NCBI GenBank assembly: GCA_900107185.1
Contig: FNPA01000010.1
Coordinates: 1-64,000 of the forward strand
From: Ruminococcaceae bacterium YAD3003
Lineage (GTDB): Bacteria > Bacillota > Clostridia > Saccharofermentanales > Saccharofermentanaceae
DNA: 64,000 nt
Direction of reading: 5' to 3'
Position 1 is the first letter of the stretch. Each line of letters starts with the position of its first letter. Below the pieces are notes generated by a model, which was not told where the DNA came from, made no database searches, and saw only the letters and a program-made list of their open reading frames with translations. Positions 1-64,000 of this stretch are shown here, piece after piece. A program made the position numbers and the translations under genes.

Positions 1-234
1 ACACCGGTTATTAACCGGGCGATTACATATATTGTTTCGAAGACATCCTCTGAAATGCGCACAATCGTTATCGGTAGTTTGATAGCGGTTCGCAAAGCAC
101 CGGTGCTTTTTAACTTCTTTGGATATGCAAACCGAAGAACGTCCTAATTGCCTTGCAATGTAAGCAAAAGTATAGTCCTGAGCTAACAATTTCTCGATTA
201 TTGCCCTATCTGAAAGAGATAGATGTTTTCCCAT
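1..234 (-). CDS. IS30-family transposase, N-terminal part (runs off window edge)
   Basis: The first 78 codons of a transposase gene are present; it reads from the ATG at 234 leftwards out of the window. The product starts MGKHLSLSDRAIIEKLLAQ and continues with an 'IARQLGRSSVCISKEV' segment, the helix-turn-helix used by IS30-family transposases to bind the element ends. It is followed by a Cys-rich stretch (residues about 58-78). A GGAAAGGAGC ribosome binding site lies just upstream. The catalytic DDE domain would lie outside the window, so completeness cannot be judged. The 309-355 palindrome upstream is a candidate element end. Confidence 0.8.
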   Translation of the reverse strand, partial: MGKHLSLSDRAIIEKLLAQDYTFAYIARQLGRSSVCISKEVKKHRCFANRYQTTDNDCAHFRGCLRNNICNRPVNNRC

Positions 235-308
235 TATCTGCTCCTTTCCGGTCAGACAGCAACAATATTATGAAGAGAAATAGCGGTTTGTAAAAGTAAA
301 AGTGTAGT

Positions 309-355
309 TTGCAGAAGTAAAGTTAAGAAAAAACTAACTTTAATTCTGCAATTAA
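309..355. repeat. Imperfect palindrome, left copy of an inverted pair
   Basis: A 47-bp stretch with arms TTGCAGAAGTAAAGTTAAG and CTAACTTTAATTCTGCAA around an A-run. The same 47 bp occur in reverse complement at 1202-1248. It lies upstream of the IS30 transposase gene, where a terminal repeat would be. It resembles two element ends facing each other, as in joined IS30-type circle junctions; that reading is inference. Confidence 0.7.
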
Positions 356-404
356 GCTAAATTATCTCACACAATTGGTCCCATTAATGTCACTGTTCTC
401 AAAT

Positions 405-410
405 TATAAT
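405..410 (+). promoter_or_regulatory. -10 box for the small membrane peptide gene
   Basis: A TATAAT hexamer lies about 75 bp before the 483 start codon. No convincing -35 is seen at 16-18 bp spacing, so this is a weak call. Confidence 0.35.
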
Positions 411-482
411 TTGTATGAAGGATCGAGAAATCGGCTCTTTTTAGGAATAAGCAAAATAGATTAATTCTAGGAGGACAAGTAT

Positions 483-599
483 ATGCTAAGAAAAGTTATT
501 TGGATTATCTTTGGCGTAATAGCAGCAATTGCACTTGTGTTTAAGGCTATATTTGCTGTTTTAGGATTTGTGTTAATACTGTTTGCTTGGTTAATCTAG
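483..599 (+). CDS. 38-aa hydrophobic membrane peptide
   Basis: A short gene with a strong AGGAGG ribosome binding site at about 470-475, an ATG at 483 and a stop at 599, followed within 4 bp by a perfect terminator. The 38 residues begin MLRKVIWIIFGVIAAIALVF and are almost entirely hydrophobic apart from two early basic residues and one mid-chain Lys. One or two membrane helices are likely, with the N-terminus positively charged. No family is recognised. It could be a small membrane regulator or a type-I-toxin-like peptide; nothing in the sequence decides this. It lies inside the segment bracketed by the 47-bp inverted palindromes. Confidence 0.7.
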   Translation: MLRKVIWIIFGVIAAIALVFKAIFAVLGFVLILFAWLI

Positions 600-602
600 T
601 TA

Positions 603-636
603 ACAAAACAGGAGAGGATATCCTCTCCTGTTTTGT
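603..636. terminator. Bidirectional intrinsic terminator
   Basis: A perfect 34-bp palindrome with 17-bp arms whose outer ends are A-rich and T-rich, so either strand gives a hairpin ending in a T-run. It ends the 483 gene on plus and the 711 gene on minus. Confidence 0.9.
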
Positions 637-710
637 AGATTAGTCTTTGCAACACAACACTATCCAAAAATAAACAACTGCCTATGACAATAGTTAAGTC
701 CTCTTACCCA

Positions 711-1103
711 TTACTGAATCCCTAACAAATTCAAGAAACTCTCAAAGGAATCGCAATATTCTTCAAAGTCCCAATCGCCCATTCCATGCATAGCATAATA
801 AATTGGAGAGTTAATATCGGAAATATCAATACAAAATGGGTCAGCGTCCGCATTAGCTATAACTATATAATTAGGATTCCAATCCTCAATGATAGTTTTC
901 TCGACCGGATTATACGAATAACCCTCTTGGCCCTTAATCAGATCATTAGCTCCATATAAATGTATTACAATTCCATCAAATGAGTCTTCATCCTCTGTTT
1001 CGATATACTGACTCTCAGGATGAGTTCTCAAGTATTCAAGTAAGCACTCCGGCAACTTCCACTTTTCCTCTATTTTCTTCATTGTTTCAAAACTATCATC
1101 CAT
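711..1103 (-). CDS. SMI1/KNR4 (SUKH) family protein
   Basis: 130 aa. The N-terminal 'KKIEEKWKLPECLLEYLRTH' helix and the later 'NYIVIANADADPFCIDI' strand pattern match the SMI1/KNR4 (SUKH) fold. That fold is common in immunity proteins against polymorphic and contact-dependent toxins, and also occurs as a stand-alone cytoplasmic protein. No toxin gene lies beside it. An AGGGAGA ribosome binding site precedes the ATG. The gene sits in the palindrome-bracketed segment beside an IS30 element, so it may have moved as a cassette. An immunity role is inference from the family only. Confidence 0.65.
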   Translation of the reverse strand: MDDSFETMKKIEEKWKLPECLLEYLRTHPESQYIETEDEDSFDGIVIHLYGANDLIKGQEGYSYNPVEKTIIEDWNPNYIVIANADADPFCIDISDINSPIYYAMHGMGDWDFEEYCDSFESFLNLLGIQ

Positions 1104-1201
1104 ATGTAGTTCTCCCTATTACAAAACTATTTACTTAACTATTTCTATTTTACTCCGCAGCTAACAACAATATTAGGACTAAACAATGAATATTTCTCGT
1201 T

Positions 1202-1248
1202 AATTGCAGAATTAAAGTTAGTTTTTTCTTAACTTTACTTCTGCAATT
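1202..1248. repeat. Imperfect palindrome, right copy of the inverted pair
   Basis: Reverse complement of 309-355. Here the palindrome extends further: arms of CGTTAATTGCAGAATTAAAG type around TTTTTT and ending in ...CTGCAATTAACG. No transposase gene is attached on this side, so it is a solo copy of the end sequence. Confidence 0.7.
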
Positions 1249-1328
1249 AACGGGTTAAAACGATTTATTTTGTCATTTTCCGAATGTACAAGCTGTCTTT
1301 CCTTGTCAGAATCAAGAGCAAGCAGTTG

Positions 1329-2336
1329 TCATTCTCCAGACTGATACATTTCTCCCCGTATTTTTCTCATCCTCGACCAAACATTATCTCCGTAATTACT
1401 GAGCATGACCGTTATCATTCCATTGTTGGGATTATATTCGGATATTGCGCTTATTCCGTCGTCACATCCTTGCATATAAACATAATCCTGCCCTTTGGAA
1501 TTATCGATGATCCAGACTCCATAACCGTAATACCCTTCTTCCGGATCTTTTCCGTCCCCGCTCTGCTTGGAAAACATTTGCGTTACCATCTGCTCAGACA
1601 GAAGCTTGTGTTCAAGAAGACCTTTCCAAAACTTCAATATATCTTCCACAGTTACGAATGCACCACCGTCACCTGTGCCTTTTGCACCGACAGAGTAAAT
1701 GTTCGTACGGTAATCATCCGTATCAGGACAATAGATATAACTGTTTGCACATTTTGAGGGGAGCTTGTCAAAAGAAAAGTATCCCGTACTGCTCATGCCG
1801 CATCTGTCGAAAACATTCTGCTTAAGGTAAACATCAAAATCCATTCCGGTAATCTTTTCGATGATCGACGCAAGCAATACGTATCCGGAATTATTGTACT
1901 GAAACTTCGTTCCTCTGCTGTACATCATCGGACTATCTATAAACAGGGGCAGCATATCTTTGTTATGTCTGATCCTGTAATTGGGATAATCGGTCCACAA
2001 TGCCTCATAATCATCCATAACCGATTCATCAAAATAATCAGGAACACCGGAAGTGTGATTCAAAAGCTGTCTCACTGTAACGTTAGGATCGATCTGTTTC
2101 AGATCAAAATCCAGGATCGAGCCGATAGTATCTTCGAATCTCAGTTTCTCTTCTTCGATCAGCTGAAGTATGCCCACAGCAACAAAAGTCTTGCCCATGG
2201 ATGCAGATGCAAATCTCGTTTCAAATGCATTCGGGATTTCATTTGCAATGTCAGCAAATCCGCCGCTGTAATTCAGCAGAACTTCGCCGGCTTTAACTAT
2301 ATATGCATTTCCTCGAAATTCTTTATCCATCACCAT
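1329..2336 (-). CDS. Serine hydrolase of the beta-lactamase / class C penicillin-binding fold
   Basis: About 335 aa. The active-site SxxK motif is SMGK (around residues 46-49, context SASMGKTFV). The second motif is YNN in FQYNNSGYVLL (around 145). This is the class C beta-lactamase / AmpH / esterase superfamily, whose members hydrolyse peptides, esters or beta-lactams; the substrate cannot be told. No signal peptide is visible, so it looks cytoplasmic. Several ATGs are clustered at the start; the one at 2336 has AAAGG at good distance. A promoter with TATAAT lies at 2377-2404. Single gene. Confidence 0.85.
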   Translation of the reverse strand: MVMDKEFRGNAYIVKAGEVLLNYSGGFADIANEIPNAFETRFASASMGKTFVAVGILQLIEEEKLRFEDTIGSILDFDLKQIDPNVTVRQLLNHTSGVPDYFDESVMDDYEALWTDYPNYRIRHNKDMLPLFIDSPMMYSRGTKFQYNNSGYVLLASIIEKITGMDFDVYLKQNVFDRCGMSSTGYFSFDKLPSKCANSYIYCPDTDDYRTNIYSVGAKGTGDGGAFVTVEDILKFWKGLLEHKLLSEQMVTQMFSKQSGDGKDPEEGYYGYGVWIIDNSKGQDYVYMQGCDDGISAISEYNPNNGMITVMLSNYGDNVWSRMRKIRGEMYQSGE

Positions 2337-2376
2337 AGTCATCCTTTACATATAGTGGAAGTGTAATAGCTATGTA

Positions 2377-2404
2377 GTCATTATATCGATAATATTATTC
2401 CTGA
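2377..2404 (-). promoter_or_regulatory. Promoter of the serine hydrolase gene (shared motif)
   Basis: On the minus strand the sequence is TCAGGAATAA, a short A/T spacer, then CGATATAATGAC, with the TATAAT at 2385-2380. The same block, apart from a 2-bp insertion, lies upstream of the lipoprotein gene at 19702-19731. Confidence 0.55.
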
Positions 2405-2432
2405 TTTAGCAGAGAAATCTCAAAACGCTCCT

Positions 2433-2903
2433 TCATTCAAGCTCCCATCTCGGATATGTCAGTCTATATCCGTCGTGGAAATGAACCTTTAACTTTCTTC
2501 CGCATCTTTTACATATTGTATGCGCATATACATCCATTCGGTTGTATCGATAACCCTCACCTGTCATTCTGTAATCAAACGGGTCTTCACCGATGATCTC
2601 TATATAGTCCTTCTCGCTCAGATCTTTTGGCAGATCTTGCGTAAACAGAAAAGATTCGCAATAGCAGTCAAGGAGTTCATTTCCGTGCAAGAGTTTGATT
2701 TGCAATCTTTCATCACAAGGGATATCCGTAAAGAACAAAAAGTATTTCTTAGGATAATAGTCGTCTATCAATTTCAGATCTTCCCATTCCGGTTTCTTTT
2801 CACGCTTGTCAAACAGCAGGCAAGCTGCATCAAAATAACCGGTTAGTATAGCTTCCCTTCCGCGAAAAATGACATCAGTTTTTTTCAGTAAATCAATTTC
2901 CAT
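2433..2903 (-). CDS. Hypothetical protein, 156 aa
   Basis: Not recognised. It is acidic and soluble-looking with no signal peptide or membrane segment. Near the C-terminus there is a single C-x2-C (TICKRCGRKLKV), which by itself is not a complete metal site. Codon use is like its neighbours. It lies alone between the serine hydrolase and the P-loop protein on the same strand. The ribosome binding site is poor, so the start is uncertain. Confidence 0.6.
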   Translation of the reverse strand: MEIDLLKKTDVIFRGREAILTGYFDAACLLFDKREKKPEWEDLKLIDDYYPKKYFLFFTDIPCDERLQIKLLHGNELLDCYCESFLFTQDLPKDLSEKDYIEIIGEDPFDYRMTGEGYRYNRMDVYAHTICKRCGRKLKVHFHDGYRLTYPRWELE

Positions 2904-3015
2904 AGTTTTTCATTTTTAGTAAGTTATCCTGCATTTTTCCTGAAGTTGCGTAATTCCTCAAGATTTAGTATATCTTACTGAGGATATAACTTGTTATCCC
3001 GGCAAACTATATTTA

Positions 3016-3537
3016 TTAATCCAAAACTCCCTTAATTGGATCATCATAGTTTTCTGTGATCAGAGTAACATGTTCTCCATTAGATTTGAAACCATCTATG
3101 ATCCGGCGATTATCTTGTTTCAGTTGTTCAGCCGTACAACCGGAATCATCAAGCCGCTTCTCGATATCAGAATCATGTGCTTTTATATCTGCAAAATGCG
3201 AATCTATATATTCATCTGACATAGCAAGACAAATGAATCTTATTGATTGAAGATACAGCTCATCAAAACTGTTTCGCCAATCAAAAGGTATATAACAGCC
3301 TTCAACGATGAGATTCTGCTCATTTTCAACAGCAGTCTTTATAATCTCTCGAACTATTGGCCAAAGATAATCTGTAAGCTCATCGTCATCTTCAGGTGTG
3401 AGAGCAGTCATCCCGGTGCGAATAAGCCCCATCTTCAAATGGTCAATTGAAAAATAAGGATATTTGTATTTCTCAAGCAACCGTTGTGCCAGAACCGTTT
3501 TTCCGATATGGGATGCGCCTGTTAATATTATTACCAT
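3016..3537 (-). CDS. P-loop ATPase / small-molecule kinase-like protein
   Basis: 173 aa. A Walker A motif, GASHIGKT, lies at residues 7-14, followed by a 'SIDHLKMGLIRTG' segment and a mid-protein 'NLIVEGCYIPFDW' strand. This is the layout of adenylate-kinase-like and 2-phosphoglycerate-kinase-like AAA domains that phosphorylate small molecules. The exact substrate is unknown. A GAGGTAAAG ribosome binding site precedes the ATG. Confidence 0.7.
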   Translation of the reverse strand: MVIILTGASHIGKTVLAQRLLEKYKYPYFSIDHLKMGLIRTGMTALTPEDDDELTDYLWPIVREIIKTAVENEQNLIVEGCYIPFDWRNSFDELYLQSIRFICLAMSDEYIDSHFADIKAHDSDIEKRLDDSGCTAEQLKQDNRRIIDGFKSNGEHVTLITENYDDPIKGVLD

Positions 3538-3573
3538 CTTTACCTCATCAAACAGCGATTTGCTTACATGATA

Positions 3574-3579
3574 ATTATA
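3574..3579 (-). promoter_or_regulatory. Extended -10 of the P-loop kinase gene
   Basis: On the minus strand, TGATATAAT (TG-n-TATAAT) lies about 40 bp upstream of the start at 3537. The -35 region is poor, as is usual for extended -10 promoters. Confidence 0.4.
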
Positions 3580-3662
3580 TCATCACCATAATGTAGTCGT
3601 ACTTGCTGATGAATTAATTGACTTAACTCATCCACGTCTTACATAGGTTCTGCTTATCATCA

Positions 3663-4718
3663 TTATTCTACTTTGCCTCCGCACTCTGAACAGAACTTTT
3701 GCCCATGTGTGACATCCGCACCGCAGAATTTACATTTCTTACTATCCGAAGCAGGCTCCTCTGTGCTTGCGGAAGGCGTGTCAGCCGGAGAAACTGAAGG
3801 AGCAACAGGAAAACCACCCATCATGCCGAACATTCCGAATCCTTCAAAACCTCCGGGCGGGGCTTTGCCTACAGTGTAATATTTCTTTGTATCCACCGCT
3901 TCAGTTTTGTCGTACTCGCTCTTTGATGCAATCTCGTTAAGCAGTTCCAGTGTCTTATCCGGATCAGTGAAGATTTCCTCGTCATTATTGAATCTGATAA
4001 AGCCTTCCCAGTCGCCGTGTTCAACATAAGCCTCTTTCGGATCAGCACAGAGCTGTCTCACCTTCTCCTTGATCTCCGGGATCAGTTCTGCCGGCACGTT
4101 GCTCATCACTTTATTGTCATCGACTCTCATCTGAATGTAAGCGCCGTTCTTGCTTATTGAAAAGCAACTGACCTTCTTATCCGGAAAAACGGTCTGAATT
4201 ACGGAATTAGGCTTGTTGTCCGGCGTGCAGTAAATGCCGTGATATATCCCGGTAAGATCAAAATCACCTTCGGGCAGTGTAGGGTTAGGATAGCAGTAGT
4301 TCATTAATGCACGTTTATCCATAGGTTCTCCTGACCCTGCCCTCAGTTCTTCCAACATCTGATACAGAACGTCAGCGTCCATATCGTAATGGAAATTCTG
4401 ACTTGATAAATGCCCGCGCCCGCACAAATCCACTTCGCGCGACCGCTCGATAACTGCAGCCATATCCTTACCGTTAAGTGACCGAACAAAAGGAAAGGAA
4501 CCCTGATGTTCACCCGTGCATTTATTCAAGACATCTTCGATAAACTTTTCTCCGGCCTCTTTTGACACGCGATAGTTCGCACCATTCAGAGTAAGAAGAT
4601 AGTAAAGACCATCCTTTATGGCTGTGAACTTGTAATCGTTGTTGTATGGCACTCCGCCGTAGAGGGAATTCTGAGTGTAATATGTTTTCAGGTCTCTGTA
4701 AGCGATATAAATATACAT
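3663..4718 (-). CDS. Zinc-ribbon protein, paralogue of the divergent gene at 4934
   Basis: 351 aa. The body (residues 1-290) has no family I recognise but aligns clearly with the neighbour on the other strand. Both start M(Y/S)xYIAYRDL and share 'DPDKTLELLNEIAS', 'YCYPNPTLPE' and 'DTKKYY' blocks. A Gly/Met/Pro-rich linker leads to one C-terminal zinc ribbon, CKFCGADVTHGQKFCSECGG (about residues 326-346). There is no signal peptide, so it is probably cytoplasmic. The pair arose by duplication and inversion. Function unknown. Confidence 0.75.
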   Translation of the reverse strand: MYIYIAYRDLKTYYTQNSLYGGVPYNNDYKFTAIKDGLYYLLTLNGANYRVSKEAGEKFIEDVLNKCTGEHQGSFPFVRSLNGKDMAAVIERSREVDLCGRGHLSSQNFHYDMDADVLYQMLEELRAGSGEPMDKRALMNYCYPNPTLPEGDFDLTGIYHGIYCTPDNKPNSVIQTVFPDKKVSCFSISKNGAYIQMRVDDNKVMSNVPAELIPEIKEKVRQLCADPKEAYVEHGDWEGFIRFNNDEEIFTDPDKTLELLNEIASKSEYDKTEAVDTKKYYTVGKAPPGGFEGFGMFGMMGGFPVAPSVSPADTPSASTEEPASDSKKCKFCGADVTHGQKFCSECGGKVE

Positions 4719-4933
4719 ATTCTCTTTACTTCAGGTTCCTTTCTTTGTTTCCTTTACAGTAGTCACGGACGTTTTTTCACAGATCAGTTTAACATTCTTG
4801 TCCACAAACAGTCCGAAAATCCAAATCAGAAAGAATATATAACTAAACAATTATCAAACCAATTGAGTCCTCCTGGTGTGATATATTCTATGTATTATGA
4901 TATGACATTTTGAAAAGAGGGAGCATGCAGGTT

Positions 4934-6034
4934 ATGTCTGTTTATATCGCATACAGGGATCTTGTAAACTATCAGTTCCAAACGACTCTTTGCGGAGGAC
5001 CTCCGACAAATCCCGATTTCCGCCTTGCCACGGTCAAGAGTGGTGTATATCTTCTGACCTGCGGCAATCAGGATTATGCCGTCACCAAAGAAAGAGGTGA
5101 ACAGTTTAAGGAAGAGGTCTTGTCAAAGGCTACGGGAAGCCATGACGGTTATTTCCCGAGGGGAACCGAGCATAACGGCAAAACGACAGCAGCGGTTATC
5201 GAGATATACGAAGATAACAAAACCACATGGTATGACTTTGATGACGAGCTCATGCTGAAAATGCTGACTGAATTAAAAGATGAGCTGGGCGAACCTTTGG
5301 ACAGGAGGGGTCTCATCAATCACTGTTATCCAAATCCCGCGTTGCCTGAAGAATTCGAACTCAAAACGATCTACCATCAGATATACTGCGGACCGGATAA
5401 TACGCCTCCTGCAGTTATCAGGACAATGTTCCCCGACACCGAGACGAGCCGCCTCTGGTCATTCGGCGATGAATATTTTGTCGTTATCAGAGAAGGTCTC
5501 AACGAGAAAAAATACAAAGTCCCGGACAGCCTGATTCCCGATATAAAGGAAAAGGTCAGAGAGCTTTGCAAGGATCCTGCCGAAGCATACGTTGAACCCG
5601 GCAAATGGGAAAGCTTCATCCAGTTCGGCAAGACAAAGGAAAGGATATTCACAGATCCTGACAAAACGCTTGATCTCCTGAATTACATTGCATCCAATTC
5701 GGAATTCGATTCAACATCACAGATAGATACGAAGAAGTATTATCCCTACAATGCACAGCCGGCCAACGCATCCGGCATGATGGGAATCATGGGCATGATG
5801 TCGATGGCACAACAGCAGGCTGCAAATACGAATTCGAATCATATGGAAGAAACGGCTGCCGCATCAGCTCCCGGCACCTGGAACTGCAAAGCATGCGGAA
5901 AGCAGGGAAATACGGCACAGTTCTGTCCCGAATGCGGAGCCAAAAAGCCCGACGGATGGAAGTGCCCCATGTGCGGAGCCTTCAACACCGGCAAATTCTG
6001 CATGGAGTGCGGCTCAGTCGGACCTGACTTTTGA
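4934..6034 (+). CDS. Zinc-ribbon protein, divergent paralogue of the gene at 3663
   Basis: 366 aa from the ATG at 4934, which has AAAGAGGG at proper distance and matches the N-terminus of its paralogue (MSVYIAYRDLVNY against MYIYIAYRDLKTY). An ATG at 4925 is too close to the ribosome binding site. The same conserved body is present. A Met/Gln-rich linker (about 275-310) then leads to two C-terminal zinc ribbons instead of one (CKACGKQGNTAQFCPECG and CPMCGAFNTGKFCMECG). The two genes share the 215-bp region 4719-4933 for divergent transcription. Function unknown. Confidence 0.75.
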   Translation: MSVYIAYRDLVNYQFQTTLCGGPPTNPDFRLATVKSGVYLLTCGNQDYAVTKERGEQFKEEVLSKATGSHDGYFPRGTEHNGKTTAAVIEIYEDNKTTWYDFDDELMLKMLTELKDELGEPLDRRGLINHCYPNPALPEEFELKTIYHQIYCGPDNTPPAVIRTMFPDTETSRLWSFGDEYFVVIREGLNEKKYKVPDSLIPDIKEKVRELCKDPAEAYVEPGKWESFIQFGKTKERIFTDPDKTLDLLNYIASNSEFDSTSQIDTKKYYPYNAQPANASGMMGIMGMMSMAQQQAANTNSNHMEETAAASAPGTWNCKACGKQGNTAQFCPECGAKKPDGWKCPMCGAFNTGKFCMECGSVGPDF

Positions 6035-6117
6035 TACCGCCACTGTTATTATAATGCTGACAATCCGGTCAGAGCTTCTTGCCCTGCATGATCAGTTTTA
6101 CTGCTAATTATCTATAC

Positions 6118-6266
6118 TTACAGTTTCTTACTCAGGAACAGCTCCGTAGGCTGTTCGAATCCCGGATAGAAAATATCGAGATTCCCGCAATCTTCATACC
6201 CCAGTTTTCTGTAAAAATACTGTGCTTCCTCATCTTCCCGGGTAATAGTACTGACGGTTATCAGTT
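6118..6266 (-). pseudogene. C-terminal relic of a GNAT acetyltransferase
   Basis: In one minus-strand frame the stretch encodes about 48 residues ending at a stop at 6118-6120. It contains 'EEAQYFYRKLGYEDCGNLDI', the typical last strand-helix of GNAT N-acetyltransferases (acetyl-CoA-dependent). There is no start and no acetyl-CoA-binding loop; an in-frame stop closes it at about 6267. It overlaps the 3' end of the next gene. It is probably the remains of a gene whose front was deleted. Confidence 0.6.
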
Positions 6267-6959
6267 CTTTCCCGTAAATATCTTATGTTCTTTTGCCTTC
6301 TCGATAAAATCAGCCAGACGGCCGTCTTTAACCACCACGTCATCAAGCCCCGGATACATGGCAGATACCTCTTCAGCAGTTGTATTCATCCAAAAATCCG
6401 AAGGGATCTCGTTATAAAAGACGCCTCCGAAAGTATTGCCTGCAGATGATCCCGGCGAATCGACATCCGACCTGATCTGAACACTTCCGTCACGGTTAAA
6501 CTGAACAGTAAGAAGAGTGATCTCCTGAACTTTCGCGAAAACATGCCTTGCAAAGATAAAGTCAGCCGGTCTGAAATTAAGGCCCATCTCTGCTGCGAAT
6601 CTTTCAGCGAAGGAATCAAGAGAGCCCCTTATCAGAGTGTTGTTTTCTTTAAGGATCCGCTCAAGCTTGTCCGTCATCTTTATCTCTGTTATGGAATCAG
6701 GAAGGATCAGTTCCTTAAGATTTTCGAGCCTTTCAAGAAAAGCGGTCTCAACCTCGGTAAAGCCGTAATCAAAGCCGCTTTTGAGCGTATCCTCAATAAC
6801 CAGAGACAGATCACGCGGCTCTCCCCCGCACTCTTCTTTGTATCTTTCAAAAGCCCTGTTAACATCAAGATCAAAAGCTTCATTGCTGACGGTTCCATTA
6901 CCGCGCACTTCAAACTCAATATCGTATTCACCGTTGAAAATCGAATGCAGTATGCTCAC
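6261..6959 (-). CDS. Hypothetical protein, 232 aa, GTG start
   Basis: Not recognised as a whole. It starts at a GTG (6957-6959) with AGGAGA five bases upstream. A central 'LENLKELILPDSITEIKMTD' segment looks like a short leucine-rich-repeat stretch. There is no signal peptide or membrane helix. Its 3' end runs into the GNAT relic. Confidence 0.6.
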   Translation of the reverse strand: MSILHSIFNGEYDIEFEVRGNGTVSNEAFDLDVNRAFERYKEECGGEPRDLSLVIEDTLKSGFDYGFTEVETAFLERLENLKELILPDSITEIKMTDKLERILKENNTLIRGSLDSFAERFAAEMGLNFRPADFIFARHVFAKVQEITLLTVQFNRDGSVQIRSDVDSPGSSAGNTFGGVFYNEIPSDFWMNTTAEEVSAMYPGLDDVVVKDGRLADFIEKAKEHKIFTGKN

Positions 6960-7054
6960 ATCTGTCTCCTGAATTTATAACCTGATCTAGGTCTCTTTTA
7001 CTGATGATTTTCTATACTATAAAAATCAAACCTCTTGCTACATTTAACTAAAAG

Positions 7055-7555
7055 TTATTCCTTGTTGAATACCATATTGCATCTACCCCAGGTTTCATCT
7101 TTATAGGCAAATGCATTAGGTGTAAGTTTTCTCACTACAAATCCGGCTTTTTCATAACACCTCATAGCTCTGGGATTTTCCGGAAATACATTTAACTGTA
7201 CTCTTTCCGCTTCCGGATTCTCAAATGCCTGTTTTACCGCAAGCCTAAGCATCTTCTGGGCGACTTCCTTTCCTCTTACTTCAGGATCTACTACTACAAA
7301 CTTGAGCATACCCTCTTTTGTTTCATTATTATATGAATAGCAAAAGAAGCCCTCCACTCTGCCATCATCAGATATAGCAACATAAGGAACATCACCAAAC
7401 CTATCTGCTACTGCGGTCATAGTTTCAGCCATATGTTCTTCACTTAATGGATACTTGATAAGATTAGCGCACCACATAGCGTGCGTTCTCTCGTCCGTAA
7501 CCCAGTTTTTCATTGATTCAAAATCATTATCTATTTCAAATTTTCTTAATTTCAT
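7055..7555 (-). CDS. GNAT family N-acetyltransferase
   Basis: 166 aa. The acetyl-CoA-binding motif A is visible as 'VVVDPEVRGKEVAQKMLRLA' (R-G-K-E-V-A in place of the usual Q/R-x-x-G-x-G/A) around residue 95, and the C-terminal 'NPRAMRCYEKAGF' is the classical last GNAT element. It transfers an acetyl group to an amine substrate that cannot be predicted. It lies 6 bp downstream of a second GNAT gene, probably in one transcript. Confidence 0.85.
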   Translation of the reverse strand: MKLRKFEIDNDFESMKNWVTDERTHAMWCANLIKYPLSEEHMAETMTAVADRFGDVPYVAISDDGRVEGFFCYSYNNETKEGMLKFVVVDPEVRGKEVAQKMLRLAVKQAFENPEAERVQLNVFPENPRAMRCYEKAGFVVRKLTPNAFAYKDETWGRCNMVFNKE

Positions 7556-7561
7556 AAATAT

Positions 7562-7969
7562 TCATATCTTCTTCAAGTAAAAATACTTACTAAGCTTAGA
7601 ATCATTATCCTGCCGGATAAATTCCAATTCATATCCAAGTTTTTTATAAAACTCTGGTGCCTGAAACCCAAATGTTGTAAGCGCTATTTTTTCATAGCCC
7701 TTATCTTTGTATGCATTCTCTACGGCCTCAACAAGTTTACTGCCAACACCATCTCTTCTGTAAGCCTTACCAACAATCAGATCTCCGATATGCACCTCGT
7801 TATAGTATGCTCTACCAGTGATAACTCCCGCGATTTTGCCATCATCTTCTGCCACAAAACAAAACTCTTCGAAGTTAAGTGCTACATCACAATCAGCAGC
7901 ATACTCTGAAAACGCTACATTTATGAATTCGCCTATTCTGTCATTCTCCTCAACTCGCCTGATTTCCAC
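7562..7969 (-). CDS. GNAT family N-acetyltransferase
   Basis: 135 aa, GTG start at 7967-7969 with GGGAGA eight bases upstream. Motif A is 'LIVGKAYRRDGVGSKLVEAV' (R-R-D-G-V-G, acetyl-CoA pyrophosphate loop). The C-terminal 'APEFYKKLGYELEF' is the usual GNAT ending. Length is near the family minimum but complete. It forms a two-gene unit with the acetyltransferase at 7055. Substrate unknown. Confidence 0.85.
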   Translation of the reverse strand: MEIRRVEENDRIGEFINVAFSEYAADCDVALNFEEFCFVAEDDGKIAGVITGRAYYNEVHIGDLIVGKAYRRDGVGSKLVEAVENAYKDKGYEKIALTTFGFQAPEFYKKLGYELEFIRQDNDSKLSKYFYLKKI

Positions 7970-8042
7970 TTTTTTGTTCTCCCGTTAATCAAATATCCTG
8001 AAAGATCATTAGTCTATTATCCTGCATATTTACTTATCGTAT

Positions 8043-9230
8043 TTATTCAATCTTATGTACTGCAATATTCATTACGTCATTTGCCGTAACGATTCCGATG
8101 ATGTTCTCTCCGTATGATACCACCGGAGGCACGAAAACCAATTCCTCAATCTTATGATCACCATAGACGGTCGGGATATCCACACGAGTCAGATTAGTCA
8201 GACTGATATCCTTTACTTTGCTGCCGTATCCCAGAAGCTCTGCAACCTTCTTCGATAGCTTGCTTGAGAAATACCCTGCATGTTCAAGACTTAATGCATC
8301 GACCAATGTGGGATCTAGCTTCCCCATAAACAGAAGAACGAGATAAAGGCGTCTTTTATCTTCCAGCTTCCGCTTCATCAGTTTCTGTATCTTACGGGCA
8401 TTATCTTCAAAGGAAACACTCTTGTTGTATCTGTATTGAAATGAGATTCCTGTAGCCTGATTGCCCATTGATCTGTTGCCATCAGTTCTGCCATCTACAG
8501 CAAGACCAATATCCGCCTTGATATCCTTATTCTTGATCATATCCGTGATCAGATAAGAGGTTATAGTAACACCTGCCGCTTTGGCTTTCTTATGCATACC
8601 GTCGAGCTCAGCTTTTTCATAACGCTTTATGTCAATTACTGACTTGTGGTCTTTCCAGTAGCATTCATAAGCTTTATCCATATCTTCAAAGCTGAAGACT
8701 TTCTTCTCCTTTTTCCATTTCTTATTCCAGTACTTAAGGAGCATTTCATATAGGGAAGACAATTCAATTCCTTCAGGTATATTTTCCACCGTAAGATTTC
8801 TAAAAGGAACTGGTTCTACTGCTTCACCATTAAGACACCTCATAAATGTCTCGATAAAATACAGCAGTGACTTACCGTCTCCTCCAAGATGGTGCATCAT
8901 AAAAAGGATCCCGTCAGCAGACTTAAAGCCTCTTATGAATTCGCCGTCTTCTATATGAAATCTCTTTCGCTCATTTAAATCGATTAGTTCCTGTAAGGAC
9001 TTATCCGTATCTTCAAAGCCGTTATGCGTTTCATCAGAAGTTACATAATATGCCTCACCTGATGATTCTATAACAACCTTCGTATTCAAAACTTCATGAA
9101 CACGGCAAGCCTTTTCAAAAGCAGCTTTCATTTGGCCAAACGGAACATCTTCACTGATCCTTACAAGCATTGATATAACAATGCTTGTATCAAAAAGATC
9201 TCCTCTTTCAGTCTCGATCCTATATCTCAT
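8043..9230 (-). CDS. Condensation-domain-type acyltransferase
   Basis: 395 aa. HHLGGDG at residues 113-119 is the HHxxxDG active-site motif of the NRPS condensation / wax-ester synthase / PapA acyltransferase superfamily. The N-terminal 'FGQMKAAFEKACRVHEVLNT' also fits. Such enzymes condense an acyl donor with an alcohol or amine acceptor. No NRPS or PKS gene is nearby, so a stand-alone role, for example in lipid or alcohol acylation, is likely. Its start overlaps the SDR stop by 4 bp (ATGA), placing it third in the tetR operon. Confidence 0.8.
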   Translation of the reverse strand: MRYRIETERGDLFDTSIVISMLVRISEDVPFGQMKAAFEKACRVHEVLNTKVVIESSGEAYYVTSDETHNGFEDTDKSLQELIDLNERKRFHIEDGEFIRGFKSADGILFMMHHLGGDGKSLLYFIETFMRCLNGEAVEPVPFRNLTVENIPEGIELSSLYEMLLKYWNKKWKKEKKVFSFEDMDKAYECYWKDHKSVIDIKRYEKAELDGMHKKAKAAGVTITSYLITDMIKNKDIKADIGLAVDGRTDGNRSMGNQATGISFQYRYNKSVSFEDNARKIQKLMKRKLEDKRRLYLVLLFMGKLDPTLVDALSLEHAGYFSSKLSKKVAELLGYGSKVKDISLTNLTRVDIPTVYGDHKIEELVFVPPVVSYGENIIGIVTANDVMNIAVHKIE

Positions 9231-9973
9231 ATGTATTCCTTTATTCCATTAACCCACAACTTCATTTCAAGCCTGTGAGGCATAACCTTACTTAAGAAAC
9301 GCATATAACGGTAGTAGAAAGAGCACACCGATACATCTCTGCCCTTCCTGGCATCTTTTAAAGCTACATCCACAACTTTACCAGCATTTACCATTCCGGG
9401 ATAATTGATCTCTTTCCCTTTATTAGTTTTCGGAAGCATCTTCGTATCGACCCAACCTGGACAAACAGCTGTACATGTTATCCCTTCATTTTCAACATTA
9501 AGGCTTCTTGTAAATGACAAGAGATAAGCCTTACTTGCAGAATATAAAGCAATATACGGATTAGGCTGAAAAGCAGAGGCAGATGCAATATTTAAGATAT
9601 ATGATTTTTCTGCCATAAATGGAAGGGCCGCTCTGCAGATAAGTGTTGCTGCTTTATCGTTGATATCAAGCATGTCACTTATCTCTTCCAATGTGAATTC
9701 TGATACCGGAGCCATTCTTGCAACACCTGCATTATTTACCAGATACTTTATCTCAAGCTTTTCAGATTCGATCTTTCTGCAAAGTGATAAGATCTGTTCT
9801 TTATCTGAGAGATCAGCCTTTACAGGGATGATATTGTCACCGTAAAGTTCTGCCAGTTCTGATAACTTTTCTTCACTTCTTCCTACAGCCCAGATATTAT
9901 CTACTTCGCCGTAAAGCTTACTTATAAACTCTTTACCGATATCACCTGTCGCACCTGTAACTATTGCGATCAT
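9227..9973 (-). CDS. Short-chain dehydrogenase/reductase (SDR)
   Basis: 248 aa. The Rossmann nucleotide motif TGATGDIG is at residues 6-13, NNAG at 80-83, the catalytic Ser in NIASASA near 131, and YSASK at 144-148, so the S-Y-K triad is complete. It oxidises or reduces a carbonyl/alcohol with NAD(P)H. It is the middle gene of tetR-SDR-acyltransferase; the start overlaps the tetR stop (TAATG). Together the genes suggest that an alcohol is made or consumed and then acylated, which is inference. Confidence 0.9.
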   Translation of the reverse strand: MIAIVTGATGDIGKEFISKLYGEVDNIWAVGRSEEKLSELAELYGDNIIPVKADLSDKEQILSLCRKIESEKLEIKYLVNNAGVARMAPVSEFTLEEISDMLDINDKAATLICRAALPFMAEKSYILNIASASAFQPNPYIALYSASKAYLLSFTRSLNVENEGITCTAVCPGWVDTKMLPKTNKGKEINYPGMVNAGKVVDVALKDARKGRDVSVCSFYYRYMRFLSKVMPHRLEMKLWVNGIKEYI

Positions 9974-10548
9974 TACTTATCCCCCAGCAAAACCCTTGAT
10001 AAATCATCTGAATTGATCATAGCAAAGTCAGTCTGATACATATTCTTTACAGCATAAAGATAGACGACACCCCAGTATAATTCTGACAGCTTTCTGGAGT
10101 TGCCGGATACTACACATCCTTCTTTCTGACCTTGCTTGATCATCTTCTCAGTTGTCTTATAGAAAGACTGATCAGCCTCCCCTTCAAGAAGTCTTTGAGT
10201 ATATAATGCGATTCCCGCAGAGAACATCTCGTCTTCCTTAAGATTCTTGATAAGATAATCAGACAACTTACGTATCTTCGTATCAGCAGGAAGAGGAAGC
10301 TTTACAAGTGTTGTAAGCTTATCATTCTTAGCGATCTTATCTGATATGGAAAAGATCTCAGAATATAATTCTTCTTTTGATTTGAAATAGATATATATAG
10401 TTCCCTGAGCGATACCAATGTGCCTGGACAAGTCACTTATCTTTGTACCTTCAAAGCCATTCTTCGCGAAATATAGAACAGACTTTCTGATGATCAGATT
10501 CCTGGTCTCTTCCCTTATCTCCTGGCAGCGTTCCTGTGATTTTGGCAT
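9973..10548 (-). CDS. TetR/AcrR family transcriptional repressor
   Basis: 191 aa. The N-terminal helix-turn-helix (about residues 25-60, 'DLSRHIGIAQGTIYIYFKSK') is typical of TetR regulators. The C-terminal ligand/dimerisation domain is family-variable. First gene of the operon with the SDR and acyltransferase. A strong promoter (10587-10614) and a palindrome at 10561-10580 just before the gene point to autorepression relieved by a small ligand, possibly a substrate of the downstream enzymes. Confidence 0.9.
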   Translation of the reverse strand: MPKSQERCQEIREETRNLIIRKSVLYFAKNGFEGTKISDLSRHIGIAQGTIYIYFKSKEELYSEIFSISDKIAKNDKLTTLVKLPLPADTKIRKLSDYLIKNLKEDEMFSAGIALYTQRLLEGEADQSFYKTTEKMIKQGQKEGCVVSGNSRKLSELYWGVVYLYAVKNMYQTDFAMINSDDLSRVLLGDK

Positions 10549-10560
10549 ACCCGCTCCTTT

Positions 10561-10580
10561 ATGAATGAATTTTTATTCAT
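10561..10580. promoter_or_regulatory. Probable TetR operator
   Basis: The inverted repeat ATGAAT-N8-ATTCAT lies between the promoter and the tetR ribosome binding site, about where transcription should start. TetR proteins typically bind palindromes of this size. Confidence 0.55.
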
Positions 10581-10586
10581 CCATAA

Positions 10587-10614
10587 ATTATCACACGTTC
10601 TTTCATATTGTCAA
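10587..10614 (-). promoter_or_regulatory. Promoter of the tetR operon
   Basis: On the minus strand, TTGACA (10614-10609), a 16-bp spacer, then GATAAT (10592-10587) preceded by TGT. This is a close match to a vegetative promoter. Confidence 0.75.
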
Positions 10615-10618
10615 CAGA

Positions 10619-10735
10619 TCAGATAATCACGTTACCATTCTCTTCGAACTTTAACGTTGCATTTTCGGCATGCATCATTACCGGTCTGTACTTATATGGC
10701 TTTATGTCACCTTTGGAAGTTTTATCTAAATCCAT
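10619..10735 (-). CDS. Short ORF or gene fragment, 38 aa
   Basis: An open frame from the ATG at 10735 to a TGA at 10619, with GGAG nine bases upstream. It encodes a hydrophilic peptide starting MDLDKTSKGDIKPYKYRPVM. The frame stays open a further 11 codons upstream of the ATG without another start, so it could be the tail of a decayed larger gene. It overlaps the tetR -35 region only at its very end. Not recognised. Confidence 0.35.
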   Translation of the reverse strand: MDLDKTSKGDIKPYKYRPVMMHAENATLKFEENGNVII

Positions 10736-10801
10736 AGCAAAGAACTCCGGCGCCTGCAGAAATAATGATCAGAAGTATCGGAGAGATCCCGTTCTTTATC
10801 A

Positions 10802-11917
10802 TCAGAAAGGACTGTTAACATTTAACTTATCCAGATTGCCGGTTGCTGCTGCCCAGATAATGAATCCTATAGAAGCCACTAACAGAATAACAGTTAGTAT
10901 CATGATGACTTTTCCTGCAGGATGAGCAATGTTTACTGTTCCGCCGTAGCCGAATCTCTTCTCAACATTAAGACGCGTATCATTGGGATTGTAATAAAAC
11001 ATTCCGAGGATCCAGCAGTCGTCATCATCGAGCAGTTCGAGATCCGTATCTCGTTCATATCTCTTTTCGATGGAAATCTGTAACTTCACGCTTATCACAA
11101 CTATTACCATGATCACAGCCATATATGCCAGAGCACCTGCAAGAACAGCAATATCATTAAAGAAAAACATATACAGTGTCACTAATATTCCGATAACAAG
11201 AGCATTTGCCCAGGACATTGCAACAAAGAGATCTGCCCAGCACTTTTTCTTGGCTCTGTTATAGTTCGCATTAACGTTGCTGTCCTTAGAAATAACGGTG
11301 TTTCTGGTATTATCCATCATTAATGCGATAGGCACCAATATAATGGCGACGAACAAAAATGATGCGCTCGTCATAGTAAGTCCGTATTTCTCGATGGCAA
11401 GAGTATCAACGATCCTGATAACTCCAAAATCAACAAGTATTGCGAACACAGTTTCCAGAAGTGCGATACAGTTTGGCAGGATCAGCCATGGCATTTTCAG
11501 CGCATGAATGATGCTTGTATTTTTAAGATCTGCATAGACCGTTCCGGACTTCGTAATACCGAGTTCCTTCTTAAGGTTCTTCAGTTCCGTATTACCCTTT
11601 CCAAAAGGAATGAAAACGAGGAACAATGCGAAAACAAGCAGAATAAATGCAAGCATCGTAACATTTGTCGAAGGAAGGAAAACCAGGATCACTGTCGCAA
11701 TGCAGATGATGCATGTGATTATCAATGCGCTCTTCCTGCAGGAATCTGCAATCTCTTTTACCCTTTTAGCGGCATTACCCTCATGGAATTTTGGGTTATC
11801 GCGCACTCCGAATATCATCTTCCTTGTTTCCGGATTCTTTGGGAACCCGAGAATGAGCAATAAAACCGCTGACGGCACAATGCAAATTGCCAGTATTATC
11901 TTAAATAACCAGGTCAT
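10802..11917 (-). CDS. Multi-pass membrane protein with C-terminal DUF5808 domain
   Basis: 371 aa with about seven hydrophobic helices. Residues about 295-330 (DDDCWILGMFYYNPNDTRL... VEKRFGYGGTVN) match the DUF5808 motif found at the end of membrane proteins encoded with YtrA-type GntR regulators. It is the last gene of the CPBP-gntR operon, 15 bp after gntR, with AGGAGA before its ATG. Function unknown; a role in envelope stress is suggested only by context. Confidence 0.7.
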   Translation of the reverse strand: MTWLFKIILAICIVPSAVLLLILGFPKNPETRKMIFGVRDNPKFHEGNAAKRVKEIADSCRKSALIITCIICIATVILVFLPSTNVTMLAFILLVFALFLVFIPFGKGNTELKNLKKELGITKSGTVYADLKNTSIIHALKMPWLILPNCIALLETVFAILVDFGVIRIVDTLAIEKYGLTMTSASFLFVAIILVPIALMMDNTRNTVISKDSNVNANYNRAKKKCWADLFVAMSWANALVIGILVTLYMFFFNDIAVLAGALAYMAVIMVIVVISVKLQISIEKRYERDTDLELLDDDDCWILGMFYYNPNDTRLNVEKRFGYGGTVNIAHPAGKVIMILTVILLVASIGFIIWAAATGNLDKLNVNSPF

Positions 11918-11932
11918 AAATATTCTCCTATT

Positions 11933-12292
11933 TTAGTAAAACTCATCAATGAGTTTTTTGAGTTCTGTTTTCGAGACGCCCGAGATGCGTGCTTCAGAAA
12001 CGATTCGTTTTAATTCAGTCTTATTCTCTTCACTAATGACACCGCTCTGTGCGATGTTGTCACGGACTCTCGCACCGTTCTTGCGGTCTGTCATTATGTA
12101 ACCTTCCTGCTTTAAGAGCTGGTAGGTCTTACTGACAGTCATGGTGTTTATACCAATCTCAAGCGCCAGGGCTCTTACGGTCGGGAGCTGTTCTCCTCCC
12201 TTCAATTCCCCGCTCGAGATTCCCATAACTATCTGATTTCTTATCTGCATGTAGATCGGCACATCAGAGTATTCGTCTATTCGTATGATCAT
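11933..12292 (-). CDS. GntR family regulator, YtrA-like short form
   Basis: 119 aa, which is only the winged helix-turn-helix (about residues 10-75, 'LPTVRALALEIGINTMTVSK') plus a short C-terminal tail, as in the YtrA/YhcF subfamily without a ligand-binding domain. The start overlaps the CPBP stop as TAATG, with AAGGAGG inside the end of the CPBP gene, so translation is coupled. It most likely represses the operon at the perfect inverted repeat 13243-13279. Confidence 0.9.
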   Translation of the reverse strand: MIIRIDEYSDVPIYMQIRNQIVMGISSGELKGGEQLPTVRALALEIGINTMTVSKTYQLLKQEGYIMTDRKNGARVRDNIAQSGVISEENKTELKRIVSEARISGVSKTELKKLIDEFY

Positions 12293-13215
12293 TAAACAGC
12301 CTCCTTAGATTTTTTATCTTTTCTGATAACCGCAACGCCCATGAACACAGCGAGGATTATCAGAGGCAATCCTGCAATGATTCCGTTAGGAGCAGGTCCC
12401 AGGATCATATACTTTTCCAGATTTACATTATTTGCATTTGCAATCATCGAAGGCAGTGTTGCCAAAGCATTTATCGATCCGTGCAAAAGCGCAGCATACC
12501 ATATACATTTTGTTTTGCTGTATACGATTTCTTCCATCACGCCCATAGCAATGCAAAAGACAGTAAATACGATCAGACCGAGCCATGGGCTGCCGATATA
12601 GTTAAGTCCGTACTCATAACCTGCAATAAGCATTGCCGGAAAGTGGAATGCCGCCCAGCAGATTCCGCCGATGATCCAGGTTGATGCCTTTCCAAACTTC
12701 TTGTTAAGTTCGGGATATAGGAAACCTCTCCATCCTGCCTCTTCTCCTATTGCTGTTACGATATTTATAAACGGAGCAATTAAGAATCCCGGAAGGCTCG
12801 CTAAAATGTACATCTGATAATTCATTCCCGACTGTTCGAGCTGTGCTGCGAAATTCACTCCGGCAGCCTCATACTGCGCCATTATATATGAACCGCCGGC
12901 ATCAAACAGATCAGGGAATATCATAAAGAATATCGCTGTGCCGGCTGCAACCACAGGAAGCATTCCATATGCTGCGAAAACGAGCCATCCGAAATTGCCT
13001 TTGAACCTCGGCTTCCATCCCATTTCCCTGAAGCTTGCTTTGGAGATCAGCGCCGCAATGAGCGGTATGTACATGCAGATTGCCATTCCCGCCTGAAAGA
13101 CAGTTGTTCCCGTCATTCCGGGGTTGTTTACCATGTAAAGTGATACGGCGCTCTGTATGGTCCACGAGATCACGTACGTGATGACCAAAAACTTAATAAC
13201 TTTCTTCTTATCCAT
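12292..13215 (-). CDS. CPBP family intramembrane metalloprotease
   Basis: About 307 aa, seven to eight membrane helices. The EEAGWRG motif (about residues 158-164) and HFP (about 191-193) are the glutamate pair and histidine of the CPBP (CAAX protease/bacteriocin-processing) active site in the membrane. The ATG at 13213-13215 has AAGGA five bases upstream; a GTG 21 bp earlier is less likely. First gene of an operon with gntR and a DUF5808 membrane protein. Family members act in prenyl-peptide or bacteriocin processing and in self-immunity. Confidence 0.88.
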   Translation of the reverse strand: MDKKKVIKFLVITYVISWTIQSAVSLYMVNNPGMTGTTVFQAGMAICMYIPLIAALISKASFREMGWKPRFKGNFGWLVFAAYGMLPVVAAGTAIFFMIFPDLFDAGGSYIMAQYEAAGVNFAAQLEQSGMNYQMYILASLPGFLIAPFINIVTAIGEEAGWRGFLYPELNKKFGKASTWIIGGICWAAFHFPAMLIAGYEYGLNYIGSPWLGLIVFTVFCIAMGVMEEIVYSKTKCIWYAALLHGSINALATLPSMIANANNVNLEKYMILGPAPNGIIAGLPLIILAVFMGVAVIRKDKKSKEAV

Positions 13216-13242
13216 ACCTATCCTTCTTCCATGCACACTTTT

Positions 13243-13279
13243 GTATGCTTTGTATTAGTCCTTGTAATACAAAGCATAC
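13243..13279. promoter_or_regulatory. GntR operator (perfect inverted repeat)
   Basis: Arms GTATGCTTTGTATTA and TAATACAAAGCATAC (15 bp each, no mismatch) with a 7-bp spacer. On the minus strand it covers the -10 and the transcription start of the CPBP-gntR operon. YtrA-type regulators bind long repeats of the GTAT...ATAC type. Confidence 0.85.
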
Positions 13280-13301
13280 ACGCAGACAGATGTCATGTCA
13301 A
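13273..13301 (-). promoter_or_regulatory. Promoter of the CPBP-gntR operon
   Basis: On the minus strand, TTGACA (13301-13296), 17 bp, then TATGCT (13278-13273). The -10 lies inside the first operator arm, which fits repression by blocking RNA polymerase. Confidence 0.75.
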
Positions 13302-13325
13302 TACATTTCGGGCACGTGTTATAAT
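13297..13325 (+). promoter_or_regulatory. Promoter of the 88-aa gene
   Basis: TATAAT at 13320-13325 preceded by TGT (extended -10), with GTCAAT 17 bp upstream. It faces away from the CPBP promoter, and the two -35 regions overlap. Confidence 0.55.
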
Positions 13326-13327
13326 CT

Positions 13328-13385
13328 ACGTATCAGAGGGGAAACTCTTAGTATGGAGAATCAACTGTTGAATTGACTGATACGT
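13328..13385 (+). promoter_or_regulatory. Structured 5' leader of the 88-aa gene
   Basis: The transcript from the 13320 promoter would have a leader of about 105 nt. A 9-bp perfect pair, ACGTATCAG (13328-13336) and CTGATACGT (13377-13385), closes a 40-nt interior that contains a small TCAA...TTGA hairpin. No known riboswitch class was recognised and there is no terminator in it. Confidence 0.35.
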
Positions 13386-13435
13386 TGAAAATGGTGCATC
13401 GGTCAACTGCTATGGACATTTTGTAAGGAGACCTT

Positions 13436-13702
13436 ATGAAAATATTCGTAAAATCTTCAAAGTATAAGAGAATCGTAACGGCAGACGAATCTGACAACAA
13501 GCATATGCTTTTCTTTGACTGGAAGCAGATGTCTGCTGAAGAAGCTGAAGCACTTGCTAAAAAGACATCAATTGAAAATCCCGGAAAGATTTATTACGTC
13601 AGATATAATGACGAAACGAATCCGGTCTCTGACACCTATTGGTTAGAAGGTATAAGTTATTCTTCTTATAGAGATGCCCTCAAGGCTCAAGAATCATTAT
13701 AG
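13436..13702 (+). CDS. Hypothetical small protein, 88 aa
   Basis: Well-formed gene with AAGGAG nine bases before the ATG. The product is mixed charged, soluble-looking, with 'EEAEALAKKTSIENPGKIYYV' and a Tyr-rich C-terminal half. No family recognised. It has its own promoter and a roughly 105-nt structured leader, unusual for so small a gene. The GNAT relic follows 15 bp after its stop. Confidence 0.7.
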   Translation: MKIFVKSSKYKRIVTADESDNKHMLFFDWKQMSAEEAEALAKKTSIENPGKIYYVRYNDETNPVSDTYWLEGISYSSYRDALKAQESL

Positions 13703-13717
13703 TTTTAGGAGTGAGGA

Positions 13718-13824
13718 ATGATCTGTCTTGAAACTGAGAGACTTATCCTCTGAGATTACGCCAATGAAAACCCGTTTGGAATATAGACTCCTTAAGTCCG
13801 ATTGGGATAAGCGGGAGATCTGAC
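13718..13824 (+). pseudogene. N-terminal relic of a GNAT acetyltransferase
   Basis: After a GGAGTGAGGA ribosome binding site an ATG at 13718 begins MICLETERLIL, then TGA, then DYANENPFGI and further stops. 'ETERLILRDY' is the hallmark opening of RimJ/RimL-type GNAT enzymes; the Arg codon (CGA) appears to have become TGA. The rest of the gene is missing and the DUF6273 gene follows at once. Confidence 0.65.
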
Positions 13825-15144
13825 ATGAATATGCGCAAGACTTTTGTGTGCACAGCTGCTTTTTTGATGACAGGATTACTGTCATTTTCGGCATTTCAAA
13901 AAACTCTCCACGCAGACTCCGGTATAAACAACTCCGACAAAGCAATCAGATACGGAACAGCCCATATTTCGGGCGCGATGGAGAACAATATTTATTTCGG
14001 AAATTATTGGCAGTCAGTCACAAGTGACAATGCGACAGACAGCAACAAAGAGCCCGTCAAGTGGAGAGTTCTCGCAAACGACGGCAATCTTTTTGTCGTG
14101 TCAGATCAGAACCTTGATTGCATCGAATATAATACATTCGCTGAAACAGTTACCTGGGAAAACTGTTTCTTGCGGCAGTGGCTCAACACCAAATTCATTG
14201 ATAATGCATTCACCACTCAGGAGCAGGATGCAGTCCTCGAATCCCTCGTCGTAAATCAGGACGGTGCGAAAGGCTCAGAAGCAGGTGCCGATACCTATGA
14301 CAAGGTTTATCTTTTATCTATTTATGAAGTGATCGATCCGGAATTGGGATTTCCCACAGACTGGAAGGATAAGGGCGGCACGCGCGTCTCACTTAACACC
14401 GGATACACCAAGAGTAAGGGTGCCATTACTGGCGCCGATATGTCGGGTGCATGGTGGCTCCGAACTCCCGGCGACGCCAAGAATGCTGCGAACGTTTTTA
14501 ATGAAGGCAACGTTTTCGTAAGAGGCGGCGGCGTTAATAATTTCATTTTCGCAGTGCGTCCTGCAATGAATATCGACTCTTCCAGAGTGCTTTTCGCATC
14601 ACCTGCCGAAGGTGGCAAAACATCAGGCGTACCCGGCGCAGATGCAATGACCGCAGTCGGTTCTTATAACGGCAGCGATTGGAAACTCACCATAAGAGAC
14701 GATACGAGACCTGTTTTCGGAGCTTCTGTTTCAGGCTCGAAAACGATCCTCAAGGACGGTGCGTTAAAGCTCAAATACACAGGTGCTGTGACAGGCGCAA
14801 ACGAATACATCTCGATATTAATCGAAGATGCAGATGGCAACATTCTTTACTATGGAAATATCGTCGACAACTCCTCATCTGATGCAACGGATTCAGGCAA
14901 CGCTACACTCAACATTCCGTCAGATCTGACTCCCGAAAACTACGTGATCAAGGTCTTTTCCGAACAGTGTAACGGCAATTATAAGACTGATTTGGCGAGC
15001 AATATCGTGACGCTCGATATCACCGTTTCGAAGTATAAAACAGCAGACAGGAATCTCAGCATCGGAATCGGCGCTGCCATTGTTGCAGCGGCATGCGTTG
15101 TCGTAGTTCTCGCTGTCAGGAAAAAGAATCAAAAGGACTCTTAG
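13825..15144 (+). CDS. Secreted, membrane-anchored DUF6273 protein
   Basis: 439 aa. A signal peptide (residues 1-30, hydrophobic core after MNMRKTF) is followed by a DUF6273 region (about 70-255) with 'KWRVLANDGNLF', 'AWWLRTPGD' and 'FAVRPAMNID' signatures, found in extracellular proteins of Clostridia. A beta-rich domain then leads to a C-terminal helix (about 410-432) ending in KKNQKDS, which would hold it on the outer face of the membrane. No LPxTG is seen. The stop overlaps that of the convergent fragment at 15141 by 3 bp. Confidence 0.75.
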   Translation: MNMRKTFVCTAAFLMTGLLSFSAFQKTLHADSGINNSDKAIRYGTAHISGAMENNIYFGNYWQSVTSDNATDSNKEPVKWRVLANDGNLFVVSDQNLDCIEYNTFAETVTWENCFLRQWLNTKFIDNAFTTQEQDAVLESLVVNQDGAKGSEAGADTYDKVYLLSIYEVIDPELGFPTDWKDKGGTRVSLNTGYTKSKGAITGADMSGAWWLRTPGDAKNAANVFNEGNVFVRGGGVNNFIFAVRPAMNIDSSRVLFASPAEGGKTSGVPGADAMTAVGSYNGSDWKLTIRDDTRPVFGASVSGSKTILKDGALKLKYTGAVTGANEYISILIEDADGNILYYGNIVDNSSSDATDSGNATLNIPSDLTPENYVIKVFSEQCNGNYKTDLASNIVTLDITVSKYKTADRNLSIGIGAAIVAAACVVVVLAVRKKNQKDS

Positions 15145-15242
15145 TCGTAATCTTTCGTTTTCATAACGTATATCTCATCGTTGAAGAATGCTATTATGGC
15201 GGTCTTCCCTTCAAGCTTCTTAGCAATTGTGCCTATCCCACA
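15141..15242 (-). pseudogene. Out-of-frame 3' piece of the gene at 15220
   Basis: Beyond the stop of the 176-aa gene, another frame stays open for about 33 codons and reads like protein (KKLEGKTAIIAFFNDEIYVM..., stop at 15141-15143). It has no start of its own. A one-base indel near 15235 would join it to the upstream gene. Confidence 0.4.
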
Positions 15243-15750
15243 CCTGAACTTCAACATAAGCATACTTACCGAGAGACTCTTTGAGAAAAGCGTCAACTGA
15301 GCCATTGCATGCCCCGATACGCTCAAACAGCATTTTCTTCGTCAGAACAACAGGTTCATTTCCATGAATCATCAGAGCACAGCTGTCTCCTATCGTGAAG
15401 CTGACCTGATCGTCCGGGACATCATCCAGATCGATAATGATCTTATCGCTGCTGTCAAACCATTCTCTGAGATATTCGCACTCCAGGAGTGTAAACGAAT
15501 AGGGGTGCGGGAGCTTCGGCTTACCGCCTAACTGTATAAACTTCTCACGAACAAATTGATCTGCTTTCTTTCGCGCGGGATAATAATTCTCAAAGTCAGC
15601 GAAACGGCCGAAACTGGTAGTATCCGGATGAGCTTTCGCGAGTTCCTCAGCCTTGCGAAATGCATCCTCCTCAGGAAGGAGCATTATATTTTTCCACGGG
15701 TCTGTCCCCGGATAAAAGTAGTGCGTAATAAACAGCTTATCCATATTCAT
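15220..15750 (-). CDS. Hypothetical protein, 176 aa, possibly frameshifted at its 3' end
   Basis: Not assigned to a family. Soluble, with no signal peptide; 'HPDTTSFGRFADFENYYPAR' and 'FTIGDSCALMIHG' segments look well structured. The frame ends at a TAA after VEVQVWDRHNC, while the next frame continues with about 33 coding-like residues to 15141. It may therefore have lost its natural C-terminus through an indel; alternatively the ending is genuine. Confidence 0.6.
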   Translation of the reverse strand: MNMDKLFITHYFYPGTDPWKNIMLLPEEDAFRKAEELAKAHPDTTSFGRFADFENYYPARKKADQFVREKFIQLGGKPKLPHPYSFTLLECEYLREWFDSSDKIIIDLDDVPDDQVSFTIGDSCALMIHGNEPVVLTKKMLFERIGACNGSVDAFLKESLGKYAYVEVQVWDRHNC

Positions 15751-15843
15751 TTCCGGTCTCTATTACTGATGATTTACAACATTAATTATACTATTCCCGG
15801 GATTTAGCAAAACCTAAAGTCTAAATCCAGCCGTGTATTTTTT

Positions 15844-15933
15844 GTGTAGTAAATCATTTCGAAAACTCACAAAAAACTACATTTATGAACAAACGTGCAA
15901 AATACGTGCATGTTTTGGCCGTTGGCACTACAC
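15844..15933 (+). repeat. 90-bp GTGTAGT...ACTACAC element, copy A
   Basis: Exactly 90 bp, starting GTGTAGTAAAT and ending ACTACAC (7-bp terminal inverted repeat), with an internal AAAAAACTACA. A second 90-bp element with the same ends lies in reverse orientation at 61587-61676. T-rich sequence flanks both. Non-coding. Confidence 0.6.
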
Positions 15934-15980
15934 TTTTTTCGCACACGCCTAAATCGACCTGACTCTAACCCTCCCCGCAA

Positions 15981-16009
15981 TTGAAATATATCCGTGCCAA
16001 CTATATTAT
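15981..16009 (+). promoter_or_regulatory. Promoter of the lipoprotein gene at 16068
   Basis: TTGAAA (15981-15986), 17-bp spacer, TATTAT (16004-16009); the start codon lies about 58 bp downstream of the -10. Confidence 0.7.
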
Positions 16010-16067
16010 TCTAGTAGTACATCCGGTTTTGCAGATTTGCCTGCTATCTGATTTGGAGGGTAAAAAA

Positions 16068-17294
16068 ATGAGAACAAAGAGCCTGATCGCAGTATTGCTT
16101 TCATTGTGCCTTCTTGTTTCCTGCACTAAATTTGACTATGACAAACTCCGTTCAAGAGACGGCATAATGATGTATATCGGTTCGACAAGTTATGAGCTGA
16201 TGTATGCAGGCTCAAATAACTGTACCGGCATAGGATATGAAATTGATTGGGACGGCAACATCACCAGATATGTCGGTTACCAGATCACTGAGACTCTTTA
16301 CGATTACGCAGTCCTGAGCGAAAAAGACTACAAGACGCTCTATGAGTTTGCTGAACACAGCCGCAAGACCGATCCCTTTAAAAATTATTCTGAAAGAGTA
16401 TATGACGGTTGGGTCTGGGACTTCGAGTATTATTTCGATGAAGGAGAAGACCCATTTACTATCTACCACGGTTATTGCTATCAGCAGAAAGAATTACAGG
16501 AGATCCTTGATCTGCTGAAGTCTTATTTCCCCAGTATAGAATACATTCCGGCTCCTACCGTAGAGCCGGATAATACTGAAGAGCCGGATAACACTTCAGA
16601 AACTATTGAAGAAACAGTTATTGATCAATTGACACCTCTAGGCTATGTCTCAGTTGATCAATTCAAGAGCTATTACGGTCTGGATGGCATAAACGATGAC
16701 AGTTATATAGAAGACTTCATCCTCTTCCAACAGATAACAGAAGAGCAAATGTTTGAATACGATTACGGCAAAGAACTGACTGATTCTATCGCGAATGGGG
16801 ATTACAGTCTGTTCGGCTATAACATGAACTGGAATGTACTTAACTATCAGGAGATAGAAATAGAATCGAGAGATGCTATCGCTGAAGCTACAGGAAATGC
16901 CAGATGGATCTACATGGTCTTTGAGGTCCCTATACCTGACAGCGATGAGACCCAAAGAGTAACCATGCTCTCTGATCTTTACCATGACAAGTATTATTAT
17001 GACGTTGATGAAAATAACTATAGAAATTCCAGAAAAAGAACTAATCTGACTGAACTGGCAAGAGAAATACAGGTGGAAATGATCCCGGAAGATGCCGAGA
17101 GACAGAATCCTGACCGTGATAAATATGCTCTGTCTTACGAATATGATGTATACATTTTCTCTTACGACAGAGAGTATATCCATATCTCAAACGACAGCAC
17201 CTACCGTTTTCACCAGTCATTTGATATCTACTGGAAGCTGGTATATTACAGGATCTTCTGCACCGAATTTGAGGTAAGTTCTAGCGGTACATAA
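16068..17294 (+). CDS. Lipoprotein, function unknown
   Basis: 408 aa from the ATG at 16068, which has GGAGGG seven bases upstream; an earlier in-frame ATG at 15981 lies inside the promoter and is rejected. The signal peptide MRTKSLIAVLLSLCLLVSC has a lipobox LVSC, so it is attached to the outer face of the membrane. A Glu/Asp/Thr-rich linker (about residues 165-190) separates two soluble halves. No catalytic motif recognised. Confidence 0.7.
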   Translation: MRTKSLIAVLLSLCLLVSCTKFDYDKLRSRDGIMMYIGSTSYELMYAGSNNCTGIGYEIDWDGNITRYVGYQITETLYDYAVLSEKDYKTLYEFAEHSRKTDPFKNYSERVYDGWVWDFEYYFDEGEDPFTIYHGYCYQQKELQEILDLLKSYFPSIEYIPAPTVEPDNTEEPDNTSETIEETVIDQLTPLGYVSVDQFKSYYGLDGINDDSYIEDFILFQQITEEQMFEYDYGKELTDSIANGDYSLFGYNMNWNVLNYQEIEIESRDAIAEATGNARWIYMVFEVPIPDSDETQRVTMLSDLYHDKYYYDVDENNYRNSRKRTNLTELAREIQVEMIPEDAERQNPDRDKYALSYEYDVYIFSYDREYIHISNDSTYRFHQSFDIYWKLVYYRIFCTEFEVSSSGT

Positions 17295-17441
17295 ATAATT
17301 GCATATAATGGTATAAATACTGAAAAAGCTTGAAAATACAGGGGTTGCAACCGCAGGTTGACAATATTCAAGGTCCGGTTGGTAGAGATGTTAAGGCATA
17401 AATTGCTAATCTTGGGACAGCAAAACCCGGAGGTGGAATCG

Positions 17442-17822
17442 ATGACAATTGCTGACAGAATACAGAGCCTTAGAAAATCCAAAGGTATGTCCCAGGAAGA
17501 ACTGGCCGACAAGGTCGGTGTATCAAGACAGGCCGTATCAAAATGGGAGAGCGAACAAGCAACCCCTGATCTCGAAAAGGTCGTGATAATGAGTGATATT
17601 TTCGAGGTTACTACGGATTATCTCCTCAAAGGGATCGAGCCGGTCAAGTCAGATGATCATAAGACGATGGCCGATGTTATTGACCAGAAGATCCTTACCG
17701 AGAAGAACAGTAAACGCGCGAAAACAGCCCTCAAGTGGTTCCTCATAGGATTCGGTATTTTGCTGGCGATAGATATTATCTCCATGATCATTTATTTCAT
17801 CATAAACGGATTCCCCGTTTAA
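17442..17822 (+). CDS. XRE-family regulator with C-terminal membrane helix
   Basis: 126 aa from the ATG at 17442 (GGAGGTG upstream). The HTH_3 domain (residues 5-58) contains '[20 protein letters not shown]'. A single membrane helix follows near 98-122. Membrane-tethered XRE regulators of this size are common in Firmicutes. It sits 81 bp upstream of a CPBP protease gene on the same strand, possibly its regulator or a proteolysis target; that link is inference. Confidence 0.85.
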
Positions 17823-17903
17823 TCTGATCCACAAATAATCTGACACTTAAAAACGGCGGCCACACCGCTGCTTTTCTCAATGCGCTCAAAAAAGGAGTTT
17901 CCC

Positions 17904-18827
17904 ATGAATAAGATAAAAACATTTATATGGAACATCATCCCGTTTAACAACCGCTCTGATATGCCGCTGATACTATATGTTATCAAGGTCATCCTGATCT
18001 TCTGGGTATTTAAATTCGCTTCTGAACTGGCAGGAGAAGGCATAGTCCTGGCACTCCACTTTGCCTGCGGCAAGAATCCGTTGCAGGGCGAGATGTTCGA
18101 CAGTAATACGATCGCTCTTATCTCTTACTTCGGATATGGCTTCATGATAGGAATCATCTTCCTTCTCTGGAAACTGTTTCAGAAAAAGACACCGGCAGAA
18201 TTAGGATTTACAAAACCTGCGTGGAGCTATTTTGTAGGTGCTACAGCAGGTGCAGTCCTTGTGGTGATCTCAGTTGCTCTGACGGTTCTTACGGGTGCGA
18301 TAAGGTTTAACGGCGTTTTCGATAATATCAACACGGGTATGGTCTTACTCATGTTAGGTGGCTTTGTTTTCCAGGGTGCCTTTGAAGAGATGCTCTGCAG
18401 AGGTGTCGTACAACAGCTCCTGCAGAAGAAATCTGTTCCGGTAGCTGTCGGTGTGAGTGCAGCTTTATTTACCATCTCCCACGTCCTGAACATGGACTTC
18501 AGCTCCCCTGCCATTGCTGTAACGGCAGTCATCAACCTTCTCCTGATATCGCTCATTTTCTCGCTTCTCACCATCCGTTTCAGGAGCATCTGGGCAGCCT
18601 GTGGAATGCATTCGATTTGGAACTATATCCTTTACAGCATTCTGGGACTCAATCTGAGCGGAAGTGACGAGATTACTGCCTCCGTTTTCAATATGAGTTC
18701 CGTCGGTAAAAACATATTAAACGGCGGTGTGTATGGTATCGAGGCGAGCATCCTCACAACTGCAGTATTAGTTGTCGCTGCCACACTGCTAATCTTATTC
18801 ACCGCCCGAAAATCAAAACGCGCTTGA
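17904..18827 (+). CDS. CPBP family intramembrane metalloprotease
   Basis: 307 aa, about eight membrane helices. The EEMLCRG motif (about 161-167) and an 'SHVLNM' His (about 193), with a later 'GMHSIWN', give the CPBP metal/active-site residues. The ATG at 17904 has AAAAGGAG eight bases upstream; an earlier ATG at 17880 lacks a ribosome binding site. It is paired with the membrane-bound XRE regulator just upstream. This is the second CPBP gene in the window and it is not closely similar to the first. Confidence 0.87.
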   Translation: MNKIKTFIWNIIPFNNRSDMPLILYVIKVILIFWVFKFASELAGEGIVLALHFACGKNPLQGEMFDSNTIALISYFGYGFMIGIIFLLWKLFQKKTPAELGFTKPAWSYFVGATAGAVLVVISVALTVLTGAIRFNGVFDNINTGMVLLMLGGFVFQGAFEEMLCRGVVQQLLQKKSVPVAVGVSAALFTISHVLNMDFSSPAIAVTAVINLLLISLIFSLLTIRFRSIWAACGMHSIWNYILYSILGLNLSGSDEITASVFNMSSVGKNILNGGVYGIEASILTTAVLVVAATLLILFTARKSKRA

Positions 18828-18894
18828 TCTGATGTTATAATTTTCGTATCTGAAATTGAGAACTAAAAGGAATGGCTTTCTAAAAACATTGTAT

Positions 18895-18928
18895 TTTTAA
18901 AAACACAGCCCGGGTCGTCCCGGGCTGT
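18895..18928 (-). terminator. Intrinsic terminator of the lipoprotein gene at 18953
   Basis: A 10-bp GC-rich stem, ACAGCCCGGG / CCCGGGCTGT with a 4-nt loop, followed on the minus strand by GTTTTTAAAAAT. It may also stop transcription from the convergent CPBP gene. Confidence 0.8.
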
Positions 18929-18952
18929 TACTAAATTATTCCGGGTTTATTA

Positions 18953-19642
18953 TCAGAAATCCTTCATCAATGCACTGAGCTCATCATCAGATTTGTCAAT
19001 GAGCGAATCCTCTTTGAAGAAATTTGCTTCCATAACTGCAACAGCTTTGCCGTTCTTAACGAATACGATATCGTAGATTCCGGGATCAGCATAATCAGGA
19101 CTCAGATAGAAAGAACCCCACTGATCACCTTCAGTCTCGGGCTTTGTCAGATTACATACGGCGAGCACTTTAGTGTCTTCTTCGGTGAATCCCATTTCCG
19201 TATAAACATTAGCATCGTCTGCATGCTTATATACGTATACCCATAAACCGTCGTCAACGCTCGTATCAGGATAGATCTCGACCCATTCATTCAACAGGAA
19301 AATGCATCTTATACCCTTTACGTCCGGATCCTTTTCATTGAATTCAGATGAACCAAGTTGGTTACCCTTTAAGGTTAAACCCTTGATCACAGGGCCACGG
19401 TCAGTATCAAACAGATAGAGCTCACCGGGGAGCAGCACGATGGCACCCGGATCTGTATTATCCTTGGTTTCATCCACATCGCCACCGTTATCTTCACTGG
19501 AAACAGTTTCTTCACTGGCTACGGTATCATTTACGGTTTCGTTTGTGGTTTCCTTTTCAGTTGTTGTTCCGCCTGCATTAAAGCATGCCGTAAGTGATAA
19601 AAGCATCGTGCCTGAAACGATCATTGCTAAAATCTTTTTCAT
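18953..19642 (-). CDS. Lipoprotein with Thr/Glu-rich linker
   Basis: 229 aa. The signal peptide ends in a lipobox, SLTAC. A Thr/Glu/Asp-rich spacer (about residues 25-65) precedes a soluble domain of unknown type. AGGAGG lies nine bases before the ATG. Single-gene unit with promoter 19702-19731 and terminator 18895-18928. No enzyme motif is seen; an extracellular binding role is plausible. Confidence 0.75.
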   Translation of the reverse strand: MKKILAMIVSGTMLLSLTACFNAGGTTTEKETTNETVNDTVASEETVSSEDNGGDVDETKDNTDPGAIVLLPGELYLFDTDRGPVIKGLTLKGNQLGSSEFNEKDPDVKGIRCIFLLNEWVEIYPDTSVDDGLWVYVYKHADDANVYTEMGFTEEDTKVLAVCNLTKPETEGDQWGSFYLSPDYADPGIYDIVFVKNGKAVAVMEANFFKEDSLIDKSDDELSALMKDF

Positions 19643-19701
19643 TTTGATAACCTCCTAAACAAGTTAATGTCTTCCTAAGATTAAACAATCCATATCATAT
19701 C

Positions 19702-19731
19702 GTCATTATATCGATAATAGTTTATTCCTGA
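19702..19731 (-). promoter_or_regulatory. Promoter of the lipoprotein gene (shared motif)
   Basis: On the minus strand, TCAGGAATAA, spacer, CGATATAATGAC; TATAAT at 19710-19705. Nearly identical to the promoter block at 2377-2404. Confidence 0.55.
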
Positions 19732-19734
19732 AAA

Positions 19735-20574
19735 TTACTGTTGAGGGCCCATATAGATATCTATGCGTTCTATTTCGAGTGATGAGGCGTATTCATAAGC
19801 ATCAGTATTGCGGATGTCGTCGAAGAAATCTTCATTCACATTACCGTGTACATCAATACTCATGTCTTCATCTCTGTATTTGTAAGATTCAGAATCAGCC
19901 TTGTACAAGACATTTACACAGATCTGATATCTTTCACCATCTTCTGCCGTAAACCATCTCTTCAAACAGAAACCATAGTGGAATCCTGCATCGACAAAAA
20001 CTCCGGCATTATAGTCATAAACAGAATAGGTGTTTGAACCTGACTTAAATACAGTGCGGTCCCCGTCTCCCATTTTATCGTGCATCTGCTCGAAAACATC
20101 AATGACCTCAGACAGCGACATATCCTCATTAATGTTATTTTCAAGGAAGATCAGATTCTCATTATTCTCATAGAATTCAGGTTCTCTCGGTTCTCTGACC
20201 GTTGTTTCATACGTTGCTAACGAAATGGTCTCGGGCGCACGCATTTCACCACCGGTCGCGATAATAAACAGAAGACCGAGAATGAGGATAATAACAACTG
20301 CCTCTATTACAAAGAAAACTATACCGGCTATTGAGAAGCCTATGCCCCGCAGCTTCTTTCGAATAGCATTTACAAGTCCCACTATGGATAAAACAATTCC
20401 TGAAATATGAGTCAGGAAAAGACATATCAATAACGGAGGATATAAGGCATCGAAGACTTTCCTTCCTAACTCATGGACCATTATGTCATTGAATATGAAG
20501 AACTGCCCTATGATCACTGACAGCATTATAAGAGAAAAACCTATCACAGAAGCCTTACTGAATTTTTTCTTCAT
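19735..20574 (-). CDS. Membrane protein, three N-terminal helices and extracytoplasmic domain
   Basis: 279 aa. Hydrophobic helices at about 10-30, 46-68 and 80-108 are followed by a soluble acidic domain of about 160 residues. The N-terminal half resembles small DUF4190-like membrane modules; the rest is not recognised. GGAGG lies seven bases before the ATG. Transcribed with, or just after, the flavin-reductase-like gene (20-bp gap). Confidence 0.65.
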   Translation of the reverse strand: MKKKFSKASVIGFSLIMLSVIIGQFFIFNDIMVHELGRKVFDALYPPLLICLFLTHISGIVLSIVGLVNAIRKKLRGIGFSIAGIVFFVIEAVVIILILGLLFIIATGGEMRAPETISLATYETTVREPREPEFYENNENLIFLENNINEDMSLSEVIDVFEQMHDKMGDGDRTVFKSGSNTYSVYDYNAGVFVDAGFHYGFCLKRWFTAEDGERYQICVNVLYKADSESYKYRDEDMSIDVHGNVNEDFFDDIRNTDAYEYASSLEIERIDIYMGPQQ

Positions 20575-20594
20575 TCCGCCGCCTCCTGATGCTT

Positions 20595-21425
20595 TTATTG
20601 TTCTTTATGCCCCATAATGTGTGCCCAGGAACACAATGTATCGTAGTCAGTGTCAGCTACAGCTTGCCAGGCCTGGCTATCCCTCTCATCTGCAGCCTCA
20701 TACAGGCGCCTTCCCTTTTCCTTGATCAGTTTCTCTGTCTTGTAGTCGTCGTTTTCAAAGGTGCCCGCCTGATCGAACACATCCTTATCGATCTCATACA
20801 ACCACTGATGTGCTCCGCCTGCGCCCATGAAATAAAGTTCAGCAGTATACGTACCTGTATTTGACATGCATACGGTCCAGCGGCTCGAGGAATCACCTGT
20901 GCCTATTCCCGTCTTATACAGATTGGAACTCCGCTCGTCCTTGTAAGTATCGTTCAGGATCTCCACAACTTCCCCGATGTACATATCATGAGGATCGCCG
21001 TTTTTATAGAACTTGGTTCTTATTTCCTCCGGCATGGCGTCCATATCCAACTGCTGCTTGAAAAGTTTCCTGCACACGATGATCATCCTGACATCGGTAA
21101 AGGAAATACCGTGAGGACGCTCAAAGACCGTAAATCCGGTCTCCTTCAACTTATCCATGTCCCTTCCGGATTTCGATCCGAGAAGTTTAAGTTGTTCGTT
21201 GTACCACATGCGATTTACAAAGGAGAGTGTGAAGTAATCCTCTTTGTCCATAAACTCATGCGTATAACGAGATTCACGCACGAAAACACTAACAACGGGC
21301 TTACCCCAGAGTGTTCCCATCTCACCCCAGCTAATGGTCATCATGTTGAAGTTGTCCTTATTACCGGCCGTCAGTATGGGCCATCCTTCATCAAAAAACT
21401 CGAAAATATCCGTCTTTAAATCCAT
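20595..21425 (-). CDS. Flavin reductase-like FMN-binding split-barrel protein
   Basis: 276 aa. Residues about 15-110 ('ILTAGNKDNFNMMTISWGEM', 'PVVSVFVRESRYTHEF', 'FTLSFV') match the flavin reductase-like domain that binds FMN and usually reduces it with NAD(P)H. A C-terminal region of about 80 residues beyond the usual 160-200-aa length is not recognised. Cytoplasmic. GAAGG lies seven bases before the ATG. Confidence 0.75.
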   Translation of the reverse strand: MDLKTDIFEFFDEGWPILTAGNKDNFNMMTISWGEMGTLWGKPVVSVFVRESRYTHEFMDKEDYFTLSFVNRMWYNEQLKLLGSKSGRDMDKLKETGFTVFERPHGISFTDVRMIIVCRKLFKQQLDMDAMPEEIRTKFYKNGDPHDMYIGEVVEILNDTYKDERSSNLYKTGIGTGDSSSRWTVCMSNTGTYTAELYFMGAGGAHQWLYEIDKDVFDQAGTFENDDYKTEKLIKEKGRRLYEAADERDSQAWQAVADTDYDTLCSWAHIMGHKEQ

Positions 21426-21461
21426 ATTCTTACCTTCACTTCGGATCTGTCTATTCTTGAT

Positions 21462-22436
21462 TTAATCGTCATTACTCAGGAATTCAATTTTGCCGTCACG
21501 GCCAACCTTGATCGCTGTTCCGCAATACTTGCAAATTCCCACAGTTCCTTTGCGGATCTTATTTCCGCTGCCGCCGCAGTTAGGACACGGGATAGCCATA
21601 TACTGGGTCTCCAGATCGTCTTCGTATTTTTTCTTTTCGAGCTCTGCTTTCTTCTGATCAGCAATCGCTTCTTCCTTACGTGCCTTTTCTCTTTCCCTGA
21701 GAGTTTTCTGGTAAGCGATATTTTCCTTGTTGCTCTTTCTGATAGAACTGATGCAGATTATCGTTATAAAAAGTAATACTCCCACGATTACGACCGCCAC
21801 AGCGTAGCTTACGAATGTCTGGTCCTTCATCATGGTATCTGCTGCTTTAATGAATCCATCACGTATAGAGCGGCCGGGATGGACACCATCCGGTTTATAA
21901 ATAAAGCTGAGGCAGTCCATAAGTATCTGTACGGCTTCGTCATCCATTACATACACGCTTGCATTTCCTCCCGGATAACACCTCCAAAAATAGGAAGTTG
22001 TGAACTGGCTGCTGTCACTAAGAGCAATAAGTATATGGCCACCATCGGACCCGAAGAGATCTTCATACTTATTTTTCATGAGATTATCTGCAGCTTCTTG
22101 TCCATCTTCTAAATAATAATATTGGTTAATCTCATCGTAGTATGAAGTTACCCAGAGAAAAGGCTGAACACCGGTTTTCTCATAGAAATACTCCATTCCG
22201 GAGATGATGTATTCTCCCTCGCCTTCGTCGATGAGCCTGCCTGTATCGTCCTGATACCAGACATCTGTCTTCACGCATAGATCTGATGGTAAAACTCTTC
22301 GTTGTATAGTTGATTTGGTCAGCCAGCTATCGTTGTTTGTAAATACAAAAAAGACAACTATAGCTGCCGCCGCCAGAACTACAGCAGAGATCAAGCCTAT
22401 TGTTTTGTATCTTTTATATGTGCTCTCTGATTTCAT
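21462..22436 (-). CDS. Two-helix membrane protein with C-terminal zinc ribbon
   Basis: 324 aa. A helix at about 13-32, an extracytoplasmic domain (about 33-205) reminiscent of TPM domains ('FWRCYPGGNASVYVMDDEA'), a second helix (about 210-232), a charged coiled coil (about 238-275) and a zinc ribbon CPNCGG...CKYCGT (about 283-306). Function unknown. It lies 29 bp downstream of the large zinc-ribbon protein at 22466, probably the same transcript. Confidence 0.7.
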   Translation of the reverse strand: MKSESTYKRYKTIGLISAVVLAAAAIVVFFVFTNNDSWLTKSTIQRRVLPSDLCVKTDVWYQDDTGRLIDEGEGEYIISGMEYFYEKTGVQPFLWVTSYYDEINQYYYLEDGQEAADNLMKNKYEDLFGSDGGHILIALSDSSQFTTSYFWRCYPGGNASVYVMDDEAVQILMDCLSFIYKPDGVHPGRSIRDGFIKAADTMMKDQTFVSYAVAVVIVGVLLFITIICISSIRKSNKENIAYQKTLREREKARKEEAIADQKKAELEKKKYEDDLETQYMAIPCPNCGGSGNKIRKGTVGICKYCGTAIKVGRDGKIEFLSNDD

Positions 22437-22465
22437 TAATCATCCTCTAATAAAACAAGTCATCT

Positions 22466-24031
22466 CTATTTTACTAAAACGCAGTCAGTCTTCATTTGGA
22501 TAAGGTTCCTTTTGATCACAAGTAAATCATGGGACCATTGTCTGGTTTCTTTTTGAAGTCTCTCAATATCTTCTAAGAGCCTGGCTCTATCCATATGCAC
22601 TCCGCTGGAATCGGTTGATAATTTCTCAGCCATAAAATAAACATGACGGATCGAATCCAACACTTCAACTCTTCTGTTCAACTCATCAATATCGCCGTTA
22701 TTTAAACATACCTTTCCGAGCAGGAATATCATTTCTTCGAGTTTGGAGAGGAACTCCTTGTCAGATTCAGATACGCGTAGTTTAGCGTCATTAAAAAGTT
22801 CACTGATCCTGATCCATTCATCTCCGGTTATTACGTCAGCTGTATCGATATCGCTTATCCTGGTCCATCTTCCCTCACAAAGTATCCTTCCAAGGAGCGC
22901 ATCAAAGCTTGACGGATTAACCATAAGGATATTCTCGAAACGTTTTTTTGCCTCGCCGTAATGGCCGGTATTCATAGCGTTAAGTGCCTTTTCCATAGGC
23001 ATTCCGAAAAACAGTGAGATTCCATATGCCACTCCGCATGATCTGCATTCGTAAATGCGTCTGTTCTTATCCAGATAAAGGTGTCCTGCGCACTTGGAGC
23101 AAATAATGGTCTCGTCATGATCTGTATCAATAGTGTTATTTACAGCTTTGACTTCTTCGCGAACATCTGCCACTGTATTTTCCGCTTCGTCAGCATGGTT
23201 TAACGCCATTAATTCCCCGTATTCCGTGCCATATATTTTCTGAAAATGAGCATATTGCTTTTCCAGATATTTTTTCATTTCCCAGGCATCGTGTATCTGG
23301 TTGTTTTCATATATTGGAGAAGGAGCATTATTTTCCTTGTGAATGATCCAACCGATAACCCCTGCCATGACTCCGAACAAGAATAAGATAAATGCGTAAT
23401 CGAAATTGCCACCGGTAAGGGCTGCTAAAGCTATAAAAACGACACCGCCAAGACTGATGGCAGGTCCTACCGGGCTAAATGACTGTTTTTTATCCTCATT
23501 TTTCCTGGACTCAATTTCAATAAAGCTTTTGTTTATTTCCGCTCTGGTATCTTCGTCGTTCAGGGAATTAATGCTGTTCTGATATATCTTCAATCTGTCA
23601 CTAAGATCGATCAGGGACGTGAGCTGACCAAAGAAATCAGCTTCCTTAATTGATGCCTGTTTCTTCAACCTGGCGATAAGGTTTTTCAGAGAAACAATAT
23701 CAACAGTATCAAATATTTGGGGAGATTCCAGTGCCTCCAGAGACGTAACCTTGATCTCACATAGGATCAGGCCCTTGAGTGCCTCAAAATCACACGGGTT
23801 CTTTTCCAATATGAGATTGTATTTTTCTTTTGCAGAAGAGAATGCTTTTTCTCGCAGACTCTCTTCAGCCTGCGACATAACTTCCTTCTCATGAAAATCG
23901 ATGGCATCAAATTTAGTTCCGCAAAAAGGGCAATCGAAAAACTCCTGTTCGGAATCGAACATCAGAACGCCTGCGCATTTGGAACATGTGTAGCTCTTCA
24001 GTTTAGTTGATAATTCAGGTCTGTCTGACAT
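22466..24031 (-). CDS. TPR-like membrane protein with two zinc ribbons (family Z, copy 1)
   Basis: 521 aa. Zinc ribbon 1 (C16, C19, C33, C36), a TPR-like helical repeat ('AFSSAKEKYNLILEKNPCDF', about 57-78), two membrane helices (about 190-235), then zinc ribbon 2 (about 313-340) and a second copy of the TPR-like motif ('HYGEAKKRFENILMVNPSSF'). It is a close paralogue of the gene at 38852 (same length and domain order) and distantly related to 36990. No catalytic motif. Function unknown. Confidence 0.8.
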   Translation of the reverse strand: MSDRPELSTKLKSYTCSKCAGVLMFDSEQEFFDCPFCGTKFDAIDFHEKEVMSQAEESLREKAFSSAKEKYNLILEKNPCDFEALKGLILCEIKVTSLEALESPQIFDTVDIVSLKNLIARLKKQASIKEADFFGQLTSLIDLSDRLKIYQNSINSLNDEDTRAEINKSFIEIESRKNEDKKQSFSPVGPAISLGGVVFIALAALTGGNFDYAFILFLFGVMAGVIGWIIHKENNAPSPIYENNQIHDAWEMKKYLEKQYAHFQKIYGTEYGELMALNHADEAENTVADVREEVKAVNNTIDTDHDETIICSKCAGHLYLDKNRRIYECRSCGVAYGISLFFGMPMEKALNAMNTGHYGEAKKRFENILMVNPSSFDALLGRILCEGRWTRISDIDTADVITGDEWIRISELFNDAKLRVSESDKEFLSKLEEMIFLLGKVCLNNGDIDELNRRVEVLDSIRHVYFMAEKLSTDSSGVHMDRARLLEDIERLQKETRQWSHDLLVIKRNLIQMKTDCVLVK

Positions 24032-24119
24032 ATTCTATCCCCATAAAATGTCTGATGATTATCAGATCCAATTATTCCCCTACAGAGATAATTATAACAT
24101 GGACGATAGGATAACAGGC

Positions 24120-24743
24120 TTAATGTTCCATCACCCAGGCAAATGCCTTTGCCGTACGGATATCAAAGTCCTTAAAATGATTTCCTTCATTCCATTCGAG
24201 GATAGTGTCATAACCTTCTTTATCGAGGAAAGAATGCATCTGCCTGATCTTATCCCCCACGGTTGCCATGACAGGATTGCGCGTCTTCTCTTCCCTGTCT
24301 CCCAGGCTGAGATAGACCGTCTTACACAACGGTTTTCTTTCTTCTATATACTCTCGAAAGTCCGGAAACCAGACCGACGGGGATGCCGCTGCAACGCCTG
24401 CGAATCTGTCTGTCTGAGTAGATGCCCAGAGTGCAAAAAGACCGGCCAGCGAATAGCCCCCGATGTAATACTTTCTGCCGTCCTCCGGACAGAGGGACAA
24501 AATCTCAGAGAGTGTATCAGTGGCGCCGTCACCAAAGTCTTCATTTCCGAACACTGCAGGCGCATTCCAGGGAGACAGATCCTTATTCCAGTCGCCCACT
24601 TTAAAAGCTATAAGACAGAATTCTTTACCGGAGAGTTCGCATATCCTGCCGTATTCATTCTCAATACCTGTCAGGTCGTGATCATCAACAGGCTGTATGA
24701 GACATATCCCGGCTGTTCTTTCTCCGAATTCATAAGTCTTCAT
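24120..24743 (-). CDS. Alpha/beta hydrolase, esterase-like
   Basis: 207 aa. The nucleophile elbow GYSLAG (about residue 98; Ser nucleophile) is followed by 'AASPSVWFPDF' and ends with 'EWNEGNHFKDFD', where the His would complete a Ser-Asp-His triad. This is the layout of the putative-esterase (D-type) branch. No signal peptide; cytoplasmic. Six bp downstream of tcdA and probably cotranscribed, though its own ribosome binding site is poor. Confidence 0.8.
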   Translation of the reverse strand: MKTYEFGERTAGICLIQPVDDHDLTGIENEYGRICELSGKEFCLIAFKVGDWNKDLSPWNAPAVFGNEDFGDGATDTLSEILSLCPEDGRKYYIGGYSLAGLFALWASTQTDRFAGVAAASPSVWFPDFREYIEERKPLCKTVYLSLGDREEKTRNPVMATVGDKIRQMHSFLDKEGYDTILEWNEGNHFKDFDIRTAKAFAWVMEH

Positions 24744-24749
24744 GCTGCT

Positions 24750-25511
24750 TTATGAGTTAAATCCACTCAGGTCCTTTATGACCTCTCCAGCGATTATCAG
24801 TCCTACAACAGACGGAACAAATGCAGTAGAACCGGGTATATCCCTTCTCTCAGTACATTTACGCTGGGCGCCGGGCGGACAGATACAGTTTGTTCTGCAG
24901 CTTATGGACATATCCTCGATGGGACGCGTAGGCTCTTCTTTGGAGTAAACGACCTTAAGGGATTTGATGCCCCTCTTCCTGCATTCACGGCGCATTACCT
25001 TTGCCAGAGGACAAATAGAAGTCTTGTAGATATCAGCTACTTCAAAAGCAGTAGGATCGAGTTTGTTGCCTGCACCCATACTGCTGATTATCGGTGTACC
25101 GGTCTTATCGGCCTGCATGACGAGCTCGAGTTTTCCTGTAACGGTGTCAATGGCATCGATCACATAATCGTATTCATCGAAGTTGAACTGATCTGCAGTA
25201 TCAGGCATATAGAACGTCTTGTATGTGCGAACAACGCAGTCAGGATTAATATCGTGGACCCTTTCTTCTGCAACATCTACCTTATATTTTCCGATGGTCT
25301 TTCTGGTTGCTATTATCTGACGGTTTATATTGGTAAGACATACTTTGTCATCGTCTATCAGGTCCAGAGCACCAATACCGCTTCTGGCCAAAGCCTCTAC
25401 GGCATATCCTCCTACGCCTCCGATGCCGAACACGGCAACACGTGCATGTTTAAGCTTATCCATACCCTCATGCCCTAACAATAACCGCGTTCTGGAAAAC
25501 TGATCAAGCAT
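24750..25511 (-). CDS. tcdA: tRNA threonylcarbamoyladenosine dehydratase
   Basis: 253 aa. ThiF/E1-like fold with the nucleotide motif GIGGVGG (29-35), 'NINRQI' and a 'CRTNCICPPG' segment near the C-terminus. TcdA (CsdL/YgdL) uses ATP to dehydrate the t6A37 base of ANN-decoding tRNAs to cyclic ct6A, improving decoding. Length fits the family. GGAGAA lies before the ATG, with an extended -10 at 25567. Confidence 0.92.
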   Translation of the reverse strand: MLDQFSRTRLLLGHEGMDKLKHARVAVFGIGGVGGYAVEALARSGIGALDLIDDDKVCLTNINRQIIATRKTIGKYKVDVAEERVHDINPDCVVRTYKTFYMPDTADQFNFDEYDYVIDAIDTVTGKLELVMQADKTGTPIISSMGAGNKLDPTAFEVADIYKTSICPLAKVMRRECRKRGIKSLKVVYSKEEPTRPIEDMSISCRTNCICPPGAQRKCTERRDIPGSTAFVPSVVGLIIAGEVIKDLSGFNS

Positions 25512-25566
25512 TGTTTTATTCTCCGTTCGACGTCCCGTTTAATTCTCCCGGGCGATTAGTATGGGT

Positions 25567-25572
25567 ATTATA
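25567..25572 (-). promoter_or_regulatory. Extended -10 upstream of tcdA
   Basis: On the minus strand, CGTGATATAAT (TG-A-TATAAT), with GATGTC 17 bp upstream as a weak -35. Confidence 0.5.
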
Positions 25573-25603
25573 TCACGGAAGGAATTTCAGACATCATCAA
25601 ATG

Positions 25604-26137
25604 TCAGTCGGCTCTCTCCCCAAATTCTTCCACAGTCTTATATTTGCCGGTTTCAGGATCCTTTTCCAAATACTCTATGTAGTAGATACCGACATTATCT
25701 TTGTCTTTGAAATCGTAGAGAATACCTGTCATAAAAATACGGGCACCGTCATCGTTTACGTAGTACATCGTGTAATCAAATTCGTTTCCGTCCGGCCTGT
25801 AATGATTCCCTTCAGGATCGCCCGGATCACCCAGGAATTTATATTCAGTATATCTTTCCATGTCTTTGGACGAAGTATTCTCGATATCACACTTATCAAG
25901 AAACTCCTGCAGATCATCTTCGGTCAGGTCGGTCTCTTCCAGCATATTGGGAGCCAGGAGTTCATAGAGGCCATCGGCATCCTTATCCACTATCAGCCCG
26001 GCCACTTCTTCGCGGTCAAATTTCCATCTGTTTTCAGCCTTATCCAACAATGAACATCCGCCCGCCATTACAACGGTCAGCCCAATAAGTGCGATGGAAC
26101 TTACCGGAAATCCTGCTCTTTTCTTTCTCATAAACAT
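25604..26137 (-). CDS. Lipoprotein, DUF5104-like
   Basis: 177 aa. An N-terminal Lys/Arg run and hydrophobic core end in a lipobox, AGGC (Cys about 28). The remaining domain ('DGLYELLAPNM', 'YTMYYVNDDGARIFMTGI') resembles the DUF5104 lipoproteins of Clostridia; this is a tentative match. The start overlaps the stop of the HD-GYP relic (TGATG), so it was once coupled to that gene; AAGGAG lies 12 bases upstream. Confidence 0.65.
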   Translation of the reverse strand: MFMRKKRAGFPVSSIALIGLTVVMAGGCSLLDKAENRWKFDREEVAGLIVDKDADGLYELLAPNMLEETDLTEDDLQEFLDKCDIENTSSKDMERYTEYKFLGDPGDPEGNHYRPDGNEFDYTMYYVNDDGARIFMTGILYDFKDKDNVGIYYIEYLEKDPETGKYKTVEEFGERAD

Positions 26138-26285
26138 CAGTGGTTATATCTCCTTATTACGGCTCTGACATCAGGGAGTGCCTCGAGGAATACATTAACA
26201 CATCTTGGATCGAACCGGGAACCCCTGCCTTCTTCGATTATCTTCAGGGCTTCTTCAATAGAGAAAGCCGGCTTATAGATCAGTC
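26137..26285 (-). pseudogene. C-terminal relic of an HD-GYP phosphodiesterase
   Basis: One minus frame reads '...YKPAFSIEEALKIIEEGRGS' and on through FDP, the conserved tail of HD-GYP c-di-GMP phosphodiesterases (normally ...GRGTQFDP), and ends at 26137. The HD and GYP motifs are absent. It lies directly behind the GGDEF fragment but in another frame, consistent with one decayed GGDEF-HD-GYP gene. Confidence 0.6.
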
Positions 26286-26786
26286 CTTTTGAGGATTGAT
26301 CGAATCAATATACTTATGATACTTCTCTTTTTCCGAATACATGTACTTATCAGCACGCTCGATATAGTCATCGATCGATAAGTCATCGTCTGGTTCAATA
26401 ACCGCATAACCGATACTGGCGTGGAGCATGAATGCGAGATTTAAGGACTTGAACTCGCTGCTCATAGACTCATTTATCTGCTTTATCATCTGTTCGATCG
26501 TATCAACAGGAGGACACGAACCTACTGCTATGAATTCGTCACCGCCATATCTTCCGAAGAGCCATTCTTCAGGAGAATATCTCTTGAATGCTTCGGCTGT
26601 GGCTTTTATGGCCAAATCGCCGTTTAAGTGTCCGTAGAAATCGTTTATCGTCTTCATTCTGTCGATATCGGCAAACACCAGTATCGCCTTTTTGCCCTGT
26701 TCTTTCTGAGATGCTATAAAATCGTAGAGCACGCGCTCACATCCCGTACGGTTATACAGGCCCGTGAGAGCGTCTGTCATGTACAC
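26280..26786 (-). pseudogene. GGDEF domain fragment (diguanylate cyclase, N-terminus lost)
   Basis: 168 codons hold an almost complete GGDEF domain: 'DALTGLYNRTG', 'FADIDRMKTINDFYGHLNGD' and the active site YGGDEF. Upstream the frame continues ('ERANRELKKVYM') but meets a stop within about 30 codons and has no sensor domain or start with a ribosome binding site. It could still make a bare GGDEF protein, but together with the HD-GYP relic it looks like a broken c-di-GMP gene. Confidence 0.65.
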
Positions 26787-26903
26787 CTTCTTGAGTTCTC
26801 TGTTCGCACGCTCGGAGAAGATGTGACGGCAGTTGAATGTAAAACTAATTTTGGGTTAAATTGGATATATAAAAATGCATACGTCATAAGGAAAGTGTTA
26901 GTC

Positions 26904-27989
26904 ATGGGATTCATAAGTAACGTTACAGGAGCTATTTCAGATTCGTTAAATTCTGAACTTAAAGATCAGTATCTTGAGGCATTCAGAACTGATTCTTTGG
27001 GGCAGAATTTGCTTGTTAAACGCGCGTACCGTCTTAATTCCAGAGGACATAATCAGGACAGCAGCAATATCATCTCGAACGGTTCGAAGGTTCTCGTTCC
27101 TGAAGGAACATATGCACTCATGATCGACGACGGAGAGATAGTTGACACCGTTACCACGCCCGGCCTTTATACATGGGAGAATTCATCTTCCAAATCTGCT
27201 CTGTCAGGTGGGATCAAGAATGCCCTGGGAGATGCTTTCGACAGGTTCAGATTTGCAGGGGAAGTCACGAAGAGTCAGAAGATCTACTACGTTAATGCGT
27301 TAGAGATAATGAATCAGACATGCAAAGATTACCTGAACGTGATGTATCCTGATCCGTTTTACGGGAACCTGTATCTCAAGTTCAGGATAACATTCTCATT
27401 CAGGATTGTTGATCCGGTCAAGTTCTTTGGGAAGACCGGTAAGGAAACCACCGTATACGATTACATGGGTTCTGAATACAAACCGAAGAAACCTTTCCAG
27501 GAAGTACTGGATCATATGGAAGAGGCCATCAATCTCTGTGCAGTACGCGACAAGGTTCCATTCCCGAAGCTCCTCTCAAACAAGAGCAAGCTGAAAGATG
27601 CCGTTAATGAAGCAGTGTCAAAGGAGTGGTCAGAACTGCGCGGTATGGTTGTCGAGTCGATCGCACTTACTGATCTGACACTCGACGAGTCTTCGAGAAA
27701 CCGTGTCGAACAGTTCGATTCGGCAAAGCTCTTTGCTGACGATCCGGCTGCACTTGGTGCCCTGGTTGCTCTGGGTCTTACTAAAGCCTCGCAGTTGGCA
27801 GCTTCTAATTCTGCAGGCGCGGTTGGTATTGGAATTGCCGGTGCGGTCTCAACATATGCACCCGGAGCTCAGAGTCAGAACATTCTTGAGACGTGTCCCT
27901 TCTGTGGAACACCGCTTCCTGCACAGGCACCTTTGGACAGGTGTCCGGCATGCTATGCAGATATAAGAAATTACTATACCGGGAAATAG
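26904..27989 (+). CDS. SPFH-domain protein with C-terminal zinc ribbon
   Basis: 361 aa from the ATG at 26904 with AAGGAAAG upstream (the longer frame to 26628 overlaps the GGDEF fragment and is rejected). An SPFH/YdjI-like core ('SNGSKVLVPEGTYALMIDDG', 'VTTPGLYTWEN', 'MVVESIALTDLTLDE') is followed by a Gly/Ala-rich segment and a zinc ribbon CPFCGT...CPACYA (about 329-350). SPFH proteins form membrane-associated scaffolds. No TPM partner gene lies directly beside it. It is one of few plus-strand genes here. Confidence 0.8.
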   Translation: MGFISNVTGAISDSLNSELKDQYLEAFRTDSLGQNLLVKRAYRLNSRGHNQDSSNIISNGSKVLVPEGTYALMIDDGEIVDTVTTPGLYTWENSSSKSALSGGIKNALGDAFDRFRFAGEVTKSQKIYYVNALEIMNQTCKDYLNVMYPDPFYGNLYLKFRITFSFRIVDPVKFFGKTGKETTVYDYMGSEYKPKKPFQEVLDHMEEAINLCAVRDKVPFPKLLSNKSKLKDAVNEAVSKEWSELRGMVVESIALTDLTLDESSRNRVEQFDSAKLFADDPAALGALVALGLTKASQLAASNSAGAVGIGIAGAVSTYAPGAQSQNILETCPFCGTPLPAQAPLDRCPACYADIRNYYTGK

Positions 27990-28053
27990 AGACAGCAAAA
28001 CAAGTAATTTGCGATATTAGAAAATGGCAAATTTTGTAAAACCAGTTTCCTGA

Positions 28054-28395
28054 TCAGACAACGCTGTCCTTAAGCTTTTCAAAAGACTTTCGCGCTATTT
28101 GTTTTACATTGGGATCTTCATCAGCGAACGCCAGTTTCTTAACATACTCTTCGCAGTTCTTGGCATGTATTGCAGCTGCAGCTTCAGCGGCTGATGCTCT
28201 TACCATCGGAGAAGGGTCACGTAACAGTTCGATCAATGCCATGCCGGAATCGTATGATGGTATCATTCCCAGAGCCATGGCAACGGTCATTCTGACATCT
28301 TCGTTGGGATTACTGATGTATTTTACTACGGCTCCTAATTTCTGTTTTGTTCCCAGTTTAATTATCTTTTCCTTCAAAGAATCAGAAAATGCCAT
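28054..28395 (-). CDS. HEAT-repeat protein
   Basis: 113 aa made of about three HEAT-like helical repeats ('VVKYISNPNEDVRMTVAMAL', 'LIELLRDPSPMVRASAAEAA', 'KKLAFADEDPNVKQIARKSF'). Such solenoids mediate protein binding or scaffold lyase activity. No partner is suggested by the context, where it stands alone between the SPFH and EAL genes. Confidence 0.8.
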   Translation of the reverse strand: MAFSDSLKEKIIKLGTKQKLGAVVKYISNPNEDVRMTVAMALGMIPSYDSGMALIELLRDPSPMVRASAAEAAAAIHAKNCEEYVKKLAFADEDPNVKQIARKSFEKLKDSVV

Positions 28396-28600
28396 AGTAT
28401 ATGACTTCCCTTCTAACTATCATCCTTACGTATTATAGGACGCTTGGGAGTCAATTCAAACAAAAAAATCTGATATTTTTCAAATCTTGCTAACACTGAG
28501 CAGGGAATAAAAAAAATCCGTTTCAGTATGGAGCCGTCTCAGTAATGAGATGGTCCCTTTTCGTATTAGAGTACAGTTTCTGCGAATGTGTTTATTGTTG

Positions 28601-29308
28601 TTACGCAGGACGGGCGAGGTAGTATCCCTGATAAAGATCGACACCAAGACCCTGGAGGTATTCAAACTCTTCTTTTTCTTCGACGCCTTCGGCAACTACC
28701 AGCATGTTTTTCGAATGGAAATGTTCTACCAGTTTTTTAACATTCTCCTGCTTTTCGCTTATGTGGTCGATTCCGGAGATCACTTCCCTGTCGAGTTTTA
28801 CAATGTCAGGAGACATGAATTCCATCAGTTCCATATTGTTGAGTCCGGTCCCGAAATCATCGGCTGCCAAAAGATTATCCATAAACTTTACGGATCTCTT
28901 CTTTTCTTTCCAGTGTTCAGGCGAGAAATACGGATACTCAAGATTCTCGATGATCATCCTTCCGCGGATCCTTTCTCCGAAATGAAGCAGGAACACATCT
29001 GCTTCTTCCTGCTTCATGCAGTCTGACGGGAATGAATTGATGGCAACTCTCTCCTCATATCCTCTTAAGAAATATGCCTGCATCGCGCCGAAGAAAGTAG
29101 CCACTTCAAGGACATGCAGCTTATCTTTTTTGGTGTAGTCAGCAATAAGATCCGTTACCGTCATTTCAGTCGGGCGCATTAAGGCCTCCCATGCATAAAC
29201 CGTCTTACCGTCAGGACGGAATATGGGCTGGAACACGTAATTGATCGACAACTCCCTCAGAGCCTGCAAAATATCTGTATGTAATGGCAAGTGGTCAAAA
29301 CTAATCAT
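28601..29308 (-). CDS. EAL-domain c-di-GMP phosphodiesterase
   Basis: 235 aa, a stand-alone EAL domain. EALMR is present at the start; further on come AINSFPS (catalytic Asn), 'AADDFGTG' (metal-binding DD), 'PDIVKLD' (Lys), 'VAEGVE' (Glu) and 'YQGYYLARP' (Gln). The metal and c-di-GMP residues appear largely kept, so hydrolysis of c-di-GMP to pGpG is likely. It lies 11 bp downstream of a GGDEF gene: synthesis and breakdown in one transcript. Confidence 0.9.
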   Translation of the reverse strand: MISFDHLPLHTDILQALRELSINYVFQPIFRPDGKTVYAWEALMRPTEMTVTDLIADYTKKDKLHVLEVATFFGAMQAYFLRGYEERVAINSFPSDCMKQEEADVFLLHFGERIRGRMIIENLEYPYFSPEHWKEKKRSVKFMDNLLAADDFGTGLNNMELMEFMSPDIVKLDREVISGIDHISEKQENVKKLVEHFHSKNMLVVAEGVEEKEEFEYLQGLGVDLYQGYYLARPA

Positions 29309-29319
29309 CTGATATCTCC

Positions 29320-30729
29320 TTATCTTTTCAGCTCCGGATGCGCTTCGTAGAATCTTCTCTTATCCTCATACATCCTCTCATCCGCGAGCCTCAAAGCCTG
29401 TCTTACATTGAGTCTGCTGTCTTCATAGCACTGGCCGATCGCAAAACATACATGTTCGTATTTTTCTTCAGCCTTTCTTATGTCTTCAACTCGTTTACCC
29501 AGTTCTTCTTCTGTTATGCCTGCAATGATGATGGTAAATTCGTCTCCGCCGGCACGGTAGATATTATTAATGTCAAAGACTTCCTCTAGAGCTTTGGCAG
29601 CATTTTTCAAAAGTGTATCGCCTTCGTTATGGCCATATTCATCATTTACACGTTTTAATCCGTTAAGGTCAGCAAAGATTACGCCGATTGAAGTGTCGGG
29701 AGCAGAGCTGTCCATGCAGATCTTATCGACATAATTGTTCATTTCGTTTCTGTTCATGACGCCTGTCAGGATGTCTTTTGAACTTAAGACCTTCAGACGG
29801 TCCATAAGCAGATTGTTGTTTATGGCAGAGGCAAGAATGGAAGCTATGGTCTCAAAAGTCTCCTTGATACTGGTGGCTTTTGCTTCATCGTAGTTCATCG
29901 CCCAAATGTAACCAAGAAGCTTATCCCTGAATTTCAGTGGGAACAAAACGATGTTCTTACCATAGGCAGAAGTAAATGACTCATACCAGATAGGATTGCG
30001 TTCCTTAACAACATCCAGATCGTGCTTATCTTTTACGACAAGACAGTTACTGCCCGCGATCAGGCCTTTCCAGCTGTCAGCTATATCGTAGAACCCGTCA
30101 TCGTTATAGTTATTCATTGAGGTCAGGACAGTGTTTTCCGCGAGTGCCTCGCACAGAACTGTGCATTTCTTTTCGAAGGAATCCATAAGAAGGATACAGC
30201 AGTGCTCGGCATCAAACATGTCCCTGATATCATGTATGACGTCATTCATCATCTCGCCGAATTCTTTTGCACTTCTGAGCTCTAAGCATATCTTGATAAC
30301 ATTTGCTGTAACATCAGCAGGAAGCGAAGCCATTCTGTCCAGATTAGCCTCAAAGTTTATCTCCATGGTGTATGTGCAAAAACAGAGATTGCCTTCTTCA
30401 TAAGCTACAGGGAGGAATGTCATATTGAACCAGACACCCTGGATCCTGTCAGCAGTGGCATACGAATTTAGGCATCGTTTTTCAACTGCTGCTTTATAAC
30501 AGTACTCCTCAAAATTAAGGTCCCTGGTTAAATAATTCGTATATTCCTGATTGGGAGTGAATTTCTGAACCAGCAATTCTGCGCCTGGTGCAGGATGTTC
30601 TATGGAATCAATATAAGGCTTGTTTCCGGTGACAATACGGAACTTTCCGCGCTTTCCGTTTGCAAGCTTCTCTACGGATACGATGCATGTCATAGCCCCA
30701 AAGCCATCAACATATTTTTGAAGATCCAT
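29320..30729 (-). CDS. GAF-GGDEF diguanylate cyclase
   Basis: About 469 aa. An N-terminal region (1-150) of unknown sensing type is followed by a GAF-like domain (about 155-310) and a GGDEF domain (about 320-460) with 'DILTGVMNRNE', 'FADLNGLKRVNDEYGHNEGD' and RAGGDEF. Makes c-di-GMP from two GTP. GGGAGG lies nine bases before the ATG at 30729. No transmembrane helix, so it senses a cytoplasmic signal. Operon with the EAL gene. Confidence 0.88.
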   Translation of the reverse strand: MDLQKYVDGFGAMTCIVSVEKLANGKRGKFRIVTGNKPYIDSIEHPAPGAELLVQKFTPNQEYTNYLTRDLNFEEYCYKAAVEKRCLNSYATADRIQGVWFNMTFLPVAYEEGNLCFCTYTMEINFEANLDRMASLPADVTANVIKICLELRSAKEFGEMMNDVIHDIRDMFDAEHCCILLMDSFEKKCTVLCEALAENTVLTSMNNYNDDGFYDIADSWKGLIAGSNCLVVKDKHDLDVVKERNPIWYESFTSAYGKNIVLFPLKFRDKLLGYIWAMNYDEAKATSIKETFETIASILASAINNNLLMDRLKVLSSKDILTGVMNRNEMNNYVDKICMDSSAPDTSIGVIFADLNGLKRVNDEYGHNEGDTLLKNAAKALEEVFDINNIYRAGGDEFTIIIAGITEEELGKRVEDIRKAEEKYEHVCFAIGQCYEDSRLNVRQALRLADERMYEDKRRFYEAHPELKR

Positions 30730-30942
30730 AAGCATATACCTCCCATCGATATAGGAATAGTTTATATGCTAATGATATAGCGGAGATAGACTGACTGTAA
30801 ACATTCTTTGATAATATGTTTCGATTTCGTAAATAGAGCATATTCAGCACACATCAATAACGGCATATTAATGCTGACCGCAATCTACGGCGGACCCTAT
30901 AGATTTATATCAAATTGTTTAACCGGATCTTCGCTTACATGT

Positions 30943-31656
30943 TCAAGATGCTGATGCCAGTTTCTTTTCTTTGCTGTTTGTAATGATGGACAATACCAGG
31001 AAAATAATTGCCATTATGAAGGTAACGCCAAATATCACATACAAGAACTCGGCATCGCTCATAATTTCATTAAAACCGATAACAGGTGCTATCACGATCG
31101 CAGCATCTATAGATGTCAAGACAGCAGCTACCATCCTTAATGATCTGCATTTTGAAGCAGGTCTTTTGGCAGTTACCTTGGAACTGATACCGTTGAGTAC
31201 GATTGATGCGACAGCCATGGCCAGCAGTATGACGCCACCTAATAAAACCAGAAGACCGGTCAGAAAGAGGTCTCCGGTGTCGGCTCCGAACAATGCCATT
31301 GTGATCGGACCAAAAACAAACATCATTGCTCCGAGAGCAACTACAGGAAAAGTCTCAAGTATGAGAAGGATACAGGTGATAAGTCCTACAACAAAACAAG
31401 TACGTCTCGGACCGCCCTTCGTATTGACAGGAGCTGCAGGAGCCGGGACTGCCTGAGGTGCAGGTTGGACAGGCTGCTGATAAACTGCAGGTGCAGGCTG
31501 AGGAACAGGTTGAGGAACAGGCTGTGATACGGGCTGCTGATAGACAGGTGTCTGTTGCATCACAGGCGCCGCTGCCTGGGCATTCACAGGTGTTCCACAT
31601 ACTTTGCAGAACTTTTCATTATCTCCGACTTGTGCACCGCAATTAGAACAAAACAT
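30943..31656 (-). CDS. Zinc-ribbon membrane protein with Pro/Gln-rich linker
   Basis: 237 aa. A zinc ribbon at the very start (CSNCGAQVGDNEKFCKVCG, residues 3-21), a Pro/Gln/Val-rich linker (about 30-82) with PVPQP repeats, and four membrane helices (about 90-225). The layout matches its neighbour at 31710. The cytoplasmic zinc ribbon and repeat linker suggest a protein-interaction scaffold. Function unknown. Confidence 0.75.
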   Translation of the reverse strand: MFCSNCGAQVGDNEKFCKVCGTPVNAQAAAPVMQQTPVYQQPVSQPVPQPVPQPAPAVYQQPVQPAPQAVPAPAAPVNTKGGPRRTCFVVGLITCILLILETFPVVALGAMMFVFGPITMALFGADTGDLFLTGLLVLLGGVILLAMAVASIVLNGISSKVTAKRPASKCRSLRMVAAVLTSIDAAIVIAPVIGFNEIMSDAEFLYVIFGVTFIMAIIFLVLSIITNSKEKKLASAS

Positions 31657-31709
31657 AAAGCCTTTCCTTTCTCACCAATAGAATGTTTAGGTATTCACGA
31701 TCATTACTC

Positions 31710-32270
31710 TTACCCAAATGAACCAACCATAGCGATTGTTGCCGCAATGAATGCAAACACCCCTGCAGCAAGACCCGTTACAGGAAGCCAGATCTTGCTC
31801 TTGTTTTTCTTAACCAGCATAGTGATCAGAGAGATAAGTCCTGCCACACCTCCCAAAGATGACACATACCATCCGAGAACCATTCCAATAAAGAGAACAG
31901 TCAGCTTAGCAGCATCCTCTGATTGAATCAGAACACTTGAACCGGAAGGCATGGCCGATGCTATAAACATAAGCACTGCCCCGATTATTCCCAAACCGGA
32001 CATTATTATTGATATCCAGCCGAATACTTTTGAGACCGTGGGAACCTTATTTGCACTGCCTCCGGTCTTATTCGGAACAGGCTGGCTCTGCATGATCGCA
32101 GGCTGAGGTATAGACTGCTGATAGACGGGAGCCTGTTGAGGTACAGGTTGAGGCGACGGCTGAAACGTGGGCTGAGGTGCAGGTTGAACAGGCCTGGATA
32201 CAGGCGTTCCGCAGTTTGCGCAGAATGACTGGCCGTCTTTGATTAATGAACCGCAAGAACTACAATACAT
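31710..32270 (-). CDS. Zinc-ribbon membrane protein with Pro/Gln-rich linker
   Basis: About 186 aa from the ATG at 32270, which has GAAGAGGG at seven bases and gives MYCSSCGS, like MFCSNCGA in the next gene. N-terminal zinc ribbon (CSSCG...CANCG), Pro/Gln-rich linker (about 25-60) and three membrane helices (about 75-180). Tandem relative of the gene at 30943, 53 bp apart. Function unknown. Confidence 0.75.
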   Translation of the reverse strand: MYCSSCGSLIKDGQSFCANCGTPVSRPVQPAPQPTFQPSPQPVPQQAPVYQQSIPQPAIMQSQPVPNKTGGSANKVPTVSKVFGWISIIMSGLGIIGAVLMFIASAMPSGSSVLIQSEDAAKLTVLFIGMVLGWYVSSLGGVAGLISLITMLVKKNKSKIWLPVTGLAAGVFAFIAATIAMVGSFG

Positions 32271-32422
32271 ACTCATACCCTCTTCTCATTATTGTTTTTT
32301 ATTGTTGCCGCCAAAAGCATCTCTTTCGAGGTGTACAACCGTCTACCGAAAATATAACATCAAGGTAGATATGAGTCAACCGAAGACGGATAAAAGTATA
32401 AAACAAGATATATCTGTATAAG

Positions 32423-33436
32423 TCAGACAGGTTTGCCTGCCAGGATCTCCTTGTAATCTGCAAGGTTCTTCTTCAAAAGATTCGGGATATCGAGTTCATA
32501 AGGACATCTGGTCTTGCAGATCCCGCAGTCCACGCAGGAATCGATCTTCAGCATCTCCTGCTGCCAGTGATCCGTAAGCCAGTTCTGTGACGGAGCCCTT
32601 CTTATCATCTGGCTCATTCTCGCGCACTGGTTGATCGTGATGTCTACCGTGCAGGGCATGCAGTATCCGCAGCCTCTGCAAAATTCCCCAAGGAGCTCGT
32701 TCCTGTCTTTGTCTATAAAGTCTCTGATCTCATCTGTCATCGTTACTTCGTTCTCAAAAAACGAGAGCCATTCATCAAGTTCGGACTGCCTCTGGATACC
32801 CCAGATGGGAAGCGCGTCGTACTGGCTCATAAAAGCCATGCAGGCACGTGAATTCGTAAGGAGTCCGCCCGACAGACCCTTCATGGCGATAAATCCCATA
32901 TCGTGTTCTTTGCATGAATTTACGAGCGCGATGTCACGGTCGCTCGCAAGATAAGAGAATGGAAACTGCAAGGTCTCGTAAAGACCGCTATTTACAATAT
33001 CTTCAGCGACACCTATCTTGTGGGCCGTGATTCCTATATGTCTTACCCTGCCCTGTCTTTTAGCCTCAACCAGACAGTTGTAGATCTCGTCTTCTTCTGT
33101 ATAGCATTTGGCCGCGCAGTGGAGCTGGTAGAGATCGAGATAGTCAGTCTTGAGATTCGTGAGAGTGGTGTTCAGGTCTTCTTCGAATTTTTCTTTGGTC
33201 GTTGCCATGGTTTTCGATGAGATGAAAACCTTGTCACGCATGCCACAGAAGGCCTTGCCCATCTTCTCCTCGCTGTCGGAATACGCTCTCGCAGTATCGA
33301 AAAATCTCATGCCGCCGTCATATGCATTCCTTAAAAGGCTTACCGCTTCCTCAGTGCTGACACGCTGGATGGGCAGCGCACCAAATGCGTTCTGCGGAAC
33401 CGTTATCTCTGTCATGCCAAGACGGATATTATTCAT
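32423..33436 (-). CDS. Aldo/keto reductase with two C-terminal [4Fe-4S] motifs
   Basis: 337 aa. The AKR barrel (1-235) keeps the tetrad: D47, Y52, K75 (SSKTMA) and H106 (YQLHCA). The C-terminal part has CRGCGYCMPC (253-262) and CVDCGICKTRCP (301-312), two ferredoxin-type cysteine sets. This is the anaerobe AKR/Fe-S branch of predicted oxidoreductases, likely passing electrons between a carbonyl substrate and ferredoxin-type carriers. Substrate unknown. Stand-alone gene. Confidence 0.88.
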   Translation of the reverse strand: MNNIRLGMTEITVPQNAFGALPIQRVSTEEAVSLLRNAYDGGMRFFDTARAYSDSEEKMGKAFCGMRDKVFISSKTMATTKEKFEEDLNTTLTNLKTDYLDLYQLHCAAKCYTEEDEIYNCLVEAKRQGRVRHIGITAHKIGVAEDIVNSGLYETLQFPFSYLASDRDIALVNSCKEHDMGFIAMKGLSGGLLTNSRACMAFMSQYDALPIWGIQRQSELDEWLSFFENEVTMTDEIRDFIDKDRNELLGEFCRGCGYCMPCTVDITINQCARMSQMIRRAPSQNWLTDHWQQEMLKIDSCVDCGICKTRCPYELDIPNLLKKNLADYKEILAGKPV

Positions 33437-33490
33437 ACGCGGGGTATCCTTATTATTTTGCGTTACTGTTCTTTATAGTTATCGCCAATG

Positions 33491-34354
33491 TTACCAATCC
33501 GAATCCCAGTCTCCGTCATAGGAATCGTAATCGTCCCAATCGTAATCCCAGTCATCGTCATCCCAATTACTGTCATTCCAACTGTCGTCGTCATTATCGT
33601 AGTTGTTGGAATCAGCTTCGGTAGGATATTCTTCGATGTCGTCAGCGTAATCACTGTCGAGGTCATCATAATCCTTGGCCTCAAAGTAATCTTTATAATT
33701 ATCTTTCAGCGTGTCGGGGGCATCATAGGTCCGTTCCCACCCGCCGTCATCATCGGGGGTATACCAACCACCACCGCTATAGTAATAAGGTGTTCCCTGG
33801 TAATCGTAGTAGCCTTTGTTAGGTGTTTTGTCACCAGTTAAGATCATGATGACATAGGAGAACGCATAAATTGCTACGATAATGACGAAAACGCGGAACA
33901 GTATGCCGGCGGGGCCTCTTCGACGTTTTTGGTTCTTTACCGGCTTCGGTTTATAACTGTTAGTGGTCTTGTTTTTATTCAGATCCGCCTGCTTATGCTC
34001 CAGGAGTTCAGCCTTCATTTTCTGGTAGATCTCGTTGACCGCATATGCCTCGTCAGTACCCGTGTAACGTATTGCACGTGTACCATCTGCCTTGTTCTTA
34101 TATACAACGCAGTTTCCTGTGGCAGGTTCCTTATAGATGCCGAATGCACGGGGTTCCTTGTAATCAACACCAATGAAGAACCTCATCTTCTCGAGCGGAA
34201 TGCCTTTCTCCTGAGCGAAAGCTTTGAGCTCTTCTATTGTCTTTGGGATCTGGTCGCCGCTCCTCTGAATATGCACATTGACCGCACCGCAGTTAGGACA
34301 CTTTTCTATCGTGTCATCTATAACGCTTCCGCAATAATCACAAAAGGTTTTCAT
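33491..34354 (-). CDS. Zinc-ribbon membrane protein with Asp/Trp/Tyr-rich C-terminal tail
   Basis: 287 aa. Zinc ribbon 1-25 (CDYCG...CPNCG), a soluble domain (about 26-130), one membrane helix (about 150-168) and an extracytoplasmic region. It ends in a roughly 65-residue tail of Asp, Trp, Tyr, Ser and Asn ('DDDDWDYDWDDYDSYDGDW' near the end). The next gene upstream carries the same kind of tail on an unrelated protein. The tail could bind cations or cell-wall material; this is inference. Confidence 0.75.
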   Translation of the reverse strand: MKTFCDYCGSVIDDTIEKCPNCGAVNVHIQRSGDQIPKTIEELKAFAQEKGIPLEKMRFFIGVDYKEPRAFGIYKEPATGNCVVYKNKADGTRAIRYTGTDEAYAVNEIYQKMKAELLEHKQADLNKNKTTNSYKPKPVKNQKRRRGPAGILFRVFVIIVAIYAFSYVIMILTGDKTPNKGYYDYQGTPYYYSGGGWYTPDDDGGWERTYDAPDTLKDNYKDYFEAKDYDDLDSDYADDIEEYPTEADSNNYDNDDDSWNDSNWDDDDWDYDWDDYDSYDGDWDSDW

Positions 34355-34388
34355 GATTCCCCCTACAGATTTTTATTATCCCTGGAAC

Positions 34389-35405
34389 TCAGATATCCCA
34401 ATCGTCGTCCCAGTCGTCATCTTCATCATACCAATCATCGTCATCCCAATCGTCATCGTCTTCGTCGTCATCCCAGTCATCATCATCGTCATCATAGTAC
34501 CAGTCATCGTCGTCATCATACGTGGTCGTTGTAGTACTCTCAGTTGATGGTGCTGTTGCTGCTCTCTCTGATTCAGCGATCAGATCTGCTGACATCAGGT
34601 CGGGAGTATTAAATGTAATAGTCAGATCAATAAACCAGACGTCGATAGGATTATGGTCATCATCTCTTAACTGAATGAGTCTTACATTAGCAACATAGTC
34701 TGTGCCTGCTTCACCATAGCACAATGCAAAACCCATAATGCCCATATCTTCAGTACGCTTGATCTTATCCTTATACAGTTCAGACAGATAATCGATCAGG
34801 ATCTGTTTGCATTTTTCTGCTCTGGTTTCATCATAAATATAAATAGCCGCACAACCGCTGCCGGGTCTCAGTTCGTGTAAATATGCTTCCTCATAACCGC
34901 TTATCTTAAAATCAAAGAGATCGGCGCCGATTTTTTCTCTGTTATATCCGCTGTATGAGATAAGACCTATGCGATCTTCACGGTTAGTTAAGTAATCTTC
35001 ATAGTCTCCATATTCGAAAACAAATTCACCCTGAGCGCTCATGCCATAAGCACTGGTGTATTTTTGATCGAATCCTTCCCAAACTCTCTCAGCAAAATCA
35101 TCGCGTTCATTTGTAAGGCAGACATCGCCTAGTCTGGGTTCGCACGCGATAATATCATCAACCAGACGTTTCATTGTTGCTTCGTCTGTCGGATCGATAA
35201 GCCAATAGCCATTCGGATTGGAGTTATCGCCGCGGTTCTTCTCCGTTACATCAGCATCATCTGTCTGCTCTGTTCTGGTATCGCGGTCATCGTCATCATC
35301 ATTATTTCTTCCTGATCTTCTCGAATCCTTACCGCTGCAAGAGCAGGAACCGATAACCATAGCGCCTGCGAGCACGATACTTAAAATCTTTTTCATCCCT
35401 TTCAT
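34389..35405 (-). CDS. Lipoprotein with Asp/Trp-rich C-terminal tail
   Basis: 338 aa from the ATG at 35405 (AGGGG eight bases upstream). Lipobox in IGSCSCSG, an Arg/Asp-rich spacer, a soluble domain of about 230 residues and a final 42-residue tail that is almost only Asp, Trp and Tyr. Together with 33491 it gives two neighbouring surface proteins with the same acidic-aromatic ending. The domain is not recognised. Probably one operon with 33491 (34-bp gap). Confidence 0.75.
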   Translation of the reverse strand: MKGMKKILSIVLAGAMVIGSCSCSGKDSRRSGRNNDDDDDRDTRTEQTDDADVTEKNRGDNSNPNGYWLIDPTDEATMKRLVDDIIACEPRLGDVCLTNERDDFAERVWEGFDQKYTSAYGMSAQGEFVFEYGDYEDYLTNREDRIGLISYSGYNREKIGADLFDFKISGYEEAYLHELRPGSGCAAIYIYDETRAEKCKQILIDYLSELYKDKIKRTEDMGIMGFALCYGEAGTDYVANVRLIQLRDDDHNPIDVWFIDLTITFNTPDLMSADLIAESERAATAPSTESTTTTTYDDDDDWYYDDDDDDWDDDEDDDDWDDDDWYDEDDDWDDDWDI

Positions 35406-35490
35406 AATCTCCACCCCTTTATAATTAAATATGGTGTCGCCACCACCTAAATTATAATAATTAATTGATAATTGTCTATTGTGCCAGACA

Positions 35491-35522
35491 GAAAAAAGGA
35501 GTCACCAAACACGGTAACTCCT
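35491..35522 (-). terminator. Intrinsic terminator of the PAS-GGDEF gene
   Basis: On the minus strand, AGGAGTTACC-GTGTTT-GGTGACTCCT (10-bp stem with one mismatch) followed by TTTTTT. Confidence 0.85.
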
Positions 35523-35548
35523 GCGTAATATAAGCAATAAACATCCTC

Positions 35549-36877
35549 TCAGACTTCGTACATAATACCGCCAAAGTATTCCGGCTCACCGTTGTTGTCA
35601 GTTAAGATGAAACCGCGAGTGTTGAGAAGAACATAAGAACCATCCTTCTTTCTTGCCCGGTAATAAATTGGAGCCAGTTCTCCGTTCTCATTAAGAATAT
35701 CAACAAGCGATTCGTTTATGACTTTGCGGTCTTCAGGATGGATATATTCCTGCCATATCCTGTCAGCATGGTACATATATTCCGATTCGAGACCAAAGTC
35801 TTCGATAGTCTTCAAGGCCCAGCGTGAGAAATCGTAGCGCATATCATTAAGAAAAACATAACCGCCACCGGAGACAGTTACAAGCGCGCCAAACATACCA
35901 TCAAGTAATCTCTTTCGCTCAGCGGGTATTGGAATATTTATCTGATCCATATTCTTAAATCCATCAATCTTCCTGACAGACTTAAGGTGCTCCTTATTGG
36001 CATACATGCAATGATCGGCGCGATGGAAAACATCCGAGAATTTAGTGTCTGTTTCCTCAAAGACAGCCAAGCCTGATGCTACAACAGGGCCTGTTCTGGC
36101 ACGTCTGTTGTCATCTGATTCTTTGCGGAGTTTGTCGAGAAGTATATCTCTATGGTTATAGTCCCTGTCCGTTAATATAGCTACGAACTCGTCGCCGCCG
36201 ATTCTGAAGACAGGGCTATGTTCAAATATCTCGCAGATAAGACGGCTCGTGGCACGTATGATCTCATTACCGTAAGCGTGACCTCTCGTATCGTTTATTA
36301 ATTTAAGATCGTTAACATCGCACATTAATATGCCGAATTTCAGCTCTTCTCCACTCTCTATCCTACGTTCTATTGAATCGGAATATTCCTTAAATGCATT
36401 ACTGTTCTTAACGCCGGTCAGTTCATCGCGCCTTGCCATGTTTTCAGCGGACCTGAGTTCTTTTTTCTGTTTCTCATTCTCGAGATATTCCTCCTCAGCA
36501 TTCTCAAGACAGCAGAGGATGTGCTCTTTGTCCTTGCACGTAACCACAATATGGCGCATATGGGTAACCTTACCGTCGGATACCGCTCTGAAGTTTATGA
36601 CAATCTTACTTTTGGAAGAGAGAACGTTTCTCATATTTTCTTTGTCATAAGATTTGATCATCCTGTCAATGTCATCGGGATGTATGAACTTATCGGCATT
36701 CTTGACTGCGTCAACAAAAAAGTTGTCACCTTCATTTGGAAATTCATTGCCGGCATCAGCATTAGATTCGGAAAAAACAACATAACGACCGCTATTCAGG
36801 TCAACATAATACACGCACTCGAAATGCGCCGCCAATGTAAAAGCTATCTGATAGTTGATGTTTTCACTGCTGCTCAT
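35549..36877 (-). CDS. PAS-GGDEF-PAS diguanylate cyclase
   Basis: 442 aa. An N-terminal PAS-like domain (about 8-125), a short coiled coil, a GGDEF domain (about 150-310; 'DELTGVKNSNAF', 'MCDVNDLKLINDTRGHAYGN', RIGGDEF) and a C-terminal PAS domain (about 325-442, 'YRARKKDGSYVLLNTRGFIL'). A PAS domain behind the GGDEF is less usual. No membrane helix. Makes c-di-GMP in response to a cytoplasmic cue. Confidence 0.87.
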   Translation of the reverse strand: MSSSENINYQIAFTLAAHFECVYYVDLNSGRYVVFSESNADAGNEFPNEGDNFFVDAVKNADKFIHPDDIDRMIKSYDKENMRNVLSSKSKIVINFRAVSDGKVTHMRHIVVTCKDKEHILCCLENAEEEYLENEKQKKELRSAENMARRDELTGVKNSNAFKEYSDSIERRIESGEELKFGILMCDVNDLKLINDTRGHAYGNEIIRATSRLICEIFEHSPVFRIGGDEFVAILTDRDYNHRDILLDKLRKESDDNRRARTGPVVASGLAVFEETDTKFSDVFHRADHCMYANKEHLKSVRKIDGFKNMDQINIPIPAERKRLLDGMFGALVTVSGGGYVFLNDMRYDFSRWALKTIEDFGLESEYMYHADRIWQEYIHPEDRKVINESLVDILNENGELAPIYYRARKKDGSYVLLNTRGFILTDNNGEPEYFGGIMYEV

Positions 36878-36989
36878 ATAATTTATCCTTATAGCTCAGA
36901 TACCCATATGATAGAAAAGGGTCACTAATCTTGCAATCAAACAAATTGTAAACAAAGATTTACATATTATTTTTACAGTCTGAATCCGA

Positions 36990-38831
36990 TTACCGGTAAG
37001 AACGCTGTTCAACTATCGCCCTGTCTTTTCTTACAAAATCATGGATGGTTCTCCTGATACCGCCAGAGAGCTTTTTTATCTCACTTTCGAGGGCATTGAT
37101 CTTCGAATCCATCTCCCCTGATTCCACAAAGAGCGCTGCGTTATCCTTGTCCAGTTTCCTCAGTTTTATCATCTTCGGAGCGATTACGATGAAATTATAT
37201 CCGAGTACAGCGAGGAAAGATGAAGTATGGATAATTCCTAATACAAGGAGCACTACATAATATTCTTCGCCTGCAATTACTGCTCCAATCAATCCCACAT
37301 CAAAAATCAGTGCCAAGAAAAACCAGAAGACAGAAACAATACTTAATATGATGAACGAAGCTTTTGGGGGTGCCTTGGGACCGGATTTAGGACCCAGATA
37401 GTAATCGTTACGCTTTATATTATTCTGCATAATATAAGAAGTGATCTTATCCTTCTTATCCCGCAGAGCCTCGAGTTCTTCGGTGTATTCTGCCAGTTTC
37501 TTCTTTTCTGAATAGACATTGGCGAACTCTCTGAAATATTCCTTATCTTCATCCAGAGCATTCTCAATTGCCTGTCTGGCCATTTGGGAATCATAAGAGA
37601 ATTTTCCTTCTTCATCCTCACGATCCAGCTCACTCATGTCTGTCAACCGGCTTGCCGCGAGCATCAATCCTCTGAGTGCAAAGAAATCATGAGGATCCTT
37701 TTTGAGCATAAATTCATATGCATCGGCAGTAGCCATGAACTCTCCTCTGGCAAGATATGTCTCACCTGCTTCATGGATCCTCTTTTCCCTGAAGAATTCG
37801 TAATCGTAAGTCGAACCGCAGAAAGAGCAATGATACATCTGCTTGTCGCTGTCGATCTTCAATCTGCCGCCACACGAAGGACACTGGTGCTTTTTAATCG
37901 TGCTGATTTCTGACACCGGTTTCTTTATGGGTTCTTTCTTTATGGAATCTTTCTCTATCAGGCTGTCCTTTTTTATAAAATTATCGATGGATCTCCTTAA
38001 GTTATATGCGAGAGATCTCGCCTCAGCAGCGAGAACTAATACCCTGTCGCCTAACAGCTTTGCTTCAGCATCGAGTTCTTTGATCTCATCTTCCACTTCC
38101 TTTAATTCTTTCAACTGGGGAAGGACCTTACCAAAGTTAAATAAAGCAGCGATTAAAAGCGATATGCCGGCCACAATAGAAACGAATAATACCGATCCGG
38201 CGAAATCGTCTCCGCCGAATACCGCAACTAAGCAAACTGCCAGAAAAATGCAAAAGAGCGCAGCACCCCATACCGATATGAACATTTCAACAGGATGTAT
38301 CAGTGCTCCGTTCTTGCCTGTGAAATAATAATCGTAGCGGGCGTCACCGTCGAAACGGCTGGCAGCTTCGGTCCTCTCGCGTTTGCGGTTCAGCTCCTCA
38401 ATCTCCCTGTTGCGCCTGATCAGGTTCTTTTTGTCAGCATAGATCTTACCGAACTCATTAAAATACTCTTTGTCTTCTTCTGCTGCATTCGCTAATACTT
38501 TGCTGACGATTTTTGAATTGTACGCAAAGTGTTTTGCTTCACCTACACGGGTAAGCTCATCTACGTCATTCAGATTAGCTGCTGCGAGCATCAACCCTCT
38601 GAGTGCGAGAAAATCGTGAGGTTCATTTTCCAATATTAGATTGTATGTATCAACAGCGGCCGCAAATTCATCACGCGACAGGTGAGTTTCACCCATATCG
38701 TGCAGTTTCTCTTCTCTGAAATAGTCGAAATCGTAAGTCGAACCGCACGAAATGCAGCGGTACAGCTGCTTATCGCTATCTACAATAAGGTTGCCGTCAC
38801 ATGAAGGACACTGGTGCTTGATCGTGCTCAT
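36990..38831 (-). CDS. Internally duplicated zinc-ribbon/TPR-like membrane protein (family Z)
   Basis: 613 aa formed by two copies of one unit (about 1-305 and 306-613). Each has a zinc ribbon (first C8, C11, C26, C29; second near 316-337), 'FREEKLH'/'FREKRIH', a TPR-like motif ('AAAVDTYNLILENEPHDFLA' and 'ATADAYEFMLKKDPHDFFA'), a charged helix, two membrane helices and a further coiled helix. Related to the proteins at 38852 and 22466. It lies 20 bp downstream of 38852, probably cotranscribed. Function unknown. Confidence 0.8.
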   Translation of the reverse strand: MSTIKHQCPSCDGNLIVDSDKQLYRCISCGSTYDFDYFREEKLHDMGETHLSRDEFAAAVDTYNLILENEPHDFLALRGLMLAAANLNDVDELTRVGEAKHFAYNSKIVSKVLANAAEEDKEYFNEFGKIYADKKNLIRRNREIEELNRKRERTEAASRFDGDARYDYYFTGKNGALIHPVEMFISVWGAALFCIFLAVCLVAVFGGDDFAGSVLFVSIVAGISLLIAALFNFGKVLPQLKELKEVEDEIKELDAEAKLLGDRVLVLAAEARSLAYNLRRSIDNFIKKDSLIEKDSIKKEPIKKPVSEISTIKKHQCPSCGGRLKIDSDKQMYHCSFCGSTYDYEFFREKRIHEAGETYLARGEFMATADAYEFMLKKDPHDFFALRGLMLAASRLTDMSELDREDEEGKFSYDSQMARQAIENALDEDKEYFREFANVYSEKKKLAEYTEELEALRDKKDKITSYIMQNNIKRNDYYLGPKSGPKAPPKASFIILSIVSVFWFFLALIFDVGLIGAVIAGEEYYVVLLVLGIIHTSSFLAVLGYNFIVIAPKMIKLRKLDKDNAALFVESGEMDSKINALESEIKKLSGGIRRTIHDFVRKDRAIVEQRSYR

Positions 38832-38851
38832 TACTATTCCCTATCTCCTTA

Positions 38852-40387
38852 TCATTTAACGAGGATGCAATCGCTCTTCTGCCCCATAAGGCCCCTCTTC
38901 AGATCGAGGAACTCATGAGACAATTGTCTGGTGTCTTTACCCAGACGCTCGATCTCACTTATCGTTTTGTTCCTGTCCACAGATACTCCGTCAGAACCGG
39001 TTACTACCTGATCTGCCAGAGAGTACATACGTCTGACTGAATCCAGCATTTCTATCTTTTTATTCTGAACATCGAGTTCAGCGTTATTCACACATATCTT
39101 TCCGAGCATGGAGATCAGTTTCCCTAGCTGGTCAAAGAAGTCTTTGTCAGATTCCGGAACACGCAGTTTGGCATTGTTGTAGATTTGCCAAATTTTATTG
39201 CAATCGTCTTCACTTATTACATCCGAAGTATCAATATCGCTTATCCTGGTCCATCCTCCAACGCAAAGTATCTGTCCGAGCAGTGCATCGAAGTTCGAAG
39301 GCTCAACCATAAGTGCATTTTCGAAACGCTTTTTTGCATCTCCGTAACGGCCAGTGTTCATGGCCTTCAGCGCCTTTTCCATAGGCATTCCGTAGAACAG
39401 GGAAATACCATATGCGACGCCGCAGGACTGACATTCATAAACACGTCTCTGCTTATCAAGGAAAAGGCGTCCTGCACACTTTGAGCAGATGACAGCCTCC
39501 GGGTGATCGGTATCAGCAATACTGTCCGGTTCTTGATTTTCTTCCGGTACCGTTGCATCAAACTTTCGCACTGTGGAAGTACGGTCCAGCTCCAGTAATT
39601 TCTCAAATTCAGTTTTGTATTCACCTTCGAAATGAGCGATCTGTTCTTCTAAATATATTTTCAATTCCCAGGGAGATTGTATCGGGTCTTCGTATATTTG
39701 CGGCGTGGGATTGTAATCTCTGAAGATAGCCCAGATCACACAGAAGACCAGCATTCCCATCAATGAAAACATAAATATATATCCGCCATTCTTCATGTTG
39801 GTCAGTGTTGATGAAACGGCGATAGCTCCTAGTATAACAACAGGTGCAAACATGGCATCGATTGCCTTCGCTTTTCTCTTCCTGGAATTCGCTACTTTAA
39901 ACTTCTTATCTAAGCTTTCTCTCGTGCTGTCAGTATACAGAGCATTAAGGCTGTTCTGATACATTTTCAATTTGTCGCTGAGATCTAACAGGGTCAACAG
40001 CTGGTTGAAAAACTCAGAATCTTCAGAAGATGCCTGTCGTTTAAGTCTAGCTATTAGATTTTTCAGAGGAGCAATGCCGGTGGAATCAAATGCATCAGGA
40101 GACTCAAGACTCTCAATAACTGATGCCTTGATCTCGCACAGGACGAGACCCTTGAGCGCCTCAAAGTCAGATGGTTCCTTATCCAAAATGGAATTGAACT
40201 TTTCCCTGGCAGAAGAGAAAGCGCCTTCTCTCAGGCTCTGTCCGGCCTGTGCCATGATCTCATCTTCGTGAAAATCTGCAGCATCAAAACGGTTGCCGCA
40301 AAACGGGCAATCGAAAAACTCCTGATCGGAGTCGAACATCAGAACGCCAGCGCATTTGGAACACGTATAGCTCTTCAGCAAAGACAC
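38852..40387 (-). CDS. TPR-like membrane protein with two zinc ribbons (family Z, copy 2)
   Basis: 511 aa, GTG start at 40385-40387 with AAGGG nine bases upstream. Zinc ribbon 1 (C9, C12, C26, C29), TPR-like repeat ('AFSSAREKFNSILDKEPSDF'), two membrane helices (about 180-225), zinc ribbon 2 (about 300-330) and a second TPR-like motif, then a helical C-terminus ending ILVK. Residue-for-residue similar to 22466 along its whole length. Encoded just upstream of the double-unit relative at 36990. Confidence 0.8.
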   Translation of the reverse strand: MSLLKSYTCSKCAGVLMFDSDQEFFDCPFCGNRFDAADFHEDEIMAQAGQSLREGAFSSAREKFNSILDKEPSDFEALKGLVLCEIKASVIESLESPDAFDSTGIAPLKNLIARLKRQASSEDSEFFNQLLTLLDLSDKLKMYQNSLNALYTDSTRESLDKKFKVANSRKRKAKAIDAMFAPVVILGAIAVSSTLTNMKNGGYIFMFSLMGMLVFCVIWAIFRDYNPTPQIYEDPIQSPWELKIYLEEQIAHFEGEYKTEFEKLLELDRTSTVRKFDATVPEENQEPDSIADTDHPEAVICSKCAGRLFLDKQRRVYECQSCGVAYGISLFYGMPMEKALKAMNTGRYGDAKKRFENALMVEPSNFDALLGQILCVGGWTRISDIDTSDVISEDDCNKIWQIYNNAKLRVPESDKDFFDQLGKLISMLGKICVNNAELDVQNKKIEMLDSVRRMYSLADQVVTGSDGVSVDRNKTISEIERLGKDTRQLSHEFLDLKRGLMGQKSDCILVK

Positions 40388-40514
40388 GTAGATCTACCCT
40401 TAATCCCTTAAACATGGCAAAGCCAAAACCTAACCCACTTGTCATATTATACAGATTTTTTTGACTTTATACATGTAATTAGCGCGGTTAACGGCATGAG
40501 GCCGTAAAAGAAAT

Positions 40515-41237
40515 TTATCTGCTGTAAACGCCGGTCAAAAGCTCCTTGATAAAAGCCTCTTTCTCAGGCAGGCCGGGGCATTCTTCTGCCAGCTTAATGG
40601 CACGTTCTTTATCGTAAGGGATACTCAGGAACGAGAACTGGATAGGTGAGATCTCAGGTGAATCTAATTCGCCTTCAACTACCAGCGCGTGGCATCTCGT
40701 AACACCGAGAGAATTTCCGACGCTACCTGTATTTACAGCATAACCCAGATCCATCTCACGCAGATAAGGTGTGTGACAATCTGCACTGATAAAACCGCCA
40801 TGAACAACTCCCTTCGTATCCGTAAATCCGGGACGGTATTGTTCCATGGTCAGATATGTATGGTAATTGGCATCTATAGGTCTGCCGTGGAAAAGACGGA
40901 AATTGATTCCGCTGATCAGGATCTCAGATTCCTGTGGCAAAGACTCCAGCCAGTCGAGTCTCTCCTTACCCACCTGCTTCCAGTAAAACTCCATCATCTG
41001 CATTTCCGGCGGACACTCTCTGGCGAGTCCGGCAATGAACAGATCCCAGTTTCCTGACAGATGTTTATCGCAATGTTCACGGACCCAGTCACATGTCTTG
41101 TCACTCTCAGGTCCCTTGCCGATGGCATCGCCCAAAAACCAGATCAGGTCAGGTTTTATCTTTTCTATCTCTTTTTCCAATGCGAGTGTTGCAGGCATAT
41201 TGCCGTGCAGATCCGCTAAGAACAATATCTTAGACAT
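40515..41237 (-). CDS. Metallophosphoesterase (calcineurin-like)
   Basis: 240 aa. Metal ligands appear in order: DLH (residues 9-11), GDAIGKG (about 36), GNWD (about 62) and H in 'LFHGRP', then 'VHGGFISADCHT'. This is the YfcE/MJ0936-like cytoplasmic phosphodiesterase branch, acting on phosphodiester bonds with two metals. The physiological substrate is unknown. GGGAGA precedes the ATG. Confidence 0.88.
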   Translation of the reverse strand: MSKILFLADLHGNMPATLALEKEIEKIKPDLIWFLGDAIGKGPESDKTCDWVREHCDKHLSGNWDLFIAGLARECPPEMQMMEFYWKQVGKERLDWLESLPQESEILISGINFRLFHGRPIDANYHTYLTMEQYRPGFTDTKGVVHGGFISADCHTPYLREMDLGYAVNTGSVGNSLGVTRCHALVVEGELDSPEISPIQFSFLSIPYDKERAIKLAEECPGLPEKEAFIKELLTGVYSR

Positions 41238-41263
41238 AACTATCTCCCCAATAATTAAATCTC

Positions 41264-42097
41264 TTACAAACTACTAGGCGGTGTGAGTCCCATATACTCA
41301 CAAACGCCGTCGATATAGGTATTTACCTCATCTTCGTCGTAGCCGAATCCATATACATAACAGACAGTTCTTTTCTTGTAGTAGATTCCTGCCGTATAGA
41401 AAACGTTGCCGTGAGAACCGGTCAGGAGCGTATATTTCAGGCCATTCTCATCTTCGAAAGACTCACGGACCAGGTCGTGATCGACGTCGTACATCATGTC
41501 GAATACCTCGAGCCACTGATCGATCATCTCGCTGTCTGCTCCGTATCCTTTGAGCTCCTGAATGAGTGCCTGTCTGGCCATCTCAACCTGCTGGTCAGTC
41601 TGATAAATATCGAAAACCATTCTGACATCAAAATCATTAGCATCAATGACATCGCTGTCATTGTGAACATAGTATTCGTTGACGGAGAGGTCGTAATAGA
41701 AATCAGCGGCGTCTACGGTATCAAACACCATCGAAACACAGAAACACTCGTTGAACTTGCGGTTGGTCATGTCTCCGACTGCAAAGACTGTCGCATCTTC
41801 TATATTCTCGCTATAGTTGATCGGTATCCCTTCAGAACACTCTATCGCCTGCTGGGCATCCTTCCTGTCCGTGCGGATATAGACACCTTCGCTGAGCTGG
41901 CCTGCATCAACATAAGCATCCTTGTAAAACTCCGCAAACTTACGTCCGCTCGAATAACTCTCGGCACCGTATTCTTTTGCGTATTTCTCCAGAGCTTTAG
42001 GACCCATCGGGTTATCAAACTTTTTAAGGCATCCTGCCATTGGCAACACCATGGATGCCAAAAGTAAAACCGAAATGAATGACTTGATCTTTTTCAT
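41264..42097 (-). CDS. Lipoprotein, function unknown
   Basis: 277 aa. Signal peptide MKKIKSFISVLLLASMVLP ends in a lipobox, MAGC. The mature part is acidic with Tyr-rich stretches; no catalytic motif recognised. The ribosome binding site is weak. It lies between the phosphoesterase and the FkbM gene on the same strand. Confidence 0.7.
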   Translation of the reverse strand: MKKIKSFISVLLLASMVLPMAGCLKKFDNPMGPKALEKYAKEYGAESYSSGRKFAEFYKDAYVDAGQLSEGVYIRTDRKDAQQAIECSEGIPINYSENIEDATVFAVGDMTNRKFNECFCVSMVFDTVDAADFYYDLSVNEYYVHNDSDVIDANDFDVRMVFDIYQTDQQVEMARQALIQELKGYGADSEMIDQWLEVFDMMYDVDHDLVRESFEDENGLKYTLLTGSHGNVFYTAGIYYKKRTVCYVYGFGYDEDEVNTYIDGVCEYMGLTPPSSL

Positions 42098-42120
42098 GTT
42101 TCTTTACTCAAATATGGAAC

Positions 42121-43290
42121 TCACTCCACATACATGATAGTCTCTAATTCATCGAATCCATAGTGCCTGAATGCGATTCTATAGTCAGGATGCATCTCGA
42201 GAACGAGATTAGCGAGCGTAACGAAATCTTCGAACTTATGGTAAACGGAAATCGCCATTCTGGGGCGGTTCTCCATAATGAGTTTACGTGCACCGATCAG
42301 TGCTTCATACTCAGCACCTTCAATGTCCATCTTAATGAATGTGATTCTCTTGCCAGCGAGCACTTCGTCGAGAGCTACTGTCTCAATCTCTTCGACGCCT
42401 TTGAAGTTTCTCTTCTCTGCCTCTTCCTTGCTGATTATGCATGAAGTCTCAAAAGCATCTGCAGCAAAATAAACCTTCTTGTTTACATCAGAAGTTCCAT
42501 AAGGAAACAACTCGCATTTCCCAAGAGGCTCTAATGCTGCCTTGCTCTTCTCATAATTTACAGGATCTGCCTCAAAAGAATAAATGTGGTCAAAACCCTT
42601 GTGTCCGCACCAGCCTGCAAAGTTAAAACATGTAGCTCCGTCAAAACATCCGCAGTCTACAAAAACTTCGTTTTCCTTTGCTTCGAAAAAGTCGAAATAC
42701 TGTCCCTGATTGTTGCGCCAGTCAAAAACTCCGGAACAGATATTTTTTCCGTCTATTCCGATCTCCTCAATAAGACGCTTCCTGACCTCGTCGGCTGCAG
42801 GCTTCTTCGAATAAGAAATAACGAATGTCTTATCACCATAAACAGCTTTGTTCTCAGATAAATCCTTCTCGGTGATCACCTTGATCCCTGTCTGTTCATC
42901 AACAGGACCTTTGCTCTCATCAGGATCGATGAATGCGTCAACAGTCACGCCGAATCTCTTAAATCTTCCAGCCAGATAATGTCCTGCAACACCTGCACCA
43001 TAGATCAGGCAGTGAGAGCCTTTCTTGAGCTTTTCAACATATACCTGCATGTCGCTGTTCAGGTTTCTGTATTTTGATTCGATGCCTGTGATGTAACCTA
43101 CATCACCTGTTGAGGCATACATGATCTTAGCCTCGAAGATCTTTTTGGATATCTCATCGTTAAGATGTGCGTATACGTTTCTGGCCATCTCCAGGAAACC
43201 TCTGTCCATGCTGCCTGATTCTCTTAAGGCCTTTTGCTGGTCACCTGTCTTATCTGATCCAAATTCAATACGCTTTTCAGCTACGCTCAT
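42121..43290 (-). CDS. FkbM-family methyltransferase with N-terminal Rossmann-like part
   Basis: 389 aa. Residues about 85-175 look like a small NAD(P)- or sugar-nucleotide-binding fold ('CLIYGAGVAGHYLAG'). The C-terminal half (about 205-385) is the FkbM SAM-dependent methyltransferase domain ('NEVFVDCGCFDGATCFNF', 'IYSFEADP', 'ITFIKMDIEGAEYEAL'). FkbM enzymes O-methylate sugars or small molecules. No glycan cluster is adjacent, so the target is unknown. GAGGATAAAGGA precedes the ATG. Confidence 0.85.
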   Translation of the reverse strand: MSVAEKRIEFGSDKTGDQQKALRESGSMDRGFLEMARNVYAHLNDEISKKIFEAKIMYASTGDVGYITGIESKYRNLNSDMQVYVEKLKKGSHCLIYGAGVAGHYLAGRFKRFGVTVDAFIDPDESKGPVDEQTGIKVITEKDLSENKAVYGDKTFVISYSKKPAADEVRKRLIEEIGIDGKNICSGVFDWRNNQGQYFDFFEAKENEVFVDCGCFDGATCFNFAGWCGHKGFDHIYSFEADPVNYEKSKAALEPLGKCELFPYGTSDVNKKVYFAADAFETSCIISKEEAEKRNFKGVEEIETVALDEVLAGKRITFIKMDIEGAEYEALIGARKLIMENRPRMAISVYHKFEDFVTLANLVLEMHPDYRIAFRHYGFDELETIMYVE

Positions 43291-43328
43291 TCCTTTATCC
43301 TCTCAAAATAAATTTTCGTAAGATTATA

Positions 43329-44087
43329 TCAAATTATGTGTTCTCTATATTCCTCTGCCACGTATATCAGCCAGTAGTATTCGCCGTTATCGTCCCTCAT
43401 TTTCTTATAGCATACGATTCTGGATTCCCAGTCATCGACAGTGATCCAGACACCGGTATCGTAAGTATTCAACATGTTGTAGTATTCAGACCCCTGTGCG
43501 CCGACGCTGTATTTGTCTACGAAAGCATTGTAGATCTCCATCGCCTTGTCGCCGTCATGGATCCTTATCTTCATGGTGAATTCGATTCCGCCTGTGGACT
43601 CATCTCCTTCAACATTAAAACACTGGATGTGGTCGACCTTCTCATCCGGCATGATCAGGTCGTAGAACATATACAGACCAAGCCCACTGACATCTTCGTA
43701 TGTATAACACGGATGCTTGAGTTCCTTATCAAAATACTTGAGATCATTGATGTCGTATGTGTGAGCAATGTCATGGTAGTACTCATATTCAGCAATGATC
43801 TCTTCAGTCGTCAGATCCTGAATGATGTAGTAGCTGTCCATTCCATTGTAGCCACCGTTCTCATAGTAGTCTCTGCCCTGTGTCTCTCTGGTAGGCTTAG
43901 GTGTCGGATCCGGATTATCCCTGTAGGCACTGCTGCTCTCGGTCTCGTCGTCGTCATCGTCATCCCAGACATCAGTTGTCGGTGCCGGATTATAATTGAT
44001 CGTTTTTACTACCAGTACAACCACTCCTGCAGTTATTATCAATGCAGCTAATCCTGCTCCGATGCCGGCCAAAACTTTCTTATTCAT
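43329..44087 (-). CDS. Membrane-anchored protein, function unknown
   Basis: 252 aa from the ATG at 44087 (GGGAGAGACGG upstream); the longer frame to 44195 would overlap the NUDIX gene and lacks a ribosome binding site. One N-terminal helix (about 6-28) is followed by an Asp-run (WDDDDDDETE) and a Pro/Thr-rich linker, then an extracytoplasmic domain of about 170 residues. No known family. Probably anchored facing outward. Confidence 0.7.
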   Translation of the reverse strand: MNKKVLAGIGAGLAALIITAGVVVLVVKTINYNPAPTTDVWDDDDDDETESSSAYRDNPDPTPKPTRETQGRDYYENGGYNGMDSYYIIQDLTTEEIIAEYEYYHDIAHTYDINDLKYFDKELKHPCYTYEDVSGLGLYMFYDLIMPDEKVDHIQCFNVEGDESTGGIEFTMKIRIHDGDKAMEIYNAFVDKYSVGAQGSEYYNMLNTYDTGVWITVDDWESRIVCYKKMRDDNGEYYWLIYVAEEYREHII

Positions 44088-44191
44088 ACTAACCGTCTCT
44101 CCCTTATTTCCGTTTGTAAAAAAGTAGTTGTATTCAATTATCTCACATCCGAGATCCGCACTCCCGAAAGCCTCATACCAGGCCGTCTCCG

Positions 44192-44710
44192 TCAAATATC
44201 AGAAAACAATTCATCGAGATAAGGGCGGTATCTCTCCACGTGATTTCTCATGGCCTGTTCAGACTCTGTATATTTAGCAAAATCCTTCAGATCGACCCAC
44301 ACGTAATCTGTGGTCTCGCCCTCCTGGAGCACAACGGAATCCTTATCGCAATCTACAATTGCCAGATAAGAATAGTAGGTGCTGTGTGTCTCATCACTAG
44401 ACGATTTGTTAATGAATATCCATTCGTCAGCAGTAAGGCCCGTCTCTTCGAACAGCTCTCTTACCGCACACTCTTCAGGGCTCTCTCCCTGCTGTGCAGA
44501 ACCGCCCGCACCGGGTTCCCAAAATCCCGGATAAATATCCTTGCGCGGATCTCTTTTGGTCAACAAAAAAGTGCCATCCACGTGTTTTACGAGGATGTCA
44601 CTTACAATGTGATAACGTCCGTCAGGAATAGAAACGAAATTACCGGGCTTTCTCTCCCATACTTCGCCTGTCTTATTACCGTCTATATCGTAAAGGTCCC
44701 AAAGTTCCAT
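44192..44710 (-). CDS. NUDIX hydrolase
   Basis: 172 aa. The Nudix box spans residues 70-92 (G-x5-E-x7-REL-x-EE-x-GL pattern intact). N-terminal 'ELWDLYDIDGNKTGEVWER' is typical of the IDI-like/YfcD branch. It hydrolyses a nucleoside diphosphate linked to another group, with Mg2+. GGGGAAATGG lies upstream, with an extended -10 at 44748. Confidence 0.9.
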   Translation of the reverse strand: MELWDLYDIDGNKTGEVWERKPGNFVSIPDGRYHIVSDILVKHVDGTFLLTKRDPRKDIYPGFWEPGAGGSAQQGESPEECAVRELFEETGLTADEWIFINKSSSDETHSTYYSYLAIVDCDKDSVVLQEGETTDYVWVDLKDFAKYTESEQAMRNHVERYRPYLDELFSDI

Positions 44711-44747
44711 AAATCCATTTCCCCATATATAACTTTAGAATGAAGTC

Positions 44748-44753
44748 ATTATA
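44748..44753 (-). promoter_or_regulatory. Extended -10 upstream of the NUDIX gene
   Basis: Minus strand GCGTGATATAAT. The same 12 bases recur at 44997 upstream of the next small gene. Confidence 0.5.
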
Positions 44754-44793
44754 TCACGCATGGATTTAATGGCATAAAAAGGCAGATAACATC

Positions 44794-44967
44794 TTAATTC
44801 AAACCGCTCATTCCCATCTTCTCTGTGAGATCACCGAGGCTCTTATCAAACTGAGCCTTAGATATGGCACCACGCACCAGGAAAGCCTCAAGAGTTTTCT
44901 TCTGCTCTAAATATAACTGTTTCTTTTTATCTTCAGGAGACAACTGCTCCCATTCGAACTGTTCCAT
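44794..44967 (-). CDS. 57-aa SHOCT-like protein
   Basis: A small gene (ATG at 44967, TAA at 44794) with AGAGGA seven bases upstream and its own extended -10. The product, starting MEQFEWEQLSPEDKKKQLYL, ends with 'LEAFLVRGAISKAQFDKSLG', close to the SHOCT short C-terminal domain (helix, G-x-I-[ST]-x-x-[QE]-F). SHOCT modules are oligomerisation or interaction tails; here it stands almost alone. Confidence 0.7.
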   Translation of the reverse strand: MEQFEWEQLSPEDKKKQLYLEQKKTLEAFLVRGAISKAQFDKSLGDLTEKMGMSGLN

Positions 44968-44996
44968 GTCTGTTTCCTCTAAATTCTAATGCGGGA

Positions 44997-45002
44997 ATTA
45001 TA
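44997..45002 (-). promoter_or_regulatory. Extended -10 upstream of the SHOCT-like gene
   Basis: Minus strand GCGTGATATAAT about 30 bp before the start codon. Confidence 0.5.
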
Positions 45003-45088
45003 TCACGCAGAAATATCATGGTGGTTCGATTAATAGGACAGTTTGATCAGCTCGAAAACAACGCCAATGGCTCTTTTAAATTCCGCAG

Positions 45089-45583
45089 TTGACAAACATT
45101 CGTTCTAGTTCTATTATGTGCATAGAACATTTGTTTGTTTTTGAAGGGATCGCGTTCGCAAAACCCGTTAAGCTTGGCAAGGTAAGTACGGAATGCCTGA
45201 TAGACGTGTTCAGCGGTATTGTCTCTCCTTCAGCAGTGCTGTGTACTGATAACGAGAAAGCATACCGGCTTTTGGCAAGAAATAAAGATATCCGACTGAT
45301 ACAGACGAATACGGGTAAACGCATAACAAAACAGAATGGCATTACTTACGGTATCCAACGCATCAATGCATACCACAGTTCATTGAAAAGCTTTATTGAC
45401 AGGTTTCGCGGAGTATCGACCAAACATCTGGAGCATTACATCATCTGGAATAACCTGATAGCAAACAACAAAAGAAGCAAGACGGAAAACATAAGCCTGA
45501 TGTTCGTACAGATAATGAGCAGAAGGCTGACAGTACATAACAGCGATATATCGGCAAGACCGCCGCTTTCATTCGTCACATAG
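45089..45583 (+). pseudogene. IS1595-family (ISXO2-like) transposase, C-terminal fragment
   Basis: About 164 codons. 'PVKLGKVSTECL', 'LCTDNEKAYRLLARN' (second catalytic Asp) and 'INAYHSSLKSFIDRFRGV' are the signature of the C-terminal half of ISXO2-like transposases. The N-terminal zinc ribbon and first catalytic Asp are missing; the frame begins at a TTG in unrelated sequence. It ends 18 bp before the TnpB gene. Confidence 0.75.
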
Positions 45584-45601
45584 AGATAAGGGGCATGTAA
45601 C

Positions 45602-46930
45602 ATGATACTCTCGGAAGAACACAGGATTAAAAGACATAACAATAAGAAGCTTCTTCACGAGATAGACGGGTACTGCTATAAAGTGAAGAACCTTTCCAAC
45701 AGTGTCAACTACCTGATAAAGCAGTGCTACCGCATCCATACGAAGATAAAGAACGGTAAAGCACTTGAGGATTGGGAAGATGAACTCATCAGAGCGATAA
45801 ACAGCGGCATCACGGAATACAATGCATCACGCTCTGAGAATAAGAGATTACGCTATATCGATGCCGACAACGGATATATAGCCGATGCATATTTTCTCAG
45901 CTGGTATCTGAAAGGAACGGAAGTATATAAAGACGTTCCGTATGCGACATGCAGTCAGATATGCATACAGGAGAAATGCAGAGATTGGAAGTCGTTCTAC
46001 AGGGCGACAGCAGAATACGGGAAAGATCCGAAGAAGTTCAATGAGCATCCACATGTACCGGGATATCTGGACCCGAAAACAGGAAGAGGTTCTCTTGTGA
46101 TAACCAGTCAGAACTTCAAAGTGGATGAGGATGGTAATGTAACCATGCCTAAATTCCTCAGTGGTATACACATACGTGCAAGACACAGTTCAGTCAGACA
46201 GATAAGGATAAAGACGTTCAAGGATTCTGTCCTTATCAGTCTGATGTATGAGAAAGAGGAAAAGGCTGCAAGAGGGACAAAGGTCATGGGAATAGACCTG
46301 GGAGTAAACAATCTCATAGCAGCCGCATGGGATTCCGAAGACAGGCCTGTGCTAATCAACGGGAAACCGCTGAAATCGATAAACCAGTACTACAACAAGG
46401 CAAGAGCGCATACGCAGAAGGAGGCAAAAGTATATAACGGAAAGAACAGGACCAAAAGACTGAATAAGCTTACGGCAAAAAGGAACCGCAAGGTAAAAGA
46501 CTACATGCACAAGGCCAGCAGGAAGATAGTTAACATGGCCGTCTCTTCAGGTGTCGGACTCATAGTGATAGGATCCAATCACGGATGGAAACAGAAAGTG
46601 CACATGGGAAACATAACAAACCAGAACTTTGTATCCATACCGTATAAGACACTTACGGACATGATCACATACAAAGCACGACTTGAAGGCATAGAGGTAA
46701 AAACCGTACGCGAGAGTTACACAAGCGGAACGAGTTATCTTGACGGAGAAAAGCCAACCAGAACTTACTATGACAAGACACGAAGGATAGAACGAGGATT
46801 ATTTAAGAGCAACAGCGGGATCTTCATTAACGCAGACGTAAATGCTGCATATCAGATGATGAAGCTGGGTGACACAAGAGCAATTCCCATCAAGACAGGA
46901 GAACAGATAATCAAGATAAAAGCAGCCTGA
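45602..46930 (+). CDS. tnpB: TnpB, RNA-guided transposon-encoded nuclease (IS605/IS607 OrfB)
   Basis: 442 aa, full length. The RuvC-like triad is complete: D232 (GIDLGVNN), E371 (VRESYTSG) and D412 (NADVNAAYQ). The CxxC zinc finger that usually sits between the last two motifs is absent, as in a known TnpB subgroup with 'EKPTRTYYDKTRRIERGLF'. TnpB is guided by an omega-RNA from the 3' end of its own gene and element. No tnpA transposase accompanies it. AAGGGG lies before the ATG. Confidence 0.92.
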   Translation: MILSEEHRIKRHNNKKLLHEIDGYCYKVKNLSNSVNYLIKQCYRIHTKIKNGKALEDWEDELIRAINSGITEYNASRSENKRLRYIDADNGYIADAYFLSWYLKGTEVYKDVPYATCSQICIQEKCRDWKSFYRATAEYGKDPKKFNEHPHVPGYLDPKTGRGSLVITSQNFKVDEDGNVTMPKFLSGIHIRARHSSVRQIRIKTFKDSVLISLMYEKEEKAARGTKVMGIDLGVNNLIAAAWDSEDRPVLINGKPLKSINQYYNKARAHTQKEAKVYNGKNRTKRLNKLTAKRNRKVKDYMHKASRKIVNMAVSSGVGLIVIGSNHGWKQKVHMGNITNQNFVSIPYKTLTDMITYKARLEGIEVKTVRESYTSGTSYLDGEKPTRTYYDKTRRIERGLFKSNSGIFINADVNAAYQMMKLGDTRAIPIKTGEQIIKIKAA

Positions 46931-46985
46931 ATTATATCAGGTAGAGGCATAAGGCTAGTGCCCTTAAAGAGCCGATATGATATAT
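46931..46985 (+). other. Candidate TnpB right end / omega-RNA region
   Basis: Directly after tnpB there is a small hairpin, GGCAT-AAGGCTA-GTGCC (46946-46962). In TnpB elements the omega-RNA scaffold ends at the right element border. The border and guide start are not certain here. Confidence 0.3.
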
Positions 46986-47076
46986 TCATTTCGGAGATTC
47001 ATAAATATCAGTCACAAGCTGGTAAATAGCCATATGTTTATACTCATTAGTCTCTTAGGGGAAAAAGGAGGCCATC

Positions 47077-47694
47077 ATGAAGATCATCAATGTCAATCTC
47101 GACCAGCTGCTTTACACAGAACCTGTGAAGGCCACATACGATCACGATGAGGAAGAAAGCGGTTTCTTCAAAAAGTTATTTAAGAAGAAGGACGAAGAAC
47201 CTGAGATTCCTTTCTTCAACCAGAGAGTTGAAGAGTTCGGCAAAGACGATATCTGTGAAGACCTCGCTGACGGATACGATGCATTTATTGTAAAAGGTGC
47301 ACCGTTTGAGACGATGGTAGTCGTATCCAGATGTTATCTGATCCTTCCGGGAAAAGAGATATTCCCTCTTTATACTGTCAGCAGATTTGCGATAAAAAAT
47401 GAGCATTACGGCAACAGACCATACGAGCAGTATGCGTTAGACAGATTCAATGAGCCTTACGATCCAAACTATGTTAGTGAATACGAAAACGAGGAAGGAT
47501 TTGAGCTCGCCAGGTTTAATATCCTGCTGCAGATCACAGATAAAAACGGTCTTCTTTACGAATATGTATTCCCGATGGAAGTCGCTGACAGAAAAGAATT
47601 CAGGGCAGTATTAAACAGCCGCCTTGAAGAGATCGGCGCAAGAGACTTTTCTGACGAAGATGTTATGATCGGAGAATTCCCTGTCGAAGAATAA
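47077..47694 (+). CDS. Hypothetical protein, 205 aa
   Basis: Not recognised. Acidic, soluble, with a Lys/Phe-rich patch (FFKKLFKKKDEE) near residue 30-42; no signal peptide or membrane helix. AAAGGAGG stands nine bases before the ATG, so it is well expressed. It converges on the racemase gene with 1 bp between stops. Confidence 0.7.
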   Translation: MKIINVNLDQLLYTEPVKATYDHDEEESGFFKKLFKKKDEEPEIPFFNQRVEEFGKDDICEDLADGYDAFIVKGAPFETMVVVSRCYLILPGKEIFPLYTVSRFAIKNEHYGNRPYEQYALDRFNEPYDPNYVSEYENEEGFELARFNILLQITDKNGLLYEYVFPMEVADRKEFRAVLNSRLEEIGARDFSDEDVMIGEFPVEE

Positions 47695-47695
47695 C

Positions 47696-48388
47696 TCACT
47701 CCATAGAGAGCTCAATTAGCTTACGGATGTGAATCTCTACAGCATCAAAACACGCAACAGGACAATTATCTGAATTAAGGATCAGGGGCAGCTCAGTGCA
47801 TCCTAAGATGACTCCTTCAATGCCGTCGTCGTTCTTCATTCTGGTGATTATGTCCGTCAGTTCCTTTAATGTGGATTCTTTAACAATACCCTTCTCGAGC
47901 TCTTCAAATATTCTCTTTGCAACGAGCTGGCGCTCTTCATCGTTTGGAACGAAGACCTCTATACCTGATTCGATCAGGTCCTTCTTCATGTAGTCTTTTT
48001 CCATCGTGAAGATGGTTCCCAGGAGGCCAATGCGTTTTATACCTTTGGAAGATATCTCTTCGGCTACTACTCTGGGGATGCTGATAATGGGTTTATTGAA
48101 CCTTTTTGCCAACTCATCGTAGACAACATGCATGGTGACAGCGGTTAGTGAGATAACCTCCGAACCGCTCTTATCGAGACACTCCAGTTTCTCCAATAAA
48201 TAGTCAGCCAGAAGGTCGTATCTGCCCTCTGTAACATTGTTCCACGCCCTTGGAAAATTGACGCTCTCTATAGCAATATCAGGCATTGCACGGCCTTCGG
48301 TGATGCAGTCGATCTCAGAGTTCAAAATCTTATAGTACATGAGAGTCGACTCGGGACCTGTGCCTCCGACCAAACCGATTTTCTTCAT
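47696..48388 (-). CDS. Aspartate/glutamate racemase family amino-acid racemase
   Basis: 230 aa. 'GLVGGTGPESTLMYYK' at the N-terminus and 'GCTELPLIL' (catalytic Cys) near residue 195. The position of the first catalytic Cys carries Thr ('LTAVTMHVVYDEL'); a Thr/Cys pair is known in the E. coli YgeA-type branch of cofactor-independent racemases. Likely racemises one or more L/D amino acids. AAAGAGG precedes the ATG. Confidence 0.85.
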   Translation of the reverse strand: MKKIGLVGGTGPESTLMYYKILNSEIDCITEGRAMPDIAIESVNFPRAWNNVTEGRYDLLADYLLEKLECLDKSGSEVISLTAVTMHVVYDELAKRFNKPIISIPRVVAEEISSKGIKRIGLLGTIFTMEKDYMKKDLIESGIEVFVPNDEERQLVAKRIFEELEKGIVKESTLKELTDIITRMKNDDGIEGVILGCTELPLILNSDNCPVACFDAVEIHIRKLIELSME

Positions 48389-48398
48389 ATAAACCTCT

Positions 48399-48671
48399 TT
48401 AGAGAAAGCTGTCTGCGTTGTCGATATAGTCAGTGCAGTTCTCTCTGCCGTTCATTCTAACAACGAAATCGATCATCTCATCAGAATCGAATTCTTCTGT
48501 AGCGTTGATATCCTCCTTTGCGTTTCCTGTTCTCACAGTTGGGAAAATTATACCATTCTTCAGGAATACGCGTTTCGGGGAGACGCACTTTTTCCGGAAC
48601 TCACTGTCCTTTTGCAAGAAGTCTTTCCTGGCGCTTTTCTTTTCTAAGGCGCCTTTTGAGTTGGACCTCAT
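48399..48671 (-). other. Open frame, possible gene remnant
   Basis: The last 45 codons (NAKEDINATEEFDSDEMIDF...) read like protein, but the frame overlaps the end of the permease gene, has no placed start or ribosome binding site, and matches nothing I recognise. Confidence 0.25.
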
Positions 48672-49602
48672 ATCTGTCTCTTAAGAGGGTGAAATATACG
48701 AGTCCTGAAATCGATGCCGACAGCGCGAGCAGAATGAGGCAGAACGCAGATGCCCTGTCGTATGCATTGCCCATGCCGAGTATGTTCTCCAAATACGACA
48801 TTAACGTTGTGGTCCTTCTTAACGAATCGAAAGGATTTCCCAACATACTCGGAATCTCGCTCATCTGAAGACCGTCAACAACAGTAACGATAACAATGAA
48901 GAACAAGATGGGCCTCATGCATGGGAGCGTTATTCTGAAAAATGTATTAAGTCTCGACGACCCGTCCATCTCCGCTGCTTCGTATATCTCGACAGGAACA
49001 CTGGTCATGCCGACGGTCGCGTAGATAAACGTTATTCCGAAGTGGACAAAGATACTCACAACTACGATTAAGAATCTCTCTGAAGTGAGGAAGTTAATGT
49101 CAGCTTCGGATATTCCAAAACCGTCGATAAGAGAAGCGGTGATTATGAATCCTATTGTCGAACCTGCAAAGGCAATGATGTTGCCGATTACAAGGAAGCC
49201 CAGAGACGTTCCGTTCATGAGATTAGGGAAAAAGAACGCTGTCTTAAACAGCCACCTTCCCTTAACCTTCAGACGGCGGTCGGTCATCATGGCGGCGAGC
49301 CAAAATGCCATTATCCATTCAGGTATGGTCTGTGCGATCCAGAAGAAAAATGTGTTCTTAAATGCAGAGAGGAATGTCTTTGTTTTAAACAGATCTGCAA
49401 AATTCTTATACCAGGGCAGGCCCTTCGATATCAGGAGCGGCGGATCGTCTACGATGGCCGTGTGTTTCAGATCACAAAAAGCATAGAGGAACGTCGTTGC
49501 CATCGGCCATAAATGGAAGACCAGAAACGCAACAACAAAAGGGATCGCAAATATGTATCCCCACTTTGTGTAATGACGTTCGATGCTTTTTCTCTTTCCC
49601 AT
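48601..49602 (-). CDS. Sugar-type ABC transporter permease (MalF/UgpA-like)
   Basis: 333 aa, six membrane helices, with the EAA loop 'EAAEMDGSSRLNTFFRITLP' (about 215) that contacts the ATPase. CUT1 carbohydrate importer family. The ATG at 49602 lies only about 10 bp after the promoter -10, with no clear ribosome binding site, so the mRNA may be leaderless. Its partner permease is transcribed in the opposite direction; no binding protein or ATPase gene is nearby. Confidence 0.85.
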   Translation of the reverse strand: MGKRKSIERHYTKWGYIFAIPFVVAFLVFHLWPMATTFLYAFCDLKHTAIVDDPPLLISKGLPWYKNFADLFKTKTFLSAFKNTFFFWIAQTIPEWIMAFWLAAMMTDRRLKVKGRWLFKTAFFFPNLMNGTSLGFLVIGNIIAFAGSTIGFIITASLIDGFGISEADINFLTSERFLIVVVSIFVHFGITFIYATVGMTSVPVEIYEAAEMDGSSRLNTFFRITLPCMRPILFFIVIVTVVDGLQMSEIPSMLGNPFDSLRRTTTLMSYLENILGMGNAYDRASAFCLILLALSASISGLVYFTLLRDRYEVQLKRRLRKEKRQERLLAKGQ

Positions 49603-49611
49603 AAACCGATG

Positions 49612-49638
49612 ATATAACACAAGGTAGACAAATGTCAA
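49612..49638 (-). promoter_or_regulatory. Promoter of the MalF-like permease
   Basis: Minus strand TTGACA (49638-49633), 15 bp, TTATAT (49617-49612) or 16 bp to TATATC. It interleaves with the opposing promoter at 49625-49653. Confidence 0.55.
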
Positions 49639-49653
49639 CCTTCATGCTATATT
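49625..49653 (+). promoter_or_regulatory. Promoter of the MalG-like permease
   Basis: TAGACA (49625-49630), 17 bp, TATATT (49648-49653). Confidence 0.6.
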
Positions 49654-49685
49654 GGCATTAGCGACGGGGAAAAGAGGGCAATCTT

Positions 49686-50522
49686 ACGAGTACTAACATT
49701 CTTGGCAGATCAGAATTAAAAAGAAAGGATATTATCCTTAAGGTCATTGTCTATGCCATTTCGATCGGCCTGGCAATCCTTACGTTATATCCGTTCTTAA
49801 TGATGCTCTCTGACTTTACAGGATTTAAAATGAGTAATCCCGCACGCATATTTAAGATACTCCCGCAAAGAGGAAAAGAACTCGTTAAATTCTTTGTCTC
49901 GAGAAACGTTATAGGATTTATTAATTCAGTAATCGTCACGGCCGGCAGCACGATACTTAATGTCTACTTCTCTGCCATGACCGCATATTCCATCACGGCA
50001 TATAAGTGGAAATTCCGTAAGGTGTTCAGCAACGTAATCGTTGCCCTCATGATGATTCCCACGGTCGTAGCATCGTCAGGATTCATTCATCTGGTTTATA
50101 AATTCGGCCTTACGAATAAACTCCTGATACTGATACTTCCTTCCATCGCAACACCTATCTCAGTAGTGTTCATGAGACTGTATCTGGAAGCGGCATTTTC
50201 AATGGAACTCGTTTATTCAGCGAGGATCGATGGTGCCGGAGAATTTAAGATATTCAACAAGATAGTTCTGCCGATCATGAAACCTGCGATTGCAACCCAG
50301 GCAATATTTGCAGTTGTAAGTTCATGGACTGATATGTTCCTGCCGATGGTTATTTTGACAGAACCGGAAAAGCAGACTCTCCCCATCGCCATGGTATTAA
50401 ATCTCGCGATGGGCGAACGTACCATACCTGTATTTGTATCTGTAATTCCAATCATAGTCATCTATCTCCTGCTCGCCAGGCACATCGTTGAAGGCGTGCA
50501 GTTGGGCAGCGTTAAGTTGTAA
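49686..50522 (+). CDS. Sugar-type ABC transporter permease (MalG-like), apparent ACG start
   Basis: 278 aa if begun at the ACG at 49686, seven bases after AAGAGGG. The frame is coding from there ('STNILGRSELKRKDIILKVI', first membrane helix), yet no ATG, GTG or TTG exists in frame before the ATG at 49800, which would delete the first helix. Six helices and the EAA loop 'YSARIDGAGEFKIFNKIVLP' fit CUT1 permeases. The start codon is unusual: ATG mutated to ACG, a real non-AUG start, or a base error. Confidence 0.8.
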   Translation, partial: TSTNILGRSELKRKDIILKVIVYAISIGLAILTLYPFLMMLSDFTGFKMSNPARIFKILPQRGKELVKFFVSRNVIGFINSVIVTAGSTILNVYFSAMTAYSITAYKWKFRKVFSNVIVALMMIPTVVASSGFIHLVYKFGLTNKLLILILPSIATPISVVFMRLYLEAAFSMELVYSARIDGAGEFKIFNKIVLPIMKPAIATQAIFAVVSSWTDMFLPMVILTEPEKQTLPIAMVLNLAMGERTIPVFVSVIPIIVIYLLLARHIVEGVQLGSVKL

Positions 50523-50524
50523 GA

Positions 50525-50656
50525 TCACGCATATCCCGTAACGTTGTGGAAGTAAGACGCCGGTTCCATGGGAACTGTGTCGCTGGTAATTTCTTTCGAG
50601 CAGGAACAAACAGAAAAAACTGTTATGAGAATCAGAAGTATCGATATTTTTCTCAT
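50525..50656 (-). CDS. 43-aa lipoprotein
   Basis: Signal peptide MRKISILLILITVFSVCSC with lipobox VCSC, then only 24 mature residues ending in HNVTGYA. The start lies 1 bp after the stop of the lipoprotein gene at 50658, so translation is likely coupled. It converges on the permease gene (2 bp). It could be a complete small lipoprotein or the front of a truncated one. Confidence 0.6.
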   Translation of the reverse strand: MRKISILLILITVFSVCSCSKEITSDTVPMEPASYFHNVTGYA

Positions 50657-50657
50657 G

Positions 50658-51383
50658 TTATTCTTCTACTGATTCCTCAGTGATCTCAGTAGTCTCATCT
50701 TCCGATGACTCTTCTGTCTCTTCTTCATTGTAGGCATCCATATAAACAATTCTGTATTCTTTGTCATTGTTTTTAAAGAGTTCATCACACTTGAGCGAAT
50801 CGTCATCGGTCAGAACGTAGTACTCATAGTACGCATATTCGCAGCCTTCGGGATTCTTGCGGACAAAATGCAGGATATACGAGAATTTGAAATCGAACTC
50901 AGGATATTCTTGCGTGCAGCTCCTGCTATCTACCCTGAAATAAGTTCCTTCACAACGGATGAGATAGAAATGAAGTTGTGATTTAGCATCACACTGCGCC
51001 GAATAGTAGTACGCGCACAATACTTCTGTCTTCTTTTTTGCATAGGCCGCATCGCAGAATGTCTGCCATGTCTCTTTGCCCGATGTGCAGACGGAATCTT
51101 CAAATACGGGGATGTTCTGTTCCTTCGCCCACACCAGGGCCTCCTCGGGTGTGAAGGTCAGTCTGTCTAATGCAATGCTGAGATATGCCGAAGAAGCATC
51201 GGAAGCTATTGTTGCCAATGATGTTTCCTCTGACGTGTACTCAGTATAGGTCTCAGTCTCTCCGGCATATTCGATTACCTCGGGGCTATTATTACATCCT
51301 GACATGAGTGTAGTTGCAACGAGGAGAGATGCGCCCAATGCATACAGAGGTTTCTTTGTCCCTGTTTTAGATTCTATCTTCAT
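50658..51383 (-). CDS. Lipoprotein, function unknown
   Basis: 241 aa. The signal peptide ends in a lipobox, LMSGC (Cys about 31). A Thr/Glu/Tyr-rich spacer, a soluble domain with three or four Cys residues, and a Glu-rich tail (TEESSEDETTEITEE). GGAGGG precedes the ATG. It lies 13 bp downstream of the 500-aa membrane-anchored protein and probably shares its transcript. Confidence 0.7.
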   Translation of the reverse strand: MKIESKTGTKKPLYALGASLLVATTLMSGCNNSPEVIEYAGETETYTEYTSEETSLATIASDASSAYLSIALDRLTFTPEEALVWAKEQNIPVFEDSVCTSGKETWQTFCDAAYAKKKTEVLCAYYYSAQCDAKSQLHFYLIRCEGTYFRVDSRSCTQEYPEFDFKFSYILHFVRKNPEGCEYAYYEYYVLTDDDSLKCDELFKNNDKEYRIVYMDAYNEEETEESSEDETTEITEESVEE

Positions 51384-51396
51384 GTTGATTCCCTCC

Positions 51397-52899
51397 TCAT
51401 TTGCCGCGCAGGACAGAGTACTCGATTATGCCTTCGTTGTTGATTGCAAAGCATATCTCGCCCTTCATGCCCTCGTAAATAACCCATACTAATTCAGCTT
51501 TTTCTCCGAAATACTCGATCCTGTCAGGAGCGCCATATAAGGATACGAGGCTCTCTGCCGGATCGCCGCCTACTACGCCTCTTGCCGTAGGTGTCATGTC
51601 CAGAGCAATGTAGTCAACTTCTGTGTCAGTTCCTTCTCTCTCGTGCGAAGGGGAAACGAGTGTTACTGCAAAATACCAATCCGAATCACCGGATGAGGGA
51701 TATTGCAGTTTCCACCATAATCCGTTGTTGTAATATGAAACGAAACCATAGTTATTCGCTTCGTATTCTTCCGGATAGTCCAATATATCAATATAATCGT
51801 GCCAGTCGTTATCAATCGAGAATGTATGTCCATCGTACTCGAAAACAAAATCTTCATCGGTAACAGCGATATCTTCCGCGCCTTCAAATATCGCAGCAGT
51901 ATCTTCCATTATCGTGTTATCGTCAGCTACGAATATCAGTAAGCCATTCTCGAGAACTACAGTACCCTGTATCTCTTTAACGGGATCACCATAACCATAT
52001 GGACCCGCCATAACTACTACGAGTCTGCCGTCTTCAACGCCTTCTGCAAAATAGCTGTAATTGTAACCATCGAGGCCATAGAGTTCGTCAGTTGCGCCAT
52101 CTCTGACATAGAGAATGGTCCTTACCATGCCGCTGCCATACATTGAGCAGGTGACTGCATCTTCGACACCGTCGCCTGTTACATCAAACATGATGGGTTC
52201 GCCAATAAGTAATTTAGGTGCTCCTTGCGGGGTCGCAGGCTCTTTACTGCCTCTGGCAAGGAGCGGTTCACACCGGTTATAAATCTCCATGATGTAATCT
52301 TCGGTGTAGAACTCTCCCCAGTAAGATCTGACATAACTGCCGTTCAAAGCAACTACGAATTTAAAATCGCTGCTGTAGAAGAAAGTACGGCGGAAATCCT
52401 TAACCAGCTCACCACCGTCCAGATATTCGTAGCTGACCAGGAACAAAGGATCGCCTTCGTATTCATATTCACTGGGGATATCACAGGATCTGAATATCTG
52501 GATATCAGAACCTTCGATATATCCTACGCCCCATTTGTCGATCGCTGCATTCTCGGGATCAAATCCCATCGCTACAGCCAGGTCCTGTGTAAACTTCAGG
52601 AGTTCTGTTTCATCGCTGTCTTCGTATCTTACTTCCGTAGGCAGAACGCTCCACAGAGGTTCATTGCAATAGTATGTCTCTGTGGTCTTATCTGCATTTA
52701 TAGTCGGCGGAGTGGATCTATCCGCATTTACATCAGTCAGACCGTCTATAACAGTTGTATCAGCATTTGTGGTTATAGGTGCTTCCGGTGAATTAGCCTT
52801 AATAACGCGTGCCACAAATGCAGCAAAAGGAATGCCGGCGATCAGCAAAAATACTCCGGCACCGGCAATAGCAGCAATAACGATATCTTTCTTTTTCAT
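51397..52899 (-). CDS. Membrane-anchored extracytoplasmic protein, 500 aa
   Basis: One N-terminal helix (about 7-30) after MKKKD, then an extracytoplasmic acidic protein. 'FDVTGDGVEDAVTCSMYGSG' (about 240) resembles an FG-GAP/VCBS-type beta-propeller calcium loop. No catalytic motif is recognised. GGGGGGACTG before the ATG. First gene of a probable three-gene surface-protein operon (51397-50658-50525). Confidence 0.7.
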   Translation of the reverse strand: MKKKDIVIAAIAGAGVFLLIAGIPFAAFVARVIKANSPEAPITTNADTTVIDGLTDVNADRSTPPTINADKTTETYYCNEPLWSVLPTEVRYEDSDETELLKFTQDLAVAMGFDPENAAIDKWGVGYIEGSDIQIFRSCDIPSEYEYEGDPLFLVSYEYLDGGELVKDFRRTFFYSSDFKFVVALNGSYVRSYWGEFYTEDYIMEIYNRCEPLLARGSKEPATPQGAPKLLIGEPIMFDVTGDGVEDAVTCSMYGSGMVRTILYVRDGATDELYGLDGYNYSYFAEGVEDGRLVVVMAGPYGYGDPVKEIQGTVVLENGLLIFVADDNTIMEDTAAIFEGAEDIAVTDEDFVFEYDGHTFSIDNDWHDYIDILDYPEEYEANNYGFVSYYNNGLWWKLQYPSSGDSDWYFAVTLVSPSHEREGTDTEVDYIALDMTPTARGVVGGDPAESLVSLYGAPDRIEYFGEKAELVWVIYEGMKGEICFAINNEGIIEYSVLRGK

Positions 52900-52975
52900 A
52901 ACACAGTCCCCCCAAGAGTGTTACCTGATACCTTATATACAGATATCTGTTCCGGAATGTTGCACCTGTTTGAAT

Positions 52976-53605
52976 TTATTTTGGATTATTTTTGCTCCTG
53001 GCAAAATATACGGCCAGATAGCTGATTAGTACGGCCGTCAGGATAACTGCCGCAGGACCTGTTACTGCGAGGCCGTCGAGGAAGTAGTTTTTGTATTCAC
53101 CTGTTATTCCAAAGTATCCTGCAGCAGAAGCCGCGCACAAGATCACCATAGCCGCGAGGAGTACGAGCAGAACCTTCCATCCCCTTCTCTGTCCCAGGGA
53201 TTTGAACCGTACTTCTTCCTTGTTGCTGCGCTTAACCATCTCGTTGATCTCATCGATGTCATTCTCGGTCTTAACCGAATCGAGCGCATATATTATCGCC
53301 GCAATAACGCCGACATAGATAAATGCCATCCAGAAATTCGACGGGAAGAACCACCCGACAATGAATCCGAATACTATTACGATTCCGGTCACGACAAAGT
53401 ATTTGACTATGTATCCTGCGAGCATCGACAGCTGTGTTATCTCATCGAAAACATAGTTTGTAACTGATAGTATCAGCGCGAGGCCAAACAGCTGGAAAAC
53501 GAGTTTTATCTCATCAGTTAATCCGACTCCTGCAATGGAGAACGAGAAGACCGTCAGTATCATGAGAGCGGCCAGGATACATGTATCTCTTAGAACTCTC
53601 CTCAT
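52976..53605 (-). CDS. DUF3021-type membrane protein
   Basis: 209 aa. An N-terminal DUF3021 region of about 130 residues with four helices ('VGWFFPSNFWMAFIYVGVIA'), followed by a linker and two more helices (about 146-200). DUF3021 proteins are encoded next to LytTR regulators and are thought to hold them inactive at the membrane. Here the start overlaps the LytTR stop by 4 bp. Confidence 0.85.
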   Translation of the reverse strand: MRRVLRDTCILAALMILTVFSFSIAGVGLTDEIKLVFQLFGLALILSVTNYVFDEITQLSMLAGYIVKYFVVTGIVIVFGFIVGWFFPSNFWMAFIYVGVIAAIIYALDSVKTENDIDEINEMVKRSNKEEVRFKSLGQRRGWKVLLVLLAAMVILCAASAAGYFGITGEYKNYFLDGLAVTGPAAVILTAVLISYLAVYFARSKNNPK

Positions 53606-54045
53606 AACAGTTTTCTCCTGAAGATCTTCTTTATATCTTTTAAGTATTTACGGGATACGATGAGCTTTTCATCGTTATCGAGCAAAGCTTCCAAATGGCT
53701 GTTTTTTATCTGCATGATCTCTTTTAAATGTGAGACGTTCATAAAGCACGTTCTGGATATCCTTACCAGATCCGTATCAACGATGGCGCCATCGATATCA
53801 GACATGGAGCCGTCGTAACGGTAAACATCTGATCTGGAATAGAGGAATATCTTTCTGTCGACGCTCTCGATGTAGTAGATATCAGAGACATCAATACTCA
53901 CGGTCTTACCGTCAGTCTTGCCGGTAAAACTGATATTCATGTTTCTGATCTTCTTTAAGAGGTTATCAACCGTGCGGTCGTATTCCGGATATTCAACGAT
54001 AACCGTAAGCGGCTGGTCTTTAACCTGTCTTTGTTCTACCCTCAT
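53602..54045 (-). CDS. LytTR-family DNA-binding regulator
   Basis: 147 aa, no receiver domain. The LytTR domain covers about 45-145 ('SDIYYIESVDRKIFLYSR', 'FMNVSHLKEIMQI', 'LIVSRKYLKDIKK'). It works with the DUF3021 membrane protein encoded next, with overlapping stop and start. Its first 26 bp overlap the end of the serine hydrolase gene, so all three are coupled. Confidence 0.9.
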   Translation of the reverse strand: MRVEQRQVKDQPLTVIVEYPEYDRTVDNLLKKIRNMNISFTGKTDGKTVSIDVSDIYYIESVDRKIFLYSRSDVYRYDGSMSDIDGAIVDTDLVRISRTCFMNVSHLKEIMQIKNSHLEALLDNDEKLIVSRKYLKDIKKIFRRKLL

Positions 54046-55342
54046 CAGCCTTTACCACAATAAGTTTAATGGCAGTACAAACAACGTCTGTCACCAGGAT
54101 TATAAAGCCTGTAATAAAGCTCCACGGCGCCCAGACAAACGCTATCTCCTTAAACCCTGCTCCGAATATCACGGGGAAGAGAATAAAGATCAGTACCGAC
54201 AACAATAACAATGCCGAACCGGTTCCTATCAGAAAACCTTTTTTCTTCGTCACCATCGATGCAATGAAGAGCGCGATTCCCAATACGGATACCGATGTGA
54301 ATATAATATCAAATACTGTCCAGACATCACAAATCAGGCCGCCGCCGGTCTTGCCTGTTAACTCTGCGAAAATGTTATTGCACAGGCTGTCTGTTGTAGA
54401 TGCGACATTAAGATTTGTGAGAACGCAGACACCTATCTGCTGCTCTCTGGAAAAAACGATCCTGGATGAATAGTTTGGTGTGCCGCCTGAGTGGCCGATT
54501 GTACCATCAGCAAATCTCTCCCAGCCTGCGTAGTAATCACCTTCGGTTTTCAGCCCGCTGATGATGTCATCCATAGAGGTGTCGGTGCCCTCTATCCACG
54601 CAGTCATCCATGTGCCGATATCGTCCGTGTTGGAATAAAAATATCCCGCAGGAATACTCGCCTCTCTTACAGGAACTTCATACTCGAAAGTATTTCTGAA
54701 ACCTAATCTCGAACCCGTGATTATATGGTCCGTATCTTCCGGTGTTCCTACGGAAGTTGCGTCCAAATTAAGTGGCACTAAAACCTCTGATTCCATATAC
54801 TCACGATATGACATGCCTGTTGTATTCTCGATTATGAGTCCTAACAGATTGTAGTTAACATTGGAATATGCGTACTCTGTTCCGGGCATTGATTTGAGTT
54901 CTTTTCCTGAGATGCTCATGGCCCATTCTGTTAAGGTCATTGATTCTGTTGCAGACGGATAGTCTGTTTCGCTGTTGGTATATCCGCTCTTTTGTGTGAG
55001 GAGATTTTCTACCGTTAAATCAACTTCTTTGTTGTCGTAGTATGAAGTAAAACCCGGTATCAGATCGGATACCTTATCATCCGGTTTTATCTCGCCTTTG
55101 CCTATCAGTTTCTGCACGCCAAGCCCTGTAAAAGATTTGGTCATGGAACCTATCTGATATAGACCTTCGCTGTCTCCGTAATATGTGATCTCACCGTGAT
55201 CGTATATGACAACGCTAACGTTTCCGCACTTCGTCTGTGATCTGAATTCGTCAACCTGCCCCTCTATCCCTGAATCTGCCATAACAGGATAACTGAGTAC
55301 CAGCACTGCCGTTATGAATGACAAAACTATCTTCCTGAACAT
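54020..55342 (-). CDS. Secreted/membrane serine hydrolase (beta-lactamase fold)
   Basis: 440 aa. Signal peptide (1-22), then a class C beta-lactamase/PBP-like domain with SMTK (about 68-71), YSNVNYNLLG (Y-x-N, about 153) and HSGGTPNYS (H-x-G, about 280). Three membrane helices close the protein (about 325-435). The active domain should face outward and may act on peptidoglycan peptides or D-amino-acid esters. First gene of a serine hydrolase-LytTR-DUF3021 operon with overlapping genes. Confidence 0.88.
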   Translation of the reverse strand: MFRKIVLSFITAVLVLSYPVMADSGIEGQVDEFRSQTKCGNVSVVIYDHGEITYYGDSEGLYQIGSMTKSFTGLGVQKLIGKGEIKPDDKVSDLIPGFTSYYDNKEVDLTVENLLTQKSGYTNSETDYPSATESMTLTEWAMSISGKELKSMPGTEYAYSNVNYNLLGLIIENTTGMSYREYMESEVLVPLNLDATSVGTPEDTDHIITGSRLGFRNTFEYEVPVREASIPAGYFYSNTDDIGTWMTAWIEGTDTSMDDIISGLKTEGDYYAGWERFADGTIGHSGGTPNYSSRIVFSREQQIGVCVLTNLNVASTTDSLCNNIFAELTGKTGGGLICDVWTVFDIIFTSVSVLGIALFIASMVTKKKGFLIGTGSALLLLSVLIFILFPVIFGAGFKEIAFVWAPWSFITGFIILVTDVVCTAIKLIVVKADEGRTKTG

Positions 55343-55601
55343 ATAAATCCATTCCTTTCCATCTTACTTAAATGCATCGTATCGGATGGAGAATATGGAA
55401 ACAATGAGCATGAACGCCAGTTGCAAATGATTATGCGCGAAATGCAATTTTCATTTCTTTCGGGATGTAAGGCAGAAAAAGAATATATAGCTGTTTTTAT
55501 CTGAAAATTAATATTTCACCTTGTATTTTTAGTATATCTTTTTAAGTCAAGTAGTATTATTGGTGTCGAAATAAAGGCTCACGCTGAATAGGAAACGCTC
55601 A

Positions 55602-56990
55602 ATGAACAGAAATAAGACAGTTGTCATAAACGAGAAGACGCCGCTGCTGGTTTTGGCAGGGCCGATGTTCTTTGAGCTCTTTTTGAACGTAATGGTCAAC
55701 AATGTCGATACGCTCATGCTGAGCCATTACGACGAAGCTGCGGTCGGTGCGGTCGGTAATGCGAACACCGTCATGTTCATGATGAATATTCTTTTCAATG
55801 TCATCGCAACAGCCACGAGCGTTGTAGTTGCGCAGTATCTCGGAGCCAAGAGATATGACAAGATGAATATGATCTACACTCTTGCGGTCGCCGTTAACTT
55901 CGCTATCGGTGTGATCCTGAGTGGTGCATTCTGTCTGGCAAATCCTCTGCTCATGAAGTTCCTTCATGTATCTGACACCATGCGTCCCTATTCGATGACA
56001 TATATCTACATCGTAGGCGGTGGCGGATTCCTGCTCGCAGTATATAACGTAATGCTCCAGATCCTCAGATGTAACGGTCACCCGAAGATCGGTTTGTTGA
56101 TCACGATTGGAATCAATGTGGTTAATATCGGCGGAAACTACTTATTCCTGTACGGTCCTCTGGCATACCTTAATATGGGTGTTGCGGGCGTTGCGATCGC
56201 AACTGTTGTATCAAGACTATTAGCTGTTATCGCTGCATTCATATTCTTTATTTGTGCGAAGATCGGTAAGATCTCGCTCCGTTGCTTAAGACCCTTCCCT
56301 AAAAGACTCCTGGGCAAGATGATCAAGATCGGTCTTCCTACGGCGGGCGAAAATCTTACATATAACCTCTATCAGACAACACTGCTCTCATTCGTAAATG
56401 CTATGGGTGATGACGCGGTAAATGCGAGAGCTTACTGTAATACTCTCATCGCATTTGCCATGATATTCTCGAACGCATGCGCCATGTCCACACAGATCAT
56501 TACAGGACACCTGGTAGGCGCGGGCAAATCTGAAGAAGCCTACAAGAGAGTATTCAGAACCCTTAAGATATCTATGCCGATTACGATAATGCTCGCAACG
56601 ATCAATGCACTCTACTGCAGATATACTTTGCAGCTGTTTACGGAAAATCCGAACATAATCGCACTGGGTCAGATGATCATGATCGTCGATATCTTCGTCG
56701 AGATCGGACGCTGCCTTAACATGACTTTTGTATGCAGTCTGAAGGCCGCGGGAGCATATATCTTCCCGCTCATAATGGGACTTCTGTGCAACTGGGGTCT
56801 GGGCCTGGCGACAGGCTATGTCGTCGGCGTTGTAATGGGTGTCGGCGTAGCGGGAATCTTCATGGGAACCGCCACGGACGAATGCATACGAGGCCTGATC
56901 GTCATGTGGTACTGGTATAAAAAGAAATGGCTGGGTAAATCGGTCGTCGATAAAAAAGATAAACACGCAGATCTGTTGGATGCGACATAA
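55602..56990 (+). CDS. MATE family multidrug/metabolite efflux transporter
   Basis: 462 aa, about 12 membrane helices, two MatE repeats. Typical segments are 'PMFFELFLNVMVNNVDTLML' and 'TAGENLTYNLYQTTL'. Exports cationic compounds in exchange for Na+ or H+. AGGAAA precedes the ATG. It converges on the racemase-like gene and shares a terminator with it. Confidence 0.9.
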   Translation: MNRNKTVVINEKTPLLVLAGPMFFELFLNVMVNNVDTLMLSHYDEAAVGAVGNANTVMFMMNILFNVIATATSVVVAQYLGAKRYDKMNMIYTLAVAVNFAIGVILSGAFCLANPLLMKFLHVSDTMRPYSMTYIYIVGGGGFLLAVYNVMLQILRCNGHPKIGLLITIGINVVNIGGNYLFLYGPLAYLNMGVAGVAIATVVSRLLAVIAAFIFFICAKIGKISLRCLRPFPKRLLGKMIKIGLPTAGENLTYNLYQTTLLSFVNAMGDDAVNARAYCNTLIAFAMIFSNACAMSTQIITGHLVGAGKSEEAYKRVFRTLKISMPITIMLATINALYCRYTLQLFTENPNIIALGQMIMIVDIFVEIGRCLNMTFVCSLKAAGAYIFPLIMGLLCNWGLGLATGYVVGVVMGVGVAGIFMGTATDECIRGLIVMWYWYKKKWLGKSVVDKKDKHADLLDAT

Positions 56991-57019
56991 AAAGGCCCGT
57001 CAGATGACGAGCCTTTTTA
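56988..57019. terminator. Bidirectional terminator between MATE and racemase-like genes
   Basis: AAAAAGGC(C)CGTCA-GA-TGACG(A)GCCTTTTT: a long stem with A- and T-rich ends. It overlaps the stop codons of both convergent genes. Confidence 0.85.
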
Positions 57020-58124
57020 CATAAGGGTGTACAAACAAGGGGTTAACCTGGATCTTTACTGTATCGCCTTCGGCAACGGGATTCTCCGTAACATCTATTG
57101 TCATGTGGGATACGCCTATCCTGCCTATTACAGGGCTCATCTTGCCGTTTATCCACACGCTTAATGCAGGAACTGAATTCATCTTTTTGAGCATGTTTTT
57201 GATTAGTCCCCTGATAGACATATCTACAGGGACCTTCTGTATGAGACCCACGCCGCTGCTCGTTCCTATTCTTACCACAGCGAGGAAACTGTCCCTCTTT
57301 AACTCAGCTTCGCCGCTGTAACCGATGCGCTCGCCCTCCTGCCTGTTATAGACAGAAAATACTTTGGATTCAAGCCACACCGCTTCTTCGAGTTTGGTAT
57401 CCGCAGGAACTTTACCGAGGATCGCGCTGCCCACTCTGACTGCATCAAATCCCAAAGAACCGAATGTAACAGCCGCCTTCGAATTAGCTATGTGACAGAT
57501 TCCGGGATTAACACCGGATGCCTTAATTTTCTCTATCGCAGCCTTAAAAACAGCGACCTGTTTTGCAACGCTCTTCTTATAATTTTTCGCGCTGCCGGCC
57601 AGATGTGAAAAGCATCCTTCGATCTTCAGATACTCCGTGTAGTGCTTAAAATCAGGCATCTCATCAAGATTAAATCCGTACCTGCCGAGACCCGAATCGA
57701 TCTGTATGTGGACTCTCGGTCTCTTGCCTGTGAGGTTATATATGTAGATTAATTCAGGCAGCTGATTTGCGTTACCCAATGCAACCACGACGTTATGTGA
57801 AACCATCTGCAGGAGCTCGGAAAAATCGGATATCGGCGTCAGCATGAGGATATCCTTATCGCACCCCTCATCCCTTAATGCGATCGCCTCACAGGGCGAT
57901 GTGACCGCATACATGAAGATATCCTCATCCTTGATTATGTTATAGAGATTGGCGATTCCGATGCCGTAGCCATTCTCCTTTACGACCGCGATTACTTTCG
58001 CGCCCGTCGACTCCTTTATATATCTGACGTTGTTTACTATGGCTTCCTGCTTTATTACCAGGGAAGCATTCTTGTCGAAACAACTGTTATTGTCGTTTAG
58101 CTCCGGATAAAGTTCGTCGCACAT
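57000..58124 (-). CDS. Alanine racemase-like protein with altered active site
   Basis: 374 aa from the ATG at 58124. PLP-binding barrel with the cofactor Lys at about 49 ('VIAVVKENGYGIG') and a C-terminal beta domain, the full alanine racemase length. However, the GYADG loop carrying the catalytic Tyr (Tyr265 in Geobacillus Alr) reads GTSSG here, and the C-M-D-Q motif reads G-V-S-H. It may be inactive as a racemase or act on another substrate. The start lies directly behind a terminator-like hairpin (58125-58164). Confidence 0.82.
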   Translation of the reverse strand: MCDELYPELNDNNSCFDKNASLVIKQEAIVNNVRYIKESTGAKVIAVVKENGYGIGIANLYNIIKDEDIFMYAVTSPCEAIALRDEGCDKDILMLTPISDFSELLQMVSHNVVVALGNANQLPELIYIYNLTGKRPRVHIQIDSGLGRYGFNLDEMPDFKHYTEYLKIEGCFSHLAGSAKNYKKSVAKQVAVFKAAIEKIKASGVNPGICHIANSKAAVTFGSLGFDAVRVGSAILGKVPADTKLEEAVWLESKVFSVYNRQEGERIGYSGEAELKRDSFLAVVRIGTSSGVGLIQKVPVDMSIRGLIKNMLKKMNSVPALSVWINGKMSPVIGRIGVSHMTIDVTENPVAEGDTVKIQVNPLFVHPYVKRLVI

Positions 58125-58164
58125 AAAAACTGCCTCACTTTCTACATATAGAATAGTGAGGCAG
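58125..58164 (-). terminator. Terminator-like hairpin directly before the racemase-like start codon
   Basis: Arms CTGCCTCACT (58130-58139) and AGTGAGGCAG (58155-58164), perfect 10 bp, extended inward by TTCTA-CATA-TAGAA with one bulge. On the minus strand it is followed by TTTTT and then the ATG. It can end the upstream nucleotidase transcript and also traps the only ribosome binding site (GTGAGG) of the racemase-like gene. Confidence 0.7.
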
Positions 58165-58243
58165 CTCTTCAATTTGTCTTCAAACAGGCATCAAAACGGC
58201 ACCAAGAATGAGAGAAAACTTCGGCTGAATTCAGGCAGAAATC

Positions 58244-59995
58244 TTACTCGGAAGGTTCGTTTAGCCATGTGCTCCTTGAGTCGGAATCGGTAGGAATGTG
58301 TACCTGACCTCTGTCACGTCTGTCGCGGAGGTACGCAATTATCGACTGGTTATCCACAGGTGAATCGAGTTCGGCATGGAGTGCCTCCTTACCCTCGAAA
58401 ACACTTCCCGGCTGATTAGCGCATCCGCTGGAGATAACTACTCTGTACTTAGCTTCAGTACCGCTGATATCAACAGATGTGCCGTTATCTAACGTAATAC
58501 TTACGATCTCGATGTCAGGCTCTTCTGCTGTTCCGTTGTTGTTGTATGTAAATGTGAGACCTGATACCTGGTCACCATATGCGGAGTTTGCAACGCCGTC
58601 TGCCAGGAGCTGTGCGAGTTCAGAACCGGACAGGTCGTAGATAAGCCAGCGGTTGTTATTAGGGCAGATAGAATATACATCGCCTACTGAGAGCTCGTAG
58701 ATATTGCCGTCCTCAGCTTCGAAGTTGGCATTGATCTCAGCGCCATTGCAGAGAGCGATCATGGTATCTTCATCCTTCGTACACTCGAGCATGAGGGATG
58801 TTACGAAATTACCTGCTGTTGTAGCAGTTGAATCCACATATCCATCGCTCTGTACGTTGGTATCAATATAACCCAGAGCCTCAGTCATGCTCTCACTGAT
58901 TGCATCCCATGCAGCATGAGAGAGCGCGAGGACATCAGCGTTGAAATTGCCGATGTTGGAAGATGTATCGTAGAGCTCTTCAGGATTCTCAACAATAGAA
59001 ACGCAGTTAGCATCTTCTACTCTGACTGTTCCGTCAGGTGCGATAACGATCGTGCATCCGGCATAACCCTGTGCATTCTTGTCTGCCTGGATGAACGGGA
59101 TACCGCTCTCAGCTACACCAAAAACAGCCGTATCTGTGCGTCCACCGGTGATGAGATCAACGTCCTCGTGGTTAAGCGCGTTTGCAACCTTCTCAGGGTT
59201 GTCGTGTGCAACAACGATAGTAACATCAGGCATCTCCTGCTCGTTGATCTTCTTTACCTTCTCGGAGAACTCAGAGAGGTCATCGTGGATCTCGTAAGGT
59301 TCCATCTTCTCAGCATCGATATCTGCTGAATAATCAGGAATGTATCCGATGATGGCGATCCTATATCCTGCCTTCTCGACCATAACGTAATCCTTTGTAA
59401 ACAAGGTTCTGTTGTGGTTTGTAGTAAAGCAGAGTGTGGAAGCGATTACGGGGACGTCGCATTCGCCGATATATTCACCGACCTCGTAAGAAGGTACGGT
59501 AGAGAAAGTATCAGCAGCATAGATCGTTACATCCCAATCGAAATCGTGGTTACCGAGCGATACCGCATCGTATCCCATAAGGTCGATCGCAGCTCTCATT
59601 GCAGCGCCTTCGGTGAAATAAGAAACAGGCATTCCCTGGTAGATATCACCGGCGTCAACGAGAATAACGTCATCGTATGACTCGGAGTTTCTTGCGTTGT
59701 CGACCGCTCTGGCAATGTATGCCATTCTGTACTGGAATGTACTCGGATCTCCGCTCGTTGTATCGATGAGGTAACCATTGATGTCAGTTGTCTCAAAGAG
59801 TGCGATCCTTGTGTCCTTGGGCGGCTCTGTCGTTGTTGCTGTCGGTACTGTGGGATCAGTCTGATCCAAAAACTGTTCAGTGAACTTCGGCTCATCAACG
59901 TACGCATTCTTCACAACGAAAATTATTCCGACAACAAGAAGTGCCAGGAATAAAACAGCGAGAACCGCACCGATATTTTTACTATCTTTCGACAT
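58244..59995 (-). CDS. 5'-nucleotidase/UshA-like membrane-anchored protein, degenerate metal site
   Basis: 583 aa. One N-terminal helix (about 8-27), a metallophosphatase domain (about 60-330) and a 5'-nucleotidase C-terminal domain (about 365-550). GDIYQG, GNHDFDW and VVAHDN are present, but the first DxH reads D-I-N and the GHxH motif reads GGRTDT. Two metal-binding sites and the substrate loop 'NGAEINA' (usually NGGxxR) are changed. It is extracytoplasmic. It may bind rather than cleave nucleotides. Confidence 0.82.
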   Translation of the reverse strand: MSKDSKNIGAVLAVLFLALLVVGIIFVVKNAYVDEPKFTEQFLDQTDPTVPTATTTEPPKDTRIALFETTDINGYLIDTTSGDPSTFQYRMAYIARAVDNARNSESYDDVILVDAGDIYQGMPVSYFTEGAAMRAAIDLMGYDAVSLGNHDFDWDVTIYAADTFSTVPSYEVGEYIGECDVPVIASTLCFTTNHNRTLFTKDYVMVEKAGYRIAIIGYIPDYSADIDAEKMEPYEIHDDLSEFSEKVKKINEQEMPDVTIVVAHDNPEKVANALNHEDVDLITGGRTDTAVFGVAESGIPFIQADKNAQGYAGCTIVIAPDGTVRVEDANCVSIVENPEELYDTSSNIGNFNADVLALSHAAWDAISESMTEALGYIDTNVQSDGYVDSTATTAGNFVTSLMLECTKDEDTMIALCNGAEINANFEAEDGNIYELSVGDVYSICPNNNRWLIYDLSGSELAQLLADGVANSAYGDQVSGLTFTYNNNGTAEEPDIEIVSITLDNGTSVDISGTEAKYRVVISSGCANQPGSVFEGKEALHAELDSPVDNQSIIAYLRDRRDRGQVHIPTDSDSRSTWLNEPSE

Positions 59996-60106
59996 GTTTA
60001 TAAAACCTCAAATCCATTAAGCTAAATATAAGCCTGAACATTATACCATCTTCCAGTCTTATACTGTAACCGTAATATTAGGGGCATCTTCAGTTAATAT
60101 CCGGGC

Positions 60107-61477
60107 TTATATCTTCTCCGGTTCCTCTTTGACTTTGTCCTTAGGAAGTTTAGCAAAGAAAACGACCGTAAACGGTATGCACACAACAGATGTCATGACA
60201 TCCGCAACCGCCTGCGCGATCTGTATTCCCTTAAGACCCCACAGGAAACTGAATATCAGCAGTATCGGAATGAAGATCAAGCCATTTCGAAGTGACGATA
60301 AGAATGTCGCATTGAATTTGTATCCGATACTCTGGAAAGTCATGTTATTGCACACCTGGAAAGGCACCGTGAAGAGCGCAATGCACTGCGCGTGCAGAGC
60401 AGGAATGCCGATCATGACAACCGCCGGATCATCTCTGAAAAACTGTATGCAGTCGCCGGCATGGAAATATACGATCGTAGATGCGATGCCCAATAGCAAC
60501 GTGCCGAATCCGAGCGTGAAGAAAAATCCCTGCTTCAGACGCGAATATTTCTTGGCACCAAAGTTAAATCCTGCAACAGGCTGGAATCCCTGACCTATAC
60601 CGAGTACAGCACTGAAGATCAGCATGCTAACTCTGTTGACGATTGCCATGGCAGCGATCGCTGTATCGTCGTAAGGCTTTGCAGCGTTGTTAAGAAGCAT
60701 CGTGGAGATGCTCGCCAGACCCTGTCTTGCAAGGCTCGGAAGGCCCGTCGTAATTATGTCTCCTAATGTTGCCACATCGAATTTGGCATGCTTAAACGCC
60801 AGTGACGTCTGTGTGTTTTTGAGAATGAACATCAGGAGGAGCAACGCCCATGAGATGTACTGTGAGATTGCGGTCGCGAGACCCGCACCAAATATTCCCA
60901 TGTTCATCTTCTGCATGAAAAGCGCATCCAGGAATATGTTTAGTATGCCTCCCGATGTAAGGCCGATCATGGCAAAGAACGCACGGCCCTCGTATCTTAA
61001 GATGTTGTTCATTACGCAGCTCGATACCAGCGCCGGCGCCGCAAAGAGAATGCATAAACCGTATGTTCTCGCGTAAGGTAGGATCGTGTCCGTACTGCCG
61101 AGCAAACGCATGAGCGGGTTAATGAACAGTGATCCGAATATCATGAAGAAGAATCCGAAAAACAGCGCCGAATAGAATCCCGTCGCAGCGATCTTTGTGG
61201 CGCTCTCAACGTCCTTCTGGCCGAGCTTTCTTGAGAGGATACTGCCGCTGCCGTGACCGAACATGAAACCTACCGCCTGAAGGATCGCCATCAGCCCCAG
61301 AACGACGCCTGTCGCACCGCTCGCAGACGTGTTTATCTGGCCTACAAAGTAGGAGTCCGCCATATTGTAGATACTGGTGACGAACATGCTTATCATCGTC
61401 GGTATGCCGAGCTGCACGATCAGCGCCGGCACCGGCTTTTGCGTCATCATTTCATACTGTGTCTTATACCTCTTCAT
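60107..61477 (-). CDS. MATE family efflux transporter
   Basis: 456 aa from the ATG at 61477 (GGTGGATCA upstream). Twelve helices; 'IPTMISMFVTSIYNMADSYF' and 'GQGFQPVAGFNFGAKKYSRL' are classical for the DinF/NorM-like Firmicutes branch. Na+ or H+-driven export. Distinct from the MATE protein at 55602. Single gene. Confidence 0.9.
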   Translation of the reverse strand: MKRYKTQYEMMTQKPVPALIVQLGIPTMISMFVTSIYNMADSYFVGQINTSASGATGVVLGLMAILQAVGFMFGHGSGSILSRKLGQKDVESATKIAATGFYSALFFGFFFMIFGSLFINPLMRLLGSTDTILPYARTYGLCILFAAPALVSSCVMNNILRYEGRAFFAMIGLTSGGILNIFLDALFMQKMNMGIFGAGLATAISQYISWALLLLMFILKNTQTSLAFKHAKFDVATLGDIITTGLPSLARQGLASISTMLLNNAAKPYDDTAIAAMAIVNRVSMLIFSAVLGIGQGFQPVAGFNFGAKKYSRLKQGFFFTLGFGTLLLGIASTIVYFHAGDCIQFFRDDPAVVMIGIPALHAQCIALFTVPFQVCNNMTFQSIGYKFNATFLSSLRNGLIFIPILLIFSFLWGLKGIQIAQAVADVMTSVVCIPFTVVFFAKLPKDKVKEEPEKI

Positions 61478-61586
61478 TGATCCACCAAAAAACAATATCT
61501 CTTATAATTTCATTCTTTGGTTTATATTTCAAGGAAATGGGCGGGCCCCCTGCTGATGCAGCGTGTGCCCCCTCTCGAAAGCAAAT

Positions 61587-61676
61587 GTGTAGTTTTTGCC
61601 CCCGTTTTTAGGATAAAACTACACAAAAACGCGATTTTGTATAGTTTTTCGCGATTTTTAAACCCATTTACTACAC
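61587..61676 (-). repeat. 90-bp GTGTAGT...ACTACAC element, copy B
   Basis: Exactly 90 bp, reverse orientation relative to copy A; read on the minus strand it also begins GTGTAGTAAAT and ends ACTACAC, with an internal AAAAACTATACA at the same place as AAAAAACTACA in A. It also has an internal 10-bp inverted repeat, GTGTAGTTTT/AAAACTACAC (61587-61596, 61615-61624). Lies between two minus-strand genes. Confidence 0.6.
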
Positions 61677-61678
61677 AA

Positions 61679-61709
61679 ACAAAAAGGTCCGTTTCTAACA
61701 ACGGACCTT
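61679..61709 (-). terminator. Intrinsic terminator of the zinc-ribbon gene at 61734
   Basis: Minus strand AAGGTCCGTT-GTTAGA-AACGGACCTT then TTTGTTT: a perfect 10-bp stem with 6-nt loop and T-rich tail. Confidence 0.85.
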
Positions 61710-61733
61710 CGTAATCGTTAGTTGTATTTCAGA

Positions 61734-62732
61734 TCAGTCAAAACCGAATGAACCCAGGAAAAACAACGCTGTTTTCTTGGCGAACGTTCCGAATGACTTC
61801 GGCCACTGGCCTTCGATCTTACCTGTCTGACCGTTGATAACGATCGTGAAGAGCCTGTTATCGTAGAAGAACGAATTGATCCAGACAGGAACGATGAGAT
61901 ATTTGTATTTCAGGTTGTAGTAATTGGTGTTCATATTGATTCCGAGGAGGACGTGAGTCTTGTCGGTCTTACTAACCATATCCCTGAGATGCCAATTGAG
62001 TTCAGGACCACAGCTGTTCCACGCTTCGCTCAGACCGATCGAATAGTGCTCGCAGGGAAAGCCTGCCATGGCATCAGGTGTATAAGGCTTTGCTTCATTG
62101 GTTCTGTAATCCTTCAGAACCGATAACAGGAGCTTATCTGATGCCAGCTGCTTACTGGCAACAACAGGAAAGTCATCAACCTGGTATTGGAATAATGCAC
62201 TCATATTCTGCCTTCTGTTGTTTTCGACATAATGCGCATTAAGACGGCTGTATGTGAACACATCGAAAGTAAACACAGGAACGTAGATTCCATAGAACTT
62301 ACCTAACTGTGCATTAGCAGCAAGCTTCTCAGGAGCTAAGAATCTGTCCTTGATCCAGTCCTTAAAAATGTAATAAGCTCTCTTCTCAGTGATCTTAAAT
62401 GGAATGATTCCCTGGGGTGCCATTATGTCCTGAGCAGGGTCTGCTGCATCAACAGTTGTTGAACCGCAGAACGGGCACAAACCTGATAACTGGAGTTTAT
62501 TCTGGATCGTTTCCGCACCGCACTGTTTGCATTGGACGATCTTTGCCTCCATACCCCAGTCGTGACTGGCAGTGTTTTGCGCAGTAAGGAAATCCATCTC
62601 TGTAACCGGAGTCTTGGAAACGAGCTCAGGAATAATCTCGTTATGGCCACATGACTGGCATATGAGGCTGTCGAATCCGGGATTGAAGATCAAGGTACCG
62701 CCGCATGACGGACACTTCTTTGTCTGTTCCAT
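61734..62732 (-). CDS. Double zinc-ribbon protein, TFIIB-type
   Basis: 332 aa from the ATG at 62732 with GGGAGGA six bases upstream; the longer frame to 62804 lacks this. Zinc ribbon 1 at residues 8-30 (CPSCGG...CQSCG), ribbon 2 at about 68-90 (CKQCGA...CPFCGS), then a beta-rich soluble domain ('IYVPVFTFDVFTYSRLNA', 'YLIVPVWINSFFYDNRLF'). Possibly one C-terminal hydrophobic stretch. Such proteins are common in Firmicutes; function unknown. Confidence 0.78.
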   Translation of the reverse strand: MEQTKKCPSCGGTLIFNPGFDSLICQSCGHNEIIPELVSKTPVTEMDFLTAQNTASHDWGMEAKIVQCKQCGAETIQNKLQLSGLCPFCGSTTVDAADPAQDIMAPQGIIPFKITEKRAYYIFKDWIKDRFLAPEKLAANAQLGKFYGIYVPVFTFDVFTYSRLNAHYVENNRRQNMSALFQYQVDDFPVVASKQLASDKLLLSVLKDYRTNEAKPYTPDAMAGFPCEHYSIGLSEAWNSCGPELNWHLRDMVSKTDKTHVLLGINMNTNYYNLKYKYLIVPVWINSFFYDNRLFTIVINGQTGKIEGQWPKSFGTFAKKTALFFLGSFGFD

Positions 62733-62952
62733 AGCAAATCCTCCCTTATCCTTATTCTTTTCAATTATAACATCGTTCGTCAGTATGATATTTATTGTTT
62801 TCATTATGTATAAGAGATATGTTTGACAACGAAATGCCTAATGGCTCTGAACGTGCTATAATTACTACATCTTGAGGTTGTTATCTATATTATCGTCACG
62901 TAAAGACGATGTGTGTGCTTCGTATATAAAATCTTGCAAAGGAGTCACCCTT

Positions 62953-63399
62953 ATGAGCAAGGAAAATAAAGAACAACAGATAGATCAGTTATTAAGAGGC
63001 ATCTACAGGATGTGTATTAACAGGGACGATTGTAATGGTTGTCCTTTCTATATTACCAAGTGTACATTTGAAGAACCCAGGCCCAGCACATGGTTTGATG
63101 AAGAGACCATCGTAGTTGTTGAGGCTCCTGCTGCTAAGACTGAACAGCCTGTTGTTGAAGAGACTCCTGAACAGATCGAAGAACCCGTTGCCGAAGAAGC
63201 AGCACCTGAAGCAATCGGCATGCAAAAAGAAGACGATAATTCTACAGGCACCTGGCTCGTCAGCACTGCACAGGGCGGCGTTTTTACGAAGTATGTTTTC
63301 ATCTGCTCAAAGTGCGGATATAAAAAAGAGTCTCTGTTCTCTATCACACCGATGACTGTTTGTCCCGAGTGCGAGAAGAGAAAGAACGCAGAGACTTAA
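62953..63399 (+). CDS. Small Cys-rich and zinc-ribbon protein, 148 aa
   Basis: 148 aa from the ATG at 62953 (AAAGGAG upstream). A Cys-rich N-terminal segment (CINRDDCNGCPFYITKC, about 20-36), a Glu/Pro/Ala-rich linker (about 55-100) with repeated 'EEPVAEE' units, and a C-terminal zinc ribbon (CSKCGY...CPECEK). No membrane helix. Function unknown; a small adaptor is plausible. Confidence 0.72.
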   Translation: MSKENKEQQIDQLLRGIYRMCINRDDCNGCPFYITKCTFEEPRPSTWFDEETIVVVEAPAAKTEQPVVEETPEQIEEPVAEEAAPEAIGMQKEDDNSTGTWLVSTAQGGVFTKYVFICSKCGYKKESLFSITPMTVCPECEKRKNAET

Positions 63400-63422
63400 A
63401 ACCCGGAAAAGATTCACTAGTG

Positions 63423-64000
63423 TTATAAGTTCTCAATCCAGGAATAGAACTTGTCGAGTGTCTTGTTTTCCTGCCTGGTTAAAACGAAGTAACCTGCCGT
63501 GTACCAGGAGTGTGTATCATGTTTATCCGTGACGGAATATATCTCGCATTTGTTGCCGAGTTCATCCGCCCTTTTTTTGAAATCTTCTGCGCACGCAAAT
63601 TCGATGAGGCCGTCGTGTTTACTCTGGATAAGAAGAGACGGTATATCGTTTTTAGTCATGAGTGATACGGGCTCTGCCAATTTACGGTCGAACCCCTTAC
63701 TCATCAACTGGCTCAAGAGAATGCTTAAGGTCTTCGTCTGGTCAGGCCTGAAACTATATGGACCTCCGAACCCCACAAAACCGATAACGTGCGAGATATC
63801 CACGCTATATTTCTCCTGATCTTTGCCGCTGTAGCAGAGGATGGAAGATAAATGCGCGCCGGCAGAAGGGCCAACGACAACAATCTCTGACGTGTCGATA
63901 TTTTTCTTTTGCAGGAATTCTATTGCTGCGTTATAGCAAGCTGCAACATCTTCTGTCTGCGCGGGATATTTATTCTTAGGCGAGAGCCTGTAACCGAATG
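63423..64000 (-). CDS. Alpha/beta hydrolase (runs off window edge)
   Basis: The 3' 192 codons are present. The nucleophile elbow is GPSAGAHLS (Ser in G-x-S-A-G), followed by 'LLIQSKHDGLIEF' (Asp) and 'DKHDTHSWY' (His), giving a full triad of the BD-FAE/HSL-like esterase family. The N-terminus lies beyond 64000. Substrate unknown. Confidence 0.82.
   Translation of the reverse strand, partial: FGYRLSPKNKYPAQTEDVAACYNAAIEFLQKKNIDTSEIVVVGPSAGAHLSSILCYSGKDQEKYSVDISHVIGFVGFGGPYSFRPDQTKTLSILLSQLMSKGFDRKLAEPVSLMTKNDIPSLLIQSKHDGLIEFACAEDFKKRADELGNKCEIYSVTDKHDTHSWYTAGYFVLTRQENKTLDKFYSWIENL

Follow-up and report, generated by a model that had tools for sequence, protein, structure and literature searches.

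The closest described counterparts of the elements reported here belong to the REPIN/RAYT systems. These systems comprise palindromic doublets that are scattered through extragenic DNA, form hairpins and fall into several families per genome, each family beside its own copy of the gene, and REP-type palindromes are tied to tyrosine transposases, the doublets being thought to be moved by the Y1 transposase (PMC3116915, PMC3733652). The window analysed here, i.e. the first 64,000 nucleotides of contig FNPA01000010.1 of Ruminococcaceae bacterium YAD3003, contains two palindromic elements, A and B. We propose, with a probability of roughly 0.6, that they are part of a REPIN/RAYT-like selfish system that uses a different enzyme, a predicted nuclease of ~260 aa, and is probably timed to competence. 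Small mobile DNA of this kind does not seem to have been described before.

In the initial annotation A and B were recorded as stretches of 90 bp each (15844-15933 and 61587-61676), running from GTGTAGT to ACTACAC in opposite orientation, and this description holds, as does their common end GTGTAGTAAAT, which can be read directly in the sequence. That the resemblance exceeds chance is borne out by the 2.67-Mb genome, in which GTGTAGT-N{55,85}-ACTACAC occurs at six places (12 rows, both strands) vs. none for the reversed control; GTGTAGTAAAT alone gave 13 matches vs. 2 for its control, and AAACTACAC alone is not enriched (25 vs. 24). The ends, however, had been set too narrowly, as both elements continue beyond both limits (approximate extents in Table 1). 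In A the outer block TTTTTTCGCACACG follows box 6 up to 15947 and pairs with GCCGTGTATTTTTT, which begins at 15830. A and B share the architecture but not the subfamily, A being of type I, with GTGTAGT at offsets 0 and 63, ACTACAC at 21, 33 and 84 and outer blocks ~12 bp past each end, and B of type II, with boxes at 0, 31, 52 and 83. We take the equal length of 90 bp to be a property of the common two-hairpin architecture rather than of recent common copying. A is intergenic, with a leftward open frame (15220-15750) on one side and a rightward frame (ATG at 16068) on the other, and B sits between two leftward frames, one at 60107-61495 that by eye resembles a multidrug-efflux gene and one at 61734-62804. 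Elsewhere in the window, the top score of a hairpin scan went to an extended inverted repeat at 1100-1260 (GTTAATTGCAGAATTAAAGTTAG ... CTTCTGCAATTAAC), which by its boxes is not a member of the element family.

Table 1. Positions of elements, boxes, flanking repeats and TTGTCG motifs; positions without prefix refer to the window.
Feature	Position or locus	Strand	Description and basis
Element A, full extent	15830-15947	+	type I (GTGTAGT word) quasi-palindrome, two tandem hairpins; R1 103.8 bits, E 3.2e-20; R3 87.2 bits (A is in the training set of both)
A box 1, GTGTAGT	15844-15850	+	sequence; alignment A6
A box 2, degenerate, ACTCACA	15865-15871	-	sequence; alignment A6
A box 3, ACTACA	15876-15881	-	sequence
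A box 6, ACTACAC	15927-15933	-	sequence; alignment A6
Element B, full extent	61577-61686	-	type II; R2 110.3 bits, E 8.6e-23 (B is one of the three training sequences)
B box, GTGTAGT	61587-61593	+	sequence
B box, ACTACAC	61618-61624	-	sequence
B box, GTATAGT	61639-61645	+	sequence
B box, ACTACAC	61670-61676	-	sequence
Flanking direct repeats	L231		99% over 110 bp
Flanking direct repeats	L250		96% over 117 bp
Flanking direct repeats	L216		93% over 96 bp
Flanking direct repeats	L212		80% over 80 bp
Flanking direct repeats	L003		79% over 113 bp
Motif at comEC	G000:C11:170018 (L259)		
Motif at recA	G000:C16:2041 (L264)		
Motif at T2SSE-ATPase operon	G000:C11:21027 (L258)		
Motif at short conserved frame	G000:C11:182881 (L260)		
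pheT-downstream motif and short frame	L106-L111, L115, L121, L122, L124, L125, L139		

The family to which A and B belong consists of intergenic quasi-palindromes of ~110-120 bp, built of two tandem hairpins with two paired blocks each. Three covariance models were derived from it, R1 from eight type I sequences, R2 from three type II sequences and R3 from 16 elements of the own genome. R1 and R2 each recover their training sequences, and the additional matches of R1 have the same architecture but other words in the boxes (TTGGCGT, TGGGAGT, GTGCAAA). Across subfamilies and species the words vary (e.g. GTGTAGT, TTGGCGT, TGGGAGT, GTACAGT, GTGCGTA) while the architecture is constant; by eye, more than 20 words occur on one scaffold, and they differ even among copies within a single genome. 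In eight GTGTAGT copies (alignment A3) the five boxes are 78-100% identical, whereas identity falls to 42% and 32% in the two spacers of 14 bp. The check for covariation suggested at the outset was made on alignment A6 (16 own-genome elements, 120 columns). Read as a nested palindrome, a structure drawn from the same sequences on which it was scored and thus biased in its favour, A6 has 77.2% of its cells paired (64.2% in shuffles), changes on both sides in 24 of 31 pairs (16.4 in shuffles) and a covariation of 0.306 (0.137 in shuffles), with 0 of 500 shuffles reaching any of the three values; sliding the structure by 1-3 columns lowers the pairing to 27-50%. Alternatively, the element can be read as two tandem hairpins, each W1-W2-loop-W2'-W1', which is clearer in sister species. 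In the paired blocks of A6 (columns 4-8, 10-13, 15-23 and 36-43, our own tally) there are 8 wobble-type vs. 14 A-C cells, and because wobble pairs are not in excess we take the element to be a palindrome at the level of DNA. The same tally, together with the observation that the models recognise numerous elements on both strands, speaks against the structured RNA initially considered.

The family is far larger than the pair A and B. In the own genome R3 matches no fewer than 23 separate places, 16 of which are its training sequences, and beyond this list there are three type II places and two elements beside genes, so that a genome without further copies, raised as a possibility in the initial annotation, is clearly not what we see. 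When contig C13 was scanned at fixed offsets without regard to words, the three top-ranking places were GTGTAGT copies, the rest being background. In the genus, i.e. Saccharofermentans-like rumen Clostridia, R3 matches are found in 24 of 35 genomes at E ≤ 0.1, a number that drops to 17 with a cut-off of E ≤ 0.001, whereas in other genera of the order one of 24 genomes has a match, at E 0.002; the R3 counts over 40 genomes are lower bounds because stricter filters were applied, with 61 candidates scored per genome. Among the 80 pheS relatives retained of 581 confirmed, five named Saccharofermentans are 96-99% and one is 82% identical, and from these names the host is taken to be a Saccharofermentans-like clostridium of the rumen. 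The exact type I pattern is present in 0 of 58 relatives and absent from the genome_contigs collection, and it was the covariance model that subsequently revealed elements whose words differ; sister species have other words, although G018 shares GTGTAGT with the own genome.

Within-genome duplication is evident. In G008 a stretch of 399 bp that includes two elements recurs elsewhere at 98% identity and a 111-bp piece at 94%, and G023 has stretches of 115-148 bp that are 84-93% identical although their surroundings differ. G023 and G027 have one element in common within a 2.1-kb stretch that is 94% identical, the element differing at 8 of 119 positions, so that inheritance or transfer of an element together with its site is possible as well. 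At three loci of G008 (L096, L097 and L098) we observed composite intergenic blocks of ~400 bp, 94-98% identical between loci, which hold two elements of opposite orientation with different words as well as TTTTCGGG-type repeats. Elements adjoin both starts and ends of unrelated genes, and several lie between convergent frames. No clean empty site was seen at pheS, downstream of pheT or along 19 kb of C13, and no target-site duplication around the five element-flanked units described below; since synteny breaks at the elements examined, insertion itself is a step that we infer. The suggestion of a MITE-like family fits insofar as the elements are dispersed, palindromic and apparently non-autonomous and have a candidate cognate gene, but precise ends and target duplications, which are typical of MITEs, were not found.

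The candidate gene encodes a protein of ~260 aa that was first noticed beside elements in four genomes while their neighbours were being read. An R3 element at E ≤ 0.02 is present in 21 of 50 gene loci of 1.9-4.0 kb (14 of 30 picked by tool and 7 of 20 picked by hand from a list of protein matches), never more than 270 bp away from the gene; of these elements, 14 are downstream, many of them within 30 bp of the stop codon, and seven upstream. Without L204 and L205, which repeat L189 and L201, i.e. two of the four loci where the gene was first noticed, the count is 19 of 48; the other two discovery loci, L003 and L119, are outside the 50 loci but inside the sets of 54 and 55 used below, and L245 was fetched when its gene-element adjacency was already known. 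In the control, 39 loci picked via pheS (323 kb), R3 matches two places, of which one, too, adjoins a nuclease gene. The remaining 29 of the 50 gene loci have no R3 match at E ≤ 0.02, although some show hairpins by eye. Independently of the words, a tandem-hairpin scan of 54 genes (omitting L206, a repeat of L087) gave scores ≥ 16 at 14 genes vs. one and none at offsets of 500 and 900 bp, and scores ≥ 14 at 25 genes vs. five and six; a second version of the fixed-offset scan had low power, whereas the tandem-hairpin version worked. R2, run on 27 gene loci, found its training element in L010 and otherwise two weak matches only (E 0.042 and 0.82).

In the own genome each of the five closest homologs has an adjoining element, and three of their words recur among the dispersed copies; as R3 was trained mostly on those words, elements with other words may be missed. 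Among the 23 R3 places listed, 19 have no adjoining copy of the nuclease gene, and 17 of these 19 dispersed elements carry the word GTGTAGT, TTGGCG or TGGGAGT, each of which is also found beside a resident gene (by eye). A distant homolog on C29 adjoins a type II element, i.e. one of the subfamily of B. A third repeat type, GTCAGxCAACACATGTTTTGACGCAC, was observed downstream of the gene in L237, beside a distant nuclease homolog on C11, and recurs with 72.5% identity over 120 bp on the contig of the window, past the end of the window (G000:C13:74603-74718). The similarity of the words of gene-adjacent elements does not correlate overall with protein identity (Mantel p 0.22, n=25), proteins that are 70-76% identical mostly having elements with different words, and in view of this we infer, rather than observe, that the nuclease recognises the word.

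The protein family is present in all 35 genomes of the genus, with one to 12 matches each, and in one of 24 others. In all 51 homologs of an alignment that omits L206 and the short fragments L010, L230 and L238, the residues S145, E148, Y164, D180, E195, G198 and Y205 are invariant. E148, D180 and E195 are candidates for the E...D...(D/E)xK active site of PD-(D/E)XK enzymes, but the lysine of motif III is not at its usual place (E-H-x-G). No Pfam or NCBIfam family scores above cut-off, and no known transposase domain was found. The C-terminal ~110 residues match the nuclease end of the PADLOC model PDC-S68 in 28 of 28 members scanned (best E 5.9e-18), PHROG resolvase/endonuclease families match the C-terminal half, and PDB entries for endonuclease I, presumably that of phage T7, give a weak profile match (E 0.018-0.045) over the RS..E..YE..PDF region. 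The invariant residues and the profile matches to nuclease domains make it likely that the protein is a PD-(D/E)XK nuclease; the single-sequence fold of P0004 is poor (pLDDT 38.5). No relatives were detected among 133 pattern stretches of IMG/VR viral contigs and no homologs on plasmids, and phages gave one weak match that covers 40% of the query (E 4e-3).

In five of 55 loci direct copies of the element stand on both sides of the gene (Table 1), and the unit so flanked spans 1.13-1.33 kb, most of which is the nuclease gene. The count drops L230 and L232, where the gene start is off the contig and the flanks overlap, and L224, where a 52-bp match is inverted; in the other 50 loci no repeat is recognisable on both sides. 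The protein of L231 is only ~25% identical to the query, and with a homolog so diverged the flanked arrangement is probably old.

Upstream of the nuclease gene there are two or three TTGTCG repeats and often a CGACAA, at least two of these hexamers occurring within 130 bp of 44 of the 55 genes, where the background expectation is 0.098 per 130 bp. Many of the genes have a TATAAT-like box that starts ~12 bases before the ATG; in an example promoter (L003, ~2040-2137) the box ends a few bases before the ATG, and with the box so near the start codon the mRNA may be leaderless. The pair TTGTCGN{2,6}TTGTCG occurs at ten distinct places in the own genome. Three of them are nuclease genes, and others lie upstream of a ComEC-family gene (PF03772, 4.6e-26), of recA (PF00154, 1.4e-143) and of a 101-codon frame without Pfam match, and at an operon that includes a T2SSE ATPase (PF00437, 1e-7), here inside the longest reading of the preceding or first frame of the operon; one further place is intergenic and two are inside genes. 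The motif is also found downstream of pheT in 13 of the 34 named relatives with a sufficiently long locus. It precedes a nuclease gene in L119, and in each of the remaining 12 a frame that resembles the one of 101 codons, which begins with MSTLE in 11 and is more diverged in L139. As the raw genome-wide count of the pair does not exceed that of the reversed control (14 vs. 13 rows), the argument for competence rests on which genes follow the motif and on its conservation. On this basis we regard the TTGTCG repeats as a candidate control motif for competence and DNA uptake in the genus; we know of no description of competence regulation in these rumen Clostridia.

Endonuclease I of phage T7, to which the catalytic domain of the protein bears its closest, albeit weak, resemblance, cuts junctions and cruciforms. 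A nuclease of the junction-cutting type, DNA that can form two hairpins and a competence-type promoter together suggest an action on hairpins or cruciforms during transformation, and as the TTGTCG repeats of the nuclease promoter are also those of comEC and recA, such timing is probable. According to the reading that we prefer, the trans-acting partner of the elements would be the PD-(D/E)XK-type nuclease family, encoded in small units of ~1.1-1.3 kb in which the TTGTCG promoter and the nuclease gene, in this order, are enclosed by two elements, the word differing from unit to unit. The nuclease may recognise the folded element, as single-strand hairpins or as a cruciform, by its word and cut there, which would allow the unit or a solo element to be copied into new intergenic sites, and it would act during natural transformation, when single-stranded DNA is in the cell. 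A and B would then be solo copies of non-autonomous palindromic mobile elements, a part of this explanation to which we give the same probability. Whether the system even constitutes a separate class of mobile DNA is more doubtful; tentatively, such a class would be characterised by single-gene units bounded by direct two-hairpin palindromes, with a junction-cutting PD-(D/E)XK nuclease as the sole protein, switched on with competence and acting on the single strands taken up, the words changing while the fold is kept.

As main rival we keep an explanation based on homing or on a cassette, which is unlikely. Here the element would be both target and joining site, and the mobile piece would consist of the nuclease gene and one element: the nuclease cuts a solo element or the incoming folded strand, recombination joins the gene-element piece to give element-gene-element, and recombination between two elements leaves a solo element behind. 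The direct rather than inverted orientation of the flanking repeats (80-117 bp, 79-99% identity, five loci) would be expected, the position of 14 of the 21 adjoining elements just downstream of the gene, many less than 30 bp from the stop, is cassette-like, and the promoter common to nuclease, comEC and recA also suits this scheme; the solo copies at many unlinked sites, however, are not explained by it alone, and their spread needs another route. It is improbable that the elements are multi-box sites for DNA-binding proteins that serve chromosome organisation or regulation, with the ~260-aa protein mainly a DNA-binding regulator, although the near-helical spacing of the boxes (12, 21 and 30-31 bp), the conservation of boxes next to free spacers and the intergenic location would agree with it, since the nuclease-type residues are invariant in 51 of 51 proteins, near-identical copies stand at unrelated places, starts and ends of unrelated genes are adjoined alike, and the words differ across species and even within one genome. 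A role in defence or self/non-self discrimination, in which a competence-time nuclease would cut incoming DNA with or without the word and the elements would be self marks or decoys, seems very improbable: the match of the C-terminal domain to the nuclease end of the defence candidate PDC-S68 and the competence-type promoter are in keeping with it, but by these models there are at most tens of elements per genome, seemingly too few for self marking, and near-identical direct repeats flanking the gene are the mark of a mobile element. Least probable of all is a family of structured RNAs or terminators acting as transcript hairpins, for although predicted transcripts fold with -23 to -53 kcal/mol (energies without shuffle control) and several copies lie between convergent frames, matches on both strands without strand asymmetry, the lack of a wobble excess, the position of A between divergent frames and zero Rfam matches in the window at gathering scores do not favour it.

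If our preferred reading of a selfish nuclease system is correct, a REP-like logic, i.e. a gene with dispersed palindromic satellites, many words and one architecture, would here be combined with an unrelated nuclease-like protein. This would add a new enzyme class to small mobile DNA, offer a natural experiment in the specificity change of structure-recognising proteins and directly link natural transformation to selfish DNA; in addition, the TTGTCG repeats are proposed as a competence promoter motif for a group of rumen Clostridia. Among the top-ranked titles and abstract openings of the open-licence literature, we saw no account of a PD-(D/E)XK nuclease associated with palindromic repeats, nor of repeats in Saccharofermentans.

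In comparison with known systems, the similarity to REPIN/RAYT lies in palindromic elements that are found both beside the gene and dispersed extragenically. The partner protein, however, has PD-(D/E)XK-type residues, and a RAYT system was rejected as a search of the own genome for PF01797 (Y1/HUH) gave nothing at E ≤ 0.001, with 5 of 14 control genomes positive. Without a Y1 transposase the system is not a member of REPIN/RAYT, but it may work like one. Moreover, the elements measure 110-119 bp and have eight blocks and, by eye, no common tag, in contrast to the GTAG-type tag and the 20-40-bp palindrome of the high-copy REPINs; they number tens per genome by these models rather than hundreds, with changing words, and the promoter motif of the nuclease also stands at competence genes. 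Our system resembles MITEs and insertion sequences in having short, non-autonomous-looking intergenic repeats and a larger gene-bearing relative, but here no target duplications were seen, no known transposase domain was found, and the palindromes at the two ends of a unit are direct rather than inverted copies. The element as a whole is quasi-palindromic. An integron cassette consists of one gene and one folded palindromic attC site, whose pairing is kept while its sequence varies. The combination of a gene with a folded palindromic site and the conservation of structure over sequence recur here, yet the protein is nuclease-like and not a tyrosine recombinase, and the elements are scattered singly, no array having been noticed. 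PADLOC PDC-S68 shares the nuclease end, i.e. the C-terminal ~110 residues, but models ~1200 positions, of which this end is the only common part. Finally, the protein resembles T7 endonuclease I in the RS..E..YE..PDF region, albeit by a weak profile match, and differs from it by ~130 additional N-terminal residues, by E-H-x-G as third motif and by being chromosomal, multi-copy and linked to repeats.
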